Part shown: positions 1 to 64,000 of the stretch, in pieces
How the letters are laid out: each line of letters opens with the position of its first letter
Numbering within the stretch: position 1 is the stretch's first letter
DNA from: Phytoactinopolyspora mesophila
GTDB lineage: Bacteria > Actinomycetota > Actinomycetes > Jiangellales > Jiangellaceae
Assembly (NCBI RefSeq): GCF_010122465.1
Contig: NZ_WLZY01000001.1
Coordinates: 620,001 to 684,000, forward strand
Direction of reading: 5' to 3'
DNA length: 64,000 nt
The notes under the pieces: model-generated
The model's input: only the letters and a program-made list of their open reading frames with translations
What the model was told of the DNA's origin: nothing
Databases searched by the model: none
Program-made: the position numbers and the translations under genes

Positions 1-413
1 GGGTGGATGCGATGCTCGACGAGATCCTGCGCCGCACCAGCGGTCAGGCATCCGTGCCTGCCGTGCCCCCTGCCGACGACGAAGACCTCGAGCCGCTCGA
101 ACAGCCCATTGTCGAAGAATTCCGGGTGGGGACCATCACCCTGGCGTGGGAAGGCGAGACCGAGAAGGTGGTGATCACCGCCTACGCCGCGGGGGAGCCC
201 GGAGCCGAGGAGGAAGAGCCGCCGGAGAATCTCGACGAATCCACCCGGGACGTCTTTCAGGTCAAACTCACTGGTGGTGCGGCGCGAGCCTTCGCCAAGC
301 GGGCCCAGGCACTGGTCGCGGCCGGCCGGCCGCCGTGCCCGTTGTGCGGGCATTCTCTCGATCCGGACGGCCACATCTGCCCGCGCCAGAATGGTTACCG
401 TCGGCGGGACTGA
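1..413 (+). CDS. DUF3090 family protein, 5' partial
   Basis: The gene is cut by the left edge; about 136 C-terminal residues are visible, in the frame whose stop is at 411-413. The C-terminus carries two Cys-x-x-Cys-like knuckles (CPLCGH and HICPRQNG), typical of the end of the actinobacterial DUF3090 family and probably a small zinc site. The preceding stretch is rich in Glu. The family is conserved next to mshC in actinobacteria, together with an SCO1664-type protein and usually a phosphoglycerate-mutase-like protein, and the next two genes here fit that order. Its end overlaps the next gene's start by 23 bases, so they are probably translationally coupled. Molecular function is unknown. 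Confidence 0.85.
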   Translation, partial: VDAMLDEILRRTSGQASVPAVPPADDEDLEPLEQPIVEEFRVGTITLAWEGETEKVVITAYAAGEPGAEEEEPPENLDESTRDVFQVKLTGGAARAFAKRAQALVAAGRPPCPLCGHSLDPDGHICPRQNGYRRRD

Positions 414-1218
414 CACTGTGGATCTGCTGGGATTGCTGGCGCGCGGCGAACTCACGGTCGAGGGCCGCCTCGTCGTGGCATCGAATGTCACGTTGCTCGG
501 CGAGGTCGCCCTCGGCGAGCGCCGGGCCCGGTGTGTGTACAAGCCGATCAGGGGCGAGCGGCCGTTGTGGGATTTCCCGGACGGCACACTGGCCGCTCGT
601 GAGGTGGCCGCGTACATCGTGTCCGAAGCCCTGGGCTGGCACGTCGTCCCACCCACCGTCATGCGTGCAGACGGTCCGTTCGGCGCCGGCATGTGCCAGC
701 TCTGGGTCGATCAGCCGGAAGGAGCACCGAGCTGGGTTGATGTCGTCGCGCCGGACGCGGTCCCGGAGGGAGCGCTACCCATCCTCGAGGCGGTGGACGC
801 AGAGGGCCAGGCGGTAGTGCTCGTGCATCGCGATCATGCCGGGTTGCGCCGGCTGGCATTGTTCGACGCGGTGGTCAACAATGCCGATCGCAAGGGCGGG
901 CACGTGCTGACCGGAGACCCCGGCCTGGACGAGGAGATGGCCGCCGTCGTCGGTGTCGACCATGGGGTCTCGTTCCACCGTGAGCCGAAGCTTCGCACCG
1001 TGCTGTGGGGGTGGGCGGGTCAGGAGCTGACTGAAGCCGAACGCGAAGCGCTGCAACGGCTGCGCTCCGCCCTCGGCAACGTGGTGGGCGCCCGGCTGGC
1101 GGAGCTGCTCGAGGAAGCCGAGCTAGCGGCGATCGGCGACCGGATCACGGCGTTGTTGCAGCTCAACCGGCTGCCCGAGCCTGAAGGCCGGATGCCGGTG
1201 CCGTGGCCGGTGTTCTGA
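391..1218 (+). CDS. SCO1664 family protein (PI3/PI4-kinase-like fold)
   Basis: A 275-residue protein of the actinobacterial SCO1664 family, a mycothiol-neighbourhood protein with distant similarity to phosphatidylinositol kinase catalytic regions. Visible motifs are NNADRKGGH near residues 162-170, resembling a kinase catalytic loop, and GVDHGVSFH near 187, in the place of a metal-binding motif. ATG 391 is chosen because upstream sequence in this frame is the shadow of the DUF3090 gene. GTG 418 is a possible later start. The gene overlaps DUF3090 and ends 18 bases before mshC, so the three probably form one operon. The substrate is not known. Confidence 0.85.
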   Translation: MVTVGGTDTVDLLGLLARGELTVEGRLVVASNVTLLGEVALGERRARCVYKPIRGERPLWDFPDGTLAAREVAAYIVSEALGWHVVPPTVMRADGPFGAGMCQLWVDQPEGAPSWVDVVAPDAVPEGALPILEAVDAEGQAVVLVHRDHAGLRRLALFDAVVNNADRKGGHVLTGDPGLDEEMAAVVGVDHGVSFHREPKLRTVLWGWAGQELTEAEREALQRLRSALGNVVGARLAELLEEAELAAIGDRITALLQLNRLPEPEGRMPVPWPVF

Positions 1219-1236
1219 ACCCTTAGGCTCAGAGAT

Positions 1237-2487
1237 ATGCGTGCCTGGGCAGCTCCAGACCGCCGGCCATTGCCCGGCAAAGGTTTTCCCGTTCACTTGT
1301 TCGACACTGCGTCAGGCTCGATGCGCACGGCAGCCCCGGCGTCGCAGGCCTCGCTGTACGTGTGCGGTATCACTCCGTACGACGCCACCCACATCGGCCA
1401 CGCGGCGACGTACGTAGCTTTCGACGTGCTCAACCGCGTGTGGCAGGACGCGGGTCACGACGTGCGCTACGTGCAGAACGTGACCGATATCGACGACCCC
1501 CTGATCGAGCGCGCGACCAGCACCGGACAGCACTGGGCCGAGCTCGCGGCCGAGCAGACAGACCTCTTCCGATCGGATATGGCCTGGCTTCGGGTGCTGC
1601 CGCCGAATCACTACGTCAGCGCCGTCGATTCGATCCCGCAGATCATCGAGCTGATCGCCCGTCTCAAGGACAAGGCAGCGGTCTACGAAGTCGAGGGAGA
1701 CCTATATTTCTCGGTCCGGTCCGATCCGCGATTCGGTGAGATCTGCAACCTCGACGACGCCACCATGCGCACGTTGTTCGCCGAGCGAGGTGGCGACCCG
1801 GACCGACCGGGCAAGAAGGACCCGCTGGACTGCCTCGTGTGGCGCCTGGAGCGCCCGGGGGAGCCGTCCTGGCCGAGCCCGTACGGGGCCGGGCGGCCGG
1901 GCTGGCACATCGAGTGCACGGCGATCGCGCTGCATCACCTGGACCAGGGCGGCGGGTTCGACGTGCAAGGCGGGGGGAGCGACCTCGTGTTCCCGCACCA
2001 TGAGATGTGCGCATCCGAGGCGCATGTGGCCACCGGCCGGTGGCCGTTCGCGCACACCTACGTGCACGCGGGGATGGTCGGCTACCAGGGCGAGAAGATG
2101 TCCAAGTCGCTGGGAAACCTCGTCTTCGCCGCCGCTTTGAGACGCTCCGACCAGGACCCGGGCGCGGTCCGGCTGGCGCTCTACACACAGCACTACCGCT
2201 CCGACTGGGAATGGACCGAGGAGATGCTCGACGACGCCTCCCTGCGGCTGCGGCGCTGGCGCGAGGCAGCCTCGGCTTCGGCCGGCCCGCCGGCCGAGCC
2301 GGTGATCGAGGAGGTCCGCCGCCGGCTGGCCGACGATCTGGACACCGTCGGCGCCGTGCACGCGATCGACACGTGGGCCGCCGAAACCCTCGAAGTCCGC
2401 GGCGGCTCCACCTCAGCCGCGGCCGACCCGTCAGCCCCGCCGCTGATCCGCGCCACGACCGACACTCTGCTCGGCATCCACCTCTAA
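1237..2487 (+). CDS. mshC: L-cysteine:1D-myo-inositol 2-amino-2-deoxy-alpha-D-glucopyranoside ligase MshC
   Basis: MshC joins cysteine to GlcN-Ins with ATP, the cysteine-ligation step of mycothiol synthesis in the cytosol. It is a paralogue of class I cysteinyl-tRNA synthetase. The catalytic domain shows [19 protein letters not shown] near residues 41-60, with the metal-binding Cys and a HIGH-type motif, and KMSKS near 287. At 416 residues it matches MshC and lacks the anticodon-binding C-terminal part of true CysRS. The start is ATG 1237. Upstream DUF3090 and SCO1664 genes are the typical partners, which supports MshC rather than CysS. Mycothiol is restricted to actinobacteria and so helps place the organism. 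Confidence 0.95.
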
Positions 2488-2616
2488 CCCGCCCCGCTAC
2501 GTCCAGCCTCCGCTCCACCTGAGAATTCAGGGCTCTTGGGGCACGTGAGTTCGTGAGTGGTCACCGGGGTGGGTTCTTCCGGGCCGGTGGGGGCGCCCGG
2601 GTTGTGGTGTTCGCCA

Positions 2617-2755
2617 GTCGTGAAGATCGTTGTGTGAGTATGGGTGGCCCGCTTCGCCATACTCGGGGTCGTGAAGATCGTCGTGGTGAAAAACGCCGCT
2701 GGACACCGTCAGGATTCACACGAGCGCGCACATACCTGTCGTGAAGATTATCGTG
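2617..2755 (+). repeat. Three copies of an 18-bp direct repeat in the mshC-pdxS gap
   Basis: The unit GTCGTGAAGATCRTYGTG occurs at 2617-2634, 2668-2685 and 2738-2755. The copies are separated by 33 and 52 bases of unrelated sequence. A hairpin with arms GAGTATGG and CCATACTC (2636-2643 and 2657-2664) sits between the first two copies. No supported gene lies from 2488 to 3106. The function is unknown; the copies could be dispersed repeats or protein-binding sites. Confidence 0.6.
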
Positions 2756-2930
2756 TTAAACCACGCCGGTCGCCAGCAAGGCCCGGCCAGCCATGGCCGG
2801 GGCAAGCCCGGCCGCCTCGCCCCCCAGAGCGCTCGGTTCAGGTCCGGCACAACCCGCGACCCGCCCGCGGACAACGGCGCTATGCTGTGCGACGGCCGCC
2901 GATGAATCAAGAACCGCACTAAATGATCAT

Positions 2931-2984
2931 GTCTGGTGGGTTTTCACTTGCCTCACCATCTCTCCGGCCATGGTGACGCCAGAC
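2931..2984 (+). other. Nested inverted repeat upstream of pdxS
   Basis: Outer arms GTCTGG (2931-2936) and CCAGAC (2979-2984) enclose a perfect inner hairpin TCACCAT/ATGGTGA (2953-2959 and 2970-2976). It lies about 120 bases before pdxS and is AT-richer than its surroundings. It could be an operator or an mRNA structure. A possible -10 element TAAGAT is at 3053-3058. Confidence 0.3.
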
Positions 2985-3106
2985 AACTCCTGGTACGGCA
3001 GGGCGGCCCACCCGGCCGGACCGGCAAACAACGCCGACCTCCATCCGGGTCGTAAGATAGGCACGGCAGGAGCATGTCCCTTTCAGACGAAGAGGTTCGA
3101 TTACCC

Positions 3107-4042
3107 GTGTCCGAGCAGACCCCGTCGACTCAGGCGCAGCAACCAACGGCCCCGGCCCGGCCGCAGACCGGCACCGCCCGCGTGAAGCGCGGCATGGCCG
3201 AGATGCTCAAGGGCGGCGTGATCATGGACGTGGTCACGCCCGATCAGGCGAAGATCGCCGAGGACGCCGGCGCCGTTGCCGTGATGGCGCTCGAACGGGT
3301 GCCGGCCGACATCCGGGCCCAGGGCGGCGTCGCGCGTATGAGCGACCCCGATCTCATCGACGGCATCATCAGCGCCGTCTCCATCCCGGTCATGGCCAAA
3401 GCCCGGATCGGGCATTTCGTCGAGGCTCAGGTACTGCAGAGCCTGGGCGTTGACTACATTGACGAGTCCGAGGTGCTCACCCCGGCCGACTACACGAACC
3501 ACATCGACAAGTGGCAGTTCACCGTGCCGTTCGTCTGCGGCGCCACCAATCTCGGCGAGGCGCTGCGCCGGATCACCGAGGGCGCGGCCATGATCCGCTC
3601 GAAGGGCGAGGCCGGCACCGGCGACGTCTCTAACGCCACCACACACATGCGCCAGCTCCGCGACGAGCTCCGGCGGCTGCAGTCTCTGCCCAAGGACGAG
3701 CTCTTCGTCGCGGCCAAAGAGCTCCAGGCGCCTTACGAACTTGTCCAGGAGGTCGCCGAGGCCGGGAAACTGCCGGTGGTGCTTTTCACTGCCGGCGGCA
3801 TCGCCACGCCCGCGGACGCCGCGATGATGATGCAGCTCGGTGCTGAGGGTGTCTTCGTCGGATCGGGCATCTTCAAATCCGGAGAGCCGGCCAAGCGGGC
3901 TGAGGCCATCGTCAAGGCGACGACGTTCTACGACGACCCCGACGTCCTGGCGAAGGTATCCCGTGGCCTGGGCGAGGCGATGGTCGGCATCAACGTCGAA
4001 GAGGTTCCCGAGCCGCACCGGCTGGCTGAACGCGGCTGGTAA
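3107..4042 (+). CDS. pdxS: Pyridoxal 5'-phosphate synthase, synthase subunit PdxS
   Basis: PdxS condenses ribose 5-phosphate, glyceraldehyde 3-phosphate and PdxT-delivered ammonia to pyridoxal phosphate in the DXP-independent route. The (beta/alpha)8 protein shows the conserved starts [15 protein letters not shown] and [20 protein letters not shown], the catalytic lysine region MAKARIGHF, and the phosphate-binding GSGIFKS near the end. GTG 3107 is preferred over ATG 3074: it gives a family-length 311-residue protein and has a GAAGAGG-like ribosome-binding site 12 bases upstream, while ATG 3074 has AGGAG only one base away. The usual neighbour pdxT is displaced to 8169. Confidence 0.93.
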
Positions 4043-4069
4043 GGCCCCCACGGGTACGGAGAACCGGCG

Positions 4070-4648
4070 GTGAACCCGGAGGACTCCGATCACGTTTTCC
4101 GTGAATGGCAGCAGGACGCCGACGGGGTCTGGAACCGGCGCGCGGCCCGGACCATCGCGGTAGCGACCGACGGCACCCCATCTGGTCATGGCGGCGGACG
4201 TGGAGCGGCGGATGCCGAGGTGCTCCTGCTTCGCGGGGTCGACGTCCAGGACCCGTCGCACACCTGGTGGTTCACACCAGGCGGCGGCATCGACGAGGGC
4301 GAGTCAGCGCGGGCGGCCGCGGTGCGCGAGCTGTTCGAGGAGAGCGGCCTGCGGGTCGGGCTCGACGACCTCGTTGGCCCGGTGGCGGTGCGCAGTGCGT
4401 CCTTCCCGTACTTCGGCCGGCCGTGCCGGCAGGACGAGGTGTTCTACTACGTGCCGATCACCGGGCACAACGACGTCCACACCGGAGGCTGGACGGCGGT
4501 GGAGCGCGCATCGGTGACGGAACTGCGCTGGTGGCGGCTGTGTGACCTCGCTGGTACGTCGGAAACGGTCTACCCGCCGGCGTTGCCGGAGCTGGTGCGC
4601 GTGTTGGTGACAGACGGCTGGGACGGCACCAGGCTCACGATCAGCTAG
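4070..4648 (+). CDS. NUDIX hydrolase
   Basis: A 192-residue protein with an intact Nudix box (G-x5-E-x7-RE-L-x-EE-x-GL) near residues 72-94, in the stretch GGIDEGESARAAAV followed by RELFEESGL. It should hydrolyse a nucleoside diphosphate linked to another moiety in a Mg-dependent way; the substrate cannot be read from sequence. The start is GTG 4070, 27 bases after pdxS, so it is probably cotranscribed with pdxS, in the slot where pdxT is often found. It ends convergently with the epimerase gene. Confidence 0.85.
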   Translation: MNPEDSDHVFREWQQDADGVWNRRAARTIAVATDGTPSGHGGGRGAADAEVLLLRGVDVQDPSHTWWFTPGGGIDEGESARAAAVRELFEESGLRVGLDDLVGPVAVRSASFPYFGRPCRQDEVFYYVPITGHNDVHTGGWTAVERASVTELRWWRLCDLAGTSETVYPPALPELVRVLVTDGWDGTRLTIS

Positions 4649-4748
4649 TGCCCTCAGTACATTGCCCGTCACAGGTCGCGCACGTTCCGCGCTCCGATCA
4701 GATCCATGCGTCTTGCCCTTTGTCGTTGTCGCGAGTGGTCAGCGGCGA

Positions 4749-5780
4749 TCACACCCTGGCCGGAATGTACTCGTCACCAGAGCCGCCGTGCCGGGCTGAT
4801 TCGGCCATGCTGCGGAAATCGTGCTTCGGTTGGTATCCGAGCACGTCGCGGGCGGCGTCTACGGCCATCTCCAGCCGCCACGTCTTCGGCATCTCAACCA
4901 TGATCTTGGGAACTTCGTAGAGCTCCGCGATGATCGATGCGCCGTCGTCATGTTTCGTCGGTGCGGCCGCCGTGATGTTGAACGCCCGGCCGCTGGCGCC
5001 CGGCACGGTCAGCGCCAGGTAGAGCCCTTCGACTGCGTCGCGGACATCCAGCAGGTGGATACTCCACGGCTGGCCGTCGGGCCCGAGCAGGCCGGCCGCG
5101 GTGTCGTCCGGTGCGTCCTGCACCCCGGCGTCGAAGATTCGTCGCAGATTCGGGTGATTGTGAAACAGCTGCCAAATGTTTGTGTCCCGGCCCAGCTCAG
5201 CCTTACCCAGCAGCGAACGCAGCCACGCGACCCGGAACAGGCCTGACGCCTCCACCGGATCGAGAACCGTGGCGAACCGGGTGATGACGTACGGGATGTC
5301 GAACTGCACGGCATGGTTTCGCAGGATCGTCTCGCCTAGGAGCTTGGATGTGCCGTAGTAGTCCGCTGGCTCCTGCGGAGCGTCTTCAGGCAGCGGGACC
5401 ATCGGCGGATCGCCCGGCCGGTAGGTCCCGTCCGTGCTGGCCAGTAGGAACCGCTCCACACCGCCGGCCCGCACCACGCCTTCGAGCAACCGCAGCGTCC
5501 CGAAGGCATTGATGTCGTAGAACCTGTCGACCGGCGTCTGGCCCCGCACCAGCTGTGCCGCAAGGTGCACCACATGGGTGACATCGCGGCAGGCGGCGTC
5601 GATGCCTGCTTGATCGGTGAGCTCGGCTTCGACGATCTCGAGACCGGACATGGCTGACAGCTTCACCGCTTGCGGATCGCCCGGCATCACCATCGCCTTG
5701 ACGTCAGCTCCAGACGACAGCAGCCGACGGACCATGTTGGCTCCGACGCGCCCGGTAGCGCCGGTGACTAGAACTCGCAT
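4749..5780 (-). CDS. NAD(P)-dependent epimerase/dehydratase (extended SDR)
   Basis: A 343-residue extended short-chain dehydrogenase/reductase. The N-terminal Rossmann motif GATGRVGA lies at residues 7-14, and the catalytic Tyr-x-x-x-Lys is in YYGTSK near residue 140. It probably acts on a nucleotide sugar or related substrate. ATG 5780 gives a start directly on the first beta strand and is preceded by GAAGGG. It reads opposite to pdxS and is the last of three antisense genes lying between pdxS and pdxT. A 49-bp gap separates it from the threonine-synthase-like gene. The substrate is unknown. Confidence 0.82.
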   Translation of the reverse strand: MRVLVTGATGRVGANMVRRLLSSGADVKAMVMPGDPQAVKLSAMSGLEIVEAELTDQAGIDAACRDVTHVVHLAAQLVRGQTPVDRFYDINAFGTLRLLEGVVRAGGVERFLLASTDGTYRPGDPPMVPLPEDAPQEPADYYGTSKLLGETILRNHAVQFDIPYVITRFATVLDPVEASGLFRVAWLRSLLGKAELGRDTNIWQLFHNHPNLRRIFDAGVQDAPDDTAAGLLGPDGQPWSIHLLDVRDAVEGLYLALTVPGASGRAFNITAAAPTKHDDGASIIAELYEVPKIMVEMPKTWRLEMAVDAARDVLGYQPKHDFRSMAESARHGGSGDEYIPARV

Positions 5781-5829
5781 GTCAGAACCCTTCTCGAGTG
5801 GAGCCGGTCCGGTTGGAGATGTACGCACG

Positions 5830-6918
5830 TCATGACTGTCCAGCCCAGGCTGCGACCCGCGCCGCAACGTCGACGACGCCGACGGTGGGTGCCCGCCGCC
5901 GGGCGTCTTCGGAAAAACGACCGAGATCCTTCCAGCCGGCTCCGGTGCAGATCAGCACCGGGTGATCACTGGCGCCGAGCCGGCCACGGCCGGCATCTGC
6001 CAGTACGGCAGCGAGGGGTGCCGCCGCCGCGGGCTCGACGAACACCCCTTCGGTGGCGGCCAGCCGGCGCTGTGCCATGAGGATCTCGTCGTCGCTGACA
6101 TGTGTGCCCCAGCCGCCACTCGCACGTACCGCCGCCGCGGCCGCCGGTCCGTCGGGCGGGTAGGGGAGTTGAAGCGCGGAGATCATGGTGTCGCATCGGC
6201 CAACCTCGGGCGCGCCGATCTCGCCGTCGAGGAACTGCACGACGGGCGCACAACCTGTCGGCTGACAAGCCACCACCTTTGCCGGATGGGCTCGAGCCGC
6301 CAGCCCACGGGCCAGGGACGTCAGGAGGCCTCCGCCGCCCACCGGGACATAGACGTGGGTGGCATCGGGAAGCTGCTCGGCCAGCTCGTATCCGATCGTG
6401 TCGATGCCGCGCATGCCGTCGGGGTTGAACGCGTTGGCGGTGATACCCAGGTAGAGCTTGTGCCGCTCCGCCGCCGCGCGTACTTGCGCCATCAGCTCCG
6501 CTCCGGCCGTGGTTGCGCCGTCGCCGGTTCCGCGTACGGCGACGAGTTCGACGCCGTACGGCATCAGGGGCAGCCGCTTTTCGGCCGGCGCGGTGGACAC
6601 CAGGCACAGGAAGCCCCGCAGCGCCGCCCGGGCGCCGTAGGCGGCCAGCGACATGCCGGCGTTTCCTGACGACGTGGCGATCCAGCCCGCGTACCCACGG
6701 TGGCGGGCCAGCGACATCGACATGGCCGCCACCCGGTCCTTGTAGGAGCCGGTGGGGTTGGCCGACTCCATCTTCGCGCTCAGCCCGCCGAGCCCGGCCT
6801 GCCGCGCCGTGTCATGCAGGTCAAGGACCGGCGTGCCGCCCTCGCCAAGAGTCACCAGAGTTCCCGCATCGGGAAGATCCGCGGCATATCGCTCCAGGCC
6901 GTGCTGGTAGAGGCTCAT
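5830..6918 (-). CDS. Threonine-synthase-like pyridoxal-phosphate enzyme
   Basis: A 362-residue fold-type II PLP enzyme. The PLP lysine is in NPTGSYKDR near residue 61, the Ser/Asn loop is SSGNAG, and a glycine-rich phosphate-binding loop is VPVGGGGLL. It resembles threonine synthase and threonine dehydratase-type enzymes. There is no threonine pathway gene beside it, so a beta-elimination or replacement on another amino acid is also possible. It overlaps the upstream deacylase gene by 4 bases (6915-6918), so the two are translationally coupled and may act in sequence on an acylated amino acid. That pathway is inferred. Confidence 0.82.
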   Translation of the reverse strand: MSLYQHGLERYAADLPDAGTLVTLGEGGTPVLDLHDTARQAGLGGLSAKMESANPTGSYKDRVAAMSMSLARHRGYAGWIATSSGNAGMSLAAYGARAALRGFLCLVSTAPAEKRLPLMPYGVELVAVRGTGDGATTAGAELMAQVRAAAERHKLYLGITANAFNPDGMRGIDTIGYELAEQLPDATHVYVPVGGGGLLTSLARGLAARAHPAKVVACQPTGCAPVVQFLDGEIGAPEVGRCDTMISALQLPYPPDGPAAAAAVRASGGWGTHVSDDEILMAQRRLAATEGVFVEPAAAAPLAAVLADAGRGRLGASDHPVLICTGAGWKDLGRFSEDARRRAPTVGVVDVAARVAAWAGQS

Positions 6919-7886
6919 TGCGCCGCCTCCTCTGGCCGGCTGGTGACGACCTGATTGTCGGTGTCAACGGCGGCCATCACGTACAAGACATCACCCTGCT
7001 GAGTCCTCGCCTGGCGGCGCAGGAACATGACCATGCCGTCGCCGGGTGCGGTGATGATGCGCAGGAGGTCGCCGTCGTATCCGTAAAGACGGCCGATCTC
7101 GGTGTCCCGGGTGACCACGGCGCCGGCCCGGACCGACGAGACGAACAGGCCGTGCCCCGGCGCCTGGGCGCCCTGATCGAGATCGCCGGAGCCGCTGACC
7201 CGGGTCTGAAAGCCCCCCGCGTGGGCGTACTCCGAGGGCAGCATGGCTAGCGCCGCCATGACCGACCGCACGCCGCTGACATAGGCGTCGAGTTCACGAC
7301 TGCGGATGCTGCCGCCGCCGGAGCACTCGGCGTAGATGGCGGGCACGCCGTGCTCCGCCGCCGCGGACAGTGAGCGTCCTGGCGCCGTGCGCGGATGCGC
7401 CCAGATGACCGGCGCGCCGAAAGCCTCGGCCAGCTGTTGCGACCGTGAGCTTTCGGGGCCGCCCTGGCAGAACCCGCTCATCAGCGGCATGCGGTAACGC
7501 AACCCGGCCGAATGCAGGTCGATCAATGCGTGAGCCACCGATATGACGTGTTCGGTCAGGGCGGCGGCCACGGTGTCCGTTGGACCTTGTCCAGGTACAC
7601 CCGGGAACGACCGGGCCAGATTGCCGCCGTCGAGGGGGTTGAGCCGGCTGGACGCCGCCCATGCGCCCGGGTTGGCTGGCGCGACCGCGAGCAAGGTGCC
7701 GCTCAGTGGCGCCGTTGCGACCTCTCGGATGGTCCGCAGCACGGCCAGCACGCCCTCGTCCTCGTCACCATGCACGCCGCCGAGTAAGGCGAGCACTGGC
7801 CCGGGCCTACGTCCAGACACTGTGGTCAGAACCACGTCACCAGGCAGGACCTGTTGGTGTATTCCAGTGAAATGCTGACTGGTCAT
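6915..7886 (-). CDS. Succinylglutamate desuccinylase/aspartoacylase family amidohydrolase
   Basis: A 323-residue M14-type zinc deacylase. Zinc ligands are visible as GGVHGDEDEG near residues 37-46 and DLHSAG near 123, with a candidate acidic residue in AECSGGG near 195. The family removes an acyl group from an N-acyl amino acid; AstE, aspartoacylase and DoeB-like deacetylases are examples. Its coupling with a PLP-dependent threonine-synthase-like gene suggests deacylation followed by PLP chemistry. It is the first gene of the antisense operon. An AT-rich region with inverted repeats lies upstream. Confidence 0.8.
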   Translation of the reverse strand: MTSQHFTGIHQQVLPGDVVLTTVSGRRPGPVLALLGGVHGDEDEGVLAVLRTIREVATAPLSGTLLAVAPANPGAWAASSRLNPLDGGNLARSFPGVPGQGPTDTVAAALTEHVISVAHALIDLHSAGLRYRMPLMSGFCQGGPESSRSQQLAEAFGAPVIWAHPRTAPGRSLSAAAEHGVPAIYAECSGGGSIRSRELDAYVSGVRSVMAALAMLPSEYAHAGGFQTRVSGSGDLDQGAQAPGHGLFVSSVRAGAVVTRDTEIGRLYGYDGDLLRIITAPGDGMVMFLRRQARTQQGDVLYVMAAVDTDNQVVTSRPEEAAQ

Positions 7887-8006
7887 CCGCGATGATGCTC
7901 CTTACGGGTTCGCGCGTGGCGAGGGATCGACGGGCCGGAGAACGGCCGGGCATCCGGGTGTCGCAGAGATATGACGCATGGTGGCGACGAAAGCGGAAGG
8001 CGCAGA

Positions 8007-8043
8007 GAGCAAAGTTTCGATTGGCGATGAGTCTAATTTGCTC
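8007..8043. promoter_or_regulatory. Candidate operator in the deacylase-pdxT divergent gap
   Basis: Perfect 7-base inverted arms GAGCAAA (8007-8013) and TTTGCTC (8037-8043) lie in an unusually AT-rich part of a 282-base gap between divergent genes. The spacing of about three helical turns would fit a regulator binding two half-sites. No regulator gene is adjacent. Confidence 0.3.
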
Positions 8044-8168
8044 AAAAAAACTTCTCAATGGTTTCGCAGCCTCGAATTGGCGATCGCGCCCGAGCGGCTA
8101 CCGTGGAGGTGGACATCTGAACGGCGATAACGGCGTTCACACCAGTGGATAGGAACGCGGGCACACCT

Positions 8169-8774
8169 ATGTCGAACGGACCAACGGTAGGGGTCCTGGC
8201 TCTCCAGGGCGACGTGCGCGAGCACCGGCGCATTCTCGAGTCGCTCGGCGCACGCACCATCGCGGTACGCACGGCGGACGAGCTCGACCGCATCGACGGC
8301 CTGGTGATCCCGGGCGGCGAATCCACCACCATGTGGCGCCTGGCGCGCTCGTTCGAGTTGCTCAAGCCGCTCCGCAAACACATACACGCGGGCCTGCCAG
8401 CCTATGGCTCGTGCGCTGGCATGATCATGCTCGCTGAGCATCTCGAGGACGGGGCCGCGGGCCAGGAGACCGTTGGCGGTATGGATGTCACCGTGCGCCG
8501 CAACGCATTCGGCCGTCAACTCGATTCGTTCGAGGCACCACTCGACTTCCCGGTGATCGGCCAGCCGCCCTTACACGCGGTCTTCATCCGGGCCCCGTGG
8601 GTCGAGCGGGTCGGAGAACAGGTAGAGGTCCTGGCACGAGTCGCCACCGGACCGGCAGCCGGTAGAATCGTCGCAGTACGGGCTGGAGGGCTGCTCGCCA
8701 CGGCGTTTCACCCCGAGCTCACCGCAGACGCCCGTGTCCACGGGCATTTCCTCGAGATCGTCAAGGAGGCCTAG
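8169..8774 (+). CDS. pdxT: Pyridoxal 5'-phosphate synthase glutaminase subunit PdxT
   Basis: PdxT hydrolyses glutamine and channels ammonia to PdxS. This class I amidotransferase shows [13 protein letters not shown] at the N-terminus, the oxyanion motif PGGEST, the nucleophile Cys in GSCAGM near residue 85, and the His/Glu pair in FHPEL near 180. Its 201 residues are normal for the family. ATG 8169 is chosen over an in-frame GTG at 8145. The yebC gene follows after 4 bases, with yebC's ribosome-binding site AAGGAGG inside pdxT. pdxS lies about 4.1 kb upstream rather than adjacent. Confidence 0.93.
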
Positions 8775-8778
8775 CCGC

Positions 8779-9540
8779 ATGTCCGGCCACTCCAAGTGGG
8801 CGACCACCAAACACAAGAAGGCTGTCGTCGATGCGCGGCGAGGCAAGCTGTTCGCCAAGCTGATCAAGAACATCGAGGTAGCCGCGCGCACCGGTGGGGG
8901 AGACCCAGCGGCCAACCCGACGCTGTATGACGCTATTCAGAAGGCCAAGAAGTCGTCCGTGCCGAACGACAACATCGATCGGGCGGTCAAGCGAGGCTCA
9001 GGCGCCGAAGACGGCGCGGCGGACTACCAGACCATTCTGTATGAGGGCTATGGCCCGAACGGTGTCGCGGTGCTCGTGGAGTGCCTGACCGACAACCGCA
9101 ACCGTGCTGCCTCCGAGGTCCGCATCGCCATGACCCGCAACGGCGGCTCCATGGCCGACCCCGGTTCGGTGTCCTACCTGTTCGACCGCAAGGGCGTCGT
9201 CGTTGTGCCTCGCCAGCAAGGCGAGCGTGCCATCAATGAGGACGAACTGCTCGAAGTCGTGCTCGACGCCGGCGCCGAAGAGGTCGAAGACCTCGGCGAG
9301 TCGTTCGAAATCCGCAGCGAGGCCAGCGAGCTGGTCGACGTTCGAAGCGCAATCCAGGCGGCGGGCCTGGACTATGAGTCGGCCGAGTCGTCGTTCGTCC
9401 CGTCGGTCACGGTCCCGTTGGACGAAGACGGCGCGAAGAAGATCTTCCGGCTCATCGAGACCTTGGAAGACAGCGACGACGTCCAGAACGTTTTCGCCAA
9501 CTTCGATGTCTCCGACGAGGTCATGGAGGCGGTCGGCTAG
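8779..9540 (+). CDS. yebC: YebC/PmpR family DNA-binding regulator
   Basis: A 253-residue YebC-family protein with the diagnostic N-terminus [14 protein letters not shown] and the [13 protein letters not shown] helix. Members bind DNA as regulators, and some have been linked to translation of proline-rich proteins. It sits between pdxT and, after the iron transporter insertion, ruvC; yebC-ruvC-ruvA-ruvB is a very common bacterial order. The start at ATG 8779 has a strong AAGGAGG at 8763-8769. Confidence 0.93.
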
Positions 9541-9610
9541 TGCGCCACGGGACACCTGTGTCGCGCATCTCCGGCACCGGCACCTGGATGTGTCCGGCGC
9601 CTTGACTCCC

Positions 9611-10648
9611 ATGAACACTGCGGGCGTGCACGTCGTCGGCGTCACCAAGTCGTTCGGCGAGGTCGAGGTGCTGCACGGTGTCTCCTTGTCGATATCGGCA
9701 GGGCGGATGCTCGCGCTGCTCGGCCCCAGCGGGTGCGGCAAAACCACCCTGCTGCGCATCATCGCGGGGTTGGAGCAACCGGACGCCGGCACTGTCCTCG
9801 TGGGAGAGCACGTCTTGTCCGACGGGCGGAACGTGGTTCCCCCGGAGCGGCGGCATGTGGGCATGGTGTTTCAGGACTGGGCTCTCTTCCCGCATCTGAG
9901 CGTGGCCGCCAATGTCGGGTACGGGTTGCGGAAACTGCCGGCGGCCGAGACCAGAGAGCGAGTCGCTGACGCCCTGGCCATGGTCGGGCTGGGTCACCTC
10001 GGCGACCGTTCTCCGGAGACGCTCTCCGGCGGCCAGCAGCAACGGATCGCGCTGGCGCGCGCCATCGCGCCGCGCCCTTCGGTCCTACTGCTGGACGAAC
10101 CGTTCTCCAACCTCGACGCCGCATTGCGTGGCCAGGTCCGCACAGAGGTTCACCAGCTCCTTGCCGAACTGGGGATCACCACCCTGTTCGTCACCCACGA
10201 TCAAGAGGAAGCCTTCGTCCTGGGCGACGACGTCGCCGTGGTACGTGAGGGCCGGATCGTGCAGCAGGCCGCCCCCACGGCTGTGTACGCCCGGCCAGCC
10301 GACCGATGGGTGGCGGAGTTCGTCGGAGACGCGAATTTGATGCCGGGTCACGCCGACGGGCGGCTCGCCACCACCGTGCTGGGGCCGGTCACACTCGAAG
10401 AGAGCATTGCCGGGCCCGTGGACGTACTCGTCCGCCCGGAGTCTTTGGCGATCGCCCTGGACCCGTCCGGCGACGCACAGGTCGAACTGGTGGAGTTCTA
10501 CGGTCATGACACCGTGTCCCTGGTCCGGCTGGCCGGTGATGAGATCATCCGGGTCCGTACACCCGGCGCGCCGGTGGCCCGGCGCGACGACAGGGTCCGG
10601 CTGACCTACAGCGGTGCCGGGGCCGTCGCCTATCCTCGTACGCCCTGA
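9611..10648 (+). CDS. Iron(III)-type ABC transporter ATP-binding protein (FbpC-like)
   Basis: A 345-residue importer ATPase. Walker A GPSGCGKTT lies near residue 38, signature LSGGQQQR near 138, Walker B VLLLDEP and the H-loop FVTHDQEEA follow, and then comes a C-terminal TOBE-type domain. Length and layout match FbpC/PotA-like ATPases. Its natural partners are the two-domain permease at 11468-13135 and the binding lipoprotein at 13201-14307, which lie on the opposite strand and converge on this gene. It therefore has a separate promoter or reads on from yebC. ATG 9611 removes upstream sequence that is a shadow of yebC. Confidence 0.88.
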   Translation: MNTAGVHVVGVTKSFGEVEVLHGVSLSISAGRMLALLGPSGCGKTTLLRIIAGLEQPDAGTVLVGEHVLSDGRNVVPPERRHVGMVFQDWALFPHLSVAANVGYGLRKLPAAETRERVADALAMVGLGHLGDRSPETLSGGQQQRIALARAIAPRPSVLLLDEPFSNLDAALRGQVRTEVHQLLAELGITTLFVTHDQEEAFVLGDDVAVVREGRIVQQAAPTAVYARPADRWVAEFVGDANLMPGHADGRLATTVLGPVTLEESIAGPVDVLVRPESLAIALDPSGDAQVELVEFYGHDTVSLVRLAGDEIIRVRTPGAPVARRDDRVRLTYSGAGAVAYPRTP

Positions 10649-10760
10649 AGCCCAAGCAGCCCGTACCGGGTCGTGTGTGCTGGGTGAACTCAGGTCCGCA
10701 GCGGTATCACGGTTTGGTATTTGCCGCCGGGTGACTGCTCAGGCGCCGACTTCGGGCTGG

Positions 10761-11228
10761 TCAGCGGCCAGGGACCCAGAGCTTCGAGGTGGGAGCCTGC
10801 GGCGGGGTCTGCTGGGCGGGCGTCGCCGTTCCGGGCTGAGCCGGGGGCGCGGGAACGCTCGCGAGGTCGTTCGGCTCGTCCTGCTGCTCGCTGGCCACCT
10901 TCTTCTCCGCCTCGATCTGTGCCATCCGAAGCTGGGCGAGCACGTTGTCAACCTGGCTCACGAACTGTTGCGGCAAGTGTGGCCGAGCGTGATCCACCAC
11001 GAGACCGCTAGAGTCGATCAACAGCCGGGCATCACGACGGCCGAGTTTCGCCTGTGCCCCGGTGAGCAGGCTGGACAAGACGTCGGCGAGGAGCTGCTCG
11101 GCAGGGGCGCCTCGCAACTGTTCGAGATACTGGCGTGCTTCCTCTTCGGACACCGGCGGAGCCGTAGCGCCCTGGGTTTGCTGACCTTTGGCCTGCCCGC
11201 CGGATGCCGAGCCGGGTTGATCGCTCAC
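10761..11228 (-). CDS. DUF1844-like small protein with proline/alanine-rich tail
   Basis: A 155-residue protein of unknown function. Its middle (about residues 27-100) reads APAEQLLADVLSSLLTGAQ, then KLGRRDARLLIDSSG and a final LAQLRMAQIE. This resembles the helical DUF1844 family seen in actinobacteria, but I call it by eye only. The last 45 residues are low-complexity Pro/Ala/Gln. GTG 11228 is preferred because a GAGAGG lies about 10 bases upstream; GTG 11237 is also possible. It lies between the convergent parts of the iron transporter and has no obvious link to it. Confidence 0.6.
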   Translation of the reverse strand: MSDQPGSASGGQAKGQQTQGATAPPVSEEEARQYLEQLRGAPAEQLLADVLSSLLTGAQAKLGRRDARLLIDSSGLVVDHARPHLPQQFVSQVDNVLAQLRMAQIEAEKKVASEQQDEPNDLASVPAPPAQPGTATPAQQTPPQAPTSKLWVPGR

Positions 11229-11370
11229 GTGGAACACACCTCTCGTGGTTCAGCCGGTCGAGATTCCGCGGTGATCCGGTGCCGGGACGCGGTACGGATG
11301 CGGCGATTCGGCCCCTGGCCGGATCGCCTTCGAGAATACCGCGCAGCACGTACCATGCCGCCACCTCGGC

Positions 11371-11427
11371 GGTGATCGTCAGTGGGTTGTGGCCGTTGCC
11401 AACGACCACAACCCACTGACGATCACC
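11371..11427. repeat. 57-bp palindromic repeat, copy 1
   Basis: A near-perfect inverted repeat with 27-base arms (11371-11397 and 11401-11427, one mismatch) and a 3-base loop. The arm begins GGTGATCGTCAGTGGGTTGT. The same arm with one base changed recurs at 24961-25049. It lies between the start of the DUF1844-like gene and the end of the permease gene, and could end transcripts or be a dispersed REP-like element. Confidence 0.8.
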
Positions 11428-11467
11428 GACAAAGGGGATGACGAATCTGGGTCTTAGCGGGAGATGG

Positions 11468-13135
11468 CTAGCGGGAACCTGCGCCAACGGGGACGCGCTC
11501 CGGCTCCGGCAGAGCTGGCGCGACCGGGCCGGTCGGCGCCGGCTCGACGGGCCGGCGACTCTTGTCCGGACGGATCTCGTCGCGGATCGCCAGCAGAGCG
11601 GTGGGCAGGCTGGCCAGCAGCACCAACGCCAGTGCCGGGGCGGCCGCGCGACCGTAGAAGTTCTCCGACGTCGCGTTCCAGACCTGTGTAGCCAGGGTGG
11701 AGAAGCCGGGGGGCGCCAGCATCAGCGTCGCGGGCAGCTCTTTCATCACGGTCAAGAAGACCAGCGCGCCGCCGGTCAGCACACCGGAACGTGACAACGG
11801 CATCACCACACCGAAGAATGTGCGCGCCGACCCCCGGCCGAGCGTGCGTGAGGCTTCCTCCCACGCCGGGTTGACCTGCTGAACCGAGGCCTTCATGGGG
11901 CCGATCGCCAGCGGCAAGAACATCACCAGGTAGGCGATGACCACCATCGTCATGGTCTGGTAGACGAACGGTGCCTGCCGCGCCCCGAAGGACACCAGCC
12001 CGAGCGCCACCACCACGCCCGGAAGCGCGTACCCGATCCAGCTGGCCGACTCCAGCATCCGGGTGGTGCGGCTCTGGTGCCGCGCCGCGAGCAGCGCGAT
12101 CGGCCAGGCGGCGATCACGACCGCTACTGCCGCGAGCGTAGACGCTTGCAAGCTGTTGGTGACGAGTTCGCCGGTCAGCCGGAGCGGCTCGCCAGCACGT
12201 ATACCGCGCACGAGCCACAGGCAAACGACGCTCACCGGCAGGGCAGCCCCGACGACGAACACGGCCGAGGCGGCCGCGAACGCCGGCCACCGCAACCTTC
12301 CGAGCCGCTGCGGGCAGACCCGACGCGAACCTGCGTGCAGCGAGGCGGCCGTCGCCCGTCGCGAACGCATCTCCGCTATCAGGACCACCACCGCCAGCGC
12401 CACGAGCAACAGTGCGAGCACGGCCGCCCCCGAGCGGTCGATCAGCCCGTAGCGGATGTAGATGACGCGAGTGAACGCGTCGAAGCGCAGCATGGAGACC
12501 GCACCGAAGTCGCTGAGCGTGTACAGCCCGACGAGCAGGCCGCCGGAGGCCAGGGCCGGCCGGAGAGCGGGGATCAATACCCGCCGAAAGGTAGCGAAGG
12601 CTGACTGTCCGAGTGTGCGGCTGGCTTCCTCGGCGCTCGGATCGATACGTCGCAGCGTTGCCCGCACAGTGAGGAAGACATACGGGTAGGAGATGACCGT
12701 CAGAACGAACCAAGCACCCCAGAAGCCGTAGATCGACGGCAGCCGTTCCACACCCAACGGCTCCAGCCACCCTTGAAGCAGGCCACGTGGCCCGAGGAAC
12801 GATACATAGGCGTATGCGGCGACGTAGGACGGCAGCGCCAGCGGCAGCGCCAGCAAGACCGTCAGCAATCGCCGCGCCGGTACGTCGGTACGTACGGTCA
12901 GCCATGCCAGCGGCGCCCCCAGGAGCACCGCGGCGGCCGTCACTGCCGCGGTCAGCCCGACCGTGTTGAGCAGAACCTCGAACGTGCGCGGCTGTGAGAG
13001 GACGTTCCACGCACCCGAGACCCCGCCCTCGCCGGCCCTGATCAGCACGTAGGCGGCGGGCAGAAGCGCCACCGCGGCCACCACCACCGCGGCGGTGGTG
13101 AGGGCCCGGCCGGATAGGCGGCGCGTCGTGAGCAT
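11468..13135 (-). CDS. Iron(III)-type ABC transporter permease, two fused MetI domains (FbpB-like)
   Basis: A 555-residue membrane protein with about twelve hydrophobic segments in two homologous halves. Each half has an EAA-type loop that contacts the ATPase, EEASRTLGQ near residue 185 and EEASRTLGR near 440. This fused layout is typical of FbpB/SfuB-type ferric iron permeases. The C-terminus is a Pro-rich cytosolic tail. It follows the binding-protein gene on the same strand after 65 bases, so they are probably cotranscribed under the upstream iron box. Confidence 0.88.
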   Translation of the reverse strand: MLTTRRLSGRALTTAAVVVAAVALLPAAYVLIRAGEGGVSGAWNVLSQPRTFEVLLNTVGLTAAVTAAAVLLGAPLAWLTVRTDVPARRLLTVLLALPLALPSYVAAYAYVSFLGPRGLLQGWLEPLGVERLPSIYGFWGAWFVLTVISYPYVFLTVRATLRRIDPSAEEASRTLGQSAFATFRRVLIPALRPALASGGLLVGLYTLSDFGAVSMLRFDAFTRVIYIRYGLIDRSGAAVLALLLVALAVVVLIAEMRSRRATAASLHAGSRRVCPQRLGRLRWPAFAAASAVFVVGAALPVSVVCLWLVRGIRAGEPLRLTGELVTNSLQASTLAAVAVVIAAWPIALLAARHQSRTTRMLESASWIGYALPGVVVALGLVSFGARQAPFVYQTMTMVVIAYLVMFLPLAIGPMKASVQQVNPAWEEASRTLGRGSARTFFGVVMPLSRSGVLTGGALVFLTVMKELPATLMLAPPGFSTLATQVWNATSENFYGRAAAPALALVLLASLPTALLAIRDEIRPDKSRRPVEPAPTGPVAPALPEPERVPVGAGSR

Positions 13136-13200
13136 CTGGTGTCCTGATTCGAGGCGGTGGCTGATGATGGCTCCGGTACGGCGGTGCCTGGGTAGGCGCG

Positions 13201-14307
13201 CTAGAGGATTCCTGCCTGCTGGATGAGGTCGAGTGTGCCCTGCAGGTCCTCGAGCTGTCCGAGGTCGATCGCCGGCGGGGTCAGTGAGTCGAGGCTGGGG
13301 AGGCCTTCCGGCGACTCCATGCCGGTGACGAGGGGAAATTCCCAGGTCTCTTCGACGAAGTAGGTCTGTCCGGTCTCGCTGAGCAGGTAGTCGACGAATG
13401 CGGCGGCACCCTCCGGGTTCTGGGAGGTCTCGAGGATGCCTGCGCCCGCGACGTTGACGAGCGCACCGGGGTCGCCGTCGCCGTAGAACTTGTTGGCCGC
13501 GGGCAGATCCGGCTCCTCGGCCAGCCGCGGGTACAGGTAGTAGTGGTTGACCAGTCCGGCGTCGATCTCGCCCGAGGCGACGGCATCAACAATCGGACCG
13601 TTCTTCTCGTAGGACTGGGTGCCGTTGTCCTGCATGGCTTCCAGCCAGTCTCTGGCGGCGTCGTCCCCTTCGACGACGCGCAGCGCGGTGACGAAGGCCT
13701 GGAAGCTGCCGTTGGTGGGCGCCCAGCCGATCCGGCCCTCCCATTCGGGGTCGGTCAGCCCATTGATGGTGTCCGGCAGGTCGTCTTCGTTGAGATTGTC
13801 CGTGTTGTAGACCACGACACGGGCCCGGCCCGAGACACCGACCCAGTCGCCTTCGGCCGAGCGATACTCGTCTTCGACCTGGCCGAGCTGCTCGTCGGAC
13901 AACGGCGCGAGGACGTCCGCGGCCGACAACGCTCCGAGAGCGCCGGCGTCCTGGCCGAAGAACACGTCAGCGGGGGAGTTGGGGCCCTCGTCGAGAATCT
14001 GGGCCGCCTTCTCCGCCGTGTCGCCGTAGCTGACAGCCACCTCGATGCCGGTCTCGGCCTCGAACCGCTCGATGATCGGCCCGACGAGCTCCTCGCTGCG
14101 TCCGGAGTAGACCGTCAGGCTGCCGCCGTCCCCGTCGGTCGCGGCGTCGCCGTTCGGTTCCGCGTCATCGGCGTCGCCGTCGTCGTTCTGCCCGGTTTCG
14201 GAGCCGTTGTCCTCCGGCGTGCTGGCGGTGGAGTCGTCGTCGGAGCCACATGCGGTCAACAGGAACGCGGGCACCACCAGCACTCCGAGCAACGTACGGA
14301 TCTTCAC
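13201..14307 (-). CDS. Iron(III) ABC transporter substrate-binding lipoprotein
   Basis: A 368-residue lipoprotein. The signal segment IRTLLGVLVVPAFLLTAC ends in the lipobox LLTAC, followed by an acidic Asp/Ser-rich linker of about 50 residues. The mature domain begins SLTVYSGRSEELV, as in ferric-binding FbpA/SfuA proteins, and a Tyr pair in LVNHYYLYPRL matches the iron-ligand region of that family. GTG 14307 is chosen because GGAGGT lies 8 bases upstream and the signal peptide starts directly after it. Iron specificity is supported by the IdeR-like box upstream. Confidence 0.88.
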   Translation of the reverse strand: MKIRTLLGVLVVPAFLLTACGSDDDSTASTPEDNGSETGQNDDGDADDAEPNGDAATDGDGGSLTVYSGRSEELVGPIIERFEAETGIEVAVSYGDTAEKAAQILDEGPNSPADVFFGQDAGALGALSAADVLAPLSDEQLGQVEDEYRSAEGDWVGVSGRARVVVYNTDNLNEDDLPDTINGLTDPEWEGRIGWAPTNGSFQAFVTALRVVEGDDAARDWLEAMQDNGTQSYEKNGPIVDAVASGEIDAGLVNHYYLYPRLAEEPDLPAANKFYGDGDPGALVNVAGAGILETSQNPEGAAAFVDYLLSETGQTYFVEETWEFPLVTGMESPEGLPSLDSLTPPAIDLGQLEDLQGTLDLIQQAGIL

Positions 14308-14384
14308 AGGCCGGACCTCCACTATGGACAGCGTCTTGCCAATCCCGTTAGCGTCAGGAGTAAGCAAGGCAAGCTTGGACTAAA

Positions 14385-14403
14385 TTAGGTGAGGCTCACT
14401 TTA
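14385..14403. promoter_or_regulatory. IdeR/DmdR-type iron box
   Basis: The 19-base site TTAGGTGAGGCTCACTTTA matches 15 of 19 positions of the DtxR/IdeR consensus as I recall it, including the intact TTAGGT half and the AGGCT centre. It lies about 80 bases upstream of the binding-lipoprotein start, where a metallated repressor would block transcription in iron-replete cells. Confidence 0.75.
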
Positions 14404-14711
14404 GCGGTTGGAAGTTAGGTCTGCCAAACCTTGCCTGGTGTGGGAAGTGTCACCGGCGCGCCCGGTTCCCGTTGACTTTCCACCCACCCACACCTCACCC
14501 ACCCCTCTTGGTGATCGTGAGCGGAAAATTGTTGTGATCGGCGCTTGATTTGCCGGATTTGTCGCAGTGACAACAACAGGGATGCGATCACGTCACCGAG
14601 GGTGGGGGAGCGCCTCCAAAGTTTTCTCGCGACGCGCGCGGCGGGTCTCATCCGCGAGCCCGCGGGTGCGGATAGAGTGAGCACCGAACTGGTGTTCGGC
14701 AAGGGAGACAT

Positions 14712-15233
14712 ATGCGCGTGCTGGGTGTCGACCCAGGGCTGACCCGCTGCGGGCTCGGCGTCGTCGAAGGCGCGCCGGGTAAGCCGCTGCGCCTCGTCGC
14801 GGTCGACGTGGTGCGCACGTCGGCGGCCATGCCCCTGGGGGAGCGGCTGCTGGCCATAGAGAGCAAGCTGGACGAGTGGATCGCCGAGTTCGGACCTGAT
14901 GCGGTCGCGGTCGAACGCGTATTCAGCCAGCACAATGTCCGGACGGTCATGGGCACGGCACAAGCCAGCGGGGTCGCTACGCTGGTGGCGGCCCGGCGTG
15001 GCCTACCGGTGGCCAGCCACACGCCCAGCGAGGTCAAAGCCGCCGTCAGCGGCAACGGCCGGGCAGACAAGAACCAGGTGGCCTTCATGGTGATGCGGCT
15101 GCTGCGGCTCAAAGACAAACCAGCGCCCGCCGATGCCTCGGATGCTTTGGCACTCGCCATCTGCCAGGTATGGCGCGGGGGAGCGGACAACAGGCTGCGC
15201 GCGGCCATGAACAAGAACGGAGCCAGGCGATGA
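14712..15233 (+). CDS. ruvC: Crossover junction endodeoxyribonuclease RuvC
   Basis: RuvC cuts Holliday junctions after RuvAB branch migration. The RNase H fold has its catalytic acids visible: Asp in [10 protein letters not shown] at residue 7, Glu in VAVERVF near 68, and the C-terminal [10 protein letters not shown] pair near 140. Its 173 residues are normal. ATG 14712 follows GGGAGA. Its stop overlaps ruvA's start as ATGA, so ruvC and ruvA are translationally coupled. Confidence 0.95.
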
Positions 15234-15847
15234 TCGCATTCGTACGAGGACAGGTCGCCAGCATTCGGCCGACCGAAACCGTGCTCGACGTCGGCGGCGT
15301 CGGTCTCCAGCTCCATTGCACCCCGTCCACCACAGCTGAGCTACGAGTGGGCAACGAGGCGCAGCTAGCCGCCAGCCTGGTGGTCCGGGAAGACTCGCTG
15401 ACGCTGTACGGATTCGGCACCGACGACGAGCGCACGGTCTTCGAATTGCTGCAGACCGCCAGCGGGGTCGGTCCGCGACTGGCTCAGGCCATGCTGTCGG
15501 TCCACACTCCTGACGACCTCCGGCGGGCCGTAGCGGCGGAAGACCTGGTCGCATTGACGAAGGTGCCCGGCATCGGCAAGAAGGGCGCACAGCGCATTGT
15601 CATCGAGCTCAAAGACAAGCTCGGCGCGGCATCCTCAACTGCTGGCGCACAGCCGCAGCTCAATGGCGCTGCCCCGAGGGGCGGCTGGCAGGACCAGGTA
15701 CGCACGGCGCTGCTCGGACTCGGGTGGTCGGCCCGGGACGCCGACGCTGCCGTCGAGCAGGTCGCGCCGATGGCCGCCGAAAACGGCCATACAGCAGACG
15801 TCTCCTCGCTCCTGAAGGCCGCTCTGCGAACATTGGCGAAGTCGTAG
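15230..15847 (+). CDS. ruvA: Holliday junction branch migration protein RuvA
   Basis: RuvA forms tetramers that hold the Holliday junction and recruit RuvB. The 205-residue protein shows the N-terminal OB fold ([12 protein letters not shown]), helix-hairpin-helix motifs ([14 protein letters not shown] and [20 protein letters not shown]) and a C-terminal RuvB-binding three-helix domain ([15 protein letters not shown]). The start ATG at 15230 overlaps the ruvC stop. Confidence 0.95.
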
Positions 15848-15888
15848 GCCGTCGGAGTGACGGGTACAGGCGCTGAGAGGTCGCTCGA

Positions 15889-16983
15889 ATGAGCATGTTC
15901 GACGAACAAGAAGAGGGCGAGGCCCGTTTGATGGGCGGCGGCGCCGACGCCGACGAGCGCGCCGTCGAAGCAGCACTGCGCCCCCGCAACCTGGCTGAAT
16001 TCGTCGGCCAGGAGCGGTTGCGCGAACAGCTGTCGCTGGTTCTCGATGCGGCCCGCGGCCGCGGCAGGTCTGCCGATCATGTACTGCTCTCCGGCCCGCC
16101 AGGGCTGGGCAAGACCACCCTCGCCATGATCGTCGCGGCCGAGATGGGTGTGCCACTGCGCATTACGAGCGGTCCGGCCATCCAGCATGCCGGTGACCTC
16201 GCCGCCATCTTGTCGTCGGTCAGCGAGGGCGACGTGCTGTTCTTCGACGAGATCCACCGAACCGCTCGCGCCGCCGAGGAGCTTCTCTACACGGCGATGG
16301 AAGACTTCCGGGTCGACGTGGTCGTGGGGAAAGGACCCGGCGCTACAGCCATCCCGCTGGAGCTGCCGCCGTTCACGTTGGTTGGGGCCACTACTCGTAC
16401 CGGCCTTCTGCCCGGCCCGCTACGGGACCGGTTCGGATTCACCGGTCACCTCGAGCTGTATGAGCCCCAGGAACTCGAGCAGGTTCTCGTCCGCTCGGCG
16501 GGGTTGCTCGGGGTGGACCTTCGGGCTGACGGCGGCCGCGAGATCGCCGGCCGCTCACGCGGCACACCGCGGATCGCCAACCGGCTGTTGCGCCGGGTGC
16601 GAGACTTCGCCGAAGTGCGCGCGGATGGCGTCGTCACCGGCGACATCGCGCGTGCAGCGCTCGAGGTCTTCGAGGTCGACGGCATCGGGCTGGACCGGCT
16701 GGACCGTGCCGTGCTGACGGCGCTGTGCCGGAACTTCGGCGGTGGTCCGGTTGGCCTCGGCACCTTGGCGGTGGCCGTGGCCGAAGAACGGGAAACGGTG
16801 GAAGAAGTGGCCGAACCGTTCCTCGTGCGGGCCGGGCTCCTGGCCCGGACACCGCGGGGGAGGGTGGCGACGCCGGCGGCATGGACCCATCTCGGTATGG
16901 CTGTGCCCGCCCAGACGCCGTTCGCCGTTCCGGACGGCGAACTCGACCTCTTCAACACTGCCGATGAGGCTTCAGGCGGGTAG
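15889..16983 (+). CDS. ruvB: Holliday junction branch migration ATPase RuvB
   Basis: A 364-residue AAA+ motor that drives branch migration with RuvA. Walker [10 protein letters not shown] lies near residue 69, Walker B is LFFDEIHR, sensor 1 is GATTRTGLL, an arginine finger follows in PLRDRFG, and the C-terminal winged helix binds DNA. It follows ruvA after 41 bases in the conserved ruvCAB order. Confidence 0.96.
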
Positions 16984-17095
16984 ACTGGGAGGTGCGGCCG
17001 ATCTGGTACGCCCCGATTCTGCGTACGGCCTCCGTGGGGACTAGAATCGCGCGGACGTTCCCAGACAACCCCTAGTCGAAGGATGCCACTCACTC

Positions 17096-17512
17096 ATGGA
17101 AGCGTTGCTGCTCCCTATTCTGCTCATCGCGGTCTTCTACTTTCTGCTTATCCGGCCGCAGCAGCGGCAGCGGCGGCAGATGCAGCACATGCAGCAGACC
17201 CTGTCGGTAGGCAGCGAAGTCATGACCGGTGCCGGTCTCCTCGGCACGGTCGTTGAGATCGATGAAGACAAAGACCAGGTTGTTCTCGAGGTCGCGCCCG
17301 GTGTGACCAACCGCTACGTGCGTCGTGCCATCGTCAACATCCTCGACAGCCCGGAGTCGGAGATCGCCGACACTCCCGAAGAGCTCATGGACGCAAGCGG
17401 TGAGCTGAGGGATGTGGGCGAGTCCGCCAATACGGACAAGCCGGCCGAGGACACCGAGGTCAGCAGCGACACTGACTCTCGTAATCGCGCCAACGACGGC
17501 GAGTCTCGCTGA
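17096..17512 (+). CDS. yajC: Preprotein translocase accessory subunit YajC
   Basis: A 138-residue small membrane protein. One N-terminal membrane segment (about residues 3-20) is followed by RPQQRQRRQMQHMQ, then the YajC core (SVGSEVMTGAGLLGTVVEI) and an acidic C-terminal tail typical of actinobacteria. YajC associates with SecD/SecF in the Sec holotranslocon. In the usual actinobacterial order secD and secF come next, but here apt starts after 20 bases. Confidence 0.92.
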   Translation: MEALLLPILLIAVFYFLLIRPQQRQRRQMQHMQQTLSVGSEVMTGAGLLGTVVEIDEDKDQVVLEVAPGVTNRYVRRAIVNILDSPESEIADTPEELMDASGELRDVGESANTDKPAEDTEVSSDTDSRNRANDGESR

Positions 17513-17532
17513 GTACACCGTCCGCTGGTCAG

Positions 17533-18078
17533 ATGCCTACTGCCGATCAGCGGGAGCTGTTGCTGTCCGGAATCCGGGACGTGCCGGACTGGCCTGAGCC
17601 CGGTATCGTTTTCAAGGACATCACGCCGCTCCTGCGCAATCCAGCGGCATTCGGCGCCGCGGTCGATTTGCTTGCCGGCATCGGTGACACCGGGTCTGGC
17701 TACGACGGCCTCGACGCCGTGGTTGGCATTGAGGCCCGGGGGTTCATTCTGGGGGCGCCGGTCGCGCAGCGGCTAGGCGTGGGCTTCGTTCCGGTGCGTA
17801 AAGAAGGCAAGCTTCCGTCCCGCACGTCGTCGGCGAGTTACGAACTGGAGTACGGCCGGGAAACCGTCGAGATGCATCGAGATGCGCTCTCACCCGGCGA
17901 CACCGTGCTCATCGTGGACGACGTGCTGGCCACCGGCGGCACCGCACGCGCGACGATCGATCTGGTGCGCGGGGCCGGGGCCCAGGTGGCTGGGGTGAGC
18001 GTGCTGATGGAGCTCGGTTTCCTGAACGGGCGCGAGAAGCTGCGTGATGTGACACTCACGGCGTTGCTCTCGTTGTAG
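17533..18078 (+). CDS. apt: Adenine phosphoribosyltransferase
   Basis: Apt salvages adenine to AMP using PRPP. The 181-residue type I phosphoribosyltransferase has the PRPP-binding motif VLIVDDVLATGGTARA near residue 120, the GIEARGFILGAPVA segment, and an N-terminal PGIVFKDITPLL typical of Apt. It sits directly before relA, the usual order, but directly after yajC because secD and secF are absent. Confidence 0.95.
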   Translation: MPTADQRELLLSGIRDVPDWPEPGIVFKDITPLLRNPAAFGAAVDLLAGIGDTGSGYDGLDAVVGIEARGFILGAPVAQRLGVGFVPVRKEGKLPSRTSSASYELEYGRETVEMHRDALSPGDTVLIVDDVLATGGTARATIDLVRGAGAQVAGVSVLMELGFLNGREKLRDVTLTALLSL

Positions 18079-18247
18079 AGTCCATCGTGTGACGCTCGAC
18101 GACGCGCGTCAGCAGCACATCGGGGCTTGATCCGATGAGCTGCCGGGCACGCAGGGTCGGTGGCGCGACCTGTGGGCTCCCGGTTAGCTCAGGAATAGCA
18201 AGGCGCCTAGACTGTGTTGTCTCCTTCGTAGAGGCGAGAGGAGGCCA

Positions 18248-20551
<2,304 letters not shown>

Positions 20552-20563
20552 GGGACGTTGGGG

Positions 20564-20687
20564 GACGCTGGGCGGGTCGAGAGTTCCGTCCTCGCCCAGC
20601 AGACTCGCTCGGAGAGGGGCTTCGCCAGCGGCCTCGCTCGCTGATGCCCGCCACGCCATGGACGGAACTCTCGACCCACCCAGCGTG
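20564..20687. repeat. Long hairpin element A with conserved loop core
   Basis: Left arm 20564-20591 and right arm 20660-20687 are complementary over 26 of 28 bases; the 68-base loop contains GACTCGCTCGG and CCTCGCTCGCTGATGCCCG. The loop aligns with those of elements B (reverse orientation) and C, while the stem sequence does not. A partial core (GTCGCCGATGCCCACCGCAC) follows near 20728. It lies in the 645-base gap between the convergent relA and DUF349 genes, which has no supported gene. Confidence 0.8.
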
Positions 20688-20806
20688 TCGCTTGGTCACC
20701 CAGGTCACGCCGGCACCGGCAGCATCGTCGCCGATGCCCACCGCACCATGGACGAACCTTCCGCCCACCCAGCGCCGCAGGTTCCCACCGGGGGCAAGGT
20801 CTGGCC

Positions 20807-20856
20807 GCAACAAGGAAGCTTGTGGTCGCCCTAGCAACAGTAAGCCTCCTTGTTGC
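20807..20856. repeat. Hairpin between elements A and B
   Basis: Arms GCAACAAGGAAGCTT (20807-20821) and AAGCCTCCTTGTTGC (20842-20856) pair over 14 of 15 bases around a 20-base loop. It is shorter than A and B and lacks their loop core. It could be a terminator for relA or the DUF349 gene, although no U-tract follows. Confidence 0.6.
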
Positions 20857-21027
20857 GCCCAGCCAACGACATCAAGCTTCCTTATGGCCGTGATGCCGGG
20901 TGCTTTTCTATGCGATGGCGAGGATGCTGGAGGAGAGGAGTACCTAGAGGGCGAGAACGCGCCGGTCAGGGACACCCGTGGGTCAGGCCCTCAAGCGGTT
21001 GGGACTCGGCAGGTGAGGGAAGTACGA

Positions 21028-21149
21028 GCGGGTGGGGCGATGGATCCCATCCGGGTGCGGTCGGGCATCGGCGAGCGAGGCACTTGGGGCGAAGCCCTTC
21101 CATCCCGAGTGAGTCCGCGGGCGGGGATGGGATCCATCGCCCCACCCGC
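21028..21149. repeat. Long hairpin element B with conserved loop core
   Basis: Perfect 25-base inverted arms (21028-21052 and 21125-21149) surround a 72-base loop. Read on the minus strand, the loop contains CCCGCGGACTCACTCGGG and CCTCGCTCGCCGATGCCCGA, the same core as in elements A and C. The stem sequence (GCGGGTGGGGCGATGGATCC at its start) is unrelated to the other stems. It lies just past the 3' end of the DUF349 gene. Confidence 0.82.
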
Positions 21150-21196
21150 GAACCTGACCGGCAACTCCCAGTCCGCGGAACTACGGATGCAAACCC

Positions 21197-22714
21197 TCAG
21201 CCGGCGAACTCGTCGCGCGCTTGTTCGGCCTGTTCGAGCCAGGTCCGCCGTGCCGCCAGTGCTTCTTCGGCTTCGCGCAGCTTGCGCTCGTCGCCCGAAG
21301 CACGCGCCTTCTCGACTTTCTGCTCCAAATCCGAGATGAGCGCCTGGAGTTGGTCGACGGTGTCCTGGGCACGCGCGTAGGCCTCGGGGTTGCTGCGCTT
21401 CCACTCGGAATCCTCGGCCTGGCGGATCGCGTCTTCAACCTTGCGCAGCCTGCCCTCGACGGTGCGGCGGGAGTCGCGGGGCACGTATCCGATCTGCTCC
21501 CAACGTTCCTGGACCGACCTGAGCTGGGCACGCGCGGACTTCCAGTCCTGGACCGGCAGCAGTGCCTCGGCTTCGACCAGGAGCTCTTCCTTCAGCCGCA
21601 GGTTGTTCAGTTCTTCGTCATCGCGCTGCGCCTGGTGAGCCGCGCGAGCTTCGAAGAAGGTGTCCTGTGCCGCACGGAACCTCTTCCACAGCATGTCTTC
21701 GACGTTGCGTGGTGCCGGACCGGCTGCCTTCCACTCGGTCATCAGCTCGCGGTAGCGCCGCGAGGTGCCGCCCCAGTCGGTGGAGGTAGCCAACTCCTCG
21801 GCTTCGGTGAGAATTCGCTCCTTGATGACCCGAGCCGTCTCCCGACGGTCGGCCAGCTCGGCGAAGTGTGCCTTGCGGCGCCGGGTGTAATGGGTGCGGG
21901 CGGTGGAGAAGCGTCGCCACAGAGCGTCGTCGGTGGCGCGGTTGAGACGTGCCAGCGACTTCCACTCGTCCAGCAATGCCCGGAGGCGATCGGCGCCGTG
22001 TCGCCAGTCGTTGCCTTCGGCGATCGCCTCGGCAGCTTCGGCGATGGCTTCCTTGCGTGCCTGCGCCTCGTCCTGGGCTTTTGCCCGGGCCTGCTTGCGC
22101 TCGGCGCGCCGCTCGGAGATGTGGGCGTCGACGACGTCCAGGCGCGCGGACAGTGCATCGAGATCGCCAACGGCCTTGGCGTCTTTCAGGGCGTCACGCA
22201 GGCGTCGCACGCCAGACGCGATCTCGTCCGGCGCGGCCGCTCCCGACTCAAGGCGTTGCTCCAGCAGGTCGACCTGCACAGCGAGATCGTCGAACTTGCG
22301 CCCGAAGAACGCCAGCGCTTGCTCCGGCTGGCCAACCTGCCAGGAGCCGACCGAGCGTTCGCCGTCCGCGGTGCGGACGAACACCTCACCCGCAGCATCT
22401 ACCCGGCCCCACTCGTTGGACGCGACCGTCTCGGGAGCCGGCCCGACCTGGTCGCCGGTCTCACCGCTCTCGCCGGTTGCACCTGGTGGGCCGCCGACGT
22501 CGCCGGATTCCGGGGCGTTCTGGAGCGCGTCGGTCTTCTCCGCCTCGGGCGGAGCCTCGGCGGCCTCCGAGGCGTCAGGGTCCGAACCTGTGCTCTCCGG
22601 GGCGGTGTTGTCGGGAGCGGTAGGGTCTGGTGTGGGAACCGGCTCGGCCGCAGTCGGTTCGTGATCGGCGGCCTGAACCTGCTCTGGCTCCGGGCTACCG
22701 GGAGTGTGCGTCAC
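21197..22714 (-). CDS. DUF349 domain-containing protein
   Basis: A 505-residue protein with an acidic, Pro/Glu-rich, disordered first 110 residues, then repeated DUF349 helical modules with the pattern RHGADRLRALLDEWKSL, SRRYRELMTEWKAAG and SARAQLRSVQERWEQIG, each ending in a Trp-containing helix. The C-terminal 90 residues look coiled-coil. The family is conserved in actinobacteria next to relA, and its biochemical role is unknown to me. It is convergent with relA and divergent from the metallo-hydrolase gene. Confidence 0.88.
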   Translation of the reverse strand: MTHTPGSPEPEQVQAADHEPTAAEPVPTPDPTAPDNTAPESTGSDPDASEAAEAPPEAEKTDALQNAPESGDVGGPPGATGESGETGDQVGPAPETVASNEWGRVDAAGEVFVRTADGERSVGSWQVGQPEQALAFFGRKFDDLAVQVDLLEQRLESGAAAPDEIASGVRRLRDALKDAKAVGDLDALSARLDVVDAHISERRAERKQARAKAQDEAQARKEAIAEAAEAIAEGNDWRHGADRLRALLDEWKSLARLNRATDDALWRRFSTARTHYTRRRKAHFAELADRRETARVIKERILTEAEELATSTDWGGTSRRYRELMTEWKAAGPAPRNVEDMLWKRFRAAQDTFFEARAAHQAQRDDEELNNLRLKEELLVEAEALLPVQDWKSARAQLRSVQERWEQIGYVPRDSRRTVEGRLRKVEDAIRQAEDSEWKRSNPEAYARAQDTVDQLQALISDLEQKVEKARASGDERKLREAEEALAARRTWLEQAEQARDEFAG

Positions 22715-22955
22715 GGTGGAATCCTCATCCGGGGCTGTGGCGAAGGCATACGAACGGCATATGTTACGAGGGCTCAGTCTAGGCAGGAACAGGCGATTCG
22801 AAGATAACGACTTTGCGGCAATCGCGAAGGCGTCTCACACAACTGGATGCGCGAACATCGCGACGGTACGGACGCGGAGGTGCGTCGCACCTGCTATCGA
22901 CACCACGGCGCCGGGGATTTAGGATGCACGACGCCGGGCCGGTAACCTTCCACGG

Positions 22956-23639
22956 GTGCTGCTACTTTCACTCGCCAGTCCCGTGCTCGGCACCAATTGT
23001 TACGTCGTGGCACGCGACGGCAGCGACACATGCTTTCTTGTCGATCCTGGTATCGCGGTCGAAGAGCATGTCGGTCAAGCCATGGCCCAGCATGGACTGC
23101 GGCCGGCCGCCGCCCTGATCACGCACGGCCATGCCGACCACACTTTCTCGCTTGCCCAGCTCTGCCAGCGCTATGAACTGCCGGTCTACATTCACGAGGC
23201 CGACGAGTACAGGCTCGACGACCCGATCCAGACCCTGGGCCCGGAGCTGGCACCGGCCTTCGCGAGTTTTGCCGAGCTCTGGACGCGGCCGCCGGACGTG
23301 CACACGTTCAGCGACGGCGCATCCCTCCAGGTGGCGGGGTTGACCGTGGAGGCGCTCCACGCTCCCGGGCACACCGAAGGTTCGACGCTGTACGTGGTGC
23401 CCCGGCCCGACGAGCATCCGGGTTCGCTCTGTTTCACCGGTGACGTGTTGTTCGCCGGCACGGTCGGGCGTACCGACCTGCCGGGTGGCGATCCTGAAGC
23501 GATGCGGCAGACGCTCGCTCGGATAGCCACCCCTGAAGCCGACGGCGGGCTGCCAGATGCCACGACCGTGCTGCCTGGCCACGGCGAGGGCGACTCACTG
23601 GGAAACCAGCGTGCGACTAACCCGTTCCTGCAGATCTGA
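22956..23639 (+). CDS. MBL-fold metallo-hydrolase (glyoxalase II-like)
   Basis: A 227-residue metallo-beta-lactamase-fold enzyme. The metal motif HGHADH lies near residues 53-58, with later ligands in APGHTEGS, the Asp in FTGDVLF and His in LPGHGEG, so a full binuclear site is present. It resembles hydroxyacylglutathione hydrolases; in a mycothiol-using organism a thioester of mycothiol is a possible substrate (inference). The GTG 22956 start lacks a clear ribosome-binding site and is uncertain. hisS follows after 12 bases, a common actinobacterial pair. Confidence 0.85.
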   Translation: MLLLSLASPVLGTNCYVVARDGSDTCFLVDPGIAVEEHVGQAMAQHGLRPAAALITHGHADHTFSLAQLCQRYELPVYIHEADEYRLDDPIQTLGPELAPAFASFAELWTRPPDVHTFSDGASLQVAGLTVEALHAPGHTEGSTLYVVPRPDEHPGSLCFTGDVLFAGTVGRTDLPGGDPEAMRQTLARIATPEADGGLPDATTVLPGHGEGDSLGNQRATNPFLQI

Positions 23640-23651
23640 CAAGGACACCCC

Positions 23652-24938
23652 GTGAATCAACCGATGTTCCGTGCCCCGAAGGGCACGTTCGATCTTGTCC
23701 CGCCTCGGGCCGAGGCGATCCTGGCCGTTCGTGAAGCGATGTCCGACGCTGTGCGCAGAGCCGGATTCGGCTACGTCGAGACTCCGTCGTTCGAAGACAC
23801 ACAACTGTTCGTCCGCGGTGTCGGAGAGTCCACCGACGTCGTGACCAAGGAGATGTACTCGTTTACGACCCGGGGCGGCGACGACGTCACCCTGCGGCCG
23901 GAGGGTACGGCGCCGGTCCTCCGCGCCGCCCTGGAAGGCAACCTGCACCGCGGCTCGCTGCCGGTGAAGCTGTGGTACTCCGGGTCGTACTACCGCTACG
24001 AGCGGCCGCAGAAAGGCCGCTACCGGCACTTCTCGCAGGTCGGTGCCGAGGTTCTGGGCACGGAGGACCCGGCCAATGACGCGGAACTGATTGTCTTGGC
24101 GATGGACGGGTACCGGTCCCTCGGGTTGACCGGGGTGCGCGTCGTCATCAACTCGCTGGGTTCGGAGGAGTCCCGCCCCGCCTACCGGAGCGCCTTGCAG
24201 GAGTTCCTGCGGGGACTGGACCTGGATGACGAGACGGCGAAACGAGCCGAGCTGAACCCCCTGCGGGTGCTCGACGACAAACGTCCGGAGATCCAGGCCG
24301 CCCTCACTGACGCGCCGCTGATGTCCGACTTTCTGTCCAAGAGCGATCTCGACCACCACGACACGGTGCGGACGTTGCTGGCCGATGCCGGTGTGGCGTT
24401 CGAGGACGACGCACGCCTGGTCCGTGGACTGGACTACTATTCACGAACCCTCTTCGAGTTCGTGCACGACGGCTTGGGCGCTGCGCAGTCGGCGATTGGT
24501 GGGGGTGGGCGCTACGACGGCCTCTCCGAGCTGATCGGCGGCCCCCGGCTGCCCAGCGTCGGTTGGGCCCTAGGGGTGGAGCGCACGCTGCTCGCGATGG
24601 AGGCCGAAGGCCTCCCGCTGCCGGGGGAGACCGGGTTGGACGTCTACGCCGTACCGCTCGGAGAAGAAGCGGCCCGGCAGCTGTTCGGCGTCGTCACCGA
24701 GCTGCGCAGAGCTGGCATCCGCGCCGATCTGGCCACGGGCGGGCGTGGCCTGAAGGGTGCGATGAAAGCCGCCGACCGCAGCGGCGCGCGGCTGGCGATT
24801 GTCGCCGGAGAGCGTGATCTCTCGGCAGGCGTCGCCCAACTCAAGGATCTGCAGACGGGTGATCAGCGACCCGTGCCGCTGGCGGAACTGCAAAACACCA
24901 TTCGGACCGAGCTCGGTGGCTCTGTCCAGGCGAACTGA
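23652..24938 (+). CDS. hisS: Histidyl-tRNA synthetase
   Basis: A 428-residue class II synthetase charging tRNA-His. The motif 2 region reads [19 protein letters not shown], the histidine-binding loop is [13 protein letters not shown] near residue 258, and motif 3 is GGGRYDGL near 280, followed by the anticodon-binding domain. The GTG 23652 start lies 12 bases after the metallo-hydrolase stop. It ends at a palindromic repeat before the convergent symporter gene. Confidence 0.95.
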
Positions 24939-24960
24939 ACTGACACAACCCCACCTGTTC

Positions 24961-25049
24961 GGTGATCGTCAGTGTGTTGTGGTCGTGATTTGGTGATCGT
25001 CAGTGTGTTGTGGTCGTGATCCAGAAACCACAACACACTGACGATCACC
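24961..25049. repeat. Palindromic repeat, copy 2, with duplicated left arm
   Basis: The arm starting GGTGATCGTCAGTGTGTTGT occurs twice in tandem (24961-24989 and 24992-25020). Its reverse complement follows at 25026-25049, so either left copy can pair with the right arm. The arm differs from copy 1 at 11371-11427 by a base or so. It sits exactly between the convergent hisS and symporter genes, a good place for a bidirectional terminator. Confidence 0.82.
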
Positions 25050-25067
25050 GGGAGAGTCAAAGCCGCA

Positions 25068-26516
25068 CTACTCCGGCTTGACCGTGTACATCTTCCACTC
25101 GGGGCGGCTGAAGAAGTCGAAGCTGCCCTTGCGGACGGTGAAGGCCAGCAGAATCAGGCCGACCAGGTTGGGAAGCGCCATCAGCCCGTTGAGGATGTCG
25201 GCGATGTCCCAGATCAGGTCCAGGCTCGCGACCGCGCCGACAAATATGAAACCGCAGAAGACGAGCCGGTAGGGGAGCACGGCGGCCCGGCCGAAGAGCC
25301 GGTCCATGCACCGCTCGCCGTAGTAGGCCCAGCCGAGCAGCGTCGAGAAGGCAAAGAACGCCACGCCCAGCGTCACCAGCGTGCCGCCCCAGTCGCCTGG
25401 CAAACCCTCACGGAACGCCTCGGCTGTCAGCACAGCGTCGCGGAGCTGGTCACCGGCGGCGTCGACCTCGGTGTACATGCCGGTGGTGACGATGACGAGA
25501 CCGGTGAAGCTGACGACCACGAGCGTGTCGAGGAAGGTCTGGGTCATGGAGACCAGCGACTGACGGACCTCGTGGGTTGTCTTGGCCGCCGCGGCCGCGA
25601 TGCCGCCGGTGCCGAGGCCGGACTCGTTGGAGAAGATGCCGCGCGCGACGCCTTGCCGGAGCACCAGGAGGATACCGGCGCCGACGAACCCGCCTGCAGC
25701 AGCTTCACCGGTGAAAGCGCCCTCGAAGATGGTGGCGATCGCATCCGGCAGATCGCCGACGTTCAGGACCAGAATGACGGTCGCTCCGAGTACATAGAAG
25801 ATCGCCATGAACGGTACGAACGCCGCCGTGAACTTGCCGATCGCCTTGATTCCGCCCAGAATGACGACGGCCGCGACGAACATCAGCACCAGGCCGGTCG
25901 CCCACGTCGGGATGTTCCACTCGTTGTTGAGCGCGGAAGCGACCTGGCCGGACTGCACGCCGTTGCCGATACCGAACGCGGCCACGGCACCGAATACCGC
26001 GAACAGGATGGCCAGCACCTTGCCGAACGTCGCCATCCGGCCTTCGCCGTACTTCTCCCGGAGACCCTCGCTGATGTAGAACATCGGGCCACCGCTTTGC
26101 TCACCCGCGGCATCAACCCGCCGGTACTTCACCCCCAGAAAGGCTTCGGCGTACTTGGTCGCCATGCCGAGCAAGCCGGTGACCCACATCCAGAAGAGGG
26201 CTCCGGCTCCGCCGATGGCGATCGCACTGCCGACACCGGCGATGTTGCCGACGCCGACCGTCGCCGCCAGTGCCACGGTGAGAGCTTGATAGTGGCTGAT
26301 ATCGCCTTTGACGTCCCCGGTCTCCTTGCGTTTGATCAACGCCAGCCAGAGCGCGTGGAACAGTTTCGTGAACTGCACACCGCGTAACAGGATCGTCAGA
26401 AACAGACCGGTGCCGAGCAGTAGCGGCACCAGCAGGCCGAACTCGACAATCGGGATGTTCAAGCCACCCCAGACAAAGCTGCCGATATCGCCGATGATGT
26501 CTTCGAAGGTATCCAC
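25068..26516 (-). CDS. Alanine/glycine:cation symporter (AGCS family)
   Basis: A 482-residue sodium-coupled amino-acid symporter with about ten to eleven membrane segments. AGCS hallmarks include ILLRGVQFTKLFHALW, the glycine-rich GVGNIAGVGSAIAIGG and ESGLGTGGIAAAAAKT. It probably imports alanine or glycine. GTG 26516 is preferred because AAGGAGG lies 6 bases upstream; residues further upstream in the frame are low-complexity Arg/Ala/Pro and not family-like. The 413-base gap before it has hairpins but no riboswitch I recognise. Confidence 0.88.
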   Translation of the reverse strand: MDTFEDIIGDIGSFVWGGLNIPIVEFGLLVPLLLGTGLFLTILLRGVQFTKLFHALWLALIKRKETGDVKGDISHYQALTVALAATVGVGNIAGVGSAIAIGGAGALFWMWVTGLLGMATKYAEAFLGVKYRRVDAAGEQSGGPMFYISEGLREKYGEGRMATFGKVLAILFAVFGAVAAFGIGNGVQSGQVASALNNEWNIPTWATGLVLMFVAAVVILGGIKAIGKFTAAFVPFMAIFYVLGATVILVLNVGDLPDAIATIFEGAFTGEAAAGGFVGAGILLVLRQGVARGIFSNESGLGTGGIAAAAAKTTHEVRQSLVSMTQTFLDTLVVVSFTGLVIVTTGMYTEVDAAGDQLRDAVLTAEAFREGLPGDWGGTLVTLGVAFFAFSTLLGWAYYGERCMDRLFGRAAVLPYRLVFCGFIFVGAVASLDLIWDIADILNGLMALPNLVGLILLAFTVRKGSFDFFSRPEWKMYTVKPE

Positions 26517-26642
26517 GCGTCGCCTCCTTGTTGCCGCCTCGCAGGCGGTCCTGGCCAGTAGGAACGCCAGGGCGTCGCACCTTGTGCTCGCGCTCCGCCG
26601 ACAAGTGTCGGGTGATGCCGGGGAACAGGGTGGGGCGCGTGC

Positions 26643-26756
26643 GTCCCGGTTCGGAATGACCGGGACACTAGCTGCTGGCGGCCTGGCCGACAAGATGCCG
26701 CGCCGAGATCGTTACCTCAGCCGCCGGCGCACCTGCCCTGACCCATCGGGGCAGGT
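26643..26756. other. Intergenic hairpins between symporter and aspS
   Basis: Two perfect 8-base hairpins lie here: GTCCCGGT/ACCGGGAC (26643-26650 and 26659-26666) and ACCTGCCC/GGGCAGGT (26731-26738 and 26749-26756). They fall within the divergent 413-base gap, which has no supported gene. Either may belong to the leader of the symporter mRNA. I compared by eye with glycine, c-di-GMP and guanidine riboswitches and found no match. Confidence 0.35.
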
Positions 26757-26929
26757 ATAGGCAGAGAATCTCCGCATGCACCGGCACTTGAGCGCACGAG
26801 GCGGCAAACCGGGTCGCGCACGACGGCGCGGCCTACGTAGGATCGCAGGCGGCGGATACATTAGAGGCGCGAGTTCTAAGCCGTGCTCCCCGCTACAGCC
26901 CGCCCCTTCGCGACCGAAAGAGGATCTCA

Positions 26930-28687
26930 GTGCTCCGCACCCATGAGGCCGGTACGCTGCGTGCCGACCATGCCGCACAGACTGTCACGCTGACCGGGTG
27001 GGTCGCCCGGCGGCGCGATCATGGGGGAGTAGCGTTCCTCGATCTGCGGGACGCCTCCGGCGTCGCGCAGGTGGTGGTTCGTGACGAAGACGTCGCACAC
27101 GACCTGCGCGCGGAGTACTGCATCCGGGTCACCGGCGAGGTCTCCAAGCGACCTGCCGGAAACGAGAACCCGGCACTGCCCACCGGGGCAATCGAAGTGG
27201 TGGCTGAGACCGTAGAGGTGCTCAGCGAGGCCGACCCACTGCCGTTCCAGATCGACGACTACGTCGATGTCGGCGAAGAGGTGCGGCTGAAGCACCGCTA
27301 TCTTGACCTGCGACGCAGCGGCCCGGCCGCCGCCATCCGGCTGCGTAGCGAAGTGAACCGGGTCGCCCGCGAGGTCCTGCACGCGGAGAACTTCGTCGAG
27401 ATCGAGACTCCGACGATGACCCGATCCACCCCGGAAGGCGCCCGCGACTTCGTGGTGCCGGCCAGGCTGCGCCCCGGTTCCTGGTACGCCCTGCCCCAGT
27501 CTCCTCAGCTGTTCAAACAGCTGCTCATGGTCGCCGGCATGGAGCGGTATTTCCAGATCGCCCGTTGTTATCGCGACGAAGACTTCCGCGCGGATCGCCA
27601 GCCGGAGTTCACCCAGCTCGACGTCGAGATGAGCTTCGTCGAGCAAGAAGACGTCATCGCGCTCAGCGAGCGGATCGTCAGCTCGCTCTGGGAGCTCATC
27701 GACGTTCAGGTGCCCACACCCATCCCGCGGATCACCTACCGCGAGTCGCTGGACCGCTACGGCACCGACAAGCCCGACCTGCGCTTCGAGCAAGAACTCA
27801 CCGAAGTGACCAGCCACTTCGCCAACACCACGTTCCGGGTCTTCCAAGCACCATATGTGGGCGCCGTGGTCTTCCCGGGCGGTGCCTCCCAGACCCGCAA
27901 GGAACTCGACGGCTGGCAAGACTGGGCCAAGGCTCGGGGCGCCAAGGGGCTGGCCTATGTGCTCGTCGGTGCGGACGGAGAACTGTCGGGGCCGGTCGCC
28001 AAGAACCTCTCCGACGACGAGAAGGCCGGTCTCCCGGCGCTCACCGGAGCGGCCCCAGGTGACGCGATCTTCTTCGCGGCCGGACCGCGCAAGGCCTCAC
28101 AATCGCTGCTCGGGGCCGCGCGACTCGAGATCGGCAAGCGTGCCAAGCTGATCGACGAAGACGGCTGGGCGTTCGTCTGGGTGGTTGACGCACCCCTGTT
28201 CGAAGCCGTCGCCGAGACAGACGACGTCGCCGTCGGCGGCGGAGCCTGGACCGCTGTGCACCACGCGTTCACCTCACCTAAACCGGAATGGATCGACTCT
28301 TTCGAAGAGGATCCCGGCAACGCGCTCGCCTACGCCTACGACATCGTCTGCAACGGCAACGAGATCGGCGGCGGGTCGATCCGTATCCACCGTCGTGATG
28401 TCCAGCAGCGAGTCTTCGACGTCATGGGGCTCACCGCTGAGGAGGCACAGGAGAAGTTCGGATTCCTCCTGGACGCCTTCAAGTACGGCGCCCCGCCGCA
28501 CGGAGGTATCGCCTTCGGGTGGGACAGGGTCGTGGCACTACTCGCAGGCTCTGACTCGATCCGCGACGTGATCGCGTTCCCGAAGACCGGCGGTGGATAT
28601 GACCCGCTCACCAGTGCGCCCGCACCGATCACGGCAGAGCAGCGCAAAGAAGCCGGAATCGACGTGGTTCCTGACAGCGAGGAATAG
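26930..28687 (+). CDS. aspS: Aspartyl-tRNA synthetase
   Basis: A 585-residue bacterial-type class II AspRS. It has the N-terminal OB anticodon domain ([20 protein letters not shown]), class II motif 2 ([20 protein letters not shown]), the inserted GAD-type domain (about residues 290-400) and motif 3 ([13 protein letters not shown]). Bacterial enzymes of this type may charge tRNA-Asp alone or also tRNA-Asn; the window does not decide. The GTG 26930 start has AGAGGA upstream. Hairpin element C begins immediately after the stop. Confidence 0.95.
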
Positions 28688-28688
28688 G

Positions 28689-28790
28689 GAAGGGCTTGGG
28701 CCCGAGATCCGTTCCCGCCCGCGGACTCGCTCGTACCTCGCTCGCCGATGCCCGACCGAACCCTGAACGGATCTCGGGCCCAAGCCCTTC
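28689..28790. repeat. Long hairpin element C with conserved loop core
   Basis: Perfect 25-base inverted arms (28689-28713 and 28766-28790) surround a 52-base loop holding CCCGCGGACTCGCTCG and CCTCGCTCGCCGATGCCCGA. The loop matches elements A and B but is shorter by about 20 bases in the middle. The left arm starts at the aspS stop codon. The stem sequence is specific to this locus. Confidence 0.85.
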
Positions 28791-29120
28791 ATGCCCGCTG
28801 CGGTTCCCGTCTGGACAAGCACAAAAGAGTCCGTCGCCCGATGCCCGACCGAACCCTGGCCGCCAACCAGGTACCCCCACCCCTGTGGTTCTCGTCTGCG
28901 GTTCCCGTCTGGTCGAGCAAGAGGGTTCCGTTCCCGCCCGCGGACTCGCTCGTACCTCGCTCGCCGATGCCCGACCGAACCATGAACGGATCTCGGGCCC
29001 AAGCCCTTCATGCCCGCTGCGGTTCCCGTCTGGACAAGCACAAAAGAGTCCGTCGCCCGCGGACTCGCTCGTACCTCGCTCGCCGATGCCGGACCGAACC
29101 CGGGACGGATCTCAACTCCA
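28708..29120 (+). repeat. 133-bp direct repeat and third loop core after aspS
   Basis: Bases 28708-28840 recur at 28927-29059 with one mismatch (CCCTGAAC versus CCATGAAC). A third copy of the loop core follows directly at 29059-29104, with a shortened right side. The second copy keeps the right stem arm (28985-29009) but has lost the left arm. The 530-base gap from 28688 to 29217 contains no supported gene; its apparent open frames are repeat shadows. Confidence 0.8.
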
Positions 29121-29216
29121 ACCACCGGCTCCTTCGCTGCGGTTCCCGTCTGGTGAAGCACACAGGGCTGCGCGCGGACGGTTTGTCGTTGAGCGAACCC
29201 TTTGAATGTAACGCAG

Positions 29217-29234
29217 AGTGACAATATCGTCACT
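29217..29234. promoter_or_regulatory. Operator upstream of the LuxR-type gene
   Basis: AGTGACAATATCGTCACT has half-sites AGTGA and TCACT separated by 8 bases. The same arrangement occurs at 29931-29948 upstream of the rhiA-like gene. Shared half-sites and spacing suggest one regulator binds both, most simply the LuxR-type protein encoded between them. Confidence 0.6.
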
Positions 29235-29241
29235 TTGCGTG

Positions 29242-29919
29242 ATGGTGGGTGAATCCGGACGTTCTCGTCCGATTTGGATGGTGTCCCAGAATGCGGTGCT
29301 TTCGGCCGCACTCGCGGCGGCATTGACCGTCATCGGGTGGCGCGCCGTGCGGGTAGTGACGGAGCTGCATCTGATGGTGGCGGGCGTGCGCGCACCTGTC
29401 GACACGCTCATTCTGGTTGCGGATCCCGAGGGCCGGCTGCCGGACGTGCGCTCAGTGCTGGGACCACGGGCCGACGCGCGCGTCGTCGCCGTCGCGACGA
29501 AGGCGGCGCTGGCCTCACTGGCCGACGCCGTGGAGCGCGCCGGAGTAGTGGCTGTCGCTGACGCTGACCAGCCCATGACCGAACTCGCACACACGCTCGA
29601 CCAGACCCTCAGGCTCCCCGATTTCGCGCCGGACCGCGCGCGGCTGACGGCGGCACTTCGCGCGCGCGAGGACGAGGCGCGTCGATTCACCGCCCTGACC
29701 CCACGTGAGCTCGATGTGCTCGGCGCCCTGCTCGCCGGGCGATCCGCGGCCGAGATCGCCACCGCGGACGTAGTCACGCTGGCGACGGTGCGTAGTCATA
29801 TCCGGGCGCTTATGAGCAAGCTCAGGGTGTCCTCGCAACTCGCGGCTGTCGCCTTGACTCACCGCTCATGCCGCGAAGCACCGATTGTGGAGCGAATCCG
29901 GCAGGTTCATCAATTTTGA
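29242..29919 (+). CDS. LuxR-type helix-turn-helix regulator with receiver-like N-terminus
   Basis: A 225-residue protein. The C-terminal LuxR/GerE helix-turn-helix reads LTPRELDVLGALLAGRSAAE and TLATVRSHIRALMSKL, residues about 155-205. The N-terminal 120 residues follow a receiver-like alternation starting RPIWMVSQNAVLSAAL, but the acidic pocket of a phosphorylated receiver is not clear, so it may be an atypical or ligand-sensing domain. ATG 29242 is preferred over GTG 29218, because GTG 29218 falls inside the operator; ATG 29278 is another option. It probably regulates itself and the rhiA-like operon. Confidence 0.8.
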   Translation: MVGESGRSRPIWMVSQNAVLSAALAAALTVIGWRAVRVVTELHLMVAGVRAPVDTLILVADPEGRLPDVRSVLGPRADARVVAVATKAALASLADAVERAGVVAVADADQPMTELAHTLDQTLRLPDFAPDRARLTAALRAREDEARRFTALTPRELDVLGALLAGRSAAEIATADVVTLATVRSHIRALMSKLRVSSQLAAVALTHRSCREAPIVERIRQVHQF

Positions 29920-29930
29920 CGATGACACAC

Positions 29931-29974
29931 AGTGACATTCTGCTCACTCTGAGTAACAGGTAGTGAAGGTCACT
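29931..29974. promoter_or_regulatory. Operator region upstream of the rhiA-like gene
   Basis: AGTGACATTCTGCTCACT (29931-29948) repeats the AGTGA-N8-TCACT layout found before the LuxR-type gene. A second, tighter palindrome AGTGAAGGTCACT lies at 29962-29974. Both precede the rhiA-like start at 30015. No sigma-70-like promoter is clear, so the regulator may be an activator. Confidence 0.6.
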
Positions 29975-30014
29975 GCTCAGCCGCATCAGCGGCATCTCCA
30001 ATGACGGGGGAGAC

Positions 30015-30689
30015 ATGCCCAACACCTACACCCTCACGGTGATCAACAACTCGGAGCTCGACCGCCCGACGTTCGCCGTGTTCGCCACCCTTCCGGCCAC
30101 CACGGCCTACGACACGGTCAGCCTCGCATGGCTGACCCAGCCGATCAACGCGCACAATCAGTACGTCTTCAAGTGGAACATCACCTGGGGATTCGCGTGG
30201 TCGGCCCAGGGCACCGAATCCGGTTACCAGTGGGCCGGCAGCGGCCAACTGGCAGCCGACCCGAACGCAACGGACCGGTGCAAAGCGCTGTTCTCGTACA
30301 ACCAGGATTTCGAGCTCACGCCGGCCAACGGGAATCCCGACGGCCAAACGCTGTGGATCAGCGACGATCCGACTGTGCCGGTACCAAGCGTCCAGGCCAG
30401 CTCCGTGGCGATCACGCTGGATGGAGATTCGGTGTGCGCCACGAACGCCGGCCCCAACCTCACGCAGACGTTCACCCTGCACCCGACGTATTACATCGAC
30501 GCGGGCAACTACGTGAAGGGGCAGATGGTCGACGGGTCCAGCGTCACGAGCTTCCAAACGCTGGAGTACTCCGGCGGCAACACCGCCCTGACCGCGACCT
30601 TGAACCCGGACAACACCTGGGACGTGGGTAGCAGCAAGGAGCTCGACTTCCGGCGGATGTTCCAGGCACGAGAAGCGAGAAGCCGCTAG
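30015..30689 (+). CDS. RhiA-like protein
   Basis: A 224-residue protein resembling RhiA of Rhizobium leguminosarum, an abundant rhizosphere-expressed protein of unknown biochemical role that is controlled by the LuxR-type regulator RhiR. Similar segments are the N-terminal TLTVINNSELDRPTFAVFA, SLAWLTQPINAHNQYVFKW, WGFAWSAQG, and the tail TFTLHPTYYIDAGNYVKGQ and ALTATLNPDNTWDV. I recognised the family by eye. No signal peptide or membrane segment is seen; two Cys are present. The ATG 30015 start has GGGGGAG 5 bases upstream. A LuxR-type gene upstream and a Cys-rich small gene downstream complete the locus. Confidence 0.75.
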   Translation: MPNTYTLTVINNSELDRPTFAVFATLPATTAYDTVSLAWLTQPINAHNQYVFKWNITWGFAWSAQGTESGYQWAGSGQLAADPNATDRCKALFSYNQDFELTPANGNPDGQTLWISDDPTVPVPSVQASSVAITLDGDSVCATNAGPNLTQTFTLHPTYYIDAGNYVKGQMVDGSSVTSFQTLEYSGGNTALTATLNPDNTWDVGSSKELDFRRMFQAREARSR

Positions 30690-30740
30690 CTGGTGGCGGC
30701 CTTCACCATCCGGATTCGGCAAGAAGTCAGGGAGTTTGCC

Positions 30741-30938
30741 ATGACACAGGAACCAGAAGAGATGAGCGCGGGGGACTGCCCGCCGCTGCCGGACGACTAT
30801 GACCCGCAGGTCGCCGGGGAGTGCTGGTCGGGCCGTAACTGTACGGGCAAGAAGCTGAACAACAAGGACGCCCACAACTGCAAGAACAGCGGCGGTAAGA
30901 GCTGGAGGAGCCCGGACGGGACGTGCCACAACCTGTAG
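30741..30938 (+). CDS. Small cysteine-rich protein of unknown function
   Basis: A 65-residue protein starting at ATG 30741 with GGGAG 6 bases upstream. The first 25 residues are acidic (MTQEPEEMSAGDCPPLPDDY). The rest is basic and Gly/Asn-rich with four Cys (GECWSGRNCTGKKLNN, AHNCKNSGG, DGTCHNL), for five Cys in all. There is no signal peptide. The acidic leader and Cys/Ser/Thr-rich tail would suit a modified peptide or a metal-binding or disulfide-bonded factor, but no modification enzyme is adjacent. It lies 51 bases after the rhiA-like gene and is followed by a terminator. Confidence 0.7.
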   Translation: MTQEPEEMSAGDCPPLPDDYDPQVAGECWSGRNCTGKKLNNKDAHNCKNSGGKSWRSPDGTCHNL

Positions 30939-30997
30939 CCCTTCGAGGCGCGAGCGGGGCCGGGTGACACACGGAACCGGACCACGTCTCGATCGAC

Positions 30998-31031
30998 AAG
31001 AATGCGACTCGTCACGGCGAGTCGCATTCTT
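30998..31031 (+). terminator. Strong hairpin after the rhiA-like operon
   Basis: Perfect 14-base arms AAGAATGCGACTCG and CGAGTCGCATTCTT enclose a 6-base loop (31012-31017). The right arm ends in TTCTT. The flanking A/T in the arms makes it suitable as a bidirectional terminator for the rhiA-like operon and the convergent VOC gene. Confidence 0.8.
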
Positions 31032-31075
31032 GTGTGCCTGAGCCGACTCAGCGTCCTGCCTGGAATGAACCCCGC

Positions 31076-31501
31076 CTACTGGATGCAGAACTCGTTGCCC
31101 TCAGGATCGGCCATGACGTAGTGGTACTCGCGGTAGGGACCCCACAGGGCATCGTGCTTGCGAATCACGCTCGCACCCAAAGCGACAATCCGGTCTACCT
31201 CGGCGTCGATCTCTGCCGGAGTGGCGTGTTTGCCAGGGATCGCGAAAAGATCGAGGTGAACACGGTTCTTGGCTTGCTTCGGCTCTGCCACGCGGTGGAA
31301 GTACAGACGCGGGCCCGCACCCTCGGGGTCTTCGGCCACCGACCGGTCGAGGAGGTCTTCTTCGGTCAGGCCGCTCTGGAGAAGACTTTCGCGTAACTCA
31401 GGCGGATACTCGCTACGCGGATAGCCGAGCACATCGGACCAGAAGTGTGACAGGGCTCTAGGATCAGCGCAGTCGAAGGTGATGTTGCCGACCTTGTTCA
31501 T
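31076..31501 (-). CDS. VOC (glyoxalase/bleomycin-resistance fold) family protein
   Basis: A 141-residue vicinal-oxygen-chelate protein. It begins VGNITFDCADPRALSHFW, contains the paired beta-strand region KNRVHLDLFAIPGK with a likely metal-ligand His, and ends YVMADPEGNEFCI, the typical last strand with a metal-binding Glu. Such proteins can be dioxygenases, isomerases or drug-binding proteins; the role here is unknown. It reads away from the ABC-F gene, so a resistance link is only positional. Confidence 0.8.
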   Translation of the reverse strand: MNKVGNITFDCADPRALSHFWSDVLGYPRSEYPPELRESLLQSGLTEEDLLDRSVAEDPEGAGPRLYFHRVAEPKQAKNRVHLDLFAIPGKHATPAEIDAEVDRIVALGASVIRKHDALWGPYREYHYVMADPEGNEFCIQ

Positions 31502-31609
31502 TCTCAGCCTCCTCGAGAGACGTGACGACGATCACGAGTCACGTTATTACCTCGCCCCGACACCCTCTGATATCTTCGATCGCGTTATGCGGATCTGACA
31601 CCTGAAGCG

Positions 31610-31643
31610 GCCCACGTCCGAGGTCATCTGAGACCCGGTGGGC
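31610..31643 (+). promoter_or_regulatory. Candidate attenuator stem in the ABC-F leader
   Basis: Outer arms GCCCAC (31610-31615) and GTGGGC (31638-31643) enclose an inner GGTC/GACC stem. It lies 28 bases before the ABC-F start. Ribosome-protection ATPase genes are often controlled by leader attenuation, so this stem may take part, but no convincing leader peptide or promoter could be fixed. Confidence 0.35.
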
Positions 31644-31671
31644 TTCCTCCGACCCCATTCGAGGTCCTCAG

Positions 31672-33336
31672 GTGTCTCAACTCTCGGTACGTTCTCTTTC
31701 CAAGTCCTATGCGGGACGAATTGTTCTCGACGACATCCGCCTCGACGCGGGACCAGGCGAGCGCCTGGGGCTGGTCGGCGAGAACGGTGTCGGCAAGTCC
31801 ACACTGCTGCGGCTGATAGCCGGCGTGGAGCATCCCGACGCCGGCGAGGTCCACCTCAGCGGGAGCCTCGGCTACCTCAGCCAGGAGCCCGACCTTCCGG
31901 TGGGAGGCACCATTGCCGAGGCTGTAGACGCCGCTCTGGCAGAGTTCCGCAGCCTCGAGGCCGCGATGCGCAAGCTCGAAGAGCGCATGAGCGCCGGCGA
32001 CACCGACGTGCTGACCGAGTACGGCGATCTCATGGCCGAATACGAACGACGCGACGGTTGGTCGGCCGACGCCCGGGCGGCGCGGGCGCTGGCGGGCCTG
32101 GGACTGGCGGAGATTCCGCCTACGTGGGCACTCGAGCAGCTTTCCGGTGGCCAGCGTGCCCGCCTGGCGCTAGCACTCGCGCTGGTCCGGGCACCGGACA
32201 TCCTGGTGCTGGACGAGCCGACCAACCATCTCGACGACGACGCACTGGCTTATCTCGAGACGACGCTTCGCGAGCATCACGGTGTCGTCGTCGCCGCGTC
32301 ACATGACCGCGCCTTCCTCGACGCTGTCTGCACGTCGATCCTCGATCTGGATCCGACGCTGCGAGTCGAGCCGGACGGAACGCCGATCATCGGCCCTGCC
32401 CGCTACACCGGCGCATACACCGACTACCTGGAGGGCAAAGCCGCCGCCCGCGTCCGGTGGGAACAAGCGCATGCCGCGTGGAACGACGAGATGAACCTCG
32501 CCCGGGCCGCGACCCGAACCACCGCGCGGCAGGTGGGGCATACCAATCGCGCACGACGCGACAATGACAAGTTCCAGCCCCATTTCTTCGGACAGAAGGT
32601 CGACGCGGCGGTGGCCCGCCGGGTCCGCGATGCCGAGAACAGGGTGAAACAGCTCGAGAAACGGAAGGTCCTGAAGCCACCCCGGTTGCTCCGGCTTGAT
32701 ACGACGCTGGACCAACCAGCTCGCGGCGGTGTGCTCATCTCGGCGCGGGAGATCGACGTACCCGGACGTATCTCCTTCGCCGCACTCGATGTCAGCGGCG
32801 ACACCCGCCTCCTGGTAACGGGGCCGAACGGCGCAGGGAAGTCGTCACTGCTCGCCGTGCTCGCGGGTGCCCTGGAGCCGGTTGGCGGTGCCGTGATGCA
32901 TTCCCGTGGCCTCCGGATCGGCTGGCTGCCGCAAGCGGGCGCGTTTCCGGACCCGGGGATATCCGCTCTCGCCGTGTACGCAGCCGGGCGATCCGGCCCG
33001 CCCGACGAATACCGCAGCGATTTGTCCGCCCTGGGCCTGCTGCCCGCTTGGCAGTTCGACACGCCGGTGGGGCGGCTGTCGGTAGGGCAGCAGCGCCGGC
33101 TAGCACTGGCCAGACTGCTGACCGCCCGGCCACAGGTCCTGCTGCTCGACGAACCAACCAACCACCTGTCGCTCGGCCTCGTCGAAGAGCTAGAGGAAGC
33201 GGTCGGCGTGTCGCGGCTCCCGGTGGTGCTGGTGACACATGACCGATGGGCTCGCCGGCGCTGGGCTGGCGACGTGCTGCACCTGGATTCCGGTGTGAGG
33301 ACGCCGAGTACGTCCAAAGCCCGGCGTGGCGAGTAA
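31672..33336 (+). CDS. ABC-F ribosomal protection ATPase
   Basis: A 554-residue soluble protein with two ATPase domains and no membrane segments, the ABC-F layout. Domain 1: Walker A GENGVGKST near residue 36, signature LSGGQRARLALA near 157, Walker B VLDEPTNHL. A long charged interdomain linker spans about residues 250-330. Domain 2: Walker A GPNGAGKSS near 384, signature LSVGQQRRLALA near 467, Walker B LLDEPTNHL. The family displaces ribosome-bound antibiotics; the adjacent erm gene suggests macrolide, lincosamide or streptogramin protection. A translation-factor role cannot be excluded. The start is GTG 31672 without a strong ribosome-binding site. Confidence 0.88.
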   Translation: MSQLSVRSLSKSYAGRIVLDDIRLDAGPGERLGLVGENGVGKSTLLRLIAGVEHPDAGEVHLSGSLGYLSQEPDLPVGGTIAEAVDAALAEFRSLEAAMRKLEERMSAGDTDVLTEYGDLMAEYERRDGWSADARAARALAGLGLAEIPPTWALEQLSGGQRARLALALALVRAPDILVLDEPTNHLDDDALAYLETTLREHHGVVVAASHDRAFLDAVCTSILDLDPTLRVEPDGTPIIGPARYTGAYTDYLEGKAAARVRWEQAHAAWNDEMNLARAATRTTARQVGHTNRARRDNDKFQPHFFGQKVDAAVARRVRDAENRVKQLEKRKVLKPPRLLRLDTTLDQPARGGVLISAREIDVPGRISFAALDVSGDTRLLVTGPNGAGKSSLLAVLAGALEPVGGAVMHSRGLRIGWLPQAGAFPDPGISALAVYAAGRSGPPDEYRSDLSALGLLPAWQFDTPVGRLSVGQQRRLALARLLTARPQVLLLDEPTNHLSLGLVEELEEAVGVSRLPVVLVTHDRWARRRWAGDVLHLDSGVRTPSTSKARRGE

Positions 33337-33374
33337 AAAACGCGTTGAACCACTCATCCCGCGACCACTAGCAT
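33335..33374 (+). promoter_or_regulatory. WhiB7-like promoter of the erm leader
   Basis: A -35 element TTGAAC (33345-33350) and -10 element TAGCAT (33369-33374) are separated by 18 bases. A run of six A (33335-33340) lies 4 bases upstream of the -35, as in promoters activated by WhiB7 with the primary sigma factor. Transcription from this promoter would start at about 33381-33382, at the first codon of the leader peptide. Confidence 0.6.
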
Positions 33375-33381
33375 GCTCTGC

Positions 33382-33447
33382 GTGGCCAATGGTAACTACA
33401 TGCTCGGCATCGCCTCGATGAGGCTGCGCCGCTTCACCACGGCATAA
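33382..33447 (+). CDS. Erm leader peptide with Met-Arg-Leu-Arg arrest motif
   Basis: A 21-codon open frame starts with GTG and ends TAA. It contains IASMRLRRFTTA at its C-terminal end. The MRLR segment matches the macrolide-dependent arrest motif of the ErmD-type leader, where an Arg-x-Arg element stalls the drug-bound ribosome. It has no clear ribosome-binding site; with transcription starting at or near its GTG it could be translated as a leaderless mRNA. It lies 164 bases upstream of erm and probably controls it by attenuation. Confidence 0.7.
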   Translation: MANGNYMLGIASMRLRRFTTA

Positions 33448-33531
33448 CTCGCGCAGCTGGCTGAGCCAGCCCGGGTGTGCCGTGAACCGCGCCCGTCCCC
33501 GGTGTTGTGAACCCGGGTCGACGGCGCGGTT
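33423..33531 (+). promoter_or_regulatory. Overlapping attenuator hairpins upstream of erm
   Basis: Stem 1 pairs GCTGCGC (33423-33429), which covers the Arg-Leu-Arg codons of the leader, with GCGCAGC (33451-33457). A mutually exclusive hairpin GCTGGC/GCCAGC spans 33456-33470. A longer stem pairs AACCGCGCC (33485-33493) with GGCGCGGTT (33523-33531). A ribosome stalled at the MRLR codons would break stem 1 and change the downstream folding, fitting inducible attenuation. Confidence 0.6.
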
Positions 33532-33611
33532 AGTCATGTCCAGATGACGGCGCCGAGCACGTCCCGCATGACGCGCGGACCGCTCCTCACATCCAATGGC
33601 TGTGGTGAACC

Positions 33612-34268
33612 ATGCCCTCGCGGCGCACAAGTGCACGTACATTCCCGGACAACCCGTCTGGGATTCATCTATTGAAGGACCCAGCTGTGGTCCGGCGGAT
33701 GATCAGGTCGGCTCAACTCGACCCACAGGACCTCGTGGTCGAGTTCGGCGCCGGTACCGGAAAGCTGACCTCCCAGCTATCGGGGACAGGCGCCCGGATC
33801 ATCGCCGTCGAGCGCCATCCAGATCTCGTCGCCCGCCTCGAACGTCGGTTCTCAGAAGCCGAGAATGTGCGTATCGTTGCCGGCGACGCACGGAGCGTCC
33901 CACTGCCGCGCCGCCCTTATGCGGTCGTGGCGAACATCCCATACTCCATTTCGACGAGTTTGTTCCGGCGAATTCTGACCCCTGACCAAACCGCACTGCA
34001 AGAAGCGGACATTCTGGTCGAATGGGGCTTCGCGAAACGTGTCACGGCCGAACAGCCCCGAAACTTCGAGATCGCATGGTGGCAACTCCGGTTCGAACTG
34101 TCGATCGTCGGTCGGGTACGCCCGCACAGTTTCGCGCCGCCGCCGTCAGTGGACACCGCCCATCTGCGAATACGCCGCCGCAGTGGAGTGAGTGCCGGAC
34201 TTCTCCAGCAGCAGGAACGCCGGCTGCGGCAGCTTTACCGGCCGTCCCGGCGGCTTCGACGGAGGTGA
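33612..34268 (+). CDS. 23S rRNA (adenine-N6)-methyltransferase, Erm family, short form
   Basis: Erm enzymes methylate A2058 of 23S rRNA and give macrolide-lincosamide-streptogramin B resistance. The 218-residue protein has the SAM site EFGAGTGKLT near residue 43, the acidic loop IVAGDARSVPLP, and the catalytic VVANIPYSISTSLFRRIL near residue 105. The C-terminal helical domain is shortened compared with usual Erm proteins of about 250-270 residues; short forms are known in mycobacteria. KsgA is unlikely because the motif is NIPYSIS and the context is resistance. ATG 33612 is preceded by only a weak ribosome-binding site. Confidence 0.85.
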   Translation: MPSRRTSARTFPDNPSGIHLLKDPAVVRRMIRSAQLDPQDLVVEFGAGTGKLTSQLSGTGARIIAVERHPDLVARLERRFSEAENVRIVAGDARSVPLPRRPYAVVANIPYSISTSLFRRILTPDQTALQEADILVEWGFAKRVTAEQPRNFEIAWWQLRFELSIVGRVRPHSFAPPPSVDTAHLRIRRRSGVSAGLLQQQERRLRQLYRPSRRLRRR

Positions 34269-34354
34269 TCCGCCCACCCGGCCCCACAGAAGCGCGGGCT
34301 GCCACCCAGGGCAGCGGCGGAGATCGTGACGGCAAAGACAGGATCCGGGGGACA

Positions 34355-34402
34355 ATGAAGATGATCTTACTCACACTTCTTGTGATTGGTCTTTGGCTTT
34401 GA
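34355..34402 (+). CDS. Possible 15-residue hydrophobic peptide
   Basis: The open frame MKMILLTLLVIGLWL starts with ATG 8 bases after CCGGGGG. It is wholly hydrophobic and uses AT-rich codons, including a TTA, unlike its neighbours. It could be a small membrane peptide, a leader for rarA, or chance. A consensus-like TTGACA lies downstream at 34423-34428. The rest of the 316-base gap between erm and rarA shows no gene. Confidence 0.3.
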   Translation: MKMILLTLLVIGLWL

Positions 34403-34584
34403 CATCGGCCGGGACCAGATCCTTGACAAGTCCGTGATCTATATGTCAATCTCGGAAATGAAGCAAGGCCCCCCAAGTAGCTGTGGCGCGGTATCCTCAT
34501 CGGATGCCGCGCCACGGTTCGTTTGGGCAGCATGAGGCGCACTTGCCTGCGCGGATGTCCTCGCCAGCACGTAGGCTCGGCTGT

Positions 34585-35946
34585 ATGGAGCAAGAGGGAC
34601 TCTTCGGGCAGGCGCCGGCATCCTCCAGGCCCGGAGGCTCGCTGGCGGGCGCGGATCAGGAGTATGCGGGCCAGCCTCTGGCCGTACGGATGCGCCCTCG
34701 GACGCTCGACGACGTCATCGGCCAAGATCATCTACTTGGCCCGGGCACCCCATTGCGCCGCCTCGTCGAGGACGACCAAGCGATGGCGCTTGTGCTCTGG
34801 GGCCCGCCGGGAACCGGTAAAACCACCCTCGCGTACGTGGTGAGCCGCGCCACTCAGCGTCATTTCGTCGAGCTCTCGGCCGTGACGGCCGGGGTGAAAG
34901 ACGTGCGCGAGGTGATGGAACGGGCTCGTCGTGAGCTGGTGAAGACGGGGACGGGCACAGTGCTGTTCGTGGACGAGGTCCACCGGTTCTCCAAGACGCA
35001 GCAGGACGCCCTGCTGCCAGGGGTAGAGAACCGGTGGGTGTCGCTCGTCGCCGCCACGACCGAGAACCCATTCTTCGCCCTCATCAGTCCTTTGCTCTCG
35101 CGATCGCTGTTGCTCACCCTGGAGCCGCTGAAGCAGGAGAACATCGAGGAGGTCTTCGACCGCGCGCTGAGCGACGAACGCGGTCTCGGCGGCGAGGTGA
35201 AGATCGACGATGACGCGCGCGAGCACCTCGTCCGGCTGGCCGGCGGTGACGCACGCCGAGCGCTGACGTACCTCGAGGCGGCGGCCGGCGCCGCCGCGGC
35301 CACCACTGAGGCGACCATCACCCTCGGCATCGCGGAGAAGGCGGTCGACCGCGCGGCGGTGCGCTACGACCGCGACGGCGACCAGCACTACGACGTCACC
35401 AGCGCACTCATCAAATCGATCAGGGGCAGTGACGTAGACGCTGGTTTGCACTATCTGGCGCGGATGGCTGAGGCAGGTGAAGACCCGCGGTTCCTCGCCC
35501 GCCGGCTGGTAATCCTGGCCAGCGAAGACATCGGACTGGCCGACCCCTCAGCGCTGCAGACCGCGGTGGCAGCGGCGCAGGCGGTTCAGCTGATCGGCTG
35601 GCCGGAAGCCCAGATCACTCTGGCGCATGCGGTGATCGCCCTGGCGCTGGCGCCCAAATCGAACAGCGTGGTCAAGGCGATAGGCGCGGCTTCAGGTGAC
35701 ATCCGCGCGGGTCTGGCTGGCCCGGTGCCGCCAGCACTGCGCGACTCACACTACTCGGGTTCCAAGAAGCTGGGCCATGGCAGCTCCTACGCCTACGCGC
35801 ACGACGACCCCCGCGGCGTCGTCGAGCAGCAGTACGCGCCGGACTCGGTCGCGGACAAGCAATACTACGAGCCCACCACACGCGGCGCCGAACGAGACTA
35901 CGCGGAGCGCTACGCCCGCCTACGCAAGATCATCCGAGGCCGGTAG
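34585..35946 (+). CDS. rarA: Replication-associated recombination protein A (RarA/MgsA AAA ATPase)
   Basis: A 453-residue AAA+ ATPase related to the clamp loader and RuvB, acting at stalled replication forks. The N-terminus is family-like ([20 protein letters not shown]). Walker [10 protein letters not shown] lies near residue 75, Walker B is LFVDEVHRF, sensor 1 is AATTENPFF, and the C-terminal tetramerisation region includes [20 protein letters not shown] and [22 protein letters not shown] 34585 gives the family start (MEQEGLFGQ). Its usual downstream block (DUF948, DUF6167, alaS) follows after two antisense genes. Confidence 0.93.
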
Positions 35947-36026
35947 ACGTCGTCAACGTGCCCTGGCCGCATCGCCCAGCCAGGCCGCGTTGGCGTTGTC
36001 CTGGAGTTGACCGATAGCGGCACTGT

Positions 36027-36992
36027 TCAGGATCCCAGCCGCCGAAGAATCTCGGCCTCTGAAACACTGCCGGCGGCACGGCGCCCCGTCACCACCTCCA
36101 CGGCCAGGCGCTGCAGCAGTTCATTCACCGGCGTCGGCACGCCGTGCAGCCGTCCGAGCAAGACGATCTCGCCGTTGAGATAGTCGGTCTCGATCGAGTT
36201 CAACCCGCGGGTGGCGCTCTGCCATGTCGAACCGCCGCCACGCGACTTTCCGCCGACGGGGCGCACGGTGAGCAGGTCGCCCCGTCGCTCCTTGTCCTCT
36301 TCGCCCGACACGAAACCGACCCCGGCGGCTTCGAGACACGACGCACCTTCCTGGCGGGCGCGATGGGCGATCTCCAAGCCGGTGCCGAGACCACAGACGA
36401 TCTGCACGGCGTTGCCGAGATTCAGCAGTAGCTTGCCGTACTTCCATCGCATGATGTCCTCGACCGCCCGGCTGTCGAAGCGTGACCCCATAAGTGCCGC
36501 GGCCACCGCCTGGCTCGTGGCGTCGGTTCCGGACGGATAACGGCCGACGTCGAGCAGGCCGGAAATCGGTGCCGAGCTGGCTTGCACCACGCCGGGTTCA
36601 AGGAACGTGGCCGGGCACATCACATGTATGCCATAGACATTGACAAATCGCCGAAGCGCCTGCTGCTCGTTGTCCACCCCGTTCTGGGCGCATATGACGG
36701 GAAGCTCCGGCGGCGCGACAGCGGCCAGAGCTTCCAATGCGGCCACGGCGTCTTGGCTCTTCGTCGCGATCACGGCGACGTCGCCGTCCCGCCAGCCGAT
36801 CTCGGAGACGTCGCCGTGCACTGGAACGTCCACGGTGACAGCGTGGTCCGGATCCTCCACCCGCAGGCCACGCCGCCGGATCTCGGTCAGGTGGGGCCCC
36901 CGGGCGATGAGAGCTGTGGTGTACCCGTGCTGGTGCAGGCGTCCGCCGATGACGCCGCCGATGGCCCCGGCACCGACGATCACTATCCGCAT
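36027..36992 (-). CDS. Ketopantoate reductase (PanE/ApbA) family dehydrogenase
   Basis: A 321-residue NAD(P)-dependent 2-dehydropantoate reductase family protein. It begins MRIVIVGAGAIGGVIGGRL with the nucleotide-binding GxGxxG. It also has the catalytic Lys context IATKSQD, CAQNGVDNEQQ near residue 110, and the C-terminal MRWKYGKLLLNLGNAV. The gene lies 67 bases after the mannonate-dehydratase-like gene on the same strand, so it may reduce a keto acid in sugar-acid breakdown rather than make pantoate (inference). ATG 36992 starts at the first beta strand. Confidence 0.83.
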   Translation of the reverse strand: MRIVIVGAGAIGGVIGGRLHQHGYTTALIARGPHLTEIRRRGLRVEDPDHAVTVDVPVHGDVSEIGWRDGDVAVIATKSQDAVAALEALAAVAPPELPVICAQNGVDNEQQALRRFVNVYGIHVMCPATFLEPGVVQASSAPISGLLDVGRYPSGTDATSQAVAAALMGSRFDSRAVEDIMRWKYGKLLLNLGNAVQIVCGLGTGLEIAHRARQEGASCLEAAGVGFVSGEEDKERRGDLLTVRPVGGKSRGGGSTWQSATRGLNSIETDYLNGEIVLLGRLHGVPTPVNELLQRLAVEVVTGRRAAGSVSEAEILRRLGS

Positions 36993-37059
36993 GAGACTCA
37001 ATCCTGCCCGAACGATGGGACTGCGCCGCCCTGCCACCCCCGGCGGCGCGGCATGGCAC

Positions 37060-38286
37060 TCACCAGTCGTGGACCGTCCCGTCACGCAACCGGTTGACGG
37101 GAAGATAGGCAGGCTCGTACGGGTGTTTCTCAGCGAGCGCCTCGTCGTAATCGACGCCCAGGCCGGGAGCGTCGCCCGGGTGCAACAGCCCGTCACTGAA
37201 CCGGTAGCTGGTACGGAACACCTCGAGTGTCTCGGGGGAGTGGCGCATGTACTCCTGGACCCCGAAGTTGTGGATCGCGATGTCGAGATGCAACGCCGCG
37301 GCCATCCCGACCGGTGAGATGTCGGTGGGGCCGTGAATGCCTGACTTGATCTGATAAAGCGCGGCGAAGTCGAACAGCTTCTTCATCGGAGACACGCCGC
37401 CGGCGTGCGTCACCGCGGAGCGAACATAGTCGATGAGCTGCTCAGTGATGAGCGTCTGATAGTCGAACGCGGAGTTGAAGATCTCGCCGATGGCCAGTGG
37501 CGTAGTGCTGTGCTGGCGCACCAGGCGCAGCGCTTCCTGGTTCTCCGCGGGAGTGCAGTCCTCGAGCCAGAAAAGGTCGTAGGGCTCCAGTGCCTTGGCC
37601 ACCTTGGCGGCTTGGATGGGTGTCATCCGATGGTGGGCGTCATGCAGCAACGGGATCTCGGGTCCGAATTCGTTGCGTACAGCCTCGAAGACGGCCGGAA
37701 TATGACGCATATAGGCCCGGGTGTCCCACGTCTCTTCGCTGGGCAGCGCCGTCCGCTGGGCTGGCTCGTAGTCATAGCGCTCCCCGATCTGAGTACTCGC
37801 GGAGACTCCGTAGACCTGGTCGAGTCCAGGCACCCCGGTTTGGATGCGGATGGCCCGGTATCCGAGTTCCAGATGGGCACGGATGGAATCGAACAACGCC
37901 TCTAGATCGCTTCCGCTGGCATGACCGTACGCGAGCGCACCGGTCCGGCTGGCGCCGCCCAGCAGCTGATACAACGGCAGGCCCGCGACTTTGGCTTTGA
38001 TGTCCCACAACGCGGTGTCGACGGCCGCGATCGCGGCCATGGTGACCGGGCCACGTCGCCAGTACGCGCCCCGGTAAAGGTACTGCCAGGTGTCTTCGAT
38101 GCGGTGGGCATCGCGTCCGACCAGCAGGGCGGCCACGTGATCGCGGAGATAAGACGCCACGGCCAGTTCCCGGCCGTTGAGCGTGGCGTCGCCGTAGCCG
38201 ACGACGCCGTCGTCGGTAGTGATCTTGAGCGTGACGAAATTCCGGCCAGGGCTCGTCACGAGCACGTCCACGTGGGTGATCTTCAT
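37060..38286 (-). CDS. Enolase-superfamily D-mannonate dehydratase-like protein (ManD/RspA)
   Basis: A 408-residue enolase-superfamily protein of the ManD/RspA group. It begins [20 protein letters not shown], as ManD proteins do, and has [20 protein letters not shown] in the capping domain. Barrel metal ligands are seen in [21 protein letters not shown] and IGEIFNS, with catalytic His in [12 protein letters not shown]. Characterised members dehydrate D-mannonate or D-gluconate to 2-keto-3-deoxygluconate. It is probably cotranscribed with the ketopantoate-reductase-like gene. No transporter or regulator is adjacent. Confidence 0.85.
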
Positions 38287-38526
38287 AACTCTCCGGGGTC
38301 TTGGCGGTGATGGCTCGAACGTCATCCGCAGAGACGTTCGCGTCGTGCACAGAGTATCGAGGCATATCAGACACCCGCTTGGCAACCGGTTGCCAAGAGT
38401 TGCCGACGACGTCCTCCCGGGCGCGGGCCGGTGATCGGAGAAGTCGGACGGCATCCGATTGCCGGGCGCGGTAGGGTCGGGCTCTGAACACGCGAACATC
38501 CATCCGCACGGAAGGGCGGCACCTCC

Positions 38527-38916
38527 ATGTCCGTAGGCGAGATCGCCGGGCTCCTCGCGGCCGTGGCATTCGTCGCACTCGTCGCCATCCTGGCCTTGCC
38601 GGTCATCAAGTTCGGCAAGACCGTCGACGAGCTCACCAACACTGTCCGTGACCTGCGCAGAGAACACGTCGCCAAGACCGCTGTCACGGTCGACGAGACC
38701 AACGCGCTGCTGGCCTCCACCAACGCTCAGCTACAGCGGGTCGAGGCCATCACCGCCAACGCGCAAACAGTGACCACCAACGCGGCAGCCATGTCATCGC
38801 TGTTCGCGGCAACCGTCGGCGGGCCCATGGTCCGGGTGGCGGCTTTCACCTACGGTGTCCGTCGCGCGATGGCCACCCGCAAGGAAGGCAAGAGCGGTAG
38901 AGGAGGACGCAGATGA
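38527..38916 (+). CDS. DUF948 domain-containing membrane protein
   Basis: A 129-residue protein with one N-terminal membrane segment (about residues 6-28, [20 protein letters not shown]) followed by a long amphipathic helix, [20 protein letters not shown], as in DUF948. It probably faces the cytoplasm as a coiled coil. It overlaps the next gene by 4 bases. The DUF948-DUF6167-alaS-ruvX-mltG-aroE order is conserved in actinobacteria. Confidence 0.88.
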
Positions 38917-39218
38917 AACGCGTCTTCTGGATCGCGCTGGGAGCTACGGCCGGGGTGCTGATCGTGCGCAAGCTGACCAAGGCTGCCGACAGCATGACGC
39001 CCGAAGGTGCGGCCGACCAGGTGTCCAAGGCGCTGAACTCGGTGTCGCAATCTATCCGCGATTTCACCGAGGACGTCAAGGCCGGCATGGCCGAACGTGA
39101 GAGCGAACTTCGCGATGCCCTCGGCGTGTCGGACAATGGGAGTGACACGTACGAAGAGCCCGACTTGGAGGCCGTCGACAGCCTCCTGTATTCCAACCAG
39201 CGGAGAGGCACTTTCTAA
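38913..39218 (+). CDS. DUF6167 family protein
   Basis: A 101-residue protein with a short hydrophobic N-terminus ([20 protein letters not shown]), a helical middle (VSKALNSVSQSIRDFTEDVK) and an acidic tail. It is the actinobacterial protein typically found between DUF948 and alaS; its function is unknown. The start overlaps the DUF948 stop by 4 bases, and alaS follows after 2 bases. Confidence 0.85.
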   Translation: MKRVFWIALGATAGVLIVRKLTKAADSMTPEGAADQVSKALNSVSQSIRDFTEDVKAGMAERESELRDALGVSDNGSDTYEEPDLEAVDSLLYSNQRRGTF

Positions 39219-39220
39219 AC

Positions 39221-41902
39221 ATGGAAACCGCCGAGATCCGGCGCCGCTTCCTCGATCACTTCGACCGGAACGGTCATACCGTCGTCCCGAGCGCGCCGCT
39301 GATTTCACCTGATCCGTCGGTGCTGTTCGTCATCGCCGGCATGGTCCCGTTCATTCCGTATCTGACCGGTCAGCAGGCGGCACCGTGGCCCCGGGCCACC
39401 AGCGTGCAGAAGTGCATCCGCACGGGCGACATCGAAGAGGTCGGTAAGACCACCCGGCACGGCACCTTCTTCCAGATGAACGGCAACTTCTCCTTCGGTG
39501 ATTACTTCAAGGAAGGTGCCATCACCTACGCCTGGGATCTCATCACGCGCTCCCAGGCCGACGGCGGCTACGGTTTCGACCCCGCCAAGATCTGGGTCAC
39601 CGTCTATCACGACGACGACGAAGCTGCCTCGCTCTGGCGCAAGATTGCCGAACTGCCGGAAGAACGCATTCAGCGCCGCGGTCTCAAGGACAACTACTGG
39701 CACACCCATCAGCCAGGCCCGGGTGGCCCGTGCAGCGAGATCTACATCGACCGAGGCCCGCAGTACGGCCCCGACGGCGGCCCGGTGGTGGACGAGGACC
39801 GGTTCCTGGAGATCTGGAACCTGGTCTTCATGCAGGAGGAGATCACCGACGTCAAGAGCCAGGAGGAGTTCCGCGTCGTCGGCGACCTTCCATCCAAGAA
39901 CATCGACACCGGCATGGGCATGGAGCGCGTCGCCTACCTCCTGCAAGGTGTCCAGAACATGTACGAGATCGACCAGGTCTTCCCGGTGATCAAACACGCG
40001 TCCGCGCTCTCCGGCCGGCGCTACGGCGCTGATCACACCGACGACGTCCGGCTGCGCGTGGTCGGCGATCACATCCGCAGCTCGCTGATGCTCATCGGCG
40101 ACGGCGTGACGCCGTCGAACGAAGGGCGTGGCTATGTGCTGCGCCGCCTGCTGCGCCGCAGCGTTCGCGCGATGCGTCTGCTCGGCGTCGACACCCACGC
40201 ACTGCCGGAGCTGTTGCCGGTCAGCCGTGATGCGATGAAGGCGGCCTACCCGGAGCTCGACTCCGACTTCCAGCGGATCTCACGCATCGCCTATGCCGAG
40301 GAAGAGACCTTCCGAAAGACGCTGCAGACCGGAACCCAGATCTTCGACCTGGCCGCGGCCGAGACCAAGCAGAGCGGTCAGCCGGCACTGGCCGGCCAGA
40401 CGGCGTTCAAGCTGCACGACACTTACGGATTCCCCATCGACCTGACGCTGGAGATGGCCTCGGAACAAGGCCTCTCCGTCGACGAGCCGGAGTTCCGGCG
40501 GCTGATGAGCGAGCAGCGCGAACGCGCCAAGGCCGACGCCCGGGCCAAGAAGACCGGTCATGCGGACATGAGCGCCTATCGTGAGCTCCGCGAGCCCGGA
40601 CCCACACCCTTCACCGGGTACCAGGAGCTCGAGTCGGACAGCCGGGTGCGTGGTCTGGTCGCTGACGGCCGGGCCTTACCGGCCGCGGCCGAAGGCGACG
40701 TCGTCGAGGTGGTCCTCGACCAGACGCCCTTCTATGCCGAGTCAGGTGGCCAGGACAGCGACGACGGAGTCATCGTCGGCGACGGTTTCGAGCTCAAAGT
40801 GCTCGACGTGCAACGCCCGATCAAGGGCCTGATCGTGCACAAGGTCCGGGTCAACAAGGGTGAGGTGCGCGCCGGGCACGACGTTCTGGCCAAGGTCGAT
40901 CCGGAATGGCGCATCGGTGCCTGCCAGGCACATTCCGGCACGCACGTGGTGCATGCCGCGCTGCGGGAGGTGCTCGGCCCTCAGGCGCTGCAGAGCGGTT
41001 CCTACAACAAACCCGGGTATCTGCGTCTCGACTTCGCCTGGGGACAGGCTCTCGGGCAAGAGACCCGTAGCGAAGTCGAAGAAGCCGCCAATCTCGGCAT
41101 CCGCCGCGATCTTCCGGTCTCTGCCACGTACATGCCGCTGGAGAAGGCCAAGGAGATCGGCGCGCTAGCGCTGTTCGGTGAGACGTACGACGAGGACGTG
41201 CGCGTCGTGGAGATGGGCGGCGAATGGTCACGTGAGCTTTGCGGTGGCACACATGTCGCCCGTTCCGCGCAGATCGGACTCGTGACACTGACTGGAGAGA
41301 GCTCCGTCGGCGCCGGATCGCGGCGAGTCGAGGCCTTCGTGGGCATCGAGGGCTTCCGTTATCTGGCCCGCGAGCGCACCCTGGTGAGCCAGCTCGCCAG
41401 CTTGCTCAACGTTCAGCCCGAACAGCTGCCCGAGCGGGTATCCCGGCTCGTGAGCCAGGTCCGCGAGTCGGAGAAGAAGCTCAACCAGCTACGCGCGAGC
41501 GAACTCGGCTCCAAGGCGGGTGAGCTCAGCGCGGCGGCCAAGGACGTCTATGGCGTCAGCTTCGTGGGCCACCAGGCGCCGGCCGGCAGCTCGGCTGACG
41601 AACTCCGGACCCTGGTTCTCGACGTCCGCGGCCGCCTCGGCAATGAACGCCCCGCTACCGTGGTGATGTCGGCCGAAGGCGCCAACGGCCGTCCCGTCGT
41701 GGTGATCGCGACGAACGAGGAAGCTCGCCGCTGGGGTCTGAAGGCCGGTGAACTGGTCAAGGTCGCCGCTCAGACGCTCGGTGGGGGTGGCGGTGGAAAG
41801 GACGACGTCGCGCAGGGCGGCGGCTCGGATGCCACGAAGATCGCCGAGGCGCTCGCACGTGTCGAGCATGTCGTCGGCGAGACCGTGACCCGCAGTTCCT
41901 GA
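39221..41902 (+). CDS. alaS: Alanyl-tRNA synthetase
   Basis: An 893-residue full-length AlaRS. Domains in order: class II catalytic core (RRRFLDHFDRNGHTVVPSAP, QKCIRTGDIEEVGKTTRHGT and FFQMNGNFSFGDYFKEGAI), tRNA-recognition helices, the editing domain with zinc ligands (HSGTHVVHAAL near residue 571 and LCGGTHV near 674), and a C-terminal DHHA1/oligomerisation region ending GGGGKDDVAQGG. All key motifs are intact. It is tightly packed with DUF6167 upstream and ruvX downstream. Confidence 0.96.
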   Translation: METAEIRRRFLDHFDRNGHTVVPSAPLISPDPSVLFVIAGMVPFIPYLTGQQAAPWPRATSVQKCIRTGDIEEVGKTTRHGTFFQMNGNFSFGDYFKEGAITYAWDLITRSQADGGYGFDPAKIWVTVYHDDDEAASLWRKIAELPEERIQRRGLKDNYWHTHQPGPGGPCSEIYIDRGPQYGPDGGPVVDEDRFLEIWNLVFMQEEITDVKSQEEFRVVGDLPSKNIDTGMGMERVAYLLQGVQNMYEIDQVFPVIKHASALSGRRYGADHTDDVRLRVVGDHIRSSLMLIGDGVTPSNEGRGYVLRRLLRRSVRAMRLLGVDTHALPELLPVSRDAMKAAYPELDSDFQRISRIAYAEEETFRKTLQTGTQIFDLAAAETKQSGQPALAGQTAFKLHDTYGFPIDLTLEMASEQGLSVDEPEFRRLMSEQRERAKADARAKKTGHADMSAYRELREPGPTPFTGYQELESDSRVRGLVADGRALPAAAEGDVVEVVLDQTPFYAESGGQDSDDGVIVGDGFELKVLDVQRPIKGLIVHKVRVNKGEVRAGHDVLAKVDPEWRIGACQAHSGTHVVHAALREVLGPQALQSGSYNKPGYLRLDFAWGQALGQETRSEVEEAANLGIRRDLPVSATYMPLEKAKEIGALALFGETYDEDVRVVEMGGEWSRELCGGTHVARSAQIGLVTLTGESSVGAGSRRVEAFVGIEGFRYLARERTLVSQLASLLNVQPEQLPERVSRLVSQVRESEKKLNQLRASELGSKAGELSAAAKDVYGVSFVGHQAPAGSSADELRTLVLDVRGRLGNERPATVVMSAEGANGRPVVVIATNEEARRWGLKAGELVKVAAQTLGGGGGGKDDVAQGGGSDATKIAEALARVEHVVGETVTRSS

Positions 41903-41904
41903 CG

Positions 41905-42360
41905 ATGCGTCCCGGACGCAGGTTGGGTGTCGACGTCGGCCGGGTACGAATTGGGGTGGCCGCGTCGGATCCCGGCGGAGTGCTGGCCACACCGGTCGAG
42001 ACCGTCCGACGTGGCCACGGCGACCTCGCGCGGCTGGCAGCGCTGGCAGCCGAGAGAGAAGTGGTGGAGGTAGTGGTCGGATTTCCACGGACACTACGCG
42101 GCCAGGAGGGTCTGGCGGCCGATGAGGTGCGGGCGTTTGCTACCGAATTGGCAGGTTTTGTGGAACCATGTCCTGTCCGGCTGGTCGATGAGCGGATGAC
42201 GACGTCGGTCGCGACCCGGCACATGCGTGCACAGGGAACATCGTCGCGCCGGGGGAGGAAGAGCATCGATCAAGCGGCTGCCATGATTATTTTGCAAGAC
42301 GCGCTCGACATGGAACGGACCAATGGTGTGCCTCCGGGAGAGGTTGTGACAGGAGCCTGA
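41905..42360 (+). CDS. ruvX: Holliday junction resolvase-like RuvX/YqgF
   Basis: A 151-residue YqgF/RuvX protein with the RNase H-like fold and the N-terminal catalytic Asp in RRLGVDVGRVRIGVAASDP. It continues VVGFPRTLRGQEG, VRLVDERMTTSVAT and the C-terminal KSIDQAAAMIILQ. The family is linked to 16S rRNA 5'-end processing and proposed in recombination. It starts 2 bases after alaS and its stop overlaps the mltG start. Confidence 0.92.
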   Translation: MRPGRRLGVDVGRVRIGVAASDPGGVLATPVETVRRGHGDLARLAALAAEREVVEVVVGFPRTLRGQEGLAADEVRAFATELAGFVEPCPVRLVDERMTTSVATRHMRAQGTSSRRGRKSIDQAAAMIILQDALDMERTNGVPPGEVVTGA

Positions 42361-43514
42361 TGAGTCATACGGGAGCGTCGGCCGACGCCGACGGCCAACC
42401 CCGTTCGCGGCATCGTGCACGGCGAAAGCGGCGGAAGAAACGCCGGGTCGGTTCTTTCTTCGCCGTGTTGCTTTCGCTTGCCGTGATCGGCGGCCTTCTG
42501 GCCGGCATCTATTACGGCGGTAGCGCCGTGATGAACGCGATGTCGGGCTGGTTCGGTGACGCCGAGGACTATTCCGGCCCGGGACACGGTGAGGTGACCG
42601 TGACCATCGAGGAGGGGTCGTCGCTGCGTGCGATGGGCTCGGTGCTGGTCGAAGCGGACGTGGTAGCGAGCGAGGAAGCGTTTATCCAGGCCGCCGAACG
42701 TGAGCGGGGCTCGATCCAGCCGGGCACGTACACACTCGCCCAGCAGATGAGCGCTGAGGACGCCGTCACGTCGCTGGTCGAAGGTGGTGGCGTTTTGGAA
42801 CGGGTGACGGTGCCGGAGGGGTTCCGGATCAGCCAGACCCTCGAACGCCTCGCCCGCGAGTCGGACTTCGAGGTGGAAGAACTGCAAGAGGCGCTCGACG
42901 AGGCTGAGTTGCCGGACTACGCGGAGGACGACGCCGAAGGCTTCTTGTTCCCGGCCACCTACGATCTACGCCGCGACGACACCCCCGAGACCATGTTGCA
43001 AGCGATGATCAACCGCTTCGAGCAGGCAGAGCGCTCACTCGACCTTTCCACCCGGGCCGATGAGCAGGACCTGAGCCTGCGCGAGATCGTCACCGTCGCC
43101 AGCATCATCCAGCGCGAGGTCCGAGCCGACGACGACATGGCGCGGGTGGCGAACGTGATCTACAACCGGCTGGACGGCGAATGCGCAGCCGCGGGCGTGG
43201 CGAACAATCTCCTGCAGATGGACTCGACCGTGCACTATGCCGTGGACGACTATTCGAGCGTGTTCACCTCGTCGGAGATGCGCCAGATCGACTCGCCGTA
43301 CAACACCTACCTGAACTCCGGGCTGCCACCGGGGCCGATCGCGTCACCGGGCGAGGCGGCGTTGGAAGCGGCCGCGAACCCAACCGACGACGCGTATTGT
43401 TACTTCGTGACCGTCAATCTGGAGTCGGGCGAGACGAAATTTGCCGACACCGAATCCGGCCACGAAGCCAACGTCCAGGAGCTACGCGAGTACTGCCGTG
43501 AGAACGACTGCTGA
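42360..43514 (+). CDS. mltG: Endolytic murein transglycosylase MltG
   Basis: A 384-residue membrane-anchored peptidoglycan transglycosylase thought to terminate nascent glycan strands. A basic N-terminus (RHRARRKRRKKRR) is followed by one membrane segment (about residues 34-58), a LysM-like region, and the YceG catalytic domain with SLREIVTVASIIQREV, carrying the likely catalytic Glu, and MDSTVHYAVDD and SPYNTYLNSGLPPGPIASPG. The start overlaps ruvX as TGATG. Confidence 0.93.
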   Translation: MSHTGASADADGQPRSRHRARRKRRKKRRVGSFFAVLLSLAVIGGLLAGIYYGGSAVMNAMSGWFGDAEDYSGPGHGEVTVTIEEGSSLRAMGSVLVEADVVASEEAFIQAAERERGSIQPGTYTLAQQMSAEDAVTSLVEGGGVLERVTVPEGFRISQTLERLARESDFEVEELQEALDEAELPDYAEDDAEGFLFPATYDLRRDDTPETMLQAMINRFEQAERSLDLSTRADEQDLSLREIVTVASIIQREVRADDDMARVANVIYNRLDGECAAAGVANNLLQMDSTVHYAVDDYSSVFTSSEMRQIDSPYNTYLNSGLPPGPIASPGEAALEAAANPTDDAYCYFVTVNLESGETKFADTESGHEANVQELREYCRENDC

Positions 43515-44376
43515 CGGCGTTGCCGATGGGCGGGTGCGCAACTGCGCGGTGCTGGGATCACCGATCGCGCACTCGCTGTCACCGGTGATACACCAGGCCG
43601 CGTATCGCTATCTCGAGCTCGAATGGACCTACACGGCATACGAGGTCGATGAACCGGATCTGGCCGGATTTGTCGCCGGGCTCGACCACTCGTGGCGGGG
43701 TCTGTCGCTCACCATGCCGCTCAAGCGAGTCGCGCTCGACGTCGCCGACGACGCTTCCGGCCTTGCTCGCACGGTGGGTGCCGCCAATACGCTGATTCGC
43801 GCCGACGACGGAAGGCTGTTCGCCGACAACACCGACGTGCCGGGCTTCATGGGTGCGCTCGGCGAACGCGGGATCGGCACCCCTGACGCCAAGCCGGGCA
43901 CTGTTTGCGTGTGGGGCGGCGGCGCCACGGCGGCCAGCGTGCTGGCGGCACTGGCCACACTCGACGCGGGCACCACACATCTACATGCCCGTTCGGCGCA
44001 GCGCGCCAAGGAGGCGCTGGAGCTCGCGGAGGCTCTGGGACGCCCGGCCGGATACGTTCCCTGGGAGGTCGCCGACGTATGCGCGACGTCGGAACTGACG
44101 GTCAACACGGCTCCAGCCGGGGCTCTTGATCCCTTCGCGGAGGCTCTGACGACGAATGTCAACGGGGAACGGGCGCTGTTCGACGTGCTGTACGAGCCGT
44201 GGCCGACGCCCCTAGCCGCGCGCTGGGCGCAAGCCGGCGGAATCGTTCTGGGCGGACTGGATCTGCTTGTGCACCAGGCGCTCGGGCAGGTGCGGTTGAT
44301 GACCGGTCACGACGTACCGGTCGATGTGCTCCGTGACGCCGCCCAGCGGGCATTGTCCCTGCGTACGCGGACGTGA
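43498..44376 (+). CDS. aroE: Shikimate dehydrogenase
   Basis: A 292-residue AroE, reducing 3-dehydroshikimate to shikimate with NADPH in aromatic amino-acid synthesis. The substrate domain shows LGSPIAHSLSPVIHQAAY and SLTMPLK, with the catalytic Lys, and DNTDVPGFM. The cofactor loop is CVWGGGATAAS, a variant of the usual GxGGxxxA, and the C-terminus is GLDLLVHQALGQ. GTG 43498 overlaps the mltG end by 17 bases; GTG 43534 is an alternative. The next gene starts inside its stop. Confidence 0.92.
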   Translation: MRTTADGVADGRVRNCAVLGSPIAHSLSPVIHQAAYRYLELEWTYTAYEVDEPDLAGFVAGLDHSWRGLSLTMPLKRVALDVADDASGLARTVGAANTLIRADDGRLFADNTDVPGFMGALGERGIGTPDAKPGTVCVWGGGATAASVLAALATLDAGTTHLHARSAQRAKEALELAEALGRPAGYVPWEVADVCATSELTVNTAPAGALDPFAEALTTNVNGERALFDVLYEPWPTPLAARWAQAGGIVLGGLDLLVHQALGQVRLMTGHDVPVDVLRDAAQRALSLRTRT

Positions 44377-45065
44377 TCCCTCTTCTGGCCGCCCTCGGCG
44401 GCGTCGTCGGCGGTATATTGCCGCGGCTGATCGCCAGGATTCCGGACCGGGAACCAGCGGACGGTGAACCGGCCCCGACGCCGTACCGGCAGCTGGCCGC
44501 CATGCGCACCCTGCCCCTGATCCTCGCGGTGGCCACCGCCACGGTATGGGTCCTGATCGGTACGTCACATGCCGGCCTCGGTGCCGCGACGATCGCCTAC
44601 TTGCTGGTAGGCGCGTTCGGCACGGCCATGGCGTATATCGATGTGCGCGAGCACCGGTTACCGGACTGGCTGACCCTCCCGGCGCTGGGGATCGCCGGTC
44701 TCGTACTCGGAGTCGTAGCGGCCGTCGAGGGGGAGTGGGGGCCGTACGGGCGCGCTTGGGCCGGCGCCTTCGCCGTCCTCGCGTTCTACCTCTTACTGGT
44801 GCTGATCCGGCCATCTGACCTGGGGCTCGGCGACGTCAAGCTGGCGGCCGTCATCGGGCTGCTGCTCGGCTGGATCAGCTGGCCGGTGCTGGTCTTCGGG
44901 GTGTTCGCCGGATTCGCCGTCGGCGCGATGATCAGCTTGGCGCTGCTGATCACTGGCCGCGCCGGACGTCGTACGTCCATCCCGTTCGGTCCGGCCATGC
45001 TGCTGGGCGCGCTGATCGCCGTGGTGTGGGGCGAACCGATCGTCGACGCATACCTGGGCCTCTAG
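44373..45065 (+). CDS. Prepilin peptidase (A24 aspartic protease family)
   Basis: A 230-residue membrane protein with about seven membrane segments and both catalytic Asp of the A24 family: MAYIDVREHRLPDWLTLP near residue 89 and LGLGDVKLAA near 152. It would cleave type IV pilin-like or Flp/Tad leader peptides. The N-terminal methylase region is reduced. GTG 44373 overlaps the aroE stop by 4 bases, and this position after aroE is common in actinobacteria. Pilin substrates are not in the window. Confidence 0.88.
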   Translation: MIPLLAALGGVVGGILPRLIARIPDREPADGEPAPTPYRQLAAMRTLPLILAVATATVWVLIGTSHAGLGAATIAYLLVGAFGTAMAYIDVREHRLPDWLTLPALGIAGLVLGVVAAVEGEWGPYGRAWAGAFAVLAFYLLLVLIRPSDLGLGDVKLAAVIGLLLGWISWPVLVFGVFAGFAVGAMISLALLITGRAGRRTSIPFGPAMLLGALIAVVWGEPIVDAYLGL

Positions 45066-45154
45066 CGCCTCACCCCATCCCGCCATCCGGCATCTGGCTC
45101 GCCCCACCAACTTCACCCACCAACTTCCCCCGATCACCGGGGGAGTGGCGCGGG

Positions 45155-45185
45155 TTGACCTGAAGCAAACTTTAGGTCCTACGCT
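45155..45185 (+). promoter_or_regulatory. MerR-type promoter and operator
   Basis: -35 TTGACC (45155-45160) and -10 TACGCT (45180-45185) are 19 bases apart, the long spacer typical of MerR-family promoters. An imperfect palindrome at 45157-45178 (GACCTGAAG and its partner CTTTAGGTC) fills the spacer. A bound MerR-type activator would untwist this promoter. The target is the ABC exporter that starts 60 bases downstream. No MerR gene is adjacent. Confidence 0.7.
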
Positions 45186-45244
45186 CGGAGCACTGCTGGA
45201 ACAAACGCTGCTGCACCCAGGTTGACCTGCTAGGAGGCCCCAAT

Positions 45245-47128
45245 ATGAGCATGGAAGTCACGGCCTGGAACGCCGTGTACAACGCGATGCACGCCCAGGA
45301 GGACAAACGTCCGTTCTCCAAGGCGACCATCAAACGCATCATCGGGTTCGCCCAGCCACATCGCCGTGAACTGATCGGATTCCTGTTCCTGAGTGCCATC
45401 GGGGCCGGGCTCGCCGTCGCCACACCAGTGCTGGCTGGCCGGGTCGTCGAAGCGATCATCAACGGTGAGAGTACCGGGCTGGTTGCCGGACTGGCCGTCG
45501 TGATCGCGGTCATCGCGGTAGCCGAAGCAGGCTTCGGCCTGGTAGAGCGGTGGTTCTCGGCACGTATCGGTGAAGGGATCATTCTCGATCTTCGAACGAG
45601 CGTGTTCGGCCACGTGCAGAAGATGCCCATCGCCTTCTTCACCCGGACCCGGACCGGAGCGCTGGTCAGCAGGCTGAACAACGACGTGATCGGCGCGCAG
45701 CGGGCCTTCAGCGACATCCTCTCCGGCGTGGTCAGCAACTTCGTCACTCTGGTCCTCGCACTCGTGGTGATGATGAGCATCTCCTGGCAGATCACCCTGC
45801 TGGCTCTTGTCCTGCTGCCGGTCTTCGTCCTGCCCGCGCAGCGTATGGGCACCCGCCTGGCAAGGCTCGAACGTGAGGCCGCCAACCATAACTCGCACAT
45901 GAGTACGCAGATGACCGAACGCTTCTCCGCTGCTGGAGCCACCCTGGTCAAGCTGTTCGCGCGCCCGGACAACGAACTGTCTGAATTCGCCGCCCGCGCC
46001 AGCCGGGTCAGGGACATCGGCGTACGCACCGCGATGGTGCAGTGGGTGTTCATCACCGCGTTGACTTTGGTCGGTGCGCTGGCACTAGCTCTCGTCTACG
46101 GCCTCGGTGGTTTCTACGCACTGCGCGGGCAGCTCGACGCCGGGTCGGTGGTGGCGCTCTCGCTCCTGCTCACCCGCCTCTACGCGCCGTTGACCTCGCT
46201 AGCCAGCGCACGGGTCGAGGTCATGAGTGCTCTGGTGAGCTTCTCCAGGGTGTTCGAAGTGCTCGACCTCAAGCCGCTGATCGACGAGTCACCCACTGCC
46301 CAGCCGGTTCCGGATGGTCCGGTGACGGTGGAGTTCGACCACGTGGACTTCGGATACCCGTCAGCGGACAAGGTATCGCTCGCGTCGCTGGAGGAGGTCG
46401 CGAAGCTCGACGTCCGAGGCGGTGAGCAGATTCTTCACGACGTGTCGTTCGTGGCAGAACCCGGGCAGATGGTGGCGCTCGTGGGTTCGTCCGGGGCCGG
46501 GAAGTCCACGATCGCGCAGCTGATTCCCAGGCTCTACGACGTCGACGACGGCGCGGTCCGGCTATCCGGCGTCGACGTGCGCGACCTGTCGATCGACTCC
46601 CTTCGGCAGACCATCGGGATGGTGACCCAGGACGGCCACCTGTTCCACGAGTCCATCAGGGCGAACTTGCTGCTGGCTCGAGCTGATGCCAGCGAAGAGG
46701 AACTCTGGGACGTCCTGCGGCGAGCCCGCCTCGACCAGTTGATCGCCTCCCTGCCAGCAGGGCTCGACACCATCGTGGGGGAGCGGGGCTACCGGCTTTC
46801 AGGCGGCGAGCGGCAACGGCTCACCATCGCCAGACTGCTGCTGGCCCAGCCTCGCGTAGTCATCCTGGACGAGGCGACAGCCCACCTCGACTCGACGTCG
46901 GAGGCAGCGGTCCAAGCTGCTCTGGGCGAGGCATTGGCCGGACGGACCGCGGTGGTCATCGCCCACCGCCTCTCTACGGTGCGCACCGCGGACCAGATTC
47001 TGGTGATCGAGGCCGGGCATGTGGTCGAGAAGGGCACCCACACCGAGCTAATGGCTCACGGCGGCCGGTACGAGGAGTTGTATCGCACCCAGTTCGAGGA
47101 ACAAGAGATCGTCGAACCCGTCGCCTGA
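45245..47128 (+). CDS. ABC exporter, fused permease and ATPase
   Basis: A 627-residue half-transporter. The membrane domain (about residues 35-330, six segments) includes MPIAFFTRTRTGALVSRLNN. The ATPase domain shows Walker A GSSGAGKST near 416, signature LSGGERQR near 519, Walker B VVILDEATAHLD and the H-loop VIAHRLSTV. It probably works as a homodimer exporting a lipophilic or drug-like molecule. The ATG 45245 start has AGGAGG upstream. The MerR-type promoter suggests induction by a small molecule or stress. Confidence 0.9.
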   Translation: MSMEVTAWNAVYNAMHAQEDKRPFSKATIKRIIGFAQPHRRELIGFLFLSAIGAGLAVATPVLAGRVVEAIINGESTGLVAGLAVVIAVIAVAEAGFGLVERWFSARIGEGIILDLRTSVFGHVQKMPIAFFTRTRTGALVSRLNNDVIGAQRAFSDILSGVVSNFVTLVLALVVMMSISWQITLLALVLLPVFVLPAQRMGTRLARLEREAANHNSHMSTQMTERFSAAGATLVKLFARPDNELSEFAARASRVRDIGVRTAMVQWVFITALTLVGALALALVYGLGGFYALRGQLDAGSVVALSLLLTRLYAPLTSLASARVEVMSALVSFSRVFEVLDLKPLIDESPTAQPVPDGPVTVEFDHVDFGYPSADKVSLASLEEVAKLDVRGGEQILHDVSFVAEPGQMVALVGSSGAGKSTIAQLIPRLYDVDDGAVRLSGVDVRDLSIDSLRQTIGMVTQDGHLFHESIRANLLLARADASEEELWDVLRRARLDQLIASLPAGLDTIVGERGYRLSGGERQRLTIARLLLAQPRVVILDEATAHLDSTSEAAVQAALGEALAGRTAVVIAHRLSTVRTADQILVIEAGHVVEKGTHTELMAHGGRYEELYRTQFEEQEIVEPVA

Positions 47129-47156
47129 GACCGGATTCGAGACGTGGCCTAGCGTC

Positions 47157-47197
47157 GGCTAACGGTGTTAGCTATAGTGTAGCTAACACCGTTAGCC
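47157..47197. promoter_or_regulatory. Double palindromic operator of the SRPBCC-TetR operon
   Basis: Perfect 18-base inverted arms (GGCTAACGGTGTTAGCTA, 47157-47174, and its complement 47180-47197) surround 5 bases. Each arm itself contains a small palindrome, CTAACGGTGTTAG or CTAACACCGTTAG. A TATAGT -10-like element (47173-47178) lies between. This arrangement fits autorepression by the TetR-type protein encoded in the same operon. It could also end the upstream exporter transcript. Confidence 0.7.
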
Positions 47198-47227
47198 GGC
47201 GCTGCCGGCGTTCTGCTTGGGGGACAG

Positions 47228-47740
47228 ATGCTCTACCGGGTCCTTTTGATCACACTCGGCTCGATTGTCGTGCTAGGCGCGGGGCTGTACGGCTGGTCAC
47301 GTGTGTCGCCCACCGAGATTCACACGGAGATCGAGATTGACGCACCTGTCGAGGACGTGTGGCACGTCCTGACCGGCTTCAGCGAATACGAGGAATGGAA
47401 TCCCTTCATGGTGAAAGCCTCAGGGGAGGCCCAGGTCGGTGAGACGCTGGTCAATACCCTGGTGACTGACGGCTCAACCATGACGATCAAACCGCAGGTC
47501 ACCGTCGCCGACCCCGGTCAAGAGCTTCGCTGGCTGGGCCGTTTCGTGCTGCCCGGCGTGGTTGAGGGTGAACACTACTTTCTGCTGGAGCCGACCAGCG
47601 ACAACGGCACTCGTCTGGTCCACGGTGAGACCTTTACCGGGATGCTAGTACCCTTCGCAGGCGGAATGCTTGACGTCGGGAACGAGTTCGAGTTGATGAA
47701 TCAAGCACTGAAAGCCCGGGCTGAGGGACTCACGCATTGA
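47228..47740 (+). CDS. SRPBCC family protein with N-terminal membrane anchor
   Basis: A 170-residue protein with one N-terminal membrane segment (about residues 4-24, LLITLGSIVVLGAGLYGW) and an SRPBCC/START-like ligand-binding domain: IDAPVEDVWHVLTGFSEYEE followed by WNPFM. The fold binds hydrophobic ligands or acts as a cyclase; the ligand is unknown. It starts just after the TetR-type operator and overlaps the downstream TetR gene by 4 bases, so the regulator and this protein are coexpressed. Confidence 0.82.
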   Translation: MLYRVLLITLGSIVVLGAGLYGWSRVSPTEIHTEIEIDAPVEDVWHVLTGFSEYEEWNPFMVKASGEAQVGETLVNTLVTDGSTMTIKPQVTVADPGQELRWLGRFVLPGVVEGEHYFLLEPTSDNGTRLVHGETFTGMLVPFAGGMLDVGNEFELMNQALKARAEGLTH

Positions 47741-48348
47741 AGCCCGCTCGGCCGCCGCTGACACCGTTGACACCGCGAGCGGCGCAGATCGTTGACGTCG
47801 GGCGGCTGATTCTCGAAGAGCAGGGTCCCGGCTCGTTGACCATGCGCACAATCGCCCAGCGCCTCGGCATCCGGGCGCCGTCGCTGTACAAACACTTGCC
47901 GGACAAACAGGCACTCGAAGCAGCACTCATCGAACGCGGCCTGGCTGAGATGGGGGACACGCTGTACGACGCGCTGGAAACCGCCGAGGAGGACGGCACC
48001 GACCGAGGGGCAATCCGGCGAATCTCGGCGTTGCTCGCGGCATACCGCGATCATGCGAGAGCTCACCCGAACATGTACCGGCTCGGCACGGCCGGGCGGT
48101 TGCCGCGTGAACGGCTTGCGCCCGGCCTGGAAGAGTGGGCTGGCACGCCCTTCTTCCTCGCCGTGGGCGACCCATATCGCGCCCAGGCCCTGTGGTCGTT
48201 CGCGCACGGACTGGTGATCCTCGAACTCGACGCGCGGCTGCCGGCCGATTCGGACGTATCTCGTACCTGGGCCGAAGGGGCGGCGGCGTTCGCGGTCAGC
48301 TCGGTTAGCTCGCCACCGCGCGCAGAGCACCGGGACGGCGCCCGGTGA
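47737..48348 (+). CDS. TetR/AcrR family transcriptional regulator
   Basis: A 203-residue TetR-type repressor. The N-terminal helix-turn-helix reads ILEEQGPGSLTMRTIAQRLG followed by IRAPSLYKHLPDKQALEAAL, residues about 25-65. The C-terminal ligand domain resembles the WHG-type TetR C-terminus (WSFAHGLVILELDARLP). It starts with TTG overlapping the SRPBCC stop (TTGA). The likely binding site is the double palindrome at 47157-47197. Its end overlaps the convergent XRE gene by 44 bases. Confidence 0.85.
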   Translation: MKPARPPLTPLTPRAAQIVDVGRLILEEQGPGSLTMRTIAQRLGIRAPSLYKHLPDKQALEAALIERGLAEMGDTLYDALETAEEDGTDRGAIRRISALLAAYRDHARAHPNMYRLGTAGRLPRERLAPGLEEWAGTPFFLAVGDPYRAQALWSFAHGLVILELDARLPADSDVSRTWAEGAAAFAVSSVSSPPRAEHRDGAR

Positions 48349-49159
48349 GCTCGTCGATGGACGCCGCGGTGGCGTCGTCGGCGGGCAGATAGACGACGAG
48401 TCGCTGGCTGTCGGGATCGGGCAACGCCAGTGTCTCGTAGGCGAGCCGGAGTTCCCCGGCGTCGGGGTGGACGAGGCGATCCACCCCGCTGCGTTCGGGT
48501 AATGCCGGAGGCGCCGTCATCCGATCGGTGAACGGCGCGCCCGCGGTGACACTCAGCTCGTCGGTGAGCTCGCTGGCGTGTGGGTCGTCGCCGGACTGTT
48601 CTGCCCGGAGATTGGCCACCAGCTGGTCAGCCACGTCGTCCCAGTCCGGATAGACGTCGTGGGCGCGGGCGTCGGTGAAGACGTAGCGCAGCAGGTTGGG
48701 TGACTCGCCGTCCAGGAAGTCCGGGGGAGCCACACAGCGTCGATACCCGGCTGTCCACGCCAGAACATCGTTGAGCCGGTTGAGCAGCACTGCTGGCGTG
48801 GGTTCGAGCAGATCAAGCAACGCCCGCACGGTGGGGCGCACCACCTGCGCGGGCGGCTGACTACCCGCACAGAGTCCGTCGCCACTGGCGGATTTCGCGA
48901 GAACCAGCAGGTGAAAGCGCTCCTCGCTGGGCAGCCTCAGGGCGTCGGCGAGCGCGCCGAGCACCTGGCTGGACGGATGCCGGTCACGGCCCTGTTCGAT
49001 GCGGGTCAAGTACTCGACGCTCACTCCGGCCAAAGTGGCGAGCTCGGAACGGCGCAGGCCCGGTGTACGCCGCCGCGGCCCGGTGGGCAGGCCCACATCG
49101 GACGGCAACACGCCTTCGCGCCGAGTGCGCAGGAAGAGTCCGAGTTCGTTGTCGCTCAC
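48305..49159 (-). CDS. Helix-turn-helix XRE regulator with MmyB-like ligand domain
   Basis: A 284-residue regulator. The N-terminal XRE domain reads GLRRSELATLAGVSVEYLTR and IEQGRDRHPSSQVLGALADAL, residues about 34-75. The C-terminal PAS-like MmyB domain begins TVRALLDLLEPTPAVLLNRL and includes WDDVADQLVANLRAE. Genes of this type often stand divergent to the SDR gene they repress, as here. GTG 49159 is chosen; the upstream in-frame sequence is not conserved-looking. Confidence 0.85.
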   Translation of the reverse strand: MSDNELGLFLRTRREGVLPSDVGLPTGPRRRTPGLRRSELATLAGVSVEYLTRIEQGRDRHPSSQVLGALADALRLPSEERFHLLVLAKSASGDGLCAGSQPPAQVVRPTVRALLDLLEPTPAVLLNRLNDVLAWTAGYRRCVAPPDFLDGESPNLLRYVFTDARAHDVYPDWDDVADQLVANLRAEQSGDDPHASELTDELSVTAGAPFTDRMTAPPALPERSGVDRLVHPDAGELRLAYETLALPDPDSQRLVVYLPADDATAASIDELTGRRPGALRAVAS

Positions 49160-49262
49160 AACCACCGACCATACCCATTCGCCCAGCCGGACGTCTGCCT
49201 GACCGCGGGGCCCGAGGGTGGCCCTCTCGGGACTACCCTCGGCGCGGTCTCCCTCAGAGTCG

Positions 49263-49286
49263 TGAACACCTGCAGTGTGGGGTTCA
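49263..49286. promoter_or_regulatory. Candidate operator between the XRE and SDR genes
   Basis: Half-sites TGAACACC (49263-49270) and GGGGTTCA (49279-49286) are complementary at 7 of 8 positions. They lie in the 197-base divergent gap, a natural site for the XRE regulator to control itself and the SDR gene. Confidence 0.35.
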
Positions 49287-49356
49287 GCCCGCTGCACGCC
49301 CGATTCGCCGGGCTCGCCACAGGGGCGTTTCGTTTCAGACATCACGAGGAGAAAAA

Positions 49357-50106
49357 ATGGATCTTGGCTTGACCGGCCGCACGGTCATCGTCACCGGCGC
49401 GTCAGGGGGGATCGGCCGCCATATCGCCCAGGGTTTCGCCGCCGAAGGCGCCAACGTGGTCGTGACCTTTCGCAACACACGCGACCAGGCAGAACAGGTC
49501 GCCAAGGAGATCGGCGACAAAGCGCTGGTCGCCCATTTCGACTTGGGTGATCCCGAGTCGAGTCAGGCGCTGGTGGCCGCGACCCTCGAGTGGAGCGGCC
49601 GGATCGACGTCTTGATCAACAACGCGGTCGACTGGGGGAGTACCGGCTCGGAAAAGCCGTTCGAGGACGCACCGGACAGCGACTGGCTAGGGACATTGCG
49701 CGCCAACGCGGAGGGGGCGATCCGTCTCAGCCGGGCCGTCGCGCCAGTGATGCGTGAACAGCGTTGGGGGCGGCTGGTGCATGTCTCATCGAGCATCGCT
49801 ACGGACGGCATGGCAGGCGGCGAGTACTACGGCGCTGCCAAAGCCGCATTACACGGTTTCAGCCGCTCGGTCTCGTTCAGCCTGGGACGAGACGGTGACA
49901 TCCTGTCCAACGTCGTCATGCCGGGATTCACCAGAACGGAGACCAACGTCGAGATGGCGGAGGCCTACGGCGCTCAGTTCGCCGCCACGGCAGCTATCGG
50001 CCGGTTGCTCGACGCCCCCGAGGTCGCTGGCCCTATCGTCTACCTGGGGTCGGCCGCGAACACCGGCATCACCGGGCAGGTGATCAGCGTGACCGGCGGC
50101 ACCTGA
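49357..50106 (+). CDS. Short-chain dehydrogenase/reductase
   Basis: A 249-residue classical SDR. The cofactor motif TGASGGIG lies near residues 13-20. NNAVDWG stands in the NNAG position. The catalytic triad is Ser in HVSSSIA and Tyr-x-x-x-Lys in EYYGAAKAAL, and the C-terminus ends ISVTGGT. ATG 49357 has AGGAG 6 bases upstream. It is probably repressed by the divergent XRE/MmyB-type regulator. The substrate is unknown. Confidence 0.87.
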   Translation: MDLGLTGRTVIVTGASGGIGRHIAQGFAAEGANVVVTFRNTRDQAEQVAKEIGDKALVAHFDLGDPESSQALVAATLEWSGRIDVLINNAVDWGSTGSEKPFEDAPDSDWLGTLRANAEGAIRLSRAVAPVMREQRWGRLVHVSSSIATDGMAGGEYYGAAKAALHGFSRSVSFSLGRDGDILSNVVMPGFTRTETNVEMAEAYGAQFAATAAIGRLLDAPEVAGPIVYLGSAANTGITGQVISVTGGT

Positions 50107-50146
50107 GGCAGCACGACGCGGCTCGGACGGGCTCGGTCCATCCGCG

Positions 50147-51001
50147 TCACGACGTGGGTGGCACAACGGTGTCGTAGCCGACCGCATCAAGGATGGCCAG
50201 GATGTAGGCGAGCGCCCGCACCGTCTCGGATCGATCGCCCCCGCCGTCGTGGAGGAGCACGACAGCCCCAGGCTCGACTCCTTCGATCACACGCTTGGCG
50301 ATTCCCGCCGCTCCTGGCCGGTCCCAATCTTTCGGATCAACGGTCCAGTCCAGAGCGGTGAGTCCGTGCTCTTCGACGATGGGCGCGACCTCAGGGGAGA
50401 CGTGCGTACCGGGTTGCCGGAAGAACCTCGCGCCGGCACCCGGCACGGCATCGTCGATGGCCTCAGCGGTGTCCGAGATCTCTTCGCTGATCCGGGTGGC
50501 AGAACGCGTGGACAGTTCGTGATCGTGTGAGTAGGTGTGATTACACAGTGCGTGACCTTCGTCGACGATTCGCCGCACCAGATCGGGCCGTTCACGGACT
50601 TTCTCGCCGACGACGCAGAACACCGCATGGGCGTCGTGCGCGGCCAGCATGTCGAGGATCTGCGGCGTGTACGTGGCGTGCGGGCCGTCGTCGAAGGTCA
50701 GGGTGACCGCGGCGTCGACTGAAATGGGTGGCAGGTCCGGAATGGCGATGCCACCGGTGTCGGGGAAGTAGTCGCCGGCTGTGCCGCCGCCGGAGCCGGA
50801 CGAACCGGAATCCGAGCTGCCGGCATCGTCATCTCCCGATCGGCCCGTGCCGGTGTCGGCGCTGCCGTCGCCATCCGGCGAGGGGCTGCTGGCCGGGTTG
50901 CCACTCGTCGAGATGGTTTCGTCGCCAGAGCCATTGTTCGCCATGCCGTACGCGAACAGCCCGACCACCAGACCCACCACGACAGGCGCCGAAACCTTCA
51001 T
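50147..51001 (-). CDS. Membrane-anchored polysaccharide deacetylase (NodB domain)
   Basis: A 284-residue secreted or anchored enzyme. An N-terminal hydrophobic segment (VSAPVVVGLVVGLFAYGM) is followed by a Ser/Gly/Asp-rich linker of about 60 residues and a NodB domain. Catalytic motifs: TFDDGPH near residue 104, metal His pair in NHTYSHDH near 154, RQPGTH, and LLHDGGG near 249. It probably deacetylates peptidoglycan or another N-acetylated glycan at the cell surface. The start is ATG 51001. Confidence 0.88.
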   Translation of the reverse strand: MKVSAPVVVGLVVGLFAYGMANNGSGDETISTSGNPASSPSPDGDGSADTGTGRSGDDDAGSSDSGSSGSGGGTAGDYFPDTGGIAIPDLPPISVDAAVTLTFDDGPHATYTPQILDMLAAHDAHAVFCVVGEKVRERPDLVRRIVDEGHALCNHTYSHDHELSTRSATRISEEISDTAEAIDDAVPGAGARFFRQPGTHVSPEVAPIVEEHGLTALDWTVDPKDWDRPGAAGIAKRVIEGVEPGAVVLLHDGGGDRSETVRALAYILAILDAVGYDTVVPPTS

Positions 51002-51143
51002 GCGTCTCCCTGGCCGAGGACAGGACGAAACCTCTATTGATCGTAAACGATCACTCGGCCATCATGGCAAGCTTCGACCGATTCAGCCGGTCACGACCTT
51101 CGGCATCGCACTAGGGAGCGCCAGTGCTCGAGCGAACTGTGGC

Positions 51144-52805
51144 TCAGCAGTTGGGGCGGCACTGCCGTTCCAGCATGGCCCGCATGAAGACCTCGCCGAT
51201 GTCCTCGGGGTTCTCTGCCAGGTAGGCCGTCGTACCCGTGGCCTCGGAGATCCGCTCCAGGGACGCCATGTCCGCTTCCGGGCTGATGCCGATCGTGATG
51301 ATCGGTACCGGCGCCTCCGGATCGAATTCCTCCGCCAGCGCGGCCAGCAGAGCGTCGATGCCAATGCTGTCCGGGTGGTCTTCGTCCTTTCCATCCGTCA
51401 TCAGCACAACGGAGTTGACCTTCTCGGGCGCGTATGTCTCGTTCATGTGCCGGAAAGCGGCGAGGGTCGTGTCGTAGAGGGCAGTGCCACCCCCGACCAG
51501 GCCGGGGAGTTCGCCGAGCGTTGCCACCAGCTCGTCGAAACGAGTCTGCTCGCCAGTTTCCTCGTCCATCCGGGCAACGGGAAAGAGCTCCTCGTGATGG
51601 TTCGGCGGGTCGAGGAGTACGGAGAAGATCCATAGGCCCACTTCACTCGTAGGGGCGAGGAGCTCGATGGCTGCGCCGGCGGCATCTCGGGTGAGCTCGA
51701 TCCGAGTGCTGCCGCCGGAGGTCTCGGTGTTCATCGAACCGGAGACATCGATCACCGTGAGCATCCGCATCTGCTGCGAGAGCGCAGCCCACAGCTGCGA
51801 CAGCTCGGCCAGCGCCGCGGCCTCCGGTTCCTCGAAGAGCTCCGGCATCGCCGGCTGTGTGCCGTCGTAGACTCCGGCGGTGGCCGCCGCGGCGCCGTCC
51901 GCGCTGCGGAAACCGTCGTCGTGAAGCTGCTCAACCGCCTCCGGCGTGCTCAGATAGCCGACGAACCCCGTCACCACGTCTGGCACCGACGCGTCCTCAC
52001 CCGGCACCGCGAAGGCCGGGAAGTCGAAGACGAATGTGCCCTCGACCGGATACAGCGCCACCACGCCGTCGCCCTCCGACGTGTGGTTGTACTCGATTAC
52101 CGATTGCTCACTGGCCGGGAAGAGGGCCGTCGCGCGTGTCTCCGCGGAAAGGCCGTCGTAGGCCTCTCCCACACTCGGCACCGCCGACTGCGCCGCCCCC
52201 GCCAACGCGCCGACCAGCTGCACTTCTTCCAGGTCAGCGCTCAGGCTCTCACGTACCGCCAGCAGGCCGGCGAAGCCTTCGGTTGTGGTGCCCGGGTCGA
52301 TCATCCGCGCTCGATCGTCACCGATGATCTGGCGCCATGAGTAGTCTCCGTCCGGCCACCCCAGCTCGCTGGCGACCGAACGCGGAGCCACCACAACCAA
52401 CGGCGAAGACGCGACGTGGGCCAGTTGTTCTACTTGCGAAGGATCCTCGATCCGATGACCCCACAGGCTGCTGTCCGGAATCCACAGATCGGGTCCATCC
52501 GGAGTTCCAACCGTGGGCGCCACCTGAAAGCCCGGCACGCTGACGACGTTCAATTCGTCGCATCCACTGAGCTCGTCGTCTATCTCCTGATACGCCGCGG
52601 CCAGCCTGTCGATCGTCGCGGCGATCGCGGGCGCGGCCGCCACTTGTACGACATCGTCGGCGTCACATGAATTCGCCTGCGCGCTGAGGAGTTCGCGTGC
52701 GCCGAATGCCCCAGCAACAAGCACGGCCAAAATGACCACGGTAATCGTCAGTATCCGGCCCAACGGCGTGCCCTGTTGGGCCGCCGACGCATGACGTCCT
52801 GGCAT
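51144..52805 (-). CDS. Membrane-anchored fusion of binding-protein-like and vWFA domains
   Basis: A 553-residue extracytoplasmic protein. One membrane segment (about residues 18-38) is followed by a substrate-binding-protein-like region (residues about 50-330, beginning VVQVAAAPAIAATIDRLAAA and including PDLWIPDSSLWGHR). A von Willebrand factor A domain from about 345 has a full metal-ion-dependent adhesion site: DVSGSM, GGGTALYDT and MTDGKDED. It may bind a ligand or another surface protein; the partner is unknown. The neighbouring deacetylase gene is on the same strand, 142 bases downstream. Confidence 0.82.
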   Translation of the reverse strand: MPGRHASAAQQGTPLGRILTITVVILAVLVAGAFGARELLSAQANSCDADDVVQVAAAPAIAATIDRLAAAYQEIDDELSGCDELNVVSVPGFQVAPTVGTPDGPDLWIPDSSLWGHRIEDPSQVEQLAHVASSPLVVVAPRSVASELGWPDGDYSWRQIIGDDRARMIDPGTTTEGFAGLLAVRESLSADLEEVQLVGALAGAAQSAVPSVGEAYDGLSAETRATALFPASEQSVIEYNHTSEGDGVVALYPVEGTFVFDFPAFAVPGEDASVPDVVTGFVGYLSTPEAVEQLHDDGFRSADGAAAATAGVYDGTQPAMPELFEEPEAAALAELSQLWAALSQQMRMLTVIDVSGSMNTETSGGSTRIELTRDAAGAAIELLAPTSEVGLWIFSVLLDPPNHHEELFPVARMDEETGEQTRFDELVATLGELPGLVGGGTALYDTTLAAFRHMNETYAPEKVNSVVLMTDGKDEDHPDSIGIDALLAALAEEFDPEAPVPIITIGISPEADMASLERISEATGTTAYLAENPEDIGEVFMRAMLERQCRPNC

Positions 52806-52912
52806 ACCAAAGCCCCCCCGGCTATCGATGAACCGCAGCGTAGCCGGATATGCGTTAGTCCGCTATCACCGAGGGTGGCCGGTATGTCGGATTTGCCGTG
52901 AAATTGGGTTTG

Positions 52913-53116
52913 CTACTCCGCCGGGTAGCTGTCGGCCGGCTGGACACGAGCGTCCGGGCCCGGGTATACCAGGGCCTCCGCGCCGCTGTCGGTCCAGCGC
53001 ACCAGGAATGGCGGCGCGCCGTCGGGGCCGTGCGTCTCCAGAATCTCACCGTCCCGCCGCGCCACACCGACCTTCGGCCCTTCGACGACCAGATGATCTC
53101 CTGTGTGTGCGTACAC
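52913..53116 (-). CDS. DUF1918 domain protein
   Basis: A 67-residue protein matching DUF1918: it begins MYAHTGDHLVVEGPKVGVAR, then RRDGEILETHGPDGAPPFLV and RWTDSGAEALVYPGPDARV, a small SH3-like beta fold typical of actinobacteria. The function is unknown. The GTG 53116 start has GGAGG 5 bases upstream. Confidence 0.88.
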   Translation of the reverse strand: MYAHTGDHLVVEGPKVGVARRDGEILETHGPDGAPPFLVRWTDSGAEALVYPGPDARVQPADSYPAE

Positions 53117-53138
53117 GTCAGCCTCCTCGTATTCTCAC

Positions 53139-53168
53139 CGTCGTCCGAATCGCCGTCGTCCGAATCGC
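53139..53168. repeat. Two tandem 15-bp repeats
   Basis: CGTCGTCCGAATCGC occurs twice in perfect tandem just upstream of the DUF1918 gene. Slipped-strand duplication or a pair of binding sites is possible. The rest of the gap to 53315 shows no gene. Confidence 0.5.
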
Positions 53169-53315
53169 GGCAGCTCTACTACCTACCAATGTGCTCCTGG
53201 AGAGGCATTATTCGCAAGGAGAAGTCGCAAGCCCAAGGAGCCGATCCACGCCTGTTCGGCCGGTCGTCATCGCAGCGTACGTAACGATCGTGCAACAGCG
53301 GGCCGTGGATCCCCG

Positions 53316-53921
53316 TCAGGCCGGTGGTTCGGGATCGTACTGGATGCCTCGGCGGACGTCGCGTGCTCGGTTCGTACCAGCGAGCCGAACGATGAGACGC
53401 AACGCCATGTCAATGCCTGCCGACACGCCGGCGGAGGTGACCACATCGCCGTCGTCGACGAAGCGCTCATCGCGCCGGACGTCGATGGTGGAATCGAGTT
53501 CGGCAAGCCGGTCGAGTGAAGCCCAATGGGTCGTCGCTGGGCGATTCTCGAGCAGGCCCGCGGCGGCGTAAACGAGCGAACCGGTGCACACACTAGCCAT
53601 GATTGGAGTTGTCTTCCGCTGCCGGCGCACCCAGTCGAGGTGGGTGTCATCGTCGAGCATCTTCCGGGCGCCGCGCCCGCCCGGAAAGATCAGCACATCT
53701 ACCGGCGGCACATCGGTAAACGAATGGTGAGGATGTATGGTCAAACCCTTGGCGCACGTCACAGGAGCGCCGTCTCGCGACACGCAGGACACCGTGTAGC
53801 CGTCCTCTGGATATCCATGGGTCCAGAAGGACAGCACTTCCCACGGGCCGACGGCGTCCAGTTCCTCGACTTCCGGAAACAACACGATCGCGATGTGTTT
53901 GCCCGTTCCGTTCTCAACCAT
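53316..53921 (-). CDS. DJ-1/PfpI family protein
   Basis: A 201-residue DJ-1/PfpI-fold protein. It begins HIAIVLFPEVEELDAVGPWE. The nucleophile-elbow Cys is in SVCTGSLVYAAAGLL near residue 107, followed by ATTHW with a candidate His, and DDGDVVTSAGVSAGIDMALR, typical of the isonitrile-hydratase/transcription-factor-like branch without a DNA-binding domain. Possible activities include isonitrile hydratase or a chaperone-like role. ATG 53921 starts the protein. Confidence 0.83.
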   Translation of the reverse strand: MVENGTGKHIAIVLFPEVEELDAVGPWEVLSFWTHGYPEDGYTVSCVSRDGAPVTCAKGLTIHPHHSFTDVPPVDVLIFPGGRGARKMLDDDTHLDWVRRQRKTTPIMASVCTGSLVYAAAGLLENRPATTHWASLDRLAELDSTIDVRRDERFVDDGDVVTSAGVSAGIDMALRLIVRLAGTNRARDVRRGIQYDPEPPA

Positions 53922-54012
53922 GACGCAATCCAAACACGTGCGGCGGCGCGCCTCGGGGGACCGAACCTCTCCCGCTGGGCTTGTGCCGGGCGTCACCTGC
54001 GAGACTGAAGAA

Positions 54013-54336
54013 ATGAACGTCGCCGAGGTCAGTGTGAATGACATTCCTGAGGATGCACCGCTGGTGGACGTCCGCGAGGACGCCGAGTGGCAGGCCGGCC
54101 ACGCGCCCAACGCCGTGCATGTGCCGATGAGTCAGCTTCCGGCGCGACTCGAGGACATCCCCGACGACGCACCGCTGTACATCATCTGCAAGGTCGGCGG
54201 CCGCTCGGCCCAGGTCGCGGCTTGGCTCAACAGCATGGGCCGGGAAGCGGTGAATGTCGCCGACGGCATGGCATCCTGGGCAGACGCAGGCAAGCCGATG
54301 GTGAGCGAGACCGAACACCCGCCGTTCGTGGCCTGA
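54013..54336 (+). CDS. Rhodanese-like sulfurtransferase, single domain
   Basis: A 107-residue single rhodanese domain: VDVREDAEWQAGHAPNAVHV near residues 19-38, and the active-site loop ICKVGGRSAQVAAWL with catalytic Cys near residue 59. It probably transfers sulfane sulfur, possibly as a GlpE-like or redox protein. ATG 54013 follows GAAGAA. It is divergent from the DJ-1-like gene with a 91-base gap. Confidence 0.87.
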   Translation: MNVAEVSVNDIPEDAPLVDVREDAEWQAGHAPNAVHVPMSQLPARLEDIPDDAPLYIICKVGGRSAQVAAWLNSMGREAVNVADGMASWADAGKPMVSETEHPPFVA

Positions 54337-54411
54337 GCGCAAGGCGCGACGCACCCAAACGCCGCGTCACACACGGAAATCGCTTGTGGCATACGGGCCC
54401 GCGGTGATGGC

Positions 54412-55119
54412 ATGTTGTCCGTGCGCAAACACTGGATGCTCGACGAACTCAAGCATGCTGGCCCGGAACACCTCGACACCGGCTTCGTGGCTGGATACAA
54501 CCGGAAACAGGGATTCCCGGACCCGACCGAAGACATCGGCATCCTGCGGAAGCACGGCCTGGGGGAGACGTCGACTATCGTCGACATCGGCGCCGGAACC
54601 GGGCAATTCGCCCTGGATGCGGCGCGGGTCTTCGGACGTGTGATCGCCGTAGACGTCTCGCCGGCGATGTTGGCTCATGTTCGCGCGCGTGCGGCGGATG
54701 CCGACCTTCCGAGACTCGAATGCGTTCAGGGTGGCTTTCTCACATACGAGCACACCGGCCCACCTGCAGACGCCGTATTCACTCGCAATGCCCTGCACCA
54801 GCTGCCCGACTTCTGGAAGGCGGTTGCGCTCCAAAGAGTTGCTGGCATGATGCGGCCCGGGGGAGTACTGCGACTTCGAGACTTGATCTACAGTTTCGAA
54901 CCACAAGAGATCGATAGTGTGTTCGAGCGTTGGTTCGCCGGCGCGGCCGAGGATCCCGCGGCCGGCTATACCAGCGACGACTACGTCGAACACATCCAGA
55001 ATGAGCACAGCACGTTCAGCTGGCTGCTCGAACCTTTGCTGGATCGGTGCGGGTTCGACATCGTCGAGTCCGACCTCAGTGGTCTCGTCTTCGGCAGTTA
55101 CACATGTATTCGCCGGTGA
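54412..55119 (+). CDS. Class I SAM-dependent methyltransferase
   Basis: A 235-residue methyltransferase. The SAM-binding motif I is VDIGAGTGQFALDAA near residue 58, motif II is VIAVDVSPAMLAHVRARA, and the post-motif region is GMMRPGGVLRLRDLIYSFEP. The N-terminal 50 residues give no domain clue. The substrate is unknown. ATG 54412 is used; GTG 54421 lies in the same frame. Confidence 0.83.
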   Translation: MLSVRKHWMLDELKHAGPEHLDTGFVAGYNRKQGFPDPTEDIGILRKHGLGETSTIVDIGAGTGQFALDAARVFGRVIAVDVSPAMLAHVRARAADADLPRLECVQGGFLTYEHTGPPADAVFTRNALHQLPDFWKAVALQRVAGMMRPGGVLRLRDLIYSFEPQEIDSVFERWFAGAAEDPAAGYTSDDYVEHIQNEHSTFSWLLEPLLDRCGFDIVESDLSGLVFGSYTCIRR

Positions 55120-55285
55120 CGCTCAGCCGCCAGAAAGAGCTTCCGGTATACCTTCTCGGCACGCTGAGTGATTCCACCAAACTCGGACGACCGGACGTGA
55201 CAACAAGCATTCAACGTGCCCTGGGCGAGCAGGAGGCGCCAGGCGAGTAGGAGTGCCCTCGAGGCGGCTAGCTGGTTAACTTGAC

Positions 55286-55299
55286 ATAATGTACATTAT
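55286..55299. promoter_or_regulatory. Perfect palindrome overlapping a -35-like element
   Basis: ATAATGTACATTAT is a perfect 14-base palindrome. It overlaps TTGACA (55281-55286), a consensus -35. It is strikingly AT-rich within a 309-base gap that has no gene. The downstream target would be the GNAT gene at 55429. A MarR- or TetR-type protein encoded elsewhere could bind here. Confidence 0.45.
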
Positions 55300-55428
55300 C
55301 GGCGTTGGATCAGTCCGGGTGAGAGTGGCTACGACCAGTCTGTTCGTTGAGCTGTTGATGTTGCTGCCCGGGCATTGACGTCTCGGACCGCTCACACGGC
55401 GACTAACACGTCGGCTAGGTTCGAAGGC

Positions 55429-55917
55429 ATGGAAATCGCGCTTCGTGAATGGAGCGACGCCGACGCGGCCTGGTACGTCGAGCAAGTCAAAGATTCCGAG
55501 ACGCTGCGTTTCACCACCGAATCAGCCTCGCTGACAACCGACGAGTTCCTCCTTGCGCTGAACCAATTTCGACGCGACGACGATGCGCTCGGCTACGTCG
55601 CCGTTGATGCCGAGCACGGCACCCGGTTGGCCAACGTAGCGGCTCGTCGAGATGGGCACCGTGCCCACGTGAGCTATTGGGTTGCCGCTTCCGCTCGCGG
55701 TCAAGGTGTCGCTAGCGCAGCATTGAAACTTCTTTGTGAACGCGTGTTCGAAGTCTGGCCGGTGGCCGAGATTCGACTCTGGACGATGCGTCACAACGTG
55801 GCTTCGCAACGCGCTGCTGAGAAGGCAGGGTTCGGCCGTGACACCTCAGTTGACGAGGCGCCCGAGATCCATGGGCGGCAGCACCATGACGCTCGCTGGT
55901 ACAGGCTGACACGCTAG
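55429..55917 (+). CDS. GNAT family N-acetyltransferase
   Basis: A 162-residue GNAT protein of the RimJ-like type. The acetyl-CoA site is VAASARGQGVASAALKLL near residue 85, with the usual Gln/Arg-x-x-Gly-x-Gly/Ala pattern, followed by EIRLWTMRHNVASQRAAEKA and GFGRD. The acetyl acceptor is unknown. ATG 55429 is chosen over an in-frame TTG at 55375. Confidence 0.83.
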   Translation: MEIALREWSDADAAWYVEQVKDSETLRFTTESASLTTDEFLLALNQFRRDDDALGYVAVDAEHGTRLANVAARRDGHRAHVSYWVAASARGQGVASAALKLLCERVFEVWPVAEIRLWTMRHNVASQRAAEKAGFGRDTSVDEAPEIHGRQHHDARWYRLTR

Positions 55918-56101
55918 CCACCCGGGTCACCATAGACGGTTGGCGCATGCCCGGGATGCCCTTGCCGTTCATCGGCACCCGAGGCACCGAGGTGTGGCGC
56001 TCGCCACGCAACTCGCCGCAGCATTATCGGCTCGGGCAGTGTTTGTGACCGGCGCCCCGCTCCCCTGGGTTGCCGCCTCGGTCAAACGCACGCGCACTCA
56101 G

Positions 56102-56160
56102 GTGTGCTCGGGACCCGGGTGTGCTCGGGACCCGGGTGTGCTCGGGACCCGGGTGTGCTG
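56102..56160. repeat. 17-bp tandem repeat beyond the HNH gene
   Basis: The unit GTGTGCTCGGGACCCGG occurs three times in a row (56102-56152), followed by 8 more bases of a fourth copy. It lies just past the 3' end of the HNH endonuclease gene. The rest of 55918-56175 shows no gene. Confidence 0.75.
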
Positions 56161-56175
56161 CCCACGTTTCGCTGA

Positions 56176-57534
56176 TCAGGCGGCGTGTTCGTTGCCGGCT
56201 GATTCACCGTGCTCTCCTGGCGTGCTGTCCGCGGGGCGCTCTCCTGGTGCGTTGTTTCCGCTAGTGGTGTTGGTGGTGGGTCCGGCTCGGGGTGGGGGTT
56301 GGGTGGTGTTGATGAGGGGGGTGACGGTGCTGGTGGTGCGTGGGATCGGATCGGCCGGTACAGGAACTCCATGCGGATCGACGAATCTGAACCGTCGCGG
56401 CCCGGTGGCCAGCATGGTCCAGCCGCCCTCGTGTACCACGGTGTGGTGTTTGCGGCAGAGCAGGGCCATCTCGTCGATATCGGTGTGCCCACCTTGGGCC
56501 CAGGGGATGAGGTGGTGGACTTCGGTCCATTCGGGTGGGCGGTCGCAGCCGGGGAAGATGCAGCCGCGGTCGCGTAGGCGTAGTGCTTTGCGTTGTGCGG
56601 GGGTGGCGGTGCGCTGTGAGCGGCCGACGTCGAGCGGTTGGGAGTCCGGACCGGTGATGATCCTGCTGATGCGGGCGTCGCAGGCGAGGCGGCGTACGGC
56701 GTCGCCGCGCAGGATGGACCCGTCGGCGAGCTCGCCTAGCCCGCCGGTGCGGGCTTCGATCGTTTGTAGGTCGGTGACGACAATGAGGTGGGTGGGCTCA
56801 CCACCGTGGGTAGGGACGTCGCGGTTGGCGAGCGCGCGGCGGCAGAGTTCGACCAGGGCGTCGGCGCGGCGTTGGGATGGGGTGCGTTGATCGTCGGGGC
56901 CACTGGGGGTGGCGAGGGCGTTGATGGCGGTGTGCACTAGGGCGCCGTCTTCTTCGCCGAGGATTCCGTCGAGCACGACTGCGCCGTCGAAGGTGGAGGA
57001 CAGGTCGAGCCAGCGTCCCTGGTCGCGTTTCTCGGCACGCTTGGCCGCCTTAGTGTCATCGACGGCGGCGCCCAGGCCCCGCAGTGCCGCGCGTAGCCGG
57101 GTGGGATCATCTTTGCTGGCCGCTGCGACGAGGGCGTCCTGGCAGCCGGCGATCACGTCAGTGCCGAGTAGCTTGGCTGCCCGTACGATCGCTTCGGCGT
57201 GGGGGATGCGGATCTCGCCGCGGATAAGCGCGGCCTCGATCACCGGGAAATCGCTCAGGCCGTGCGCCGTTTTCGTGGCGCGGGAGGTCTCTGCCGGGGC
57301 GACGTGGAGTTCGTGGCGGATCCAGGACCGGGTGGACAACGCCGAGCGGGTTTCACTGATCCGGCGGGTGTCGAAGACCCGCAGCCGGGTCAGATAGGCC
57401 GCTTCGGCGGCGTCAGCCAGCCGCCGCAGCGCCACCAGCTCATCGGTGACTCGAGCGTCGGCGAACTCGCCCACCGCCTGTGCGGCGACGTCTCGCACCG
57501 CGGCGGTCAACTCATCCAACACACTCGAACTCAT
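56176..57534 (-). CDS. DUF222 domain HNH endonuclease (13E12-type)
   Basis: A 452-residue protein with an N-terminal DUF222 helical region (about residues 30-310) and a C-terminal HNH nuclease motif: DRGCIFPGCDRPPEW, then VHHLIPWAQGGHTDIDEMAL and LCRKHHTVVHEGGW, with both Cys pairs and the catalytic His. The tail is low-complexity Pro/Thr. Multi-copy families of this type are common in actinobacteria (the REP13E12 proteins of mycobacteria); their role is unclear and may be selfish. The start is ATG 57534. Confidence 0.9.
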   Translation of the reverse strand: MSSSVLDELTAAVRDVAAQAVGEFADARVTDELVALRRLADAAEAAYLTRLRVFDTRRISETRSALSTRSWIRHELHVAPAETSRATKTAHGLSDFPVIEAALIRGEIRIPHAEAIVRAAKLLGTDVIAGCQDALVAAASKDDPTRLRAALRGLGAAVDDTKAAKRAEKRDQGRWLDLSSTFDGAVVLDGILGEEDGALVHTAINALATPSGPDDQRTPSQRRADALVELCRRALANRDVPTHGGEPTHLIVVTDLQTIEARTGGLGELADGSILRGDAVRRLACDARISRIITGPDSQPLDVGRSQRTATPAQRKALRLRDRGCIFPGCDRPPEWTEVHHLIPWAQGGHTDIDEMALLCRKHHTVVHEGGWTMLATGPRRFRFVDPHGVPVPADPIPRTTSTVTPLINTTQPPPRAGPTTNTTSGNNAPGERPADSTPGEHGESAGNEHAA

Positions 57535-57678
57535 GTCCTAAACAATACGACCCACCACCGACAAGGTCGCTCCGAACCGGCAGCGTCATTCCCCCAAACG
57601 TCGCTCCCCCAGCGGCCGAGCCGAGTTCCGGCTTCCCACCCCCGTCCGGACGGGGAGCCCGACGAGCAACCGGCGGCC

Positions 57679-58779
57679 TCAGAACGCGTCCACGGCGCTT
57701 CGGCGTGGACGGCCCAAGCCGAGAAACTCGGTGTTGTCCGCCCACTGATCGACACCGCCGGTCAAAGGCAGGGCGCTGAGTTCCGGGTCGGTGATGGTCC
57801 CGGCCAGTGCGCGGGCGAATCGATCGGCGCCGATCACGAAGAACGGGCGGCTGTGGAATTGCCGCGGTGCCGGATCCACTGACCGTGCGACGAGGCCCGT
57901 CGCGTTCTGCCGCGTGGCCACCGTCTCGTATGCGGTGCACAGATGCCGTTCCCGAGCCTCGTAGTCGGTGGCCGTCAGCGCCGCACGCAGGACGGGCTGC
58001 AACTCCCCCGCAACCCCGAGCCGGCCGAACGCGCTGCCCAGCCACTTGCTGTACGGCGCGTATTGCCGCTCTAGCAGGAAGCACAGCCGCATCACGTCCC
58101 GCACCAGTCGGGCTGTGATGATCACCGAACCGAGATCGTCGCCGACCTCCGCACAACGCCCGACGAACGCCTCTTCCTGGGAGATGCGCTGCCATTGGCA
58201 AGCCAGCAGGTAGCGCCAGATCTGGTCCGGGTACCACGCCAGAACTCGCCGGGCATGGCTCAGGGCGCCGAGGTCGTCCCGGAACACCACACCGCCGGTG
58301 AGCTCGGCCAGCTTCTGTTGTGGCATCGCGAGCCACTCTCTGACCGTCGGTTCGCCCGACGTGTCTTGCAGACCGAGCTCGGCTTCCAGCCACGAATCCA
58401 CGGCTCGAATACCGATCCGATGATTCACCGGACCGTCTGTGCGCCGCATGATCCCGGACGGATCGAAGGGATCACCGCTCTCGTCGAAGTGGGTAGGCCA
58501 TCCGCGGATCGTCTTGGGCAACCGTTCCGCCAAGAGCGCGTTGATCTCCGTGGCATGGTTCGTTATGTCGTCAGCGGCGAGGAAGAGTTCGAGCCGCGGC
58601 CCCCACTCGTGATCCGCGGAACGTGCCGTGTCGAAGCCGAGCACTTCTGATCCGGCCCCGACGCGCGCCGCGGCATATCGCATGTCCGGGTACGCCTGGT
58701 CAAGGATCGGCTGGACCGCTTCGGTGAAATAGATCCGCGAAAGCTCGAGTCCAGGGATGAAGGAGACGTCCACTGTCAC
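57679..58779 (-). CDS. DUF4037 domain-containing protein
   Basis: A 366-residue protein beginning VSFIPGLELSRIYFTEAV, with GSEVLGFDTARSADHEWGPR near residues 43-62. This is typical of DUF4037, whose N-terminal part resembles a nucleotidyltransferase-like fold with an Asp/His-Glu site in ADHEWGP. The C-terminal part is helical. The function is unknown. It follows the DUF998 gene on the same strand but is separated from it by about 110 bases. Confidence 0.8.
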   Translation of the reverse strand: MTVDVSFIPGLELSRIYFTEAVQPILDQAYPDMRYAAARVGAGSEVLGFDTARSADHEWGPRLELFLAADDITNHATEINALLAERLPKTIRGWPTHFDESGDPFDPSGIMRRTDGPVNHRIGIRAVDSWLEAELGLQDTSGEPTVREWLAMPQQKLAELTGGVVFRDDLGALSHARRVLAWYPDQIWRYLLACQWQRISQEEAFVGRCAEVGDDLGSVIITARLVRDVMRLCFLLERQYAPYSKWLGSAFGRLGVAGELQPVLRAALTATDYEARERHLCTAYETVATRQNATGLVARSVDPAPRQFHSRPFFVIGADRFARALAGTITDPELSALPLTGGVDQWADNTEFLGLGRPRRSAVDAF

Positions 58780-58892
58780 GGGCCCTACCCTGCCGGGCTT
58801 CAGGAGATCACGCTATCGAGTTTCCACTCATCCGGCACTTCCATCTCCCGGCTGGGATGGCACATCGCTTGTCTCGCCGCGGCGCCCGTCCG

Positions 58893-59627
58893 CTACCGCT
58901 GCTCGTCCTCCCCCGGCAGATCCGCCAGCCCTGCCTCATTCGTCATATCTGCTCCACTCATCACATCTGTGTCATTCGTTGCATCGGCGACGGACGACGC
59001 CGGCCCCCGCCACAACCAGACGCCGAGCAGTACCAGCCAGGTGAGCAAGATGGCGACGAACACACGCTGGACGAGCCCAGCCAGAAAGGCTCCCGGGCCC
59101 GCGATGGCGGTGCCGATCAATGCCACGGCCATCACCCAGGTGAACACCCGGGTGACGCGGCCACGTCGCTCCCAACCTGGCACGCGAGGCAATTGCCGCG
59201 ATAGCGCCGCGGCGGCGATGATCACGCCGGCGAAGGCGACGAAGCTGCCGGCGTTGTGCACGTGGCCGGTCATTGTGCGCATCGGAAGTCCGTCCGGACC
59301 GAGCGGGTCGGTCTCGAAGAGCCCGGTGACGACGAAGGCCGCACCAGACACGCCCAGCGCCGACGACGCCAGCAGCCGCCGGCCGCCGTTGGTGCCCAGG
59401 CGGTGCACAGCGACGGCAAACGCACCCAGGCCCGCGCCGATAACAAGGAATCCGACGACGAAGATCCACCCGAGTCTGCCGTGGACGTAGTCGCTGCCGA
59501 GCCGTTCCAGCGGATTGAGTTCGGGCTGCACCGCGTGCATCAGCAGTCCGGTCGCGGCGAAGAAGGCAACGCCGGCGATACCCGCGGCGCCGAGGAGCCT
59601 GATTGAAGGCGGACGCCGGTTCACCAC
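58893..59627 (-). CDS. DUF998 family membrane protein
   Basis: A 244-residue membrane protein with about six segments. The N-terminal hallmark is HAVQPELNPLERLGSDYVHG followed by GRLGW near residue 50, and HVHNAGSFVAFAGVIIAAAA lies mid-protein. The C-terminal 35 residues are acidic and cytosolic (NEAGLADLPGEDEQR). DUF998 proteins have no established role. Confidence 0.85.
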   Translation of the reverse strand: MVNRRPPSIRLLGAAGIAGVAFFAATGLLMHAVQPELNPLERLGSDYVHGRLGWIFVVGFLVIGAGLGAFAVAVHRLGTNGGRRLLASSALGVSGAAFVVTGLFETDPLGPDGLPMRTMTGHVHNAGSFVAFAGVIIAAAALSRQLPRVPGWERRGRVTRVFTWVMAVALIGTAIAGPGAFLAGLVQRVFVAILLTWLVLLGVWLWRGPASSVADATNDTDVMSGADMTNEAGLADLPGEDEQR

Positions 59628-59702
59628 AACCTCACACTCTCACGCGAGGATGCCCCAACCGTCGCCACATCCGGAAGACGCCCTTGCGGCGGAGCGGGAA
59701 GC

Positions 59703-59933
59703 TCAGGACTCGTCCCGCAACTTGGGAACATCGGGCGCGTCGTCGAGGTCAGCGATATCGTGTCCCGGCGCGTCCGAACTGACGCCCATGCCTCCAACGC
59801 GCCGCTGGCGGTGCACAAGCGAGTCTTGCGCTTCTTGCTCGTCGAGCGCCTGCTCGGTGACACGCTCACGGTCGATCTCCCGGGGGTCCTCCCCCGGCGT
59901 CGGGTTCGGTTTGGTCCACCTGTCTTCTGGCAT
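59703..59933 (-). CDS. Small acidic hypothetical protein
   Basis: A 76-residue charged protein beginning MPEDRWTKPNPTPGEDPREI and ending ISDLDDAPDVPKLRDES-like acidic sequence, with no membrane segment or recognised domain. The ATG 59933 start has AGGGAG 5 bases upstream, which supports it as a real gene. It is probably disordered. Function unknown. Confidence 0.5.
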   Translation of the reverse strand: MPEDRWTKPNPTPGEDPREIDRERVTEQALDEQEAQDSLVHRQRRVGGMGVSSDAPGHDIADLDDAPDVPKLRDES

Positions 59934-60083
59934 ACCGGCTCCCTACCCCGAACCGCTGCCCCTCAGACGCGCGACGAGGCCCGTGGTCCGGCGGCGACTC
60001 AACGGACTACTGCTGTAGCGTTTGTTATCGGGCACATCGTTCTATATGGATTCCGAGCACCTCGGACAATTCGAAAGGTGATC

Positions 60084-60497
60084 ATGGCAATCGATCAGCA
60101 GAACCACCACCACGGCGCCATCGAGAAGGTGGTGGCCGACGCCGAAAAGCTCCAGTTCGACGTCGACGGATTCACCAATCTGCTCGCCGATGACGTCGTG
60201 CTGATCAACTTTTTTGGCCGCAGACTGCACGGCAAGGACCAGGTGTACGCGGCGATGGCACAGGCGCTTCAGACGCCTCTGACAGATGTGCGCACCAAGC
60301 ACGAGCTGGTCGATGTGATCTTTCCACGCCCAGACGTCGCGATCGCGAGCATCGTCAAACACGTGTATGACGAACGCGCGGCTTCGCCCGAGTCTGGCGC
60401 GGCTCTGCAGAACAAGGGCGCGATGACGATGGTGCTGGTGAAGAGCAACGGCGACTGGCTGATCACACTGGCGCAGACCACGCCGATCAAGGACTGA
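60084..60497 (+). CDS. SgcJ/EcaC-type NTF2-like protein
   Basis: A 137-residue NTF2/SnoaL-like fold protein: FDVDGFTNLLADDVVLINFF, GRRLHGKDQVYAAMAQAL and NGDWLITLAQTTPI match the SgcJ/EcaC branch. Members are small ligand-binding or isomerase-like proteins; the role here is unknown. The ATG 60084 start has AAAGG upstream. It ends inside the convergent WYL gene by 11 bases. Confidence 0.8.
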   Translation: MAIDQQNHHHGAIEKVVADAEKLQFDVDGFTNLLADDVVLINFFGRRLHGKDQVYAAMAQALQTPLTDVRTKHELVDVIFPRPDVAIASIVKHVYDERAASPESGAALQNKGAMTMVLVKSNGDWLITLAQTTPIKD

Positions 60498-61515
60498 CGG
60501 CCCGCGTCGAATCCGTGGCGCTGCCTGACTGTCCCAATGCATCGTCCAGCCGGTCCCGCAGGGTGCGGCAGTACTCGACGAACCCGGGCGGTTCCTCGAC
60601 GACGAAGTCGAGGCCCAGAATTGTCACTTTGATCGCCAACCATTCAAATGAATCGACCCAATCGGTATACCTGCAATGATCGGAATCCAGCGACTCCAGG
60701 AGCCCGTCTCGGACAACCAGGCGCCCACTCACTTGATCGATGGGTGCCTGGAAGACGATGCTGGCCCGGTGCCGTGGCGTCCGCAACGCAGCCTCGAGGT
60801 AGGCCGCCGCGGTGTCCGCCGGCAGGTCCCGCGGAGCGAAACGGTGATCGGTGGCCACTGCCTCGGCGACCCGATCGAGCCGGAAAGTGCGCCAGTCGTG
60901 CCGGCCGATGTCCCACGCGAGCAGGTACCAGCGGTTGCGGTACAACACCTGCCGATAGGGCTCGACATCGCGGTGAGTCCGCTCAGCGTCCCGGTCTCGG
61001 TACGCGAACCGCAGCCGCCGTCGTTGTTGCACCGCCTCGCTGATGACACTGAACAGTTCCACCGGCACCTCGGGCGGCATCGTCCCGGCGGCCAGCTCGG
61101 TGGCGCCGCGTACGGCGGCGACCTTTCGCCGCAGCCGCGCCGGGAGAATCTGTTCGAGCTTGCGTAGCGCTCCCCCGGCCGCGTCGCCGGGCTGCCCGGC
61201 GGAAGCCTGCCCGTCCGGCGTGGCGTGCCCGTCCGGCGTGGCGTGCCCGGCCGAGCGCAGGGCCAATGCCACCGCCACCGCTTCGTCGTCGTCGAGAAGC
61301 AAGGGCGGCATCGCCGCACCCGCGACGAGCCGGTAGTAGCCGCCGGGGCCGGGCTGAGTCTGCACCGGATAACCGAGCTCGCGTAACCGGTCGATATCCC
61401 GGCGTAGCGTGCGCGGTGGGACGCCGAGGCGGCGAGCCAGTTCGGACCCGCTCCACGCCCGGCCACTCTGCAGAACGGAGAGCAGTTCCAGCATGCGACG
61501 ACTCGGATCACCCAT
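60487..61515 (-). CDS. WYL domain transcriptional regulator (YafY type)
   Basis: A 342-residue regulator. The N-terminal winged helix (about residues 5-60) reads LSVLQSGRAWSGSELARRLG and VPPRTLRRDIDRLRELGYPV. The WYL domain contains RNRWYLLAWDIGRHDWRTFR near residue 200, with the defining Trp-Tyr-Leu. A six-residue tandem repeat (GHATPD twice) lies between the domains. WYL proteins can sense single-stranded DNA or other ligands. It is divergent from the UvrA-like gene and shares a palindrome with it. ATG 61515 starts the protein. Confidence 0.87.
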   Translation of the reverse strand: MGDPSRRMLELLSVLQSGRAWSGSELARRLGVPPRTLRRDIDRLRELGYPVQTQPGPGGYYRLVAGAAMPPLLLDDDEAVAVALALRSAGHATPDGHATPDGQASAGQPGDAAGGALRKLEQILPARLRRKVAAVRGATELAAGTMPPEVPVELFSVISEAVQQRRRLRFAYRDRDAERTHRDVEPYRQVLYRNRWYLLAWDIGRHDWRTFRLDRVAEAVATDHRFAPRDLPADTAAAYLEAALRTPRHRASIVFQAPIDQVSGRLVVRDGLLESLDSDHCRYTDWVDSFEWLAIKVTILGLDFVVEEPPGFVEYCRTLRDRLDDALGQSGSATDSTRAVSP

Positions 61516-61532
61516 AACGGAAACTATTCCAC

Positions 61533-61559
61533 AGTTGTGGCCATAATCTGGCCACAACT
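61533..61559. promoter_or_regulatory. Palindrome between the WYL regulator and the UvrA-like gene
   Basis: Arms AGTTGTGGCCA (61533-61543) and TGGCCACAACT (61549-61559) are perfectly complementary around TAATC. The site lies 18 bases from each of the two divergent start codons and is a strong candidate operator for the WYL protein. Confidence 0.65.
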
Positions 61560-61577
61560 CTTCATAGCGTGCGTTGT

Positions 61578-63866
61578 ATGAAACGCACCGCATGGCCGAC
61601 GCCAGACCCTGCCGGACAGCCCGCAGCCGATCGCATCACGGTGCTCGGGGCCCGCGAGCACAACCTGAAGAACGTGACGGTCGAGATTCCCAAAGGCGCC
61701 GTCACCGTCGTGACCGGAGTCTCTGGATCCGGCAAGTCGTCCCTGGTTTTCGACACGATCGCGGCCGAGTCCCAACGGCAGTTCTACGAGACGTTCCCGG
61801 CCTACGTGCGCTACCGGCTGCCGGCGGTGCGGCGGCCAGACGTCGACGCAGTGTGGCACCTCTCCCCCGCGATCGTGGTCGACCAGCGCCCGCTGGGCCG
61901 GCAAACTCGTTCGACGGTCGGCACGGCCACCGAGGTCTACACCCTCGTGCGCTTGTTGTTCTCCCGCCTCGGCGACCCGCCGGCCGGCGAGTCGACGGCA
62001 TTCTCGTTCAACGACCCACGCGGAATGTGCGACCGGTGCCAGGGGCTCGGCAGCGTCGACGAGATCGACGTGGAGCGGCTCGTGGACAGGGAGCGCTCGC
62101 TCAACGGTGGGGCGCTTCGGTTCCCGGGCTTCACGCCCGGCACGTATCGCTGGAAGCGCTACGTCGAATCCGGGTTGTTCGACAATGACAAGCCGTTGCG
62201 GCTCTACACCGGCGATGAGTGGCACACCCTGCTGCACGCCACCGGGATCAAACCTGAGCGCCCCGGCCCGGGCTGGCCCCCGACATCCACATACGAGGGT
62301 GTGTTGCCGCGTTTCCGTCGCAGCTTCATCGACGTGCACCGGGACAAACTCCCGGCGGACGTCGCTGCCGCGGTGGACGAGGCCGTCGTCCGGCAGACCT
62401 GTCCGGACTGCGGCGGAGCACGACTCAACGCCACGGCGCTCGCCGCCAGGATCAACGGGCTCGGCATCGCCGATTGGATGGCCGAAGAGGTCGAGGACTT
62501 GATCGAAATCGCGGCCGCTGTCGACGCACCACTGGTCAAAGGGGTCGTTTCCGGTATCGTCGAGCGGCTTGAGTCCCTCGTCGGCGTCGGGCTCGGCTAT
62601 CTCACCCTGGGCCGAGACACCCCGAGCTTGTCCGGCGGCGAGGCCCAGCGGGTGAAGCTGGTCCGCCATCTGGGGTCTAGCCTGAGTGGGTTGACCTATG
62701 TTCTCGACGAGCCCAGCGTGGGCCTACATCCGGCCGACGTCAGCCGGGTCAACACTCTGATCCGCCAGCTGCGGGACAAGGGCAACACGGTGGTCGTCGT
62801 GGAGCACGATCCGGATGTCATCGCCATTGCCGATCACGTCATCGACCTCGGTCCCGGCGCGGGCGTCGCGGGCGGCGAGGTGGTCTACTCCGGTGACCTG
62901 GCAGGACTGAAATCGGCGGACACCCCGACCGGCGCCAGCGTACGGCGGCGCGCACCGTTGAAGACCGACGTCCGCACCCCGGCCGGCGCCATCGACGTCA
63001 CCCACGCCGGTCGCCACAACGTGGGCGAGGTCAGCTTTAGTATCCCGAAGGGTGTGCTGACCGCCGTCACCGGCGTTGCCGGCTCCGGCAAGAGCACGCT
63101 GATGACCGAGATCCTGCCGGCAGCCGTCGGGAACGTGGTGGTGATCGACCAGGCGCCGGTCCTCGGCTCACGGCGGTCCACACCCGCCAGCTACGCCGGA
63201 GTGCTCGATCCGATCCGGCGTAGCTTCGCCCGGGCGCACGGCGTCGGCCCGGGCATGTTCAGCGCGAACTCTGACGGCGGCTGCCCGGAGTGCAAGGGGC
63301 TGGGCATGGTGCAACACGATCTCGCCTTCATGGATCCGGTCACCATCGTCTGTGAATCATGCGACGGCACGCGTTTCCGCCCGGAGGCGTTGGCGTACTC
63401 GCTACGGGGACGCAACATCGCCGAAGTGCTCGCGATGACGGTGACCGAGGCGATGGTGTTCTTCGATGAGCCGCGGATCGCCGGCCCTCTGCGGATGCTC
63501 GACCGCGTCGGCCTGGGCTATCTGTCGCTGAACCAGCCACTGACCACACTTTCTGGTGGTGAGCGGCAGCGTCTCAAGCTGGCCCGGGAGTTCGAGACGG
63601 CCGGCGGGATCTACGTGTTCGACGAGCCGACGACCGGTCTTCATCAGGTGGATACGCTGCGGCTGGTCAGGCTGCTGGACCGTCTGGTTGATCAAGGCAA
63701 CACGGTGATCGTCATCGAACACGACATCGACGTGATCAACCGGGCTGATTGGATCATCGGCGTAGGCCCAGGTGCCGGCCGCCACGGCGGGCGTATCGTC
63801 TTCGAAGGACCGTCGGCGATGTGGGCCCAGGCCCCGCCGTCGTTCAGCATGTCGTGTCCCGGGTGA
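61578..63866 (+). CDS. UvrA-like ABC ATPase (short, excinuclease-related)
   Basis: A 762-residue UvrA paralogue, shorter than the usual 950 or so residues of UvrA. It has two ATPase domains: Walker [10 protein letters not shown] near residue 53 and GVAGSGKST near 505, signatures [11 protein letters not shown] and [11 protein letters not shown], and two Cys-rich zinc sites (CDRCQGLG with [17 protein letters not shown] with CESCDGTRF). Short UvrA-like proteins are associated with drug resistance as well as DNA repair. UvrB and UvrC are not in the window. ATG 61578 is chosen; GTG 61569 is possible. Control by the divergent WYL regulator is likely. Confidence 0.88.
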
Positions 63867-63880
63867 TCGTCACCGATCAC
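63863..63880. terminator. Hairpin between convergent genes at the right end
   Basis: Arms GTGATCG (63863-63869) and CGATCAC (63874-63880) pair perfectly around a 4-base loop. It overlaps the UvrA-like stop codon and lies 10 bases from the end of the convergent partial gene, so it could end both transcripts. There is no U-tract. Confidence 0.4.
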
Positions 63881-63889
63881 ACCGGCAAC

Positions 63890-64000
63890 TCAACGGCCGA
63901 TGAGGCGCTGCCCGGGGCCGACGGCCCGGATACCGGATGCCTTCAGAGCCGCCCACATCGTGACCTGATTCGCCGTGAGGACCGGCTTGCCGAGTGTGTG
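63890..64000 (-). CDS. Asp/Glu racemase or maleate isomerase-like protein, C-terminal part
   Basis: The last 36 residues of a gene that enters from the right edge, ending at a stop at 63890-63892. The sequence includes LGKPVLTANQVTMWAALKAS and ends GQRLIGR. The LGKPV-x-TANQ-x-x-x-WAAL pattern is typical of the C-terminus of maleate cis-trans isomerase and arylmalonate decarboxylase-like members of the Asp/Glu racemase superfamily. The catalytic Cys residues lie outside the window or cannot be assigned. Confidence 0.7.
   Translation of the reverse strand, partial: HTLGKPVLTANQVTMWAALKASGIRAVGPGQRLIGR

Follow-up and report, generated by a model that had tools for sequence, protein, structure and literature searches.

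A dispersed, apparently undescribed family of palindromic repeats in Jiangellaceae, with stem arms that appear to change in concert

Hairpins A, B and C and their relatives

Three long hairpins, designated A, B and C, lie 3' of the stop codons of a relA/spoT gene (18248..20551, plus strand), a DUF349 protein gene (21197..22714, minus strand) and an aspS-type class II tRNA synthetase gene (26930..28687, plus strand), respectively, in the window, which is the whole stretch of 64,000 nucleotides of Phytoactinopolyspora mesophila DNA that was analysed. Element A starts 14 nt after the relA stop codon and consists, on the plus strand, of a left arm of 27 nt (20565..20591) forming the outer helix, a core of the 68-nt type with an internal GGGGCTTCGCC hairpin insert (20592..20659) and a right arm (20660..20686); its arms pair over 27 bp with one mismatch, and a 3' half-core remnant (GCCGATGCCCACCGCACCATGG; 20728..20749, plus strand; a weak model match, E 0.29) lies downstream. 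Element B lies about 47 nt away from the stop codon of the DUF349 gene and is in the reverse orientation, so that its left arm of 25 nt (21125..21149), its core of the 72-nt type (21053..21124) and its right arm (21028..21052) are read on the minus strand, and its 25 bp are perfectly paired. Element C starts 1-2 nt after the aspS stop codon, with a left arm of 26 nt (28689..28714), a core of the 50-nt type (28715..28764) and a right arm (28765..28790), all on the plus strand and perfectly paired over 26 bp. Downstream of C, also on the plus strand, are a 3' half-core remnant (CCGATGCCCGACCGAACCCTGGCCG; 28838..28862; a weak model match, E 0.57) and two tandem truncated copies, of which C2 (28927..29009) comprises a core and the right arm of C but not a full left arm, and C3 (29054..29113) comprises a core and the beginning of a diverged right arm. 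The core pattern is above chance in the window, with 5 matches where 0.15 would be expected. The first-pass annotation had placed the three hairpins at these positions, with B reversed, next to relA, the DUF349 protein gene and aspS, and all of this held good.

Several hairpins of other kinds were seen in the window and at related sites. An ordinary 21-bp hairpin (20801-20862, 90% paired) separates A from B, near the midpoint of the gap between the convergent genes relA and DUF349. Between relA and DUF349 of Phytoactinopolyspora halophila, which is the site where the window carries A and B, there is a loopless perfect palindrome with 41-bp arms (L065:6554-6635). Other long perfect hairpins without the core are found at 11370-11428 and 24960-25050 of the window (beginning CGGTGATCGTCAGTGGGTTGTGG and CGGTGATCGTCAGTGTGTTGTGGT), and perfect hairpins that contain TGATC, comparable to these coreless ones, were seen in relatives at the orthologous positions (L349, L350, L146 and L064).

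An 18-mer from the core occurs 45 times, with up to two mismatches, in the 6.5-Mb genome of P. mesophila, and most of these matches are flanked by long arms, typically of 18-33 bp. When 19 copies were used to build a covariance model, this model matched the same genome 85 times and had matches in 18 of 22 Jiangellaceae genomes, which makes the family larger than the three copies first noticed. Copy number is uneven among the Jiangellaceae, for example 32 in G011, 27 in G001, 23 in G018, 4 in G003 and none in G015 or G019. No match outside the Jiangellaceae was found at 1e-5 in a sample of 148 genomes of the class, for which stricter filters were used. The window has no match in Rfam at the gathering score and no earlier description of the family was found by literature search, in agreement with the initial impression that no named element fits. 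Thus, A, B and C are apparently members of a dispersed and undescribed family of palindromic repeats of the Jiangellaceae.

Fold, covariation and placement

The elements are about 85-130 bp long, with an outer helix of about 23 bp. Among 124 elements extracted from fetched loci, the arms are mostly 20-28 bp long with a peak at 22-24 bp, the core lengths fall mainly into classes of 41, 47-50, 55-58 and 66-72 nt, and 83 of the 124 stems are perfect, a count obtained by an extraction procedure that favoured well-paired stems and penalised mismatches. Between the helices is an asymmetric internal loop with conserved strands, YCGCCC(A)G on the 5' side and ATGCCCGNCCGNACC or ATGCCCGCCACACCAT on the 3' side. 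Inside the core is a second, covarying helix, mostly of 2-8 bp, formed by pairings such as CGG/CCG, CAG/CTG, CGGC/GCCG, CGAAAGGC/GCCTTTCG and CGGAAGAC/GTCTTCCG among others; its mean length is 3.58 bp, compared with 2.09 bp when the 3' strands are dealt anew. The predicted RNA folds of A, B, C and two relatives all contain the outer helix, with z scores from -5.5 to -10. Loops that contain GGCGGTGAAGCATGC or its complement inside differing stems were noticed at L230 (Jiangella G006) and L344 (Phytoactinopolyspora alkaliphila, G004), and are possibly another family of hairpins with a conserved loop.

In an alignment of 104 matches, two-sided changes were found at all 18 of the modelled stem pairs, with 95.1% of cells paired and a covariation score of 0.839, compared with 0.189 for shuffled partners and at most 0.152 for partners slid out of register. 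This result supports the proposal that structure is maintained whatever the sequence. The most conserved stem positions are the innermost (CCGTCC in the left arm) and the middle of the stem is free, with several types of pair, including transversions, at each position. G-U pairs account for 17 of 1,785 cells (about 1%) summed over the covariation table, and the mismatches in 2,853 pairs of the 124 elements comprise 9 GT, 22 AC and 25 others, so wobble is not favoured in these stems; the mismatch penalty of the extraction lowers all of these classes alike. Stems of A, B and C are unrelated to each other, as had been noted, but the same cannot be said of the family as a whole, which has a degenerate stem consensus and whole stems common to many loci: the GCCGGTGGGAGGGGATGCCGTC stem recurs at different loci in two Jiangella species (G010 and G018), and the CCGGCAGATGGAGTCTCTCC stem, with close variants, is present in about a dozen copies at unrelated loci of the P. 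mesophila genome. Conservation of stems across copies, which the first-pass annotation had named as a refutation of its reading, is seen only in part, namely at the inner end of the stem and within certain subfamilies.

No fixed termini were found: the outer ends of the arms vary between copies and covary within them, with stems shared in some subfamilies. An ordinary MITE, that is, a deletion derivative of an insertion sequence whose fixed terminal inverted repeats have simply drifted apart, would also be palindromic, multicopy and patchy among genomes, but its termini should be fixed and its arms should diverge independently rather than in matched pairs, and the identities of the flanking sequences, where a target-site duplication was looked for, are at chance level. 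Such an origin is highly improbable, and the core does not appear to belong to a MITE with fixed ends.

Neighbouring genes were assigned by a simple GC3-based gene caller, which called both neighbours of 100 elements. Of these elements, 48 lie in convergent, 49 in tandem and 3 in divergent gaps between genes; the baseline for neighbouring genes, taken from DNA of this genus and of relatives, is 21 convergent, 56 tandem and 24 divergent pairs (p about 1e-9 for the convergent excess and about 1e-8 for the divergent deficit). By context, at least one gene 3' end adjoins 97 of the 100 elements, usually with a few to a few tens of nucleotides from stop codon to stem, and so the position after genes that had been remarked for A, B and C holds for the family. 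Orientation in tandem pairs has a mild bias (30 versus 19, p 0.15). No U-tract or long T run follows the stem of A, B or C, and none of the three was called in a terminator scan, which allows loops of 3-8 nt. The placement suggests putative terminator-like effects and would fit either hairpins that act bidirectionally at mRNA 3' ends or mere tolerance of insertions there.

Selection on RNA structure alone could be proposed as the reason for the matched arms, the elements being 3'-UTR RNAs (terminators, stabilisers or protein-binding hairpins) in which arms covary by ordinary compensatory mutation. Placement just past stop codons, with enrichment between convergent genes and avoidance of divergent ones, and strong predicted RNA folding are as expected of such RNAs. 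The scarcity of G-U pairs and the lack of wobble enrichment among mismatches are unusual for RNA helices, however, and the variety of pair types per position, with transversions, the missing U-tract and the weak orientation bias in tandem pairs also count against it.

Insertion, loss and change of the arms in place

One copy of the element (L255:2557-2662) is located within cobB, in frame, between the regions encoding the CbiA and GATase_3 domains. With both arms this copy is 105 bp long, whereas the core with one arm alone would be 77 bp and would break the frame. The two copies at this locus, 770 bp apart, were examined for an autonomous element, and this was rejected on finding that the gene at this place is cobB. 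A second copy within a gene (L044) also maintains an open frame, in a CydD-like protein between the membrane and ABC domains. Because stems are shared across loci and the cobB copy is in frame as a 105-bp unit, insertion of whole units is better supported than inverted duplication of flanking DNA, and the copies seem to move as whole hairpins.

The first-pass annotation had offered, as one of two readings, that the core alone moves and duplicates the flanking DNA in inverted form, so that each insertion would create a stem specific to its locus. Near-identical cores in the P. mesophila genome do bear outer arms that are close to unrelated, many copies are absent from orthologous sites of sister species, and at L014, the one strong case among the copies examined, 15 nt of the arm are repeated in the adjacent flank. 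Set against these observations are the whole stems that recur at unrelated loci, both in Jiangella and in the CACACCAT subfamily, the arm lengths centred on 22-25 bp, and the cobB copy, whose frame is kept by a unit of 105 bp but would not be by one of 77 bp. Neither arm resembles the orthologous intergenic sequence of sister species more than shuffled arms do, although the comparison is of low power, this DNA being near saturation. Inverted matches to arms in the right flanks mostly belong to tandem partial copies, which in the P. mesophila genome, where seen, repeat the core, the right arm and the flank. Sites with one arm, such as flank duplication would predict for empty sites in relatives, were found in Jiangella G019, but they carry the stem consensus of the family; they were accordingly rejected as empty sites and are read as remnants of deletions. 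Flank duplication is quite unlikely in light of this evidence.

At the sites of P. mesophila elements that were examined, congeners mostly do not have the element, and no clean empty site marking an insertion event was caught. Some orthologous sites are occupied by other long perfect hairpins. These hairpins, and the placement of elements where terminators lie, could indicate that elements insert into the centres of pre-existing palindromes such as terminators, in which case mobility would be confined to the inner stem and core, the outer stem being native. The L203 site is suggestive in this regard, with GCGGCCGC in one species and, in others, stems starting with GCGGCCGGG around two unrelated loops; this is a single locus, however, for which deletion is another available explanation, and the hairpins that occupy orthologous sites have no sequence relationship to the stems of the elements, which makes insertion into palindromes very doubtful as an account of the family. 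At L143, 3' of a mraY-like gene, one element apparently interrupts, by insertion, the core of another that is older and diverged; the left arm and half of the core of the older one are upstream, and the end of its core and its right arm are downstream.

Several insertions are common to multiple Jiangella species, which at the loci compared match at roughly 75-89%. The non-coding DNA beside these shared sites is hard to align; those arms that can be aligned without gaps differ at about 1-4 of 23-24 pairs, and the cores are identical or differ at one or two positions in most comparisons. Counted in non-overlapping contrasts, changes in the arms at the same locus were paired in 21 cases and unpaired in 6. 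At one site there is a matched 2-bp indel, the arms being GCGGGGTTCGGGGACGCCGTC in G018 and GCGGGGTTCGGGGGGACGCCGTC in G017, and in both cases the opposite arm pairs perfectly. The matched changes of pairs and the matched indel, with nearly identical cores, indicate that arms evolve in concert in place. That the core is kept at the same loci across species would be expected of a selected RNA, as would the 3 and 4 stem mismatches of two orthologues that have an 11-nt deletion in the core (intact orthologues have 0-2), but the paired indel would not, and over all copies the relationship of core damage to stem mismatches is weak (rho 0.15, p 0.10). On balance, RNA structure alone is a rather unlikely explanation.

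Within the P. mesophila genome, cores that are at least 97% identical (6 pairs) have outer arms that are 46% identical, compared with 31% expected from composition, and cores that are 92-97% identical (48 pairs) likewise have outer arms that are 46% identical. Divergence of arms around near-identical cores thus exceeds the rate of change in place in Jiangella, which leaves two readings: either the P. mesophila copies are old and other genomes have lost them, or movement of copies speeds up the change of their stems.

The L215 site in Jiangella G013 (L322) has the element and its 3' tail (TGGCTGGTCTGTCGGCTTGCGG) in the opposite orientation to the other Jiangella orthologues. Inversion of the spacer by template switching was considered and rejected on the grounds that the tail is inverted along with the element; this case could reflect either the unit having been inverted as a whole or a separate insertion.

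Proposed mechanism and comparison with known systems

The explanation considered probable is a family of non-autonomous hairpins that spreads as whole units and has a selected core, with arms that evolve in concert in place, likely by template switching. Each copy is predicted to fold into an outer helix, the conserved asymmetric internal loop, a short second helix and an apical loop. Copies would spread as entire hairpins, with both arms and the core, settling mostly just past stop codons and occasionally in frame within genes, and would often be lost by deletion. A change or indel in one arm of a resident copy would then reappear in the other arm, most likely when replication switches template between arms (quasipalindrome correction), and selection against broken stems may assist in keeping the arms matched. 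Template switching is an established route to the making and mending of hairpin arms, and between arms a documented way of homogenising them (PMC8794818, PMC8604942). From sequence comparison, quasipalindrome copying together with selection on the core is the best-supported mechanism for the arms of this family; for substitutions, strong selection acting on two successive point changes could give the same outcome, which would be less easily obtained for paired indels, although the indels examined were few. Conservation of the core and inner stem is proposed to mean that something recognises them, which could be a mobilising enzyme, a host function at mRNA 3' ends (termination or stabilisation), or both.

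Mobility of the elements would presumably depend on an enzyme acting in trans, and effects on transcripts may be expected from the position of the hairpins. The RAYT-type Y1 transposase (PF01797) was found in none of the 22 Jiangellaceae genomes by a search in which control genomes were positive. Reverse transcriptase (RVT_1) was considered as a required partner and rejected as such, being present in only 3 of the 22 genomes. An unlikely elaboration is that the mobile hairpin is recognised when folded as a single strand, the asymmetric internal loop serving as its recognition site, and that the second arm is re-made on the first at each transposition, so that stems drift fast and yet stay perfect; it rests on the divergence of arms in the P. 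mesophila genome despite near-identical cores, and, with RAYT absent and reverse transcriptase mostly so, it would require a kind of enzyme not recognised so far.

How long stems stay perfectly paired amid sequence change is an open question, to which the template-switch answer has so far rested largely on reconstructed histories of RNA genes. With dozens of copies per genome, orthologous copies among related species, near-zero wobble and at least one paired indel, this family is a natural test set for copying from arm to arm. The finding also gives this family of soil actinobacteria, for which none was found described, a structured and apparently mobile repeat, in positions where mRNA 3' ends could be set.

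Hairpins corrected by template switching share with these elements their homogenised arms and paired multi-base changes, but the published cases are RNA genes and yeast inverted repeats (PMC8794818, PMC8604942), whereas the present one is a dispersed bacterial repeat family. A structured RNA family would similarly have pairs that covary beyond a shuffled control, but not a G-U content of about 1%; an intrinsic terminator would similarly be a hairpin just 3' of a stop codon, but a U-tract would follow it. MITE-like repeats such as ERIC and Correia are, like these elements, non-autonomous, hairpin-forming and dispersed, with turnover between species, and differ from them in the fixed terminal repeats and target duplication that were not detected here. 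REP/BIME sequences are based on a palindrome of 20-40 bp with a conserved stem and are mobilised by a genome-encoded Y1 transposase (TnpA_REP/RAYT). They resemble the present family as short multicopy extragenic palindromes near gene 3' ends with tandem clusters; in contrast, the elements of the Jiangellaceae are longer (85-130 bp), have arms of about 23 bp that are variable between copies yet matched within each, enclose a core of 41-72 nt, and have no such transposase in any of the 22 genomes. Rickettsia palindromic elements (RPE), compared by description, are likewise able to sit in frame in protein-coding genes, as the cobB and cydD-like copies do, but the elements described here are mostly downstream of genes, have a conserved loop with covarying arms and belong to a different phylum. 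Thus, rather than being placed within REP, MITE or RPE, the family is filed as an apparently new one, REP/RPE-like and with an unusual evolution of its stems.

Follow-up and report, generated by a model that had tools for sequence, protein, structure and literature searches.

The window analysed here is a 64,000-nt stretch of the Phytoactinopolyspora mesophila genome (G000:C1:620001-684000, where G000 denotes the organism's own 6.5-Mb genome). Between aspS and a downstream glyoxalase/ABC-F block it carries three genes that encode a LuxR-type regulator (P0001), a protein of the RhiA family (P0002) and a small Cys-rich protein (P0003). Repeated sequence elements precede the first two genes, and a strong hairpin follows the third one (Table 1). 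The unit is real; its parts are ordinary, but their combination is unusual.

Table 1. Features of the three-gene unit and its flanks (positions within the window)
Feature	Position	Strand	Remarks
Nested repeats (direct and inverted) separating aspS from the unit	28689..29162	+	lacking in the P. alkaliphila locus
Array before the LuxR-type gene	29208..29253	+	GTAAC, GTGAC, GTCAC, GTGAT, GTGAA at 29208, 29218, 29229, 29239, 29249
LuxR-type regulator P0001, 213 aa	29278..29919	+	start codon uncertain; alternative GTG 29218
Array before the RhiA-like gene	29922..29967	+	ATGAC, GTGAC, CTCAC, GTAAC, GTGAA at 29922, 29932, 29943, 29953, 29963
Compact palindrome AGTGAAGGTCACT	29962..29974	+	overlaps the last array element; the P. 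alkaliphila copy differs once, at the centre
RhiA-family protein P0002, 224 aa, predicted beta-sandwich	30015..30689	+	
Cys-rich protein P0003, 65 aa	30741..30938	+	begins 51 nt after the RhiA-like gene; AGGGAG before ATG (by eye)
Perfect long hairpin	30997..31032 (about)	+	probable terminator of the rhiA-Cys transcript; stem largely kept in P. alkaliphila

The three genes were found intact and in the same order in one other genome, that of Phytoactinopolyspora alkaliphila CGMCC 4.7225 (G004; record NZ_JAAGOB010000012.1, unit locus L008, also L030). After aspS, the unit was not seen in the six other family genomes inspected (G001, G002, G003, G005, G010 and G011). The co-occurrence of the three genes, expected from the original prediction, is thus seen with the order kept, but in that one further species only. 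The dN/dS values between the two species are 0.20 for the LuxR-type gene, 0.23 for rhiA and 0.14 for the Cys gene (0.07-0.19 for three neighbours), and hence all three genes look maintained by purifying selection. The repeats that separate aspS from the unit comprise a 133-nt element present twice at 99%, a 60-nt element present three times, a 28-nt element present four times and perfect 26-nt inverted arms; two of the repeat units were searched in the window and had no copies elsewhere in it. Downstream of the unit, at 31672-34268, lie genes for an ABC-type, ABC-F-like ATPase with two ABC domains and for an rRNA adenine dimethylase (Pfam), which look like an antibiotic self-protection pair; similar genes are also found downstream in P. 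alkaliphila.

Two 18-base sites of the layout AGTGA-N8-TCACT had been predicted before the LuxR-type and rhiA-like genes. They are indeed present without mismatches at 29217-29234 and 29931-29948 and form the sole exact pair in the window, while 100 first-order Markov simulations gave on average 0.03 and at most 1 exact site per simulated window. Throughout the own genome, the exact pattern occurs at three places vs. two for the reversed control, so AGTGA-N8-TCACT by itself is not rare; two of these three places are the pair in the unit, 714 bp apart. Nor is the degenerate motif enriched, since the window contains 10 sites with up to 2 mismatches against 15.3 expected. The P. alkaliphila counterparts of the two sites deviate by 1 and 2 mismatches.

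The 18-base site turned out to represent elements 2 and 3 of a longer array of five GTNAC-like elements, which follow one another in steps of 10-11-10-10 bp. Steps and register are identical for the two promoters of either species; the P. alkaliphila arrays lie at L008 5592-5637 (LuxR-type promoter) and L008 6305-6350 (RhiA-like promoter). Over 20 scored positions the four arrays show 2, 3, 2 and 2 mismatches vs. 5 for the next best place in the window. It is this array, not the exact palindrome, that is kept in P. alkaliphila; the shared operators that had been proposed are better viewed as this array.

The product of the first gene, named as LuxR-type in the original prediction, bears a GerE/LuxR-type HTH at residues 139-192 (Pfam PF00196, E 1.1e-10, 41.4 bits vs. 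the cut-off of 23.5). Its open reading frame probably starts near 29278, because a frame beginning at 29218 would run across a 1-nt gap in the alignment of the two species. No Pfam domain was found in the N-terminal 130 residues, and the autoinducer-binding domain PF03472 was not found in P0001 by Pfam searches with E up to 1. As to a receiver domain, there was no Pfam match, the profile comparison aligned the HTH only, and the structure model is poor (pLDDT 52.8). The best solved-structure matches are to VraR (residues 115-196), a UvrY model could be aligned with P0001 (58-198 with 67-204), and P0001 is overall as long as a NarL-type regulator, against which its HTH aligns with a shift of 11 residues. 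Unlike NarL/VraR-type response regulators, P0001 has a short N-terminus and, in our reading, no recognisable acidic pocket. From these features, it might tentatively be seen as a NarL-like orphan whose receiver is truncated and devoid of the acidic pocket. Among 22 genomes, P0001 was matched only in the two Phytoactinopolyspora species that bear the unit (E <= 1e-15). PADLOC matched P0001 to CARF regulators via the HTH alone and gave no match for P0002 or P0003; the idea of a toxin-antitoxin or defence unit was dropped.

The relationship of P0002 to RhiA, predicted from the sequence alone, proved to be real and to extend over the full length. A tblastn search with P0002 returned 46 plasmid records (40 from Rhizobium), many of them annotated as 'protein rhiA', with identities of 27-35%, a best E of 7e-20 and coverage of at least 80% of the query in 45 of the 46. 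Eleven RhiA-family sequences align collinearly (alignment A2), as do those in the larger alignment A7; the RhiA of R. leguminosarum (pRL10, WP_011654211.1) is collinear with P0002 throughout, with 33% identity in A2, is similar in size and, like P0002, has no signal peptide (by eye). Thus, whole-length homology places P0002 in the RhiA family as a new member of a known but functionally blank group. The reference list of PMC2275737 traces RhiA as a 'rhizosphere' protein back to the 1980s, and a 2026 survey found no Pfam domain in it (PMC13133039). No match to P0002 was obtained among Pfam, NCBIfam, PADLOC and PHROGs profiles, and nothing significant in the PDB by sequence or profile. In the literature searched we found no report of an actinobacterial RhiA and no paper naming Phytoactinopolyspora alkaliphila.

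The single-sequence search detected P0002 in 2 of 99 related genomes and the profile search in 8 of 393 genomes of the class. A scan of genome contigs with P0002 alone yielded no relative, and the profile scan with alignment A3 yielded 74 named loci across many phyla; viral contigs gave none with either P0002 or A3. The genera with relatives include Actinomadura, Saccharothrix, Hafnia, Pectobacterium, Aeromonas and Okeania, and the closest relatives outside the genus belong to two Actinomadura (49-52% identical). A conserved partner gene of rhiA was sought across genomes and rejected, as the neighbours differ. In genus g40 (L026, L027 and L028), the rhiA-family gene adjoins a gene for a 243-aa protein, whose L026 copy matches peptidase inhibitor family I36; in Actinomadura the neighbour encodes a protein with a Nal1 C-terminal match, and in rhizobia it is an AraC-type or helix-turn-helix gene (by annotation or by eye).

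The structure model of P0002 is confident (mean pLDDT 88.6, pTM 0.82) and all-beta save for two helices, a short one and, with less certainty, one at the C-terminus. A Foldseek search with the model against the PDB and BFVD gave no match at E <= 0.001. The best VIA-align hit was a PepT2 domain (Z 5.3), with transthyretin, CBM26, PUD-1, thaumatin and pilus chaperones near Z 3-4; such matches reflect only a common beta-sandwich arrangement, and fold novelty is not implied. The alignment used with the structure omitted 11 of the 74 loci (6 near-duplicates and 5 with stops inside the matched range). Across 64 RhiA-family sequences, seven columns are invariant (W39, F52, W54, G66, N148, F153 and Y159). 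Since the conserved columns are mostly aromatic residues, Gly and Asn with no obvious catalytic set, we read the role of RhiA as probably binding or structural rather than catalytic. GC3 reaches 0.88 in both the rhiA-like and the Cys gene (0.81 in aspS, 0.78 in the ABC-F gene), and dS between the two species is 0.47 for rhiA vs. 0.92-1.20 in aspS, the ABC-F gene and rarA. The high GC3 and low dS of rhiA would fit high expression. The R. leguminosarum RhiA is described as highly expressed, cytoplasmic and of unknown function (PMC2275737).

P0003, the predicted 65-residue protein, indeed contains five Cys (at 13, 28, 34, 47 and 62), and the strong terminator predicted behind it is matched by the hairpin, which gives -32.7 kcal/mol for the folded 61-nt stretch (z -4.5). 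The two species share 85% identity in P0003 and all five Cys. Among 31 genomes it was matched only in P. mesophila and P. alkaliphila, and among the loci L024-L108 full-length relatives of both P0001 and P0003 were found at the P. alkaliphila locus L030 only. Apart from the own gene, a sample of 296 genomes of the phylum returned only weak partial matches, in four other genomes (E 0.001-0.004), two of them with internal stops; the PDB, plasmids and phages gave no homologue.

We then considered how far the arrays extend beyond the unit. An IUPAC version of the five-element pattern, derived from the four arrays themselves, so that their 0 mismatches are by construction, was found without mismatches in the five congeners at the unit loci only. 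At up to 3 mismatches there were two sites each in P. mesophila and P. alkaliphila, one in G001, and one palindromic place in G003; G002 had no site, and the reversed control matched once in P. mesophila and nowhere in the other congeners. The G001 and G003 sites represent one shared locus, flanked by an aminotransferase-like gene on one side and the gene of an XRE-TPR regulator on the other; this locus is array-like in G002 and P. mesophila too and decayed in P. alkaliphila. Divergent from the XRE-TPR gene, all five congeners have a tiny ORF (L125-L129; G000:C10 near 47400-49000) with a signal-like N-terminus and a conserved W-P-x-M-C-C end, and the array lies just past it; the tiny ORF and the XRE-TPR gene resemble an RRNPP-type peptide signal/receptor pair.

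With no more than 1 mismatch, the shorter 10-11-10 pattern of four elements marked 15 places in 14 of the 22 family genomes, whereas its reversed control marked 0 in all 22. Seven of these 15 places are one orthologous site of genus g3, which we take to be Jiangella, upstream of a sensor kinase gene and beside a serpin gene (L148, L150 and L152-L156). The kinase has a HisKA_3 domain (Pfam, checked in L153 alone), and the g3 sites contain a GAAAC element resembling the GlnR b-site. Single weak array sites mean little, because, with as many as 2 mismatches allowed, array places in the own genome number 3 vs. 2 for the reversed control; for a constant 11-bp variant at the same threshold, 1 place in P. 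mesophila and 4 in P. alkaliphila compare with 1 and 1 for the controls. The other rhiA loci, amounting to 722,943 bases, showed no run of three exact GTNAC elements, and the nine actinobacterial rhiA genes inspected had no run of two or more upstream.

The element and the pitch of the arrays recall the boxes of two OmpR-type regulators. MtrA sites are described as direct repeats of the form GtnAcC-n5-GTnAcn with 5 or 6 nt in between (PMC13189361); GlnR sites are given as GTnAC-n6-GTnAC, which occurs in tandem at amtB and glnA, and number 36 in S. venezuelae (PMC3087709). The arrays consist of GTnAC direct repeats 5-6 nt apart, that is, at one helical turn, as in these boxes. They differ in having five elements and mixed 10/11 steps. 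Because the arrays match the MtrA/GlnR box class in both element and pitch, we favour an OmpR-type regulator shared across the family over the LuxR-type protein as their candidate binder.

Our main reading, which we put forward tentatively and rate as plausible though somewhat short of probable, is the following. The unit would be a lineage-specific insertion between aspS and the glyoxalase/ABC-F block in two Phytoactinopolyspora species, made up of two adjacent transcription units, namely the LuxR/NarL-type gene and the rhiA-family gene with the Cys-rich gene and the hairpin terminator. An OmpR-type regulator of the MtrA/GlnR kind, present throughout the family, would bind the arrays at both promoters, such that the regulator gene and the rhiA-Cys operon might switch jointly under a global signal, perhaps osmotic, envelope or nitrogen state. 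The LuxR-type protein would then be a co-regulated second tier, and the RhiA-family protein an abundant, presumably intracellular, non-enzymatic beta-sandwich with a putative binding or structural role.

Several observations do not sit easily with an MtrA/GlnR-type binder: the GlnR tandem sites are described with a constant n6 (PMC3087709), unlike the mixed 10/11 steps seen here, the strong arrays are few, whereas MtrA/GlnR regulons are usually large, and the two best arrays of the own genome flank the LuxR-type gene, as would be the case with a local autoregulator. Such local autoregulation, with P0001 as the binder of the arrays before its own gene and before the rhiA-like gene, and the other family arrays serving different GTNAC-preferring regulators, is a serious contender, albeit a rather doubtful one. 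The LuxR-type gene has an array immediately on either side, both genomes that have the unit contain this gene together with the arrays, and the perfect five-element matches in the congeners are confined to the unit loci, though for a pattern derived from those very four sites. Half-sites of NarL-type dimers are commonly about 10-11 bp apart, which also agrees with P0001 as the binder. On the other hand, arrays with up to 1 mismatch occur in five family genomes that were searched without finding P0001 (G001, G009, G011, G012 and G013; the check covered these five array-bearing genomes), and the XRE-TPR locus array is present in congeners without the unit. The view that P0001 owns the sites, as the original prediction had it, is weakened, since the arrays occur where P0001 was searched and not found. 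A wider possibility is that the phased array marks a family-wide regulon embracing a RhiA-family storage/binding protein, a LuxR-type sub-regulator, the sensor kinase and the XRE-TPR/secreted-peptide locus; we deem it unlikely.

Two further readings start from the gene products. Homology to RhiA might suggest a Rhi-like quorum-sensing unit in which an acyl-homoserine-lactone receptor drives the rhizosphere protein, as in Rhizobium leguminosarum, where RhiR is described to induce rhiI and the population-dependent induction of rhiABC (PMC4149787). Like P0001, RhiR has a GerE HTH and is encoded near a rhiA gene, and in 7 of the 74 rhiA-family loci, all from Rhizobium, a RhiR-like GerE ORF is found on the other strand, 1.5-1.9 kb downstream. 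However, RhiR has the autoinducer-binding domain PF03472 (E 5.4e-28), which was not found in P0001, and the gene order and strand differ: in R. leguminosarum the rhiR-like gene is on the opposite strand and rhiA is followed by rhiB (phage-collar domain) and rhiC, whereas here the regulator is upstream on the same strand and rhiA is followed by the Cys-rich gene and then the hairpin. Neither a PF03472 regulator nor rhiB and rhiC after rhiA, the two marks of the rhiABC-rhiR system, is found here; no luxI, rhiB or rhiC was recognised by eye among the ORFs of 24000-36000, and the rhiI/rhiABC layout described as RhiR-induced in PMC4149787 is not seen. We regard such a quorum-sensing unit as extremely improbable, and the proposed analogy with the rhizobial RhiR pairing is not supported.

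That P0003 is a secreted or modified peptide, with the RhiA-like protein as its carrier or immunity partner, seems very unlikely to us, even though its five Cys are kept in both species at 85% identity and its gene is under purifying selection (dN/dS 0.14). A distant rhiA-family locus in a Streptosporangiaceae MAG (L034 6505-9231) does have the rhiA-family gene near a gene with DUF4135 and LANC_like domains, that is, for a LanM-type lanthionine synthetase. Nevertheless, P0003 is hydrophilic (GRAVY -1.26), by eye no hydrophobic N-terminus was seen in P0002 or P0003 and no modification enzyme was recognised in 24000-36000, and no homologue of P0003 beyond the two species appeared in plasmids, phages or rhiA loci, apart from the weak partial matches in 4 of the 296 phylum genomes. 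The R. leguminosarum RhiA has itself served as a cytoplasmic marker and is reported as undetected in supernatants in PMC2275737. The secreted factor of the original prediction thus finds no backing, and no evidence was found for the host or plant association suggested with it; nothing supports secretion, quorum sensing or plant association of the unit.

Taken together, the data allow us to conclude that the RhiA family is far wider than legume symbiosis, because relatives are found in Actinomadura, Hafnia, Okeania and other genomes. The compact actinobacterial operon with its clear promoter architecture offers a simple and tractable non-symbiotic setting in which to test RhiA, and the phased array yields a concrete, checkable prediction of the type of regulator that controls the unit. 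If the family-wide regulon were true, RhiA would represent a general, non-symbiotic class of population- or stress-induced intracellular proteins, of which the rhizobial case would be one specialised instance.
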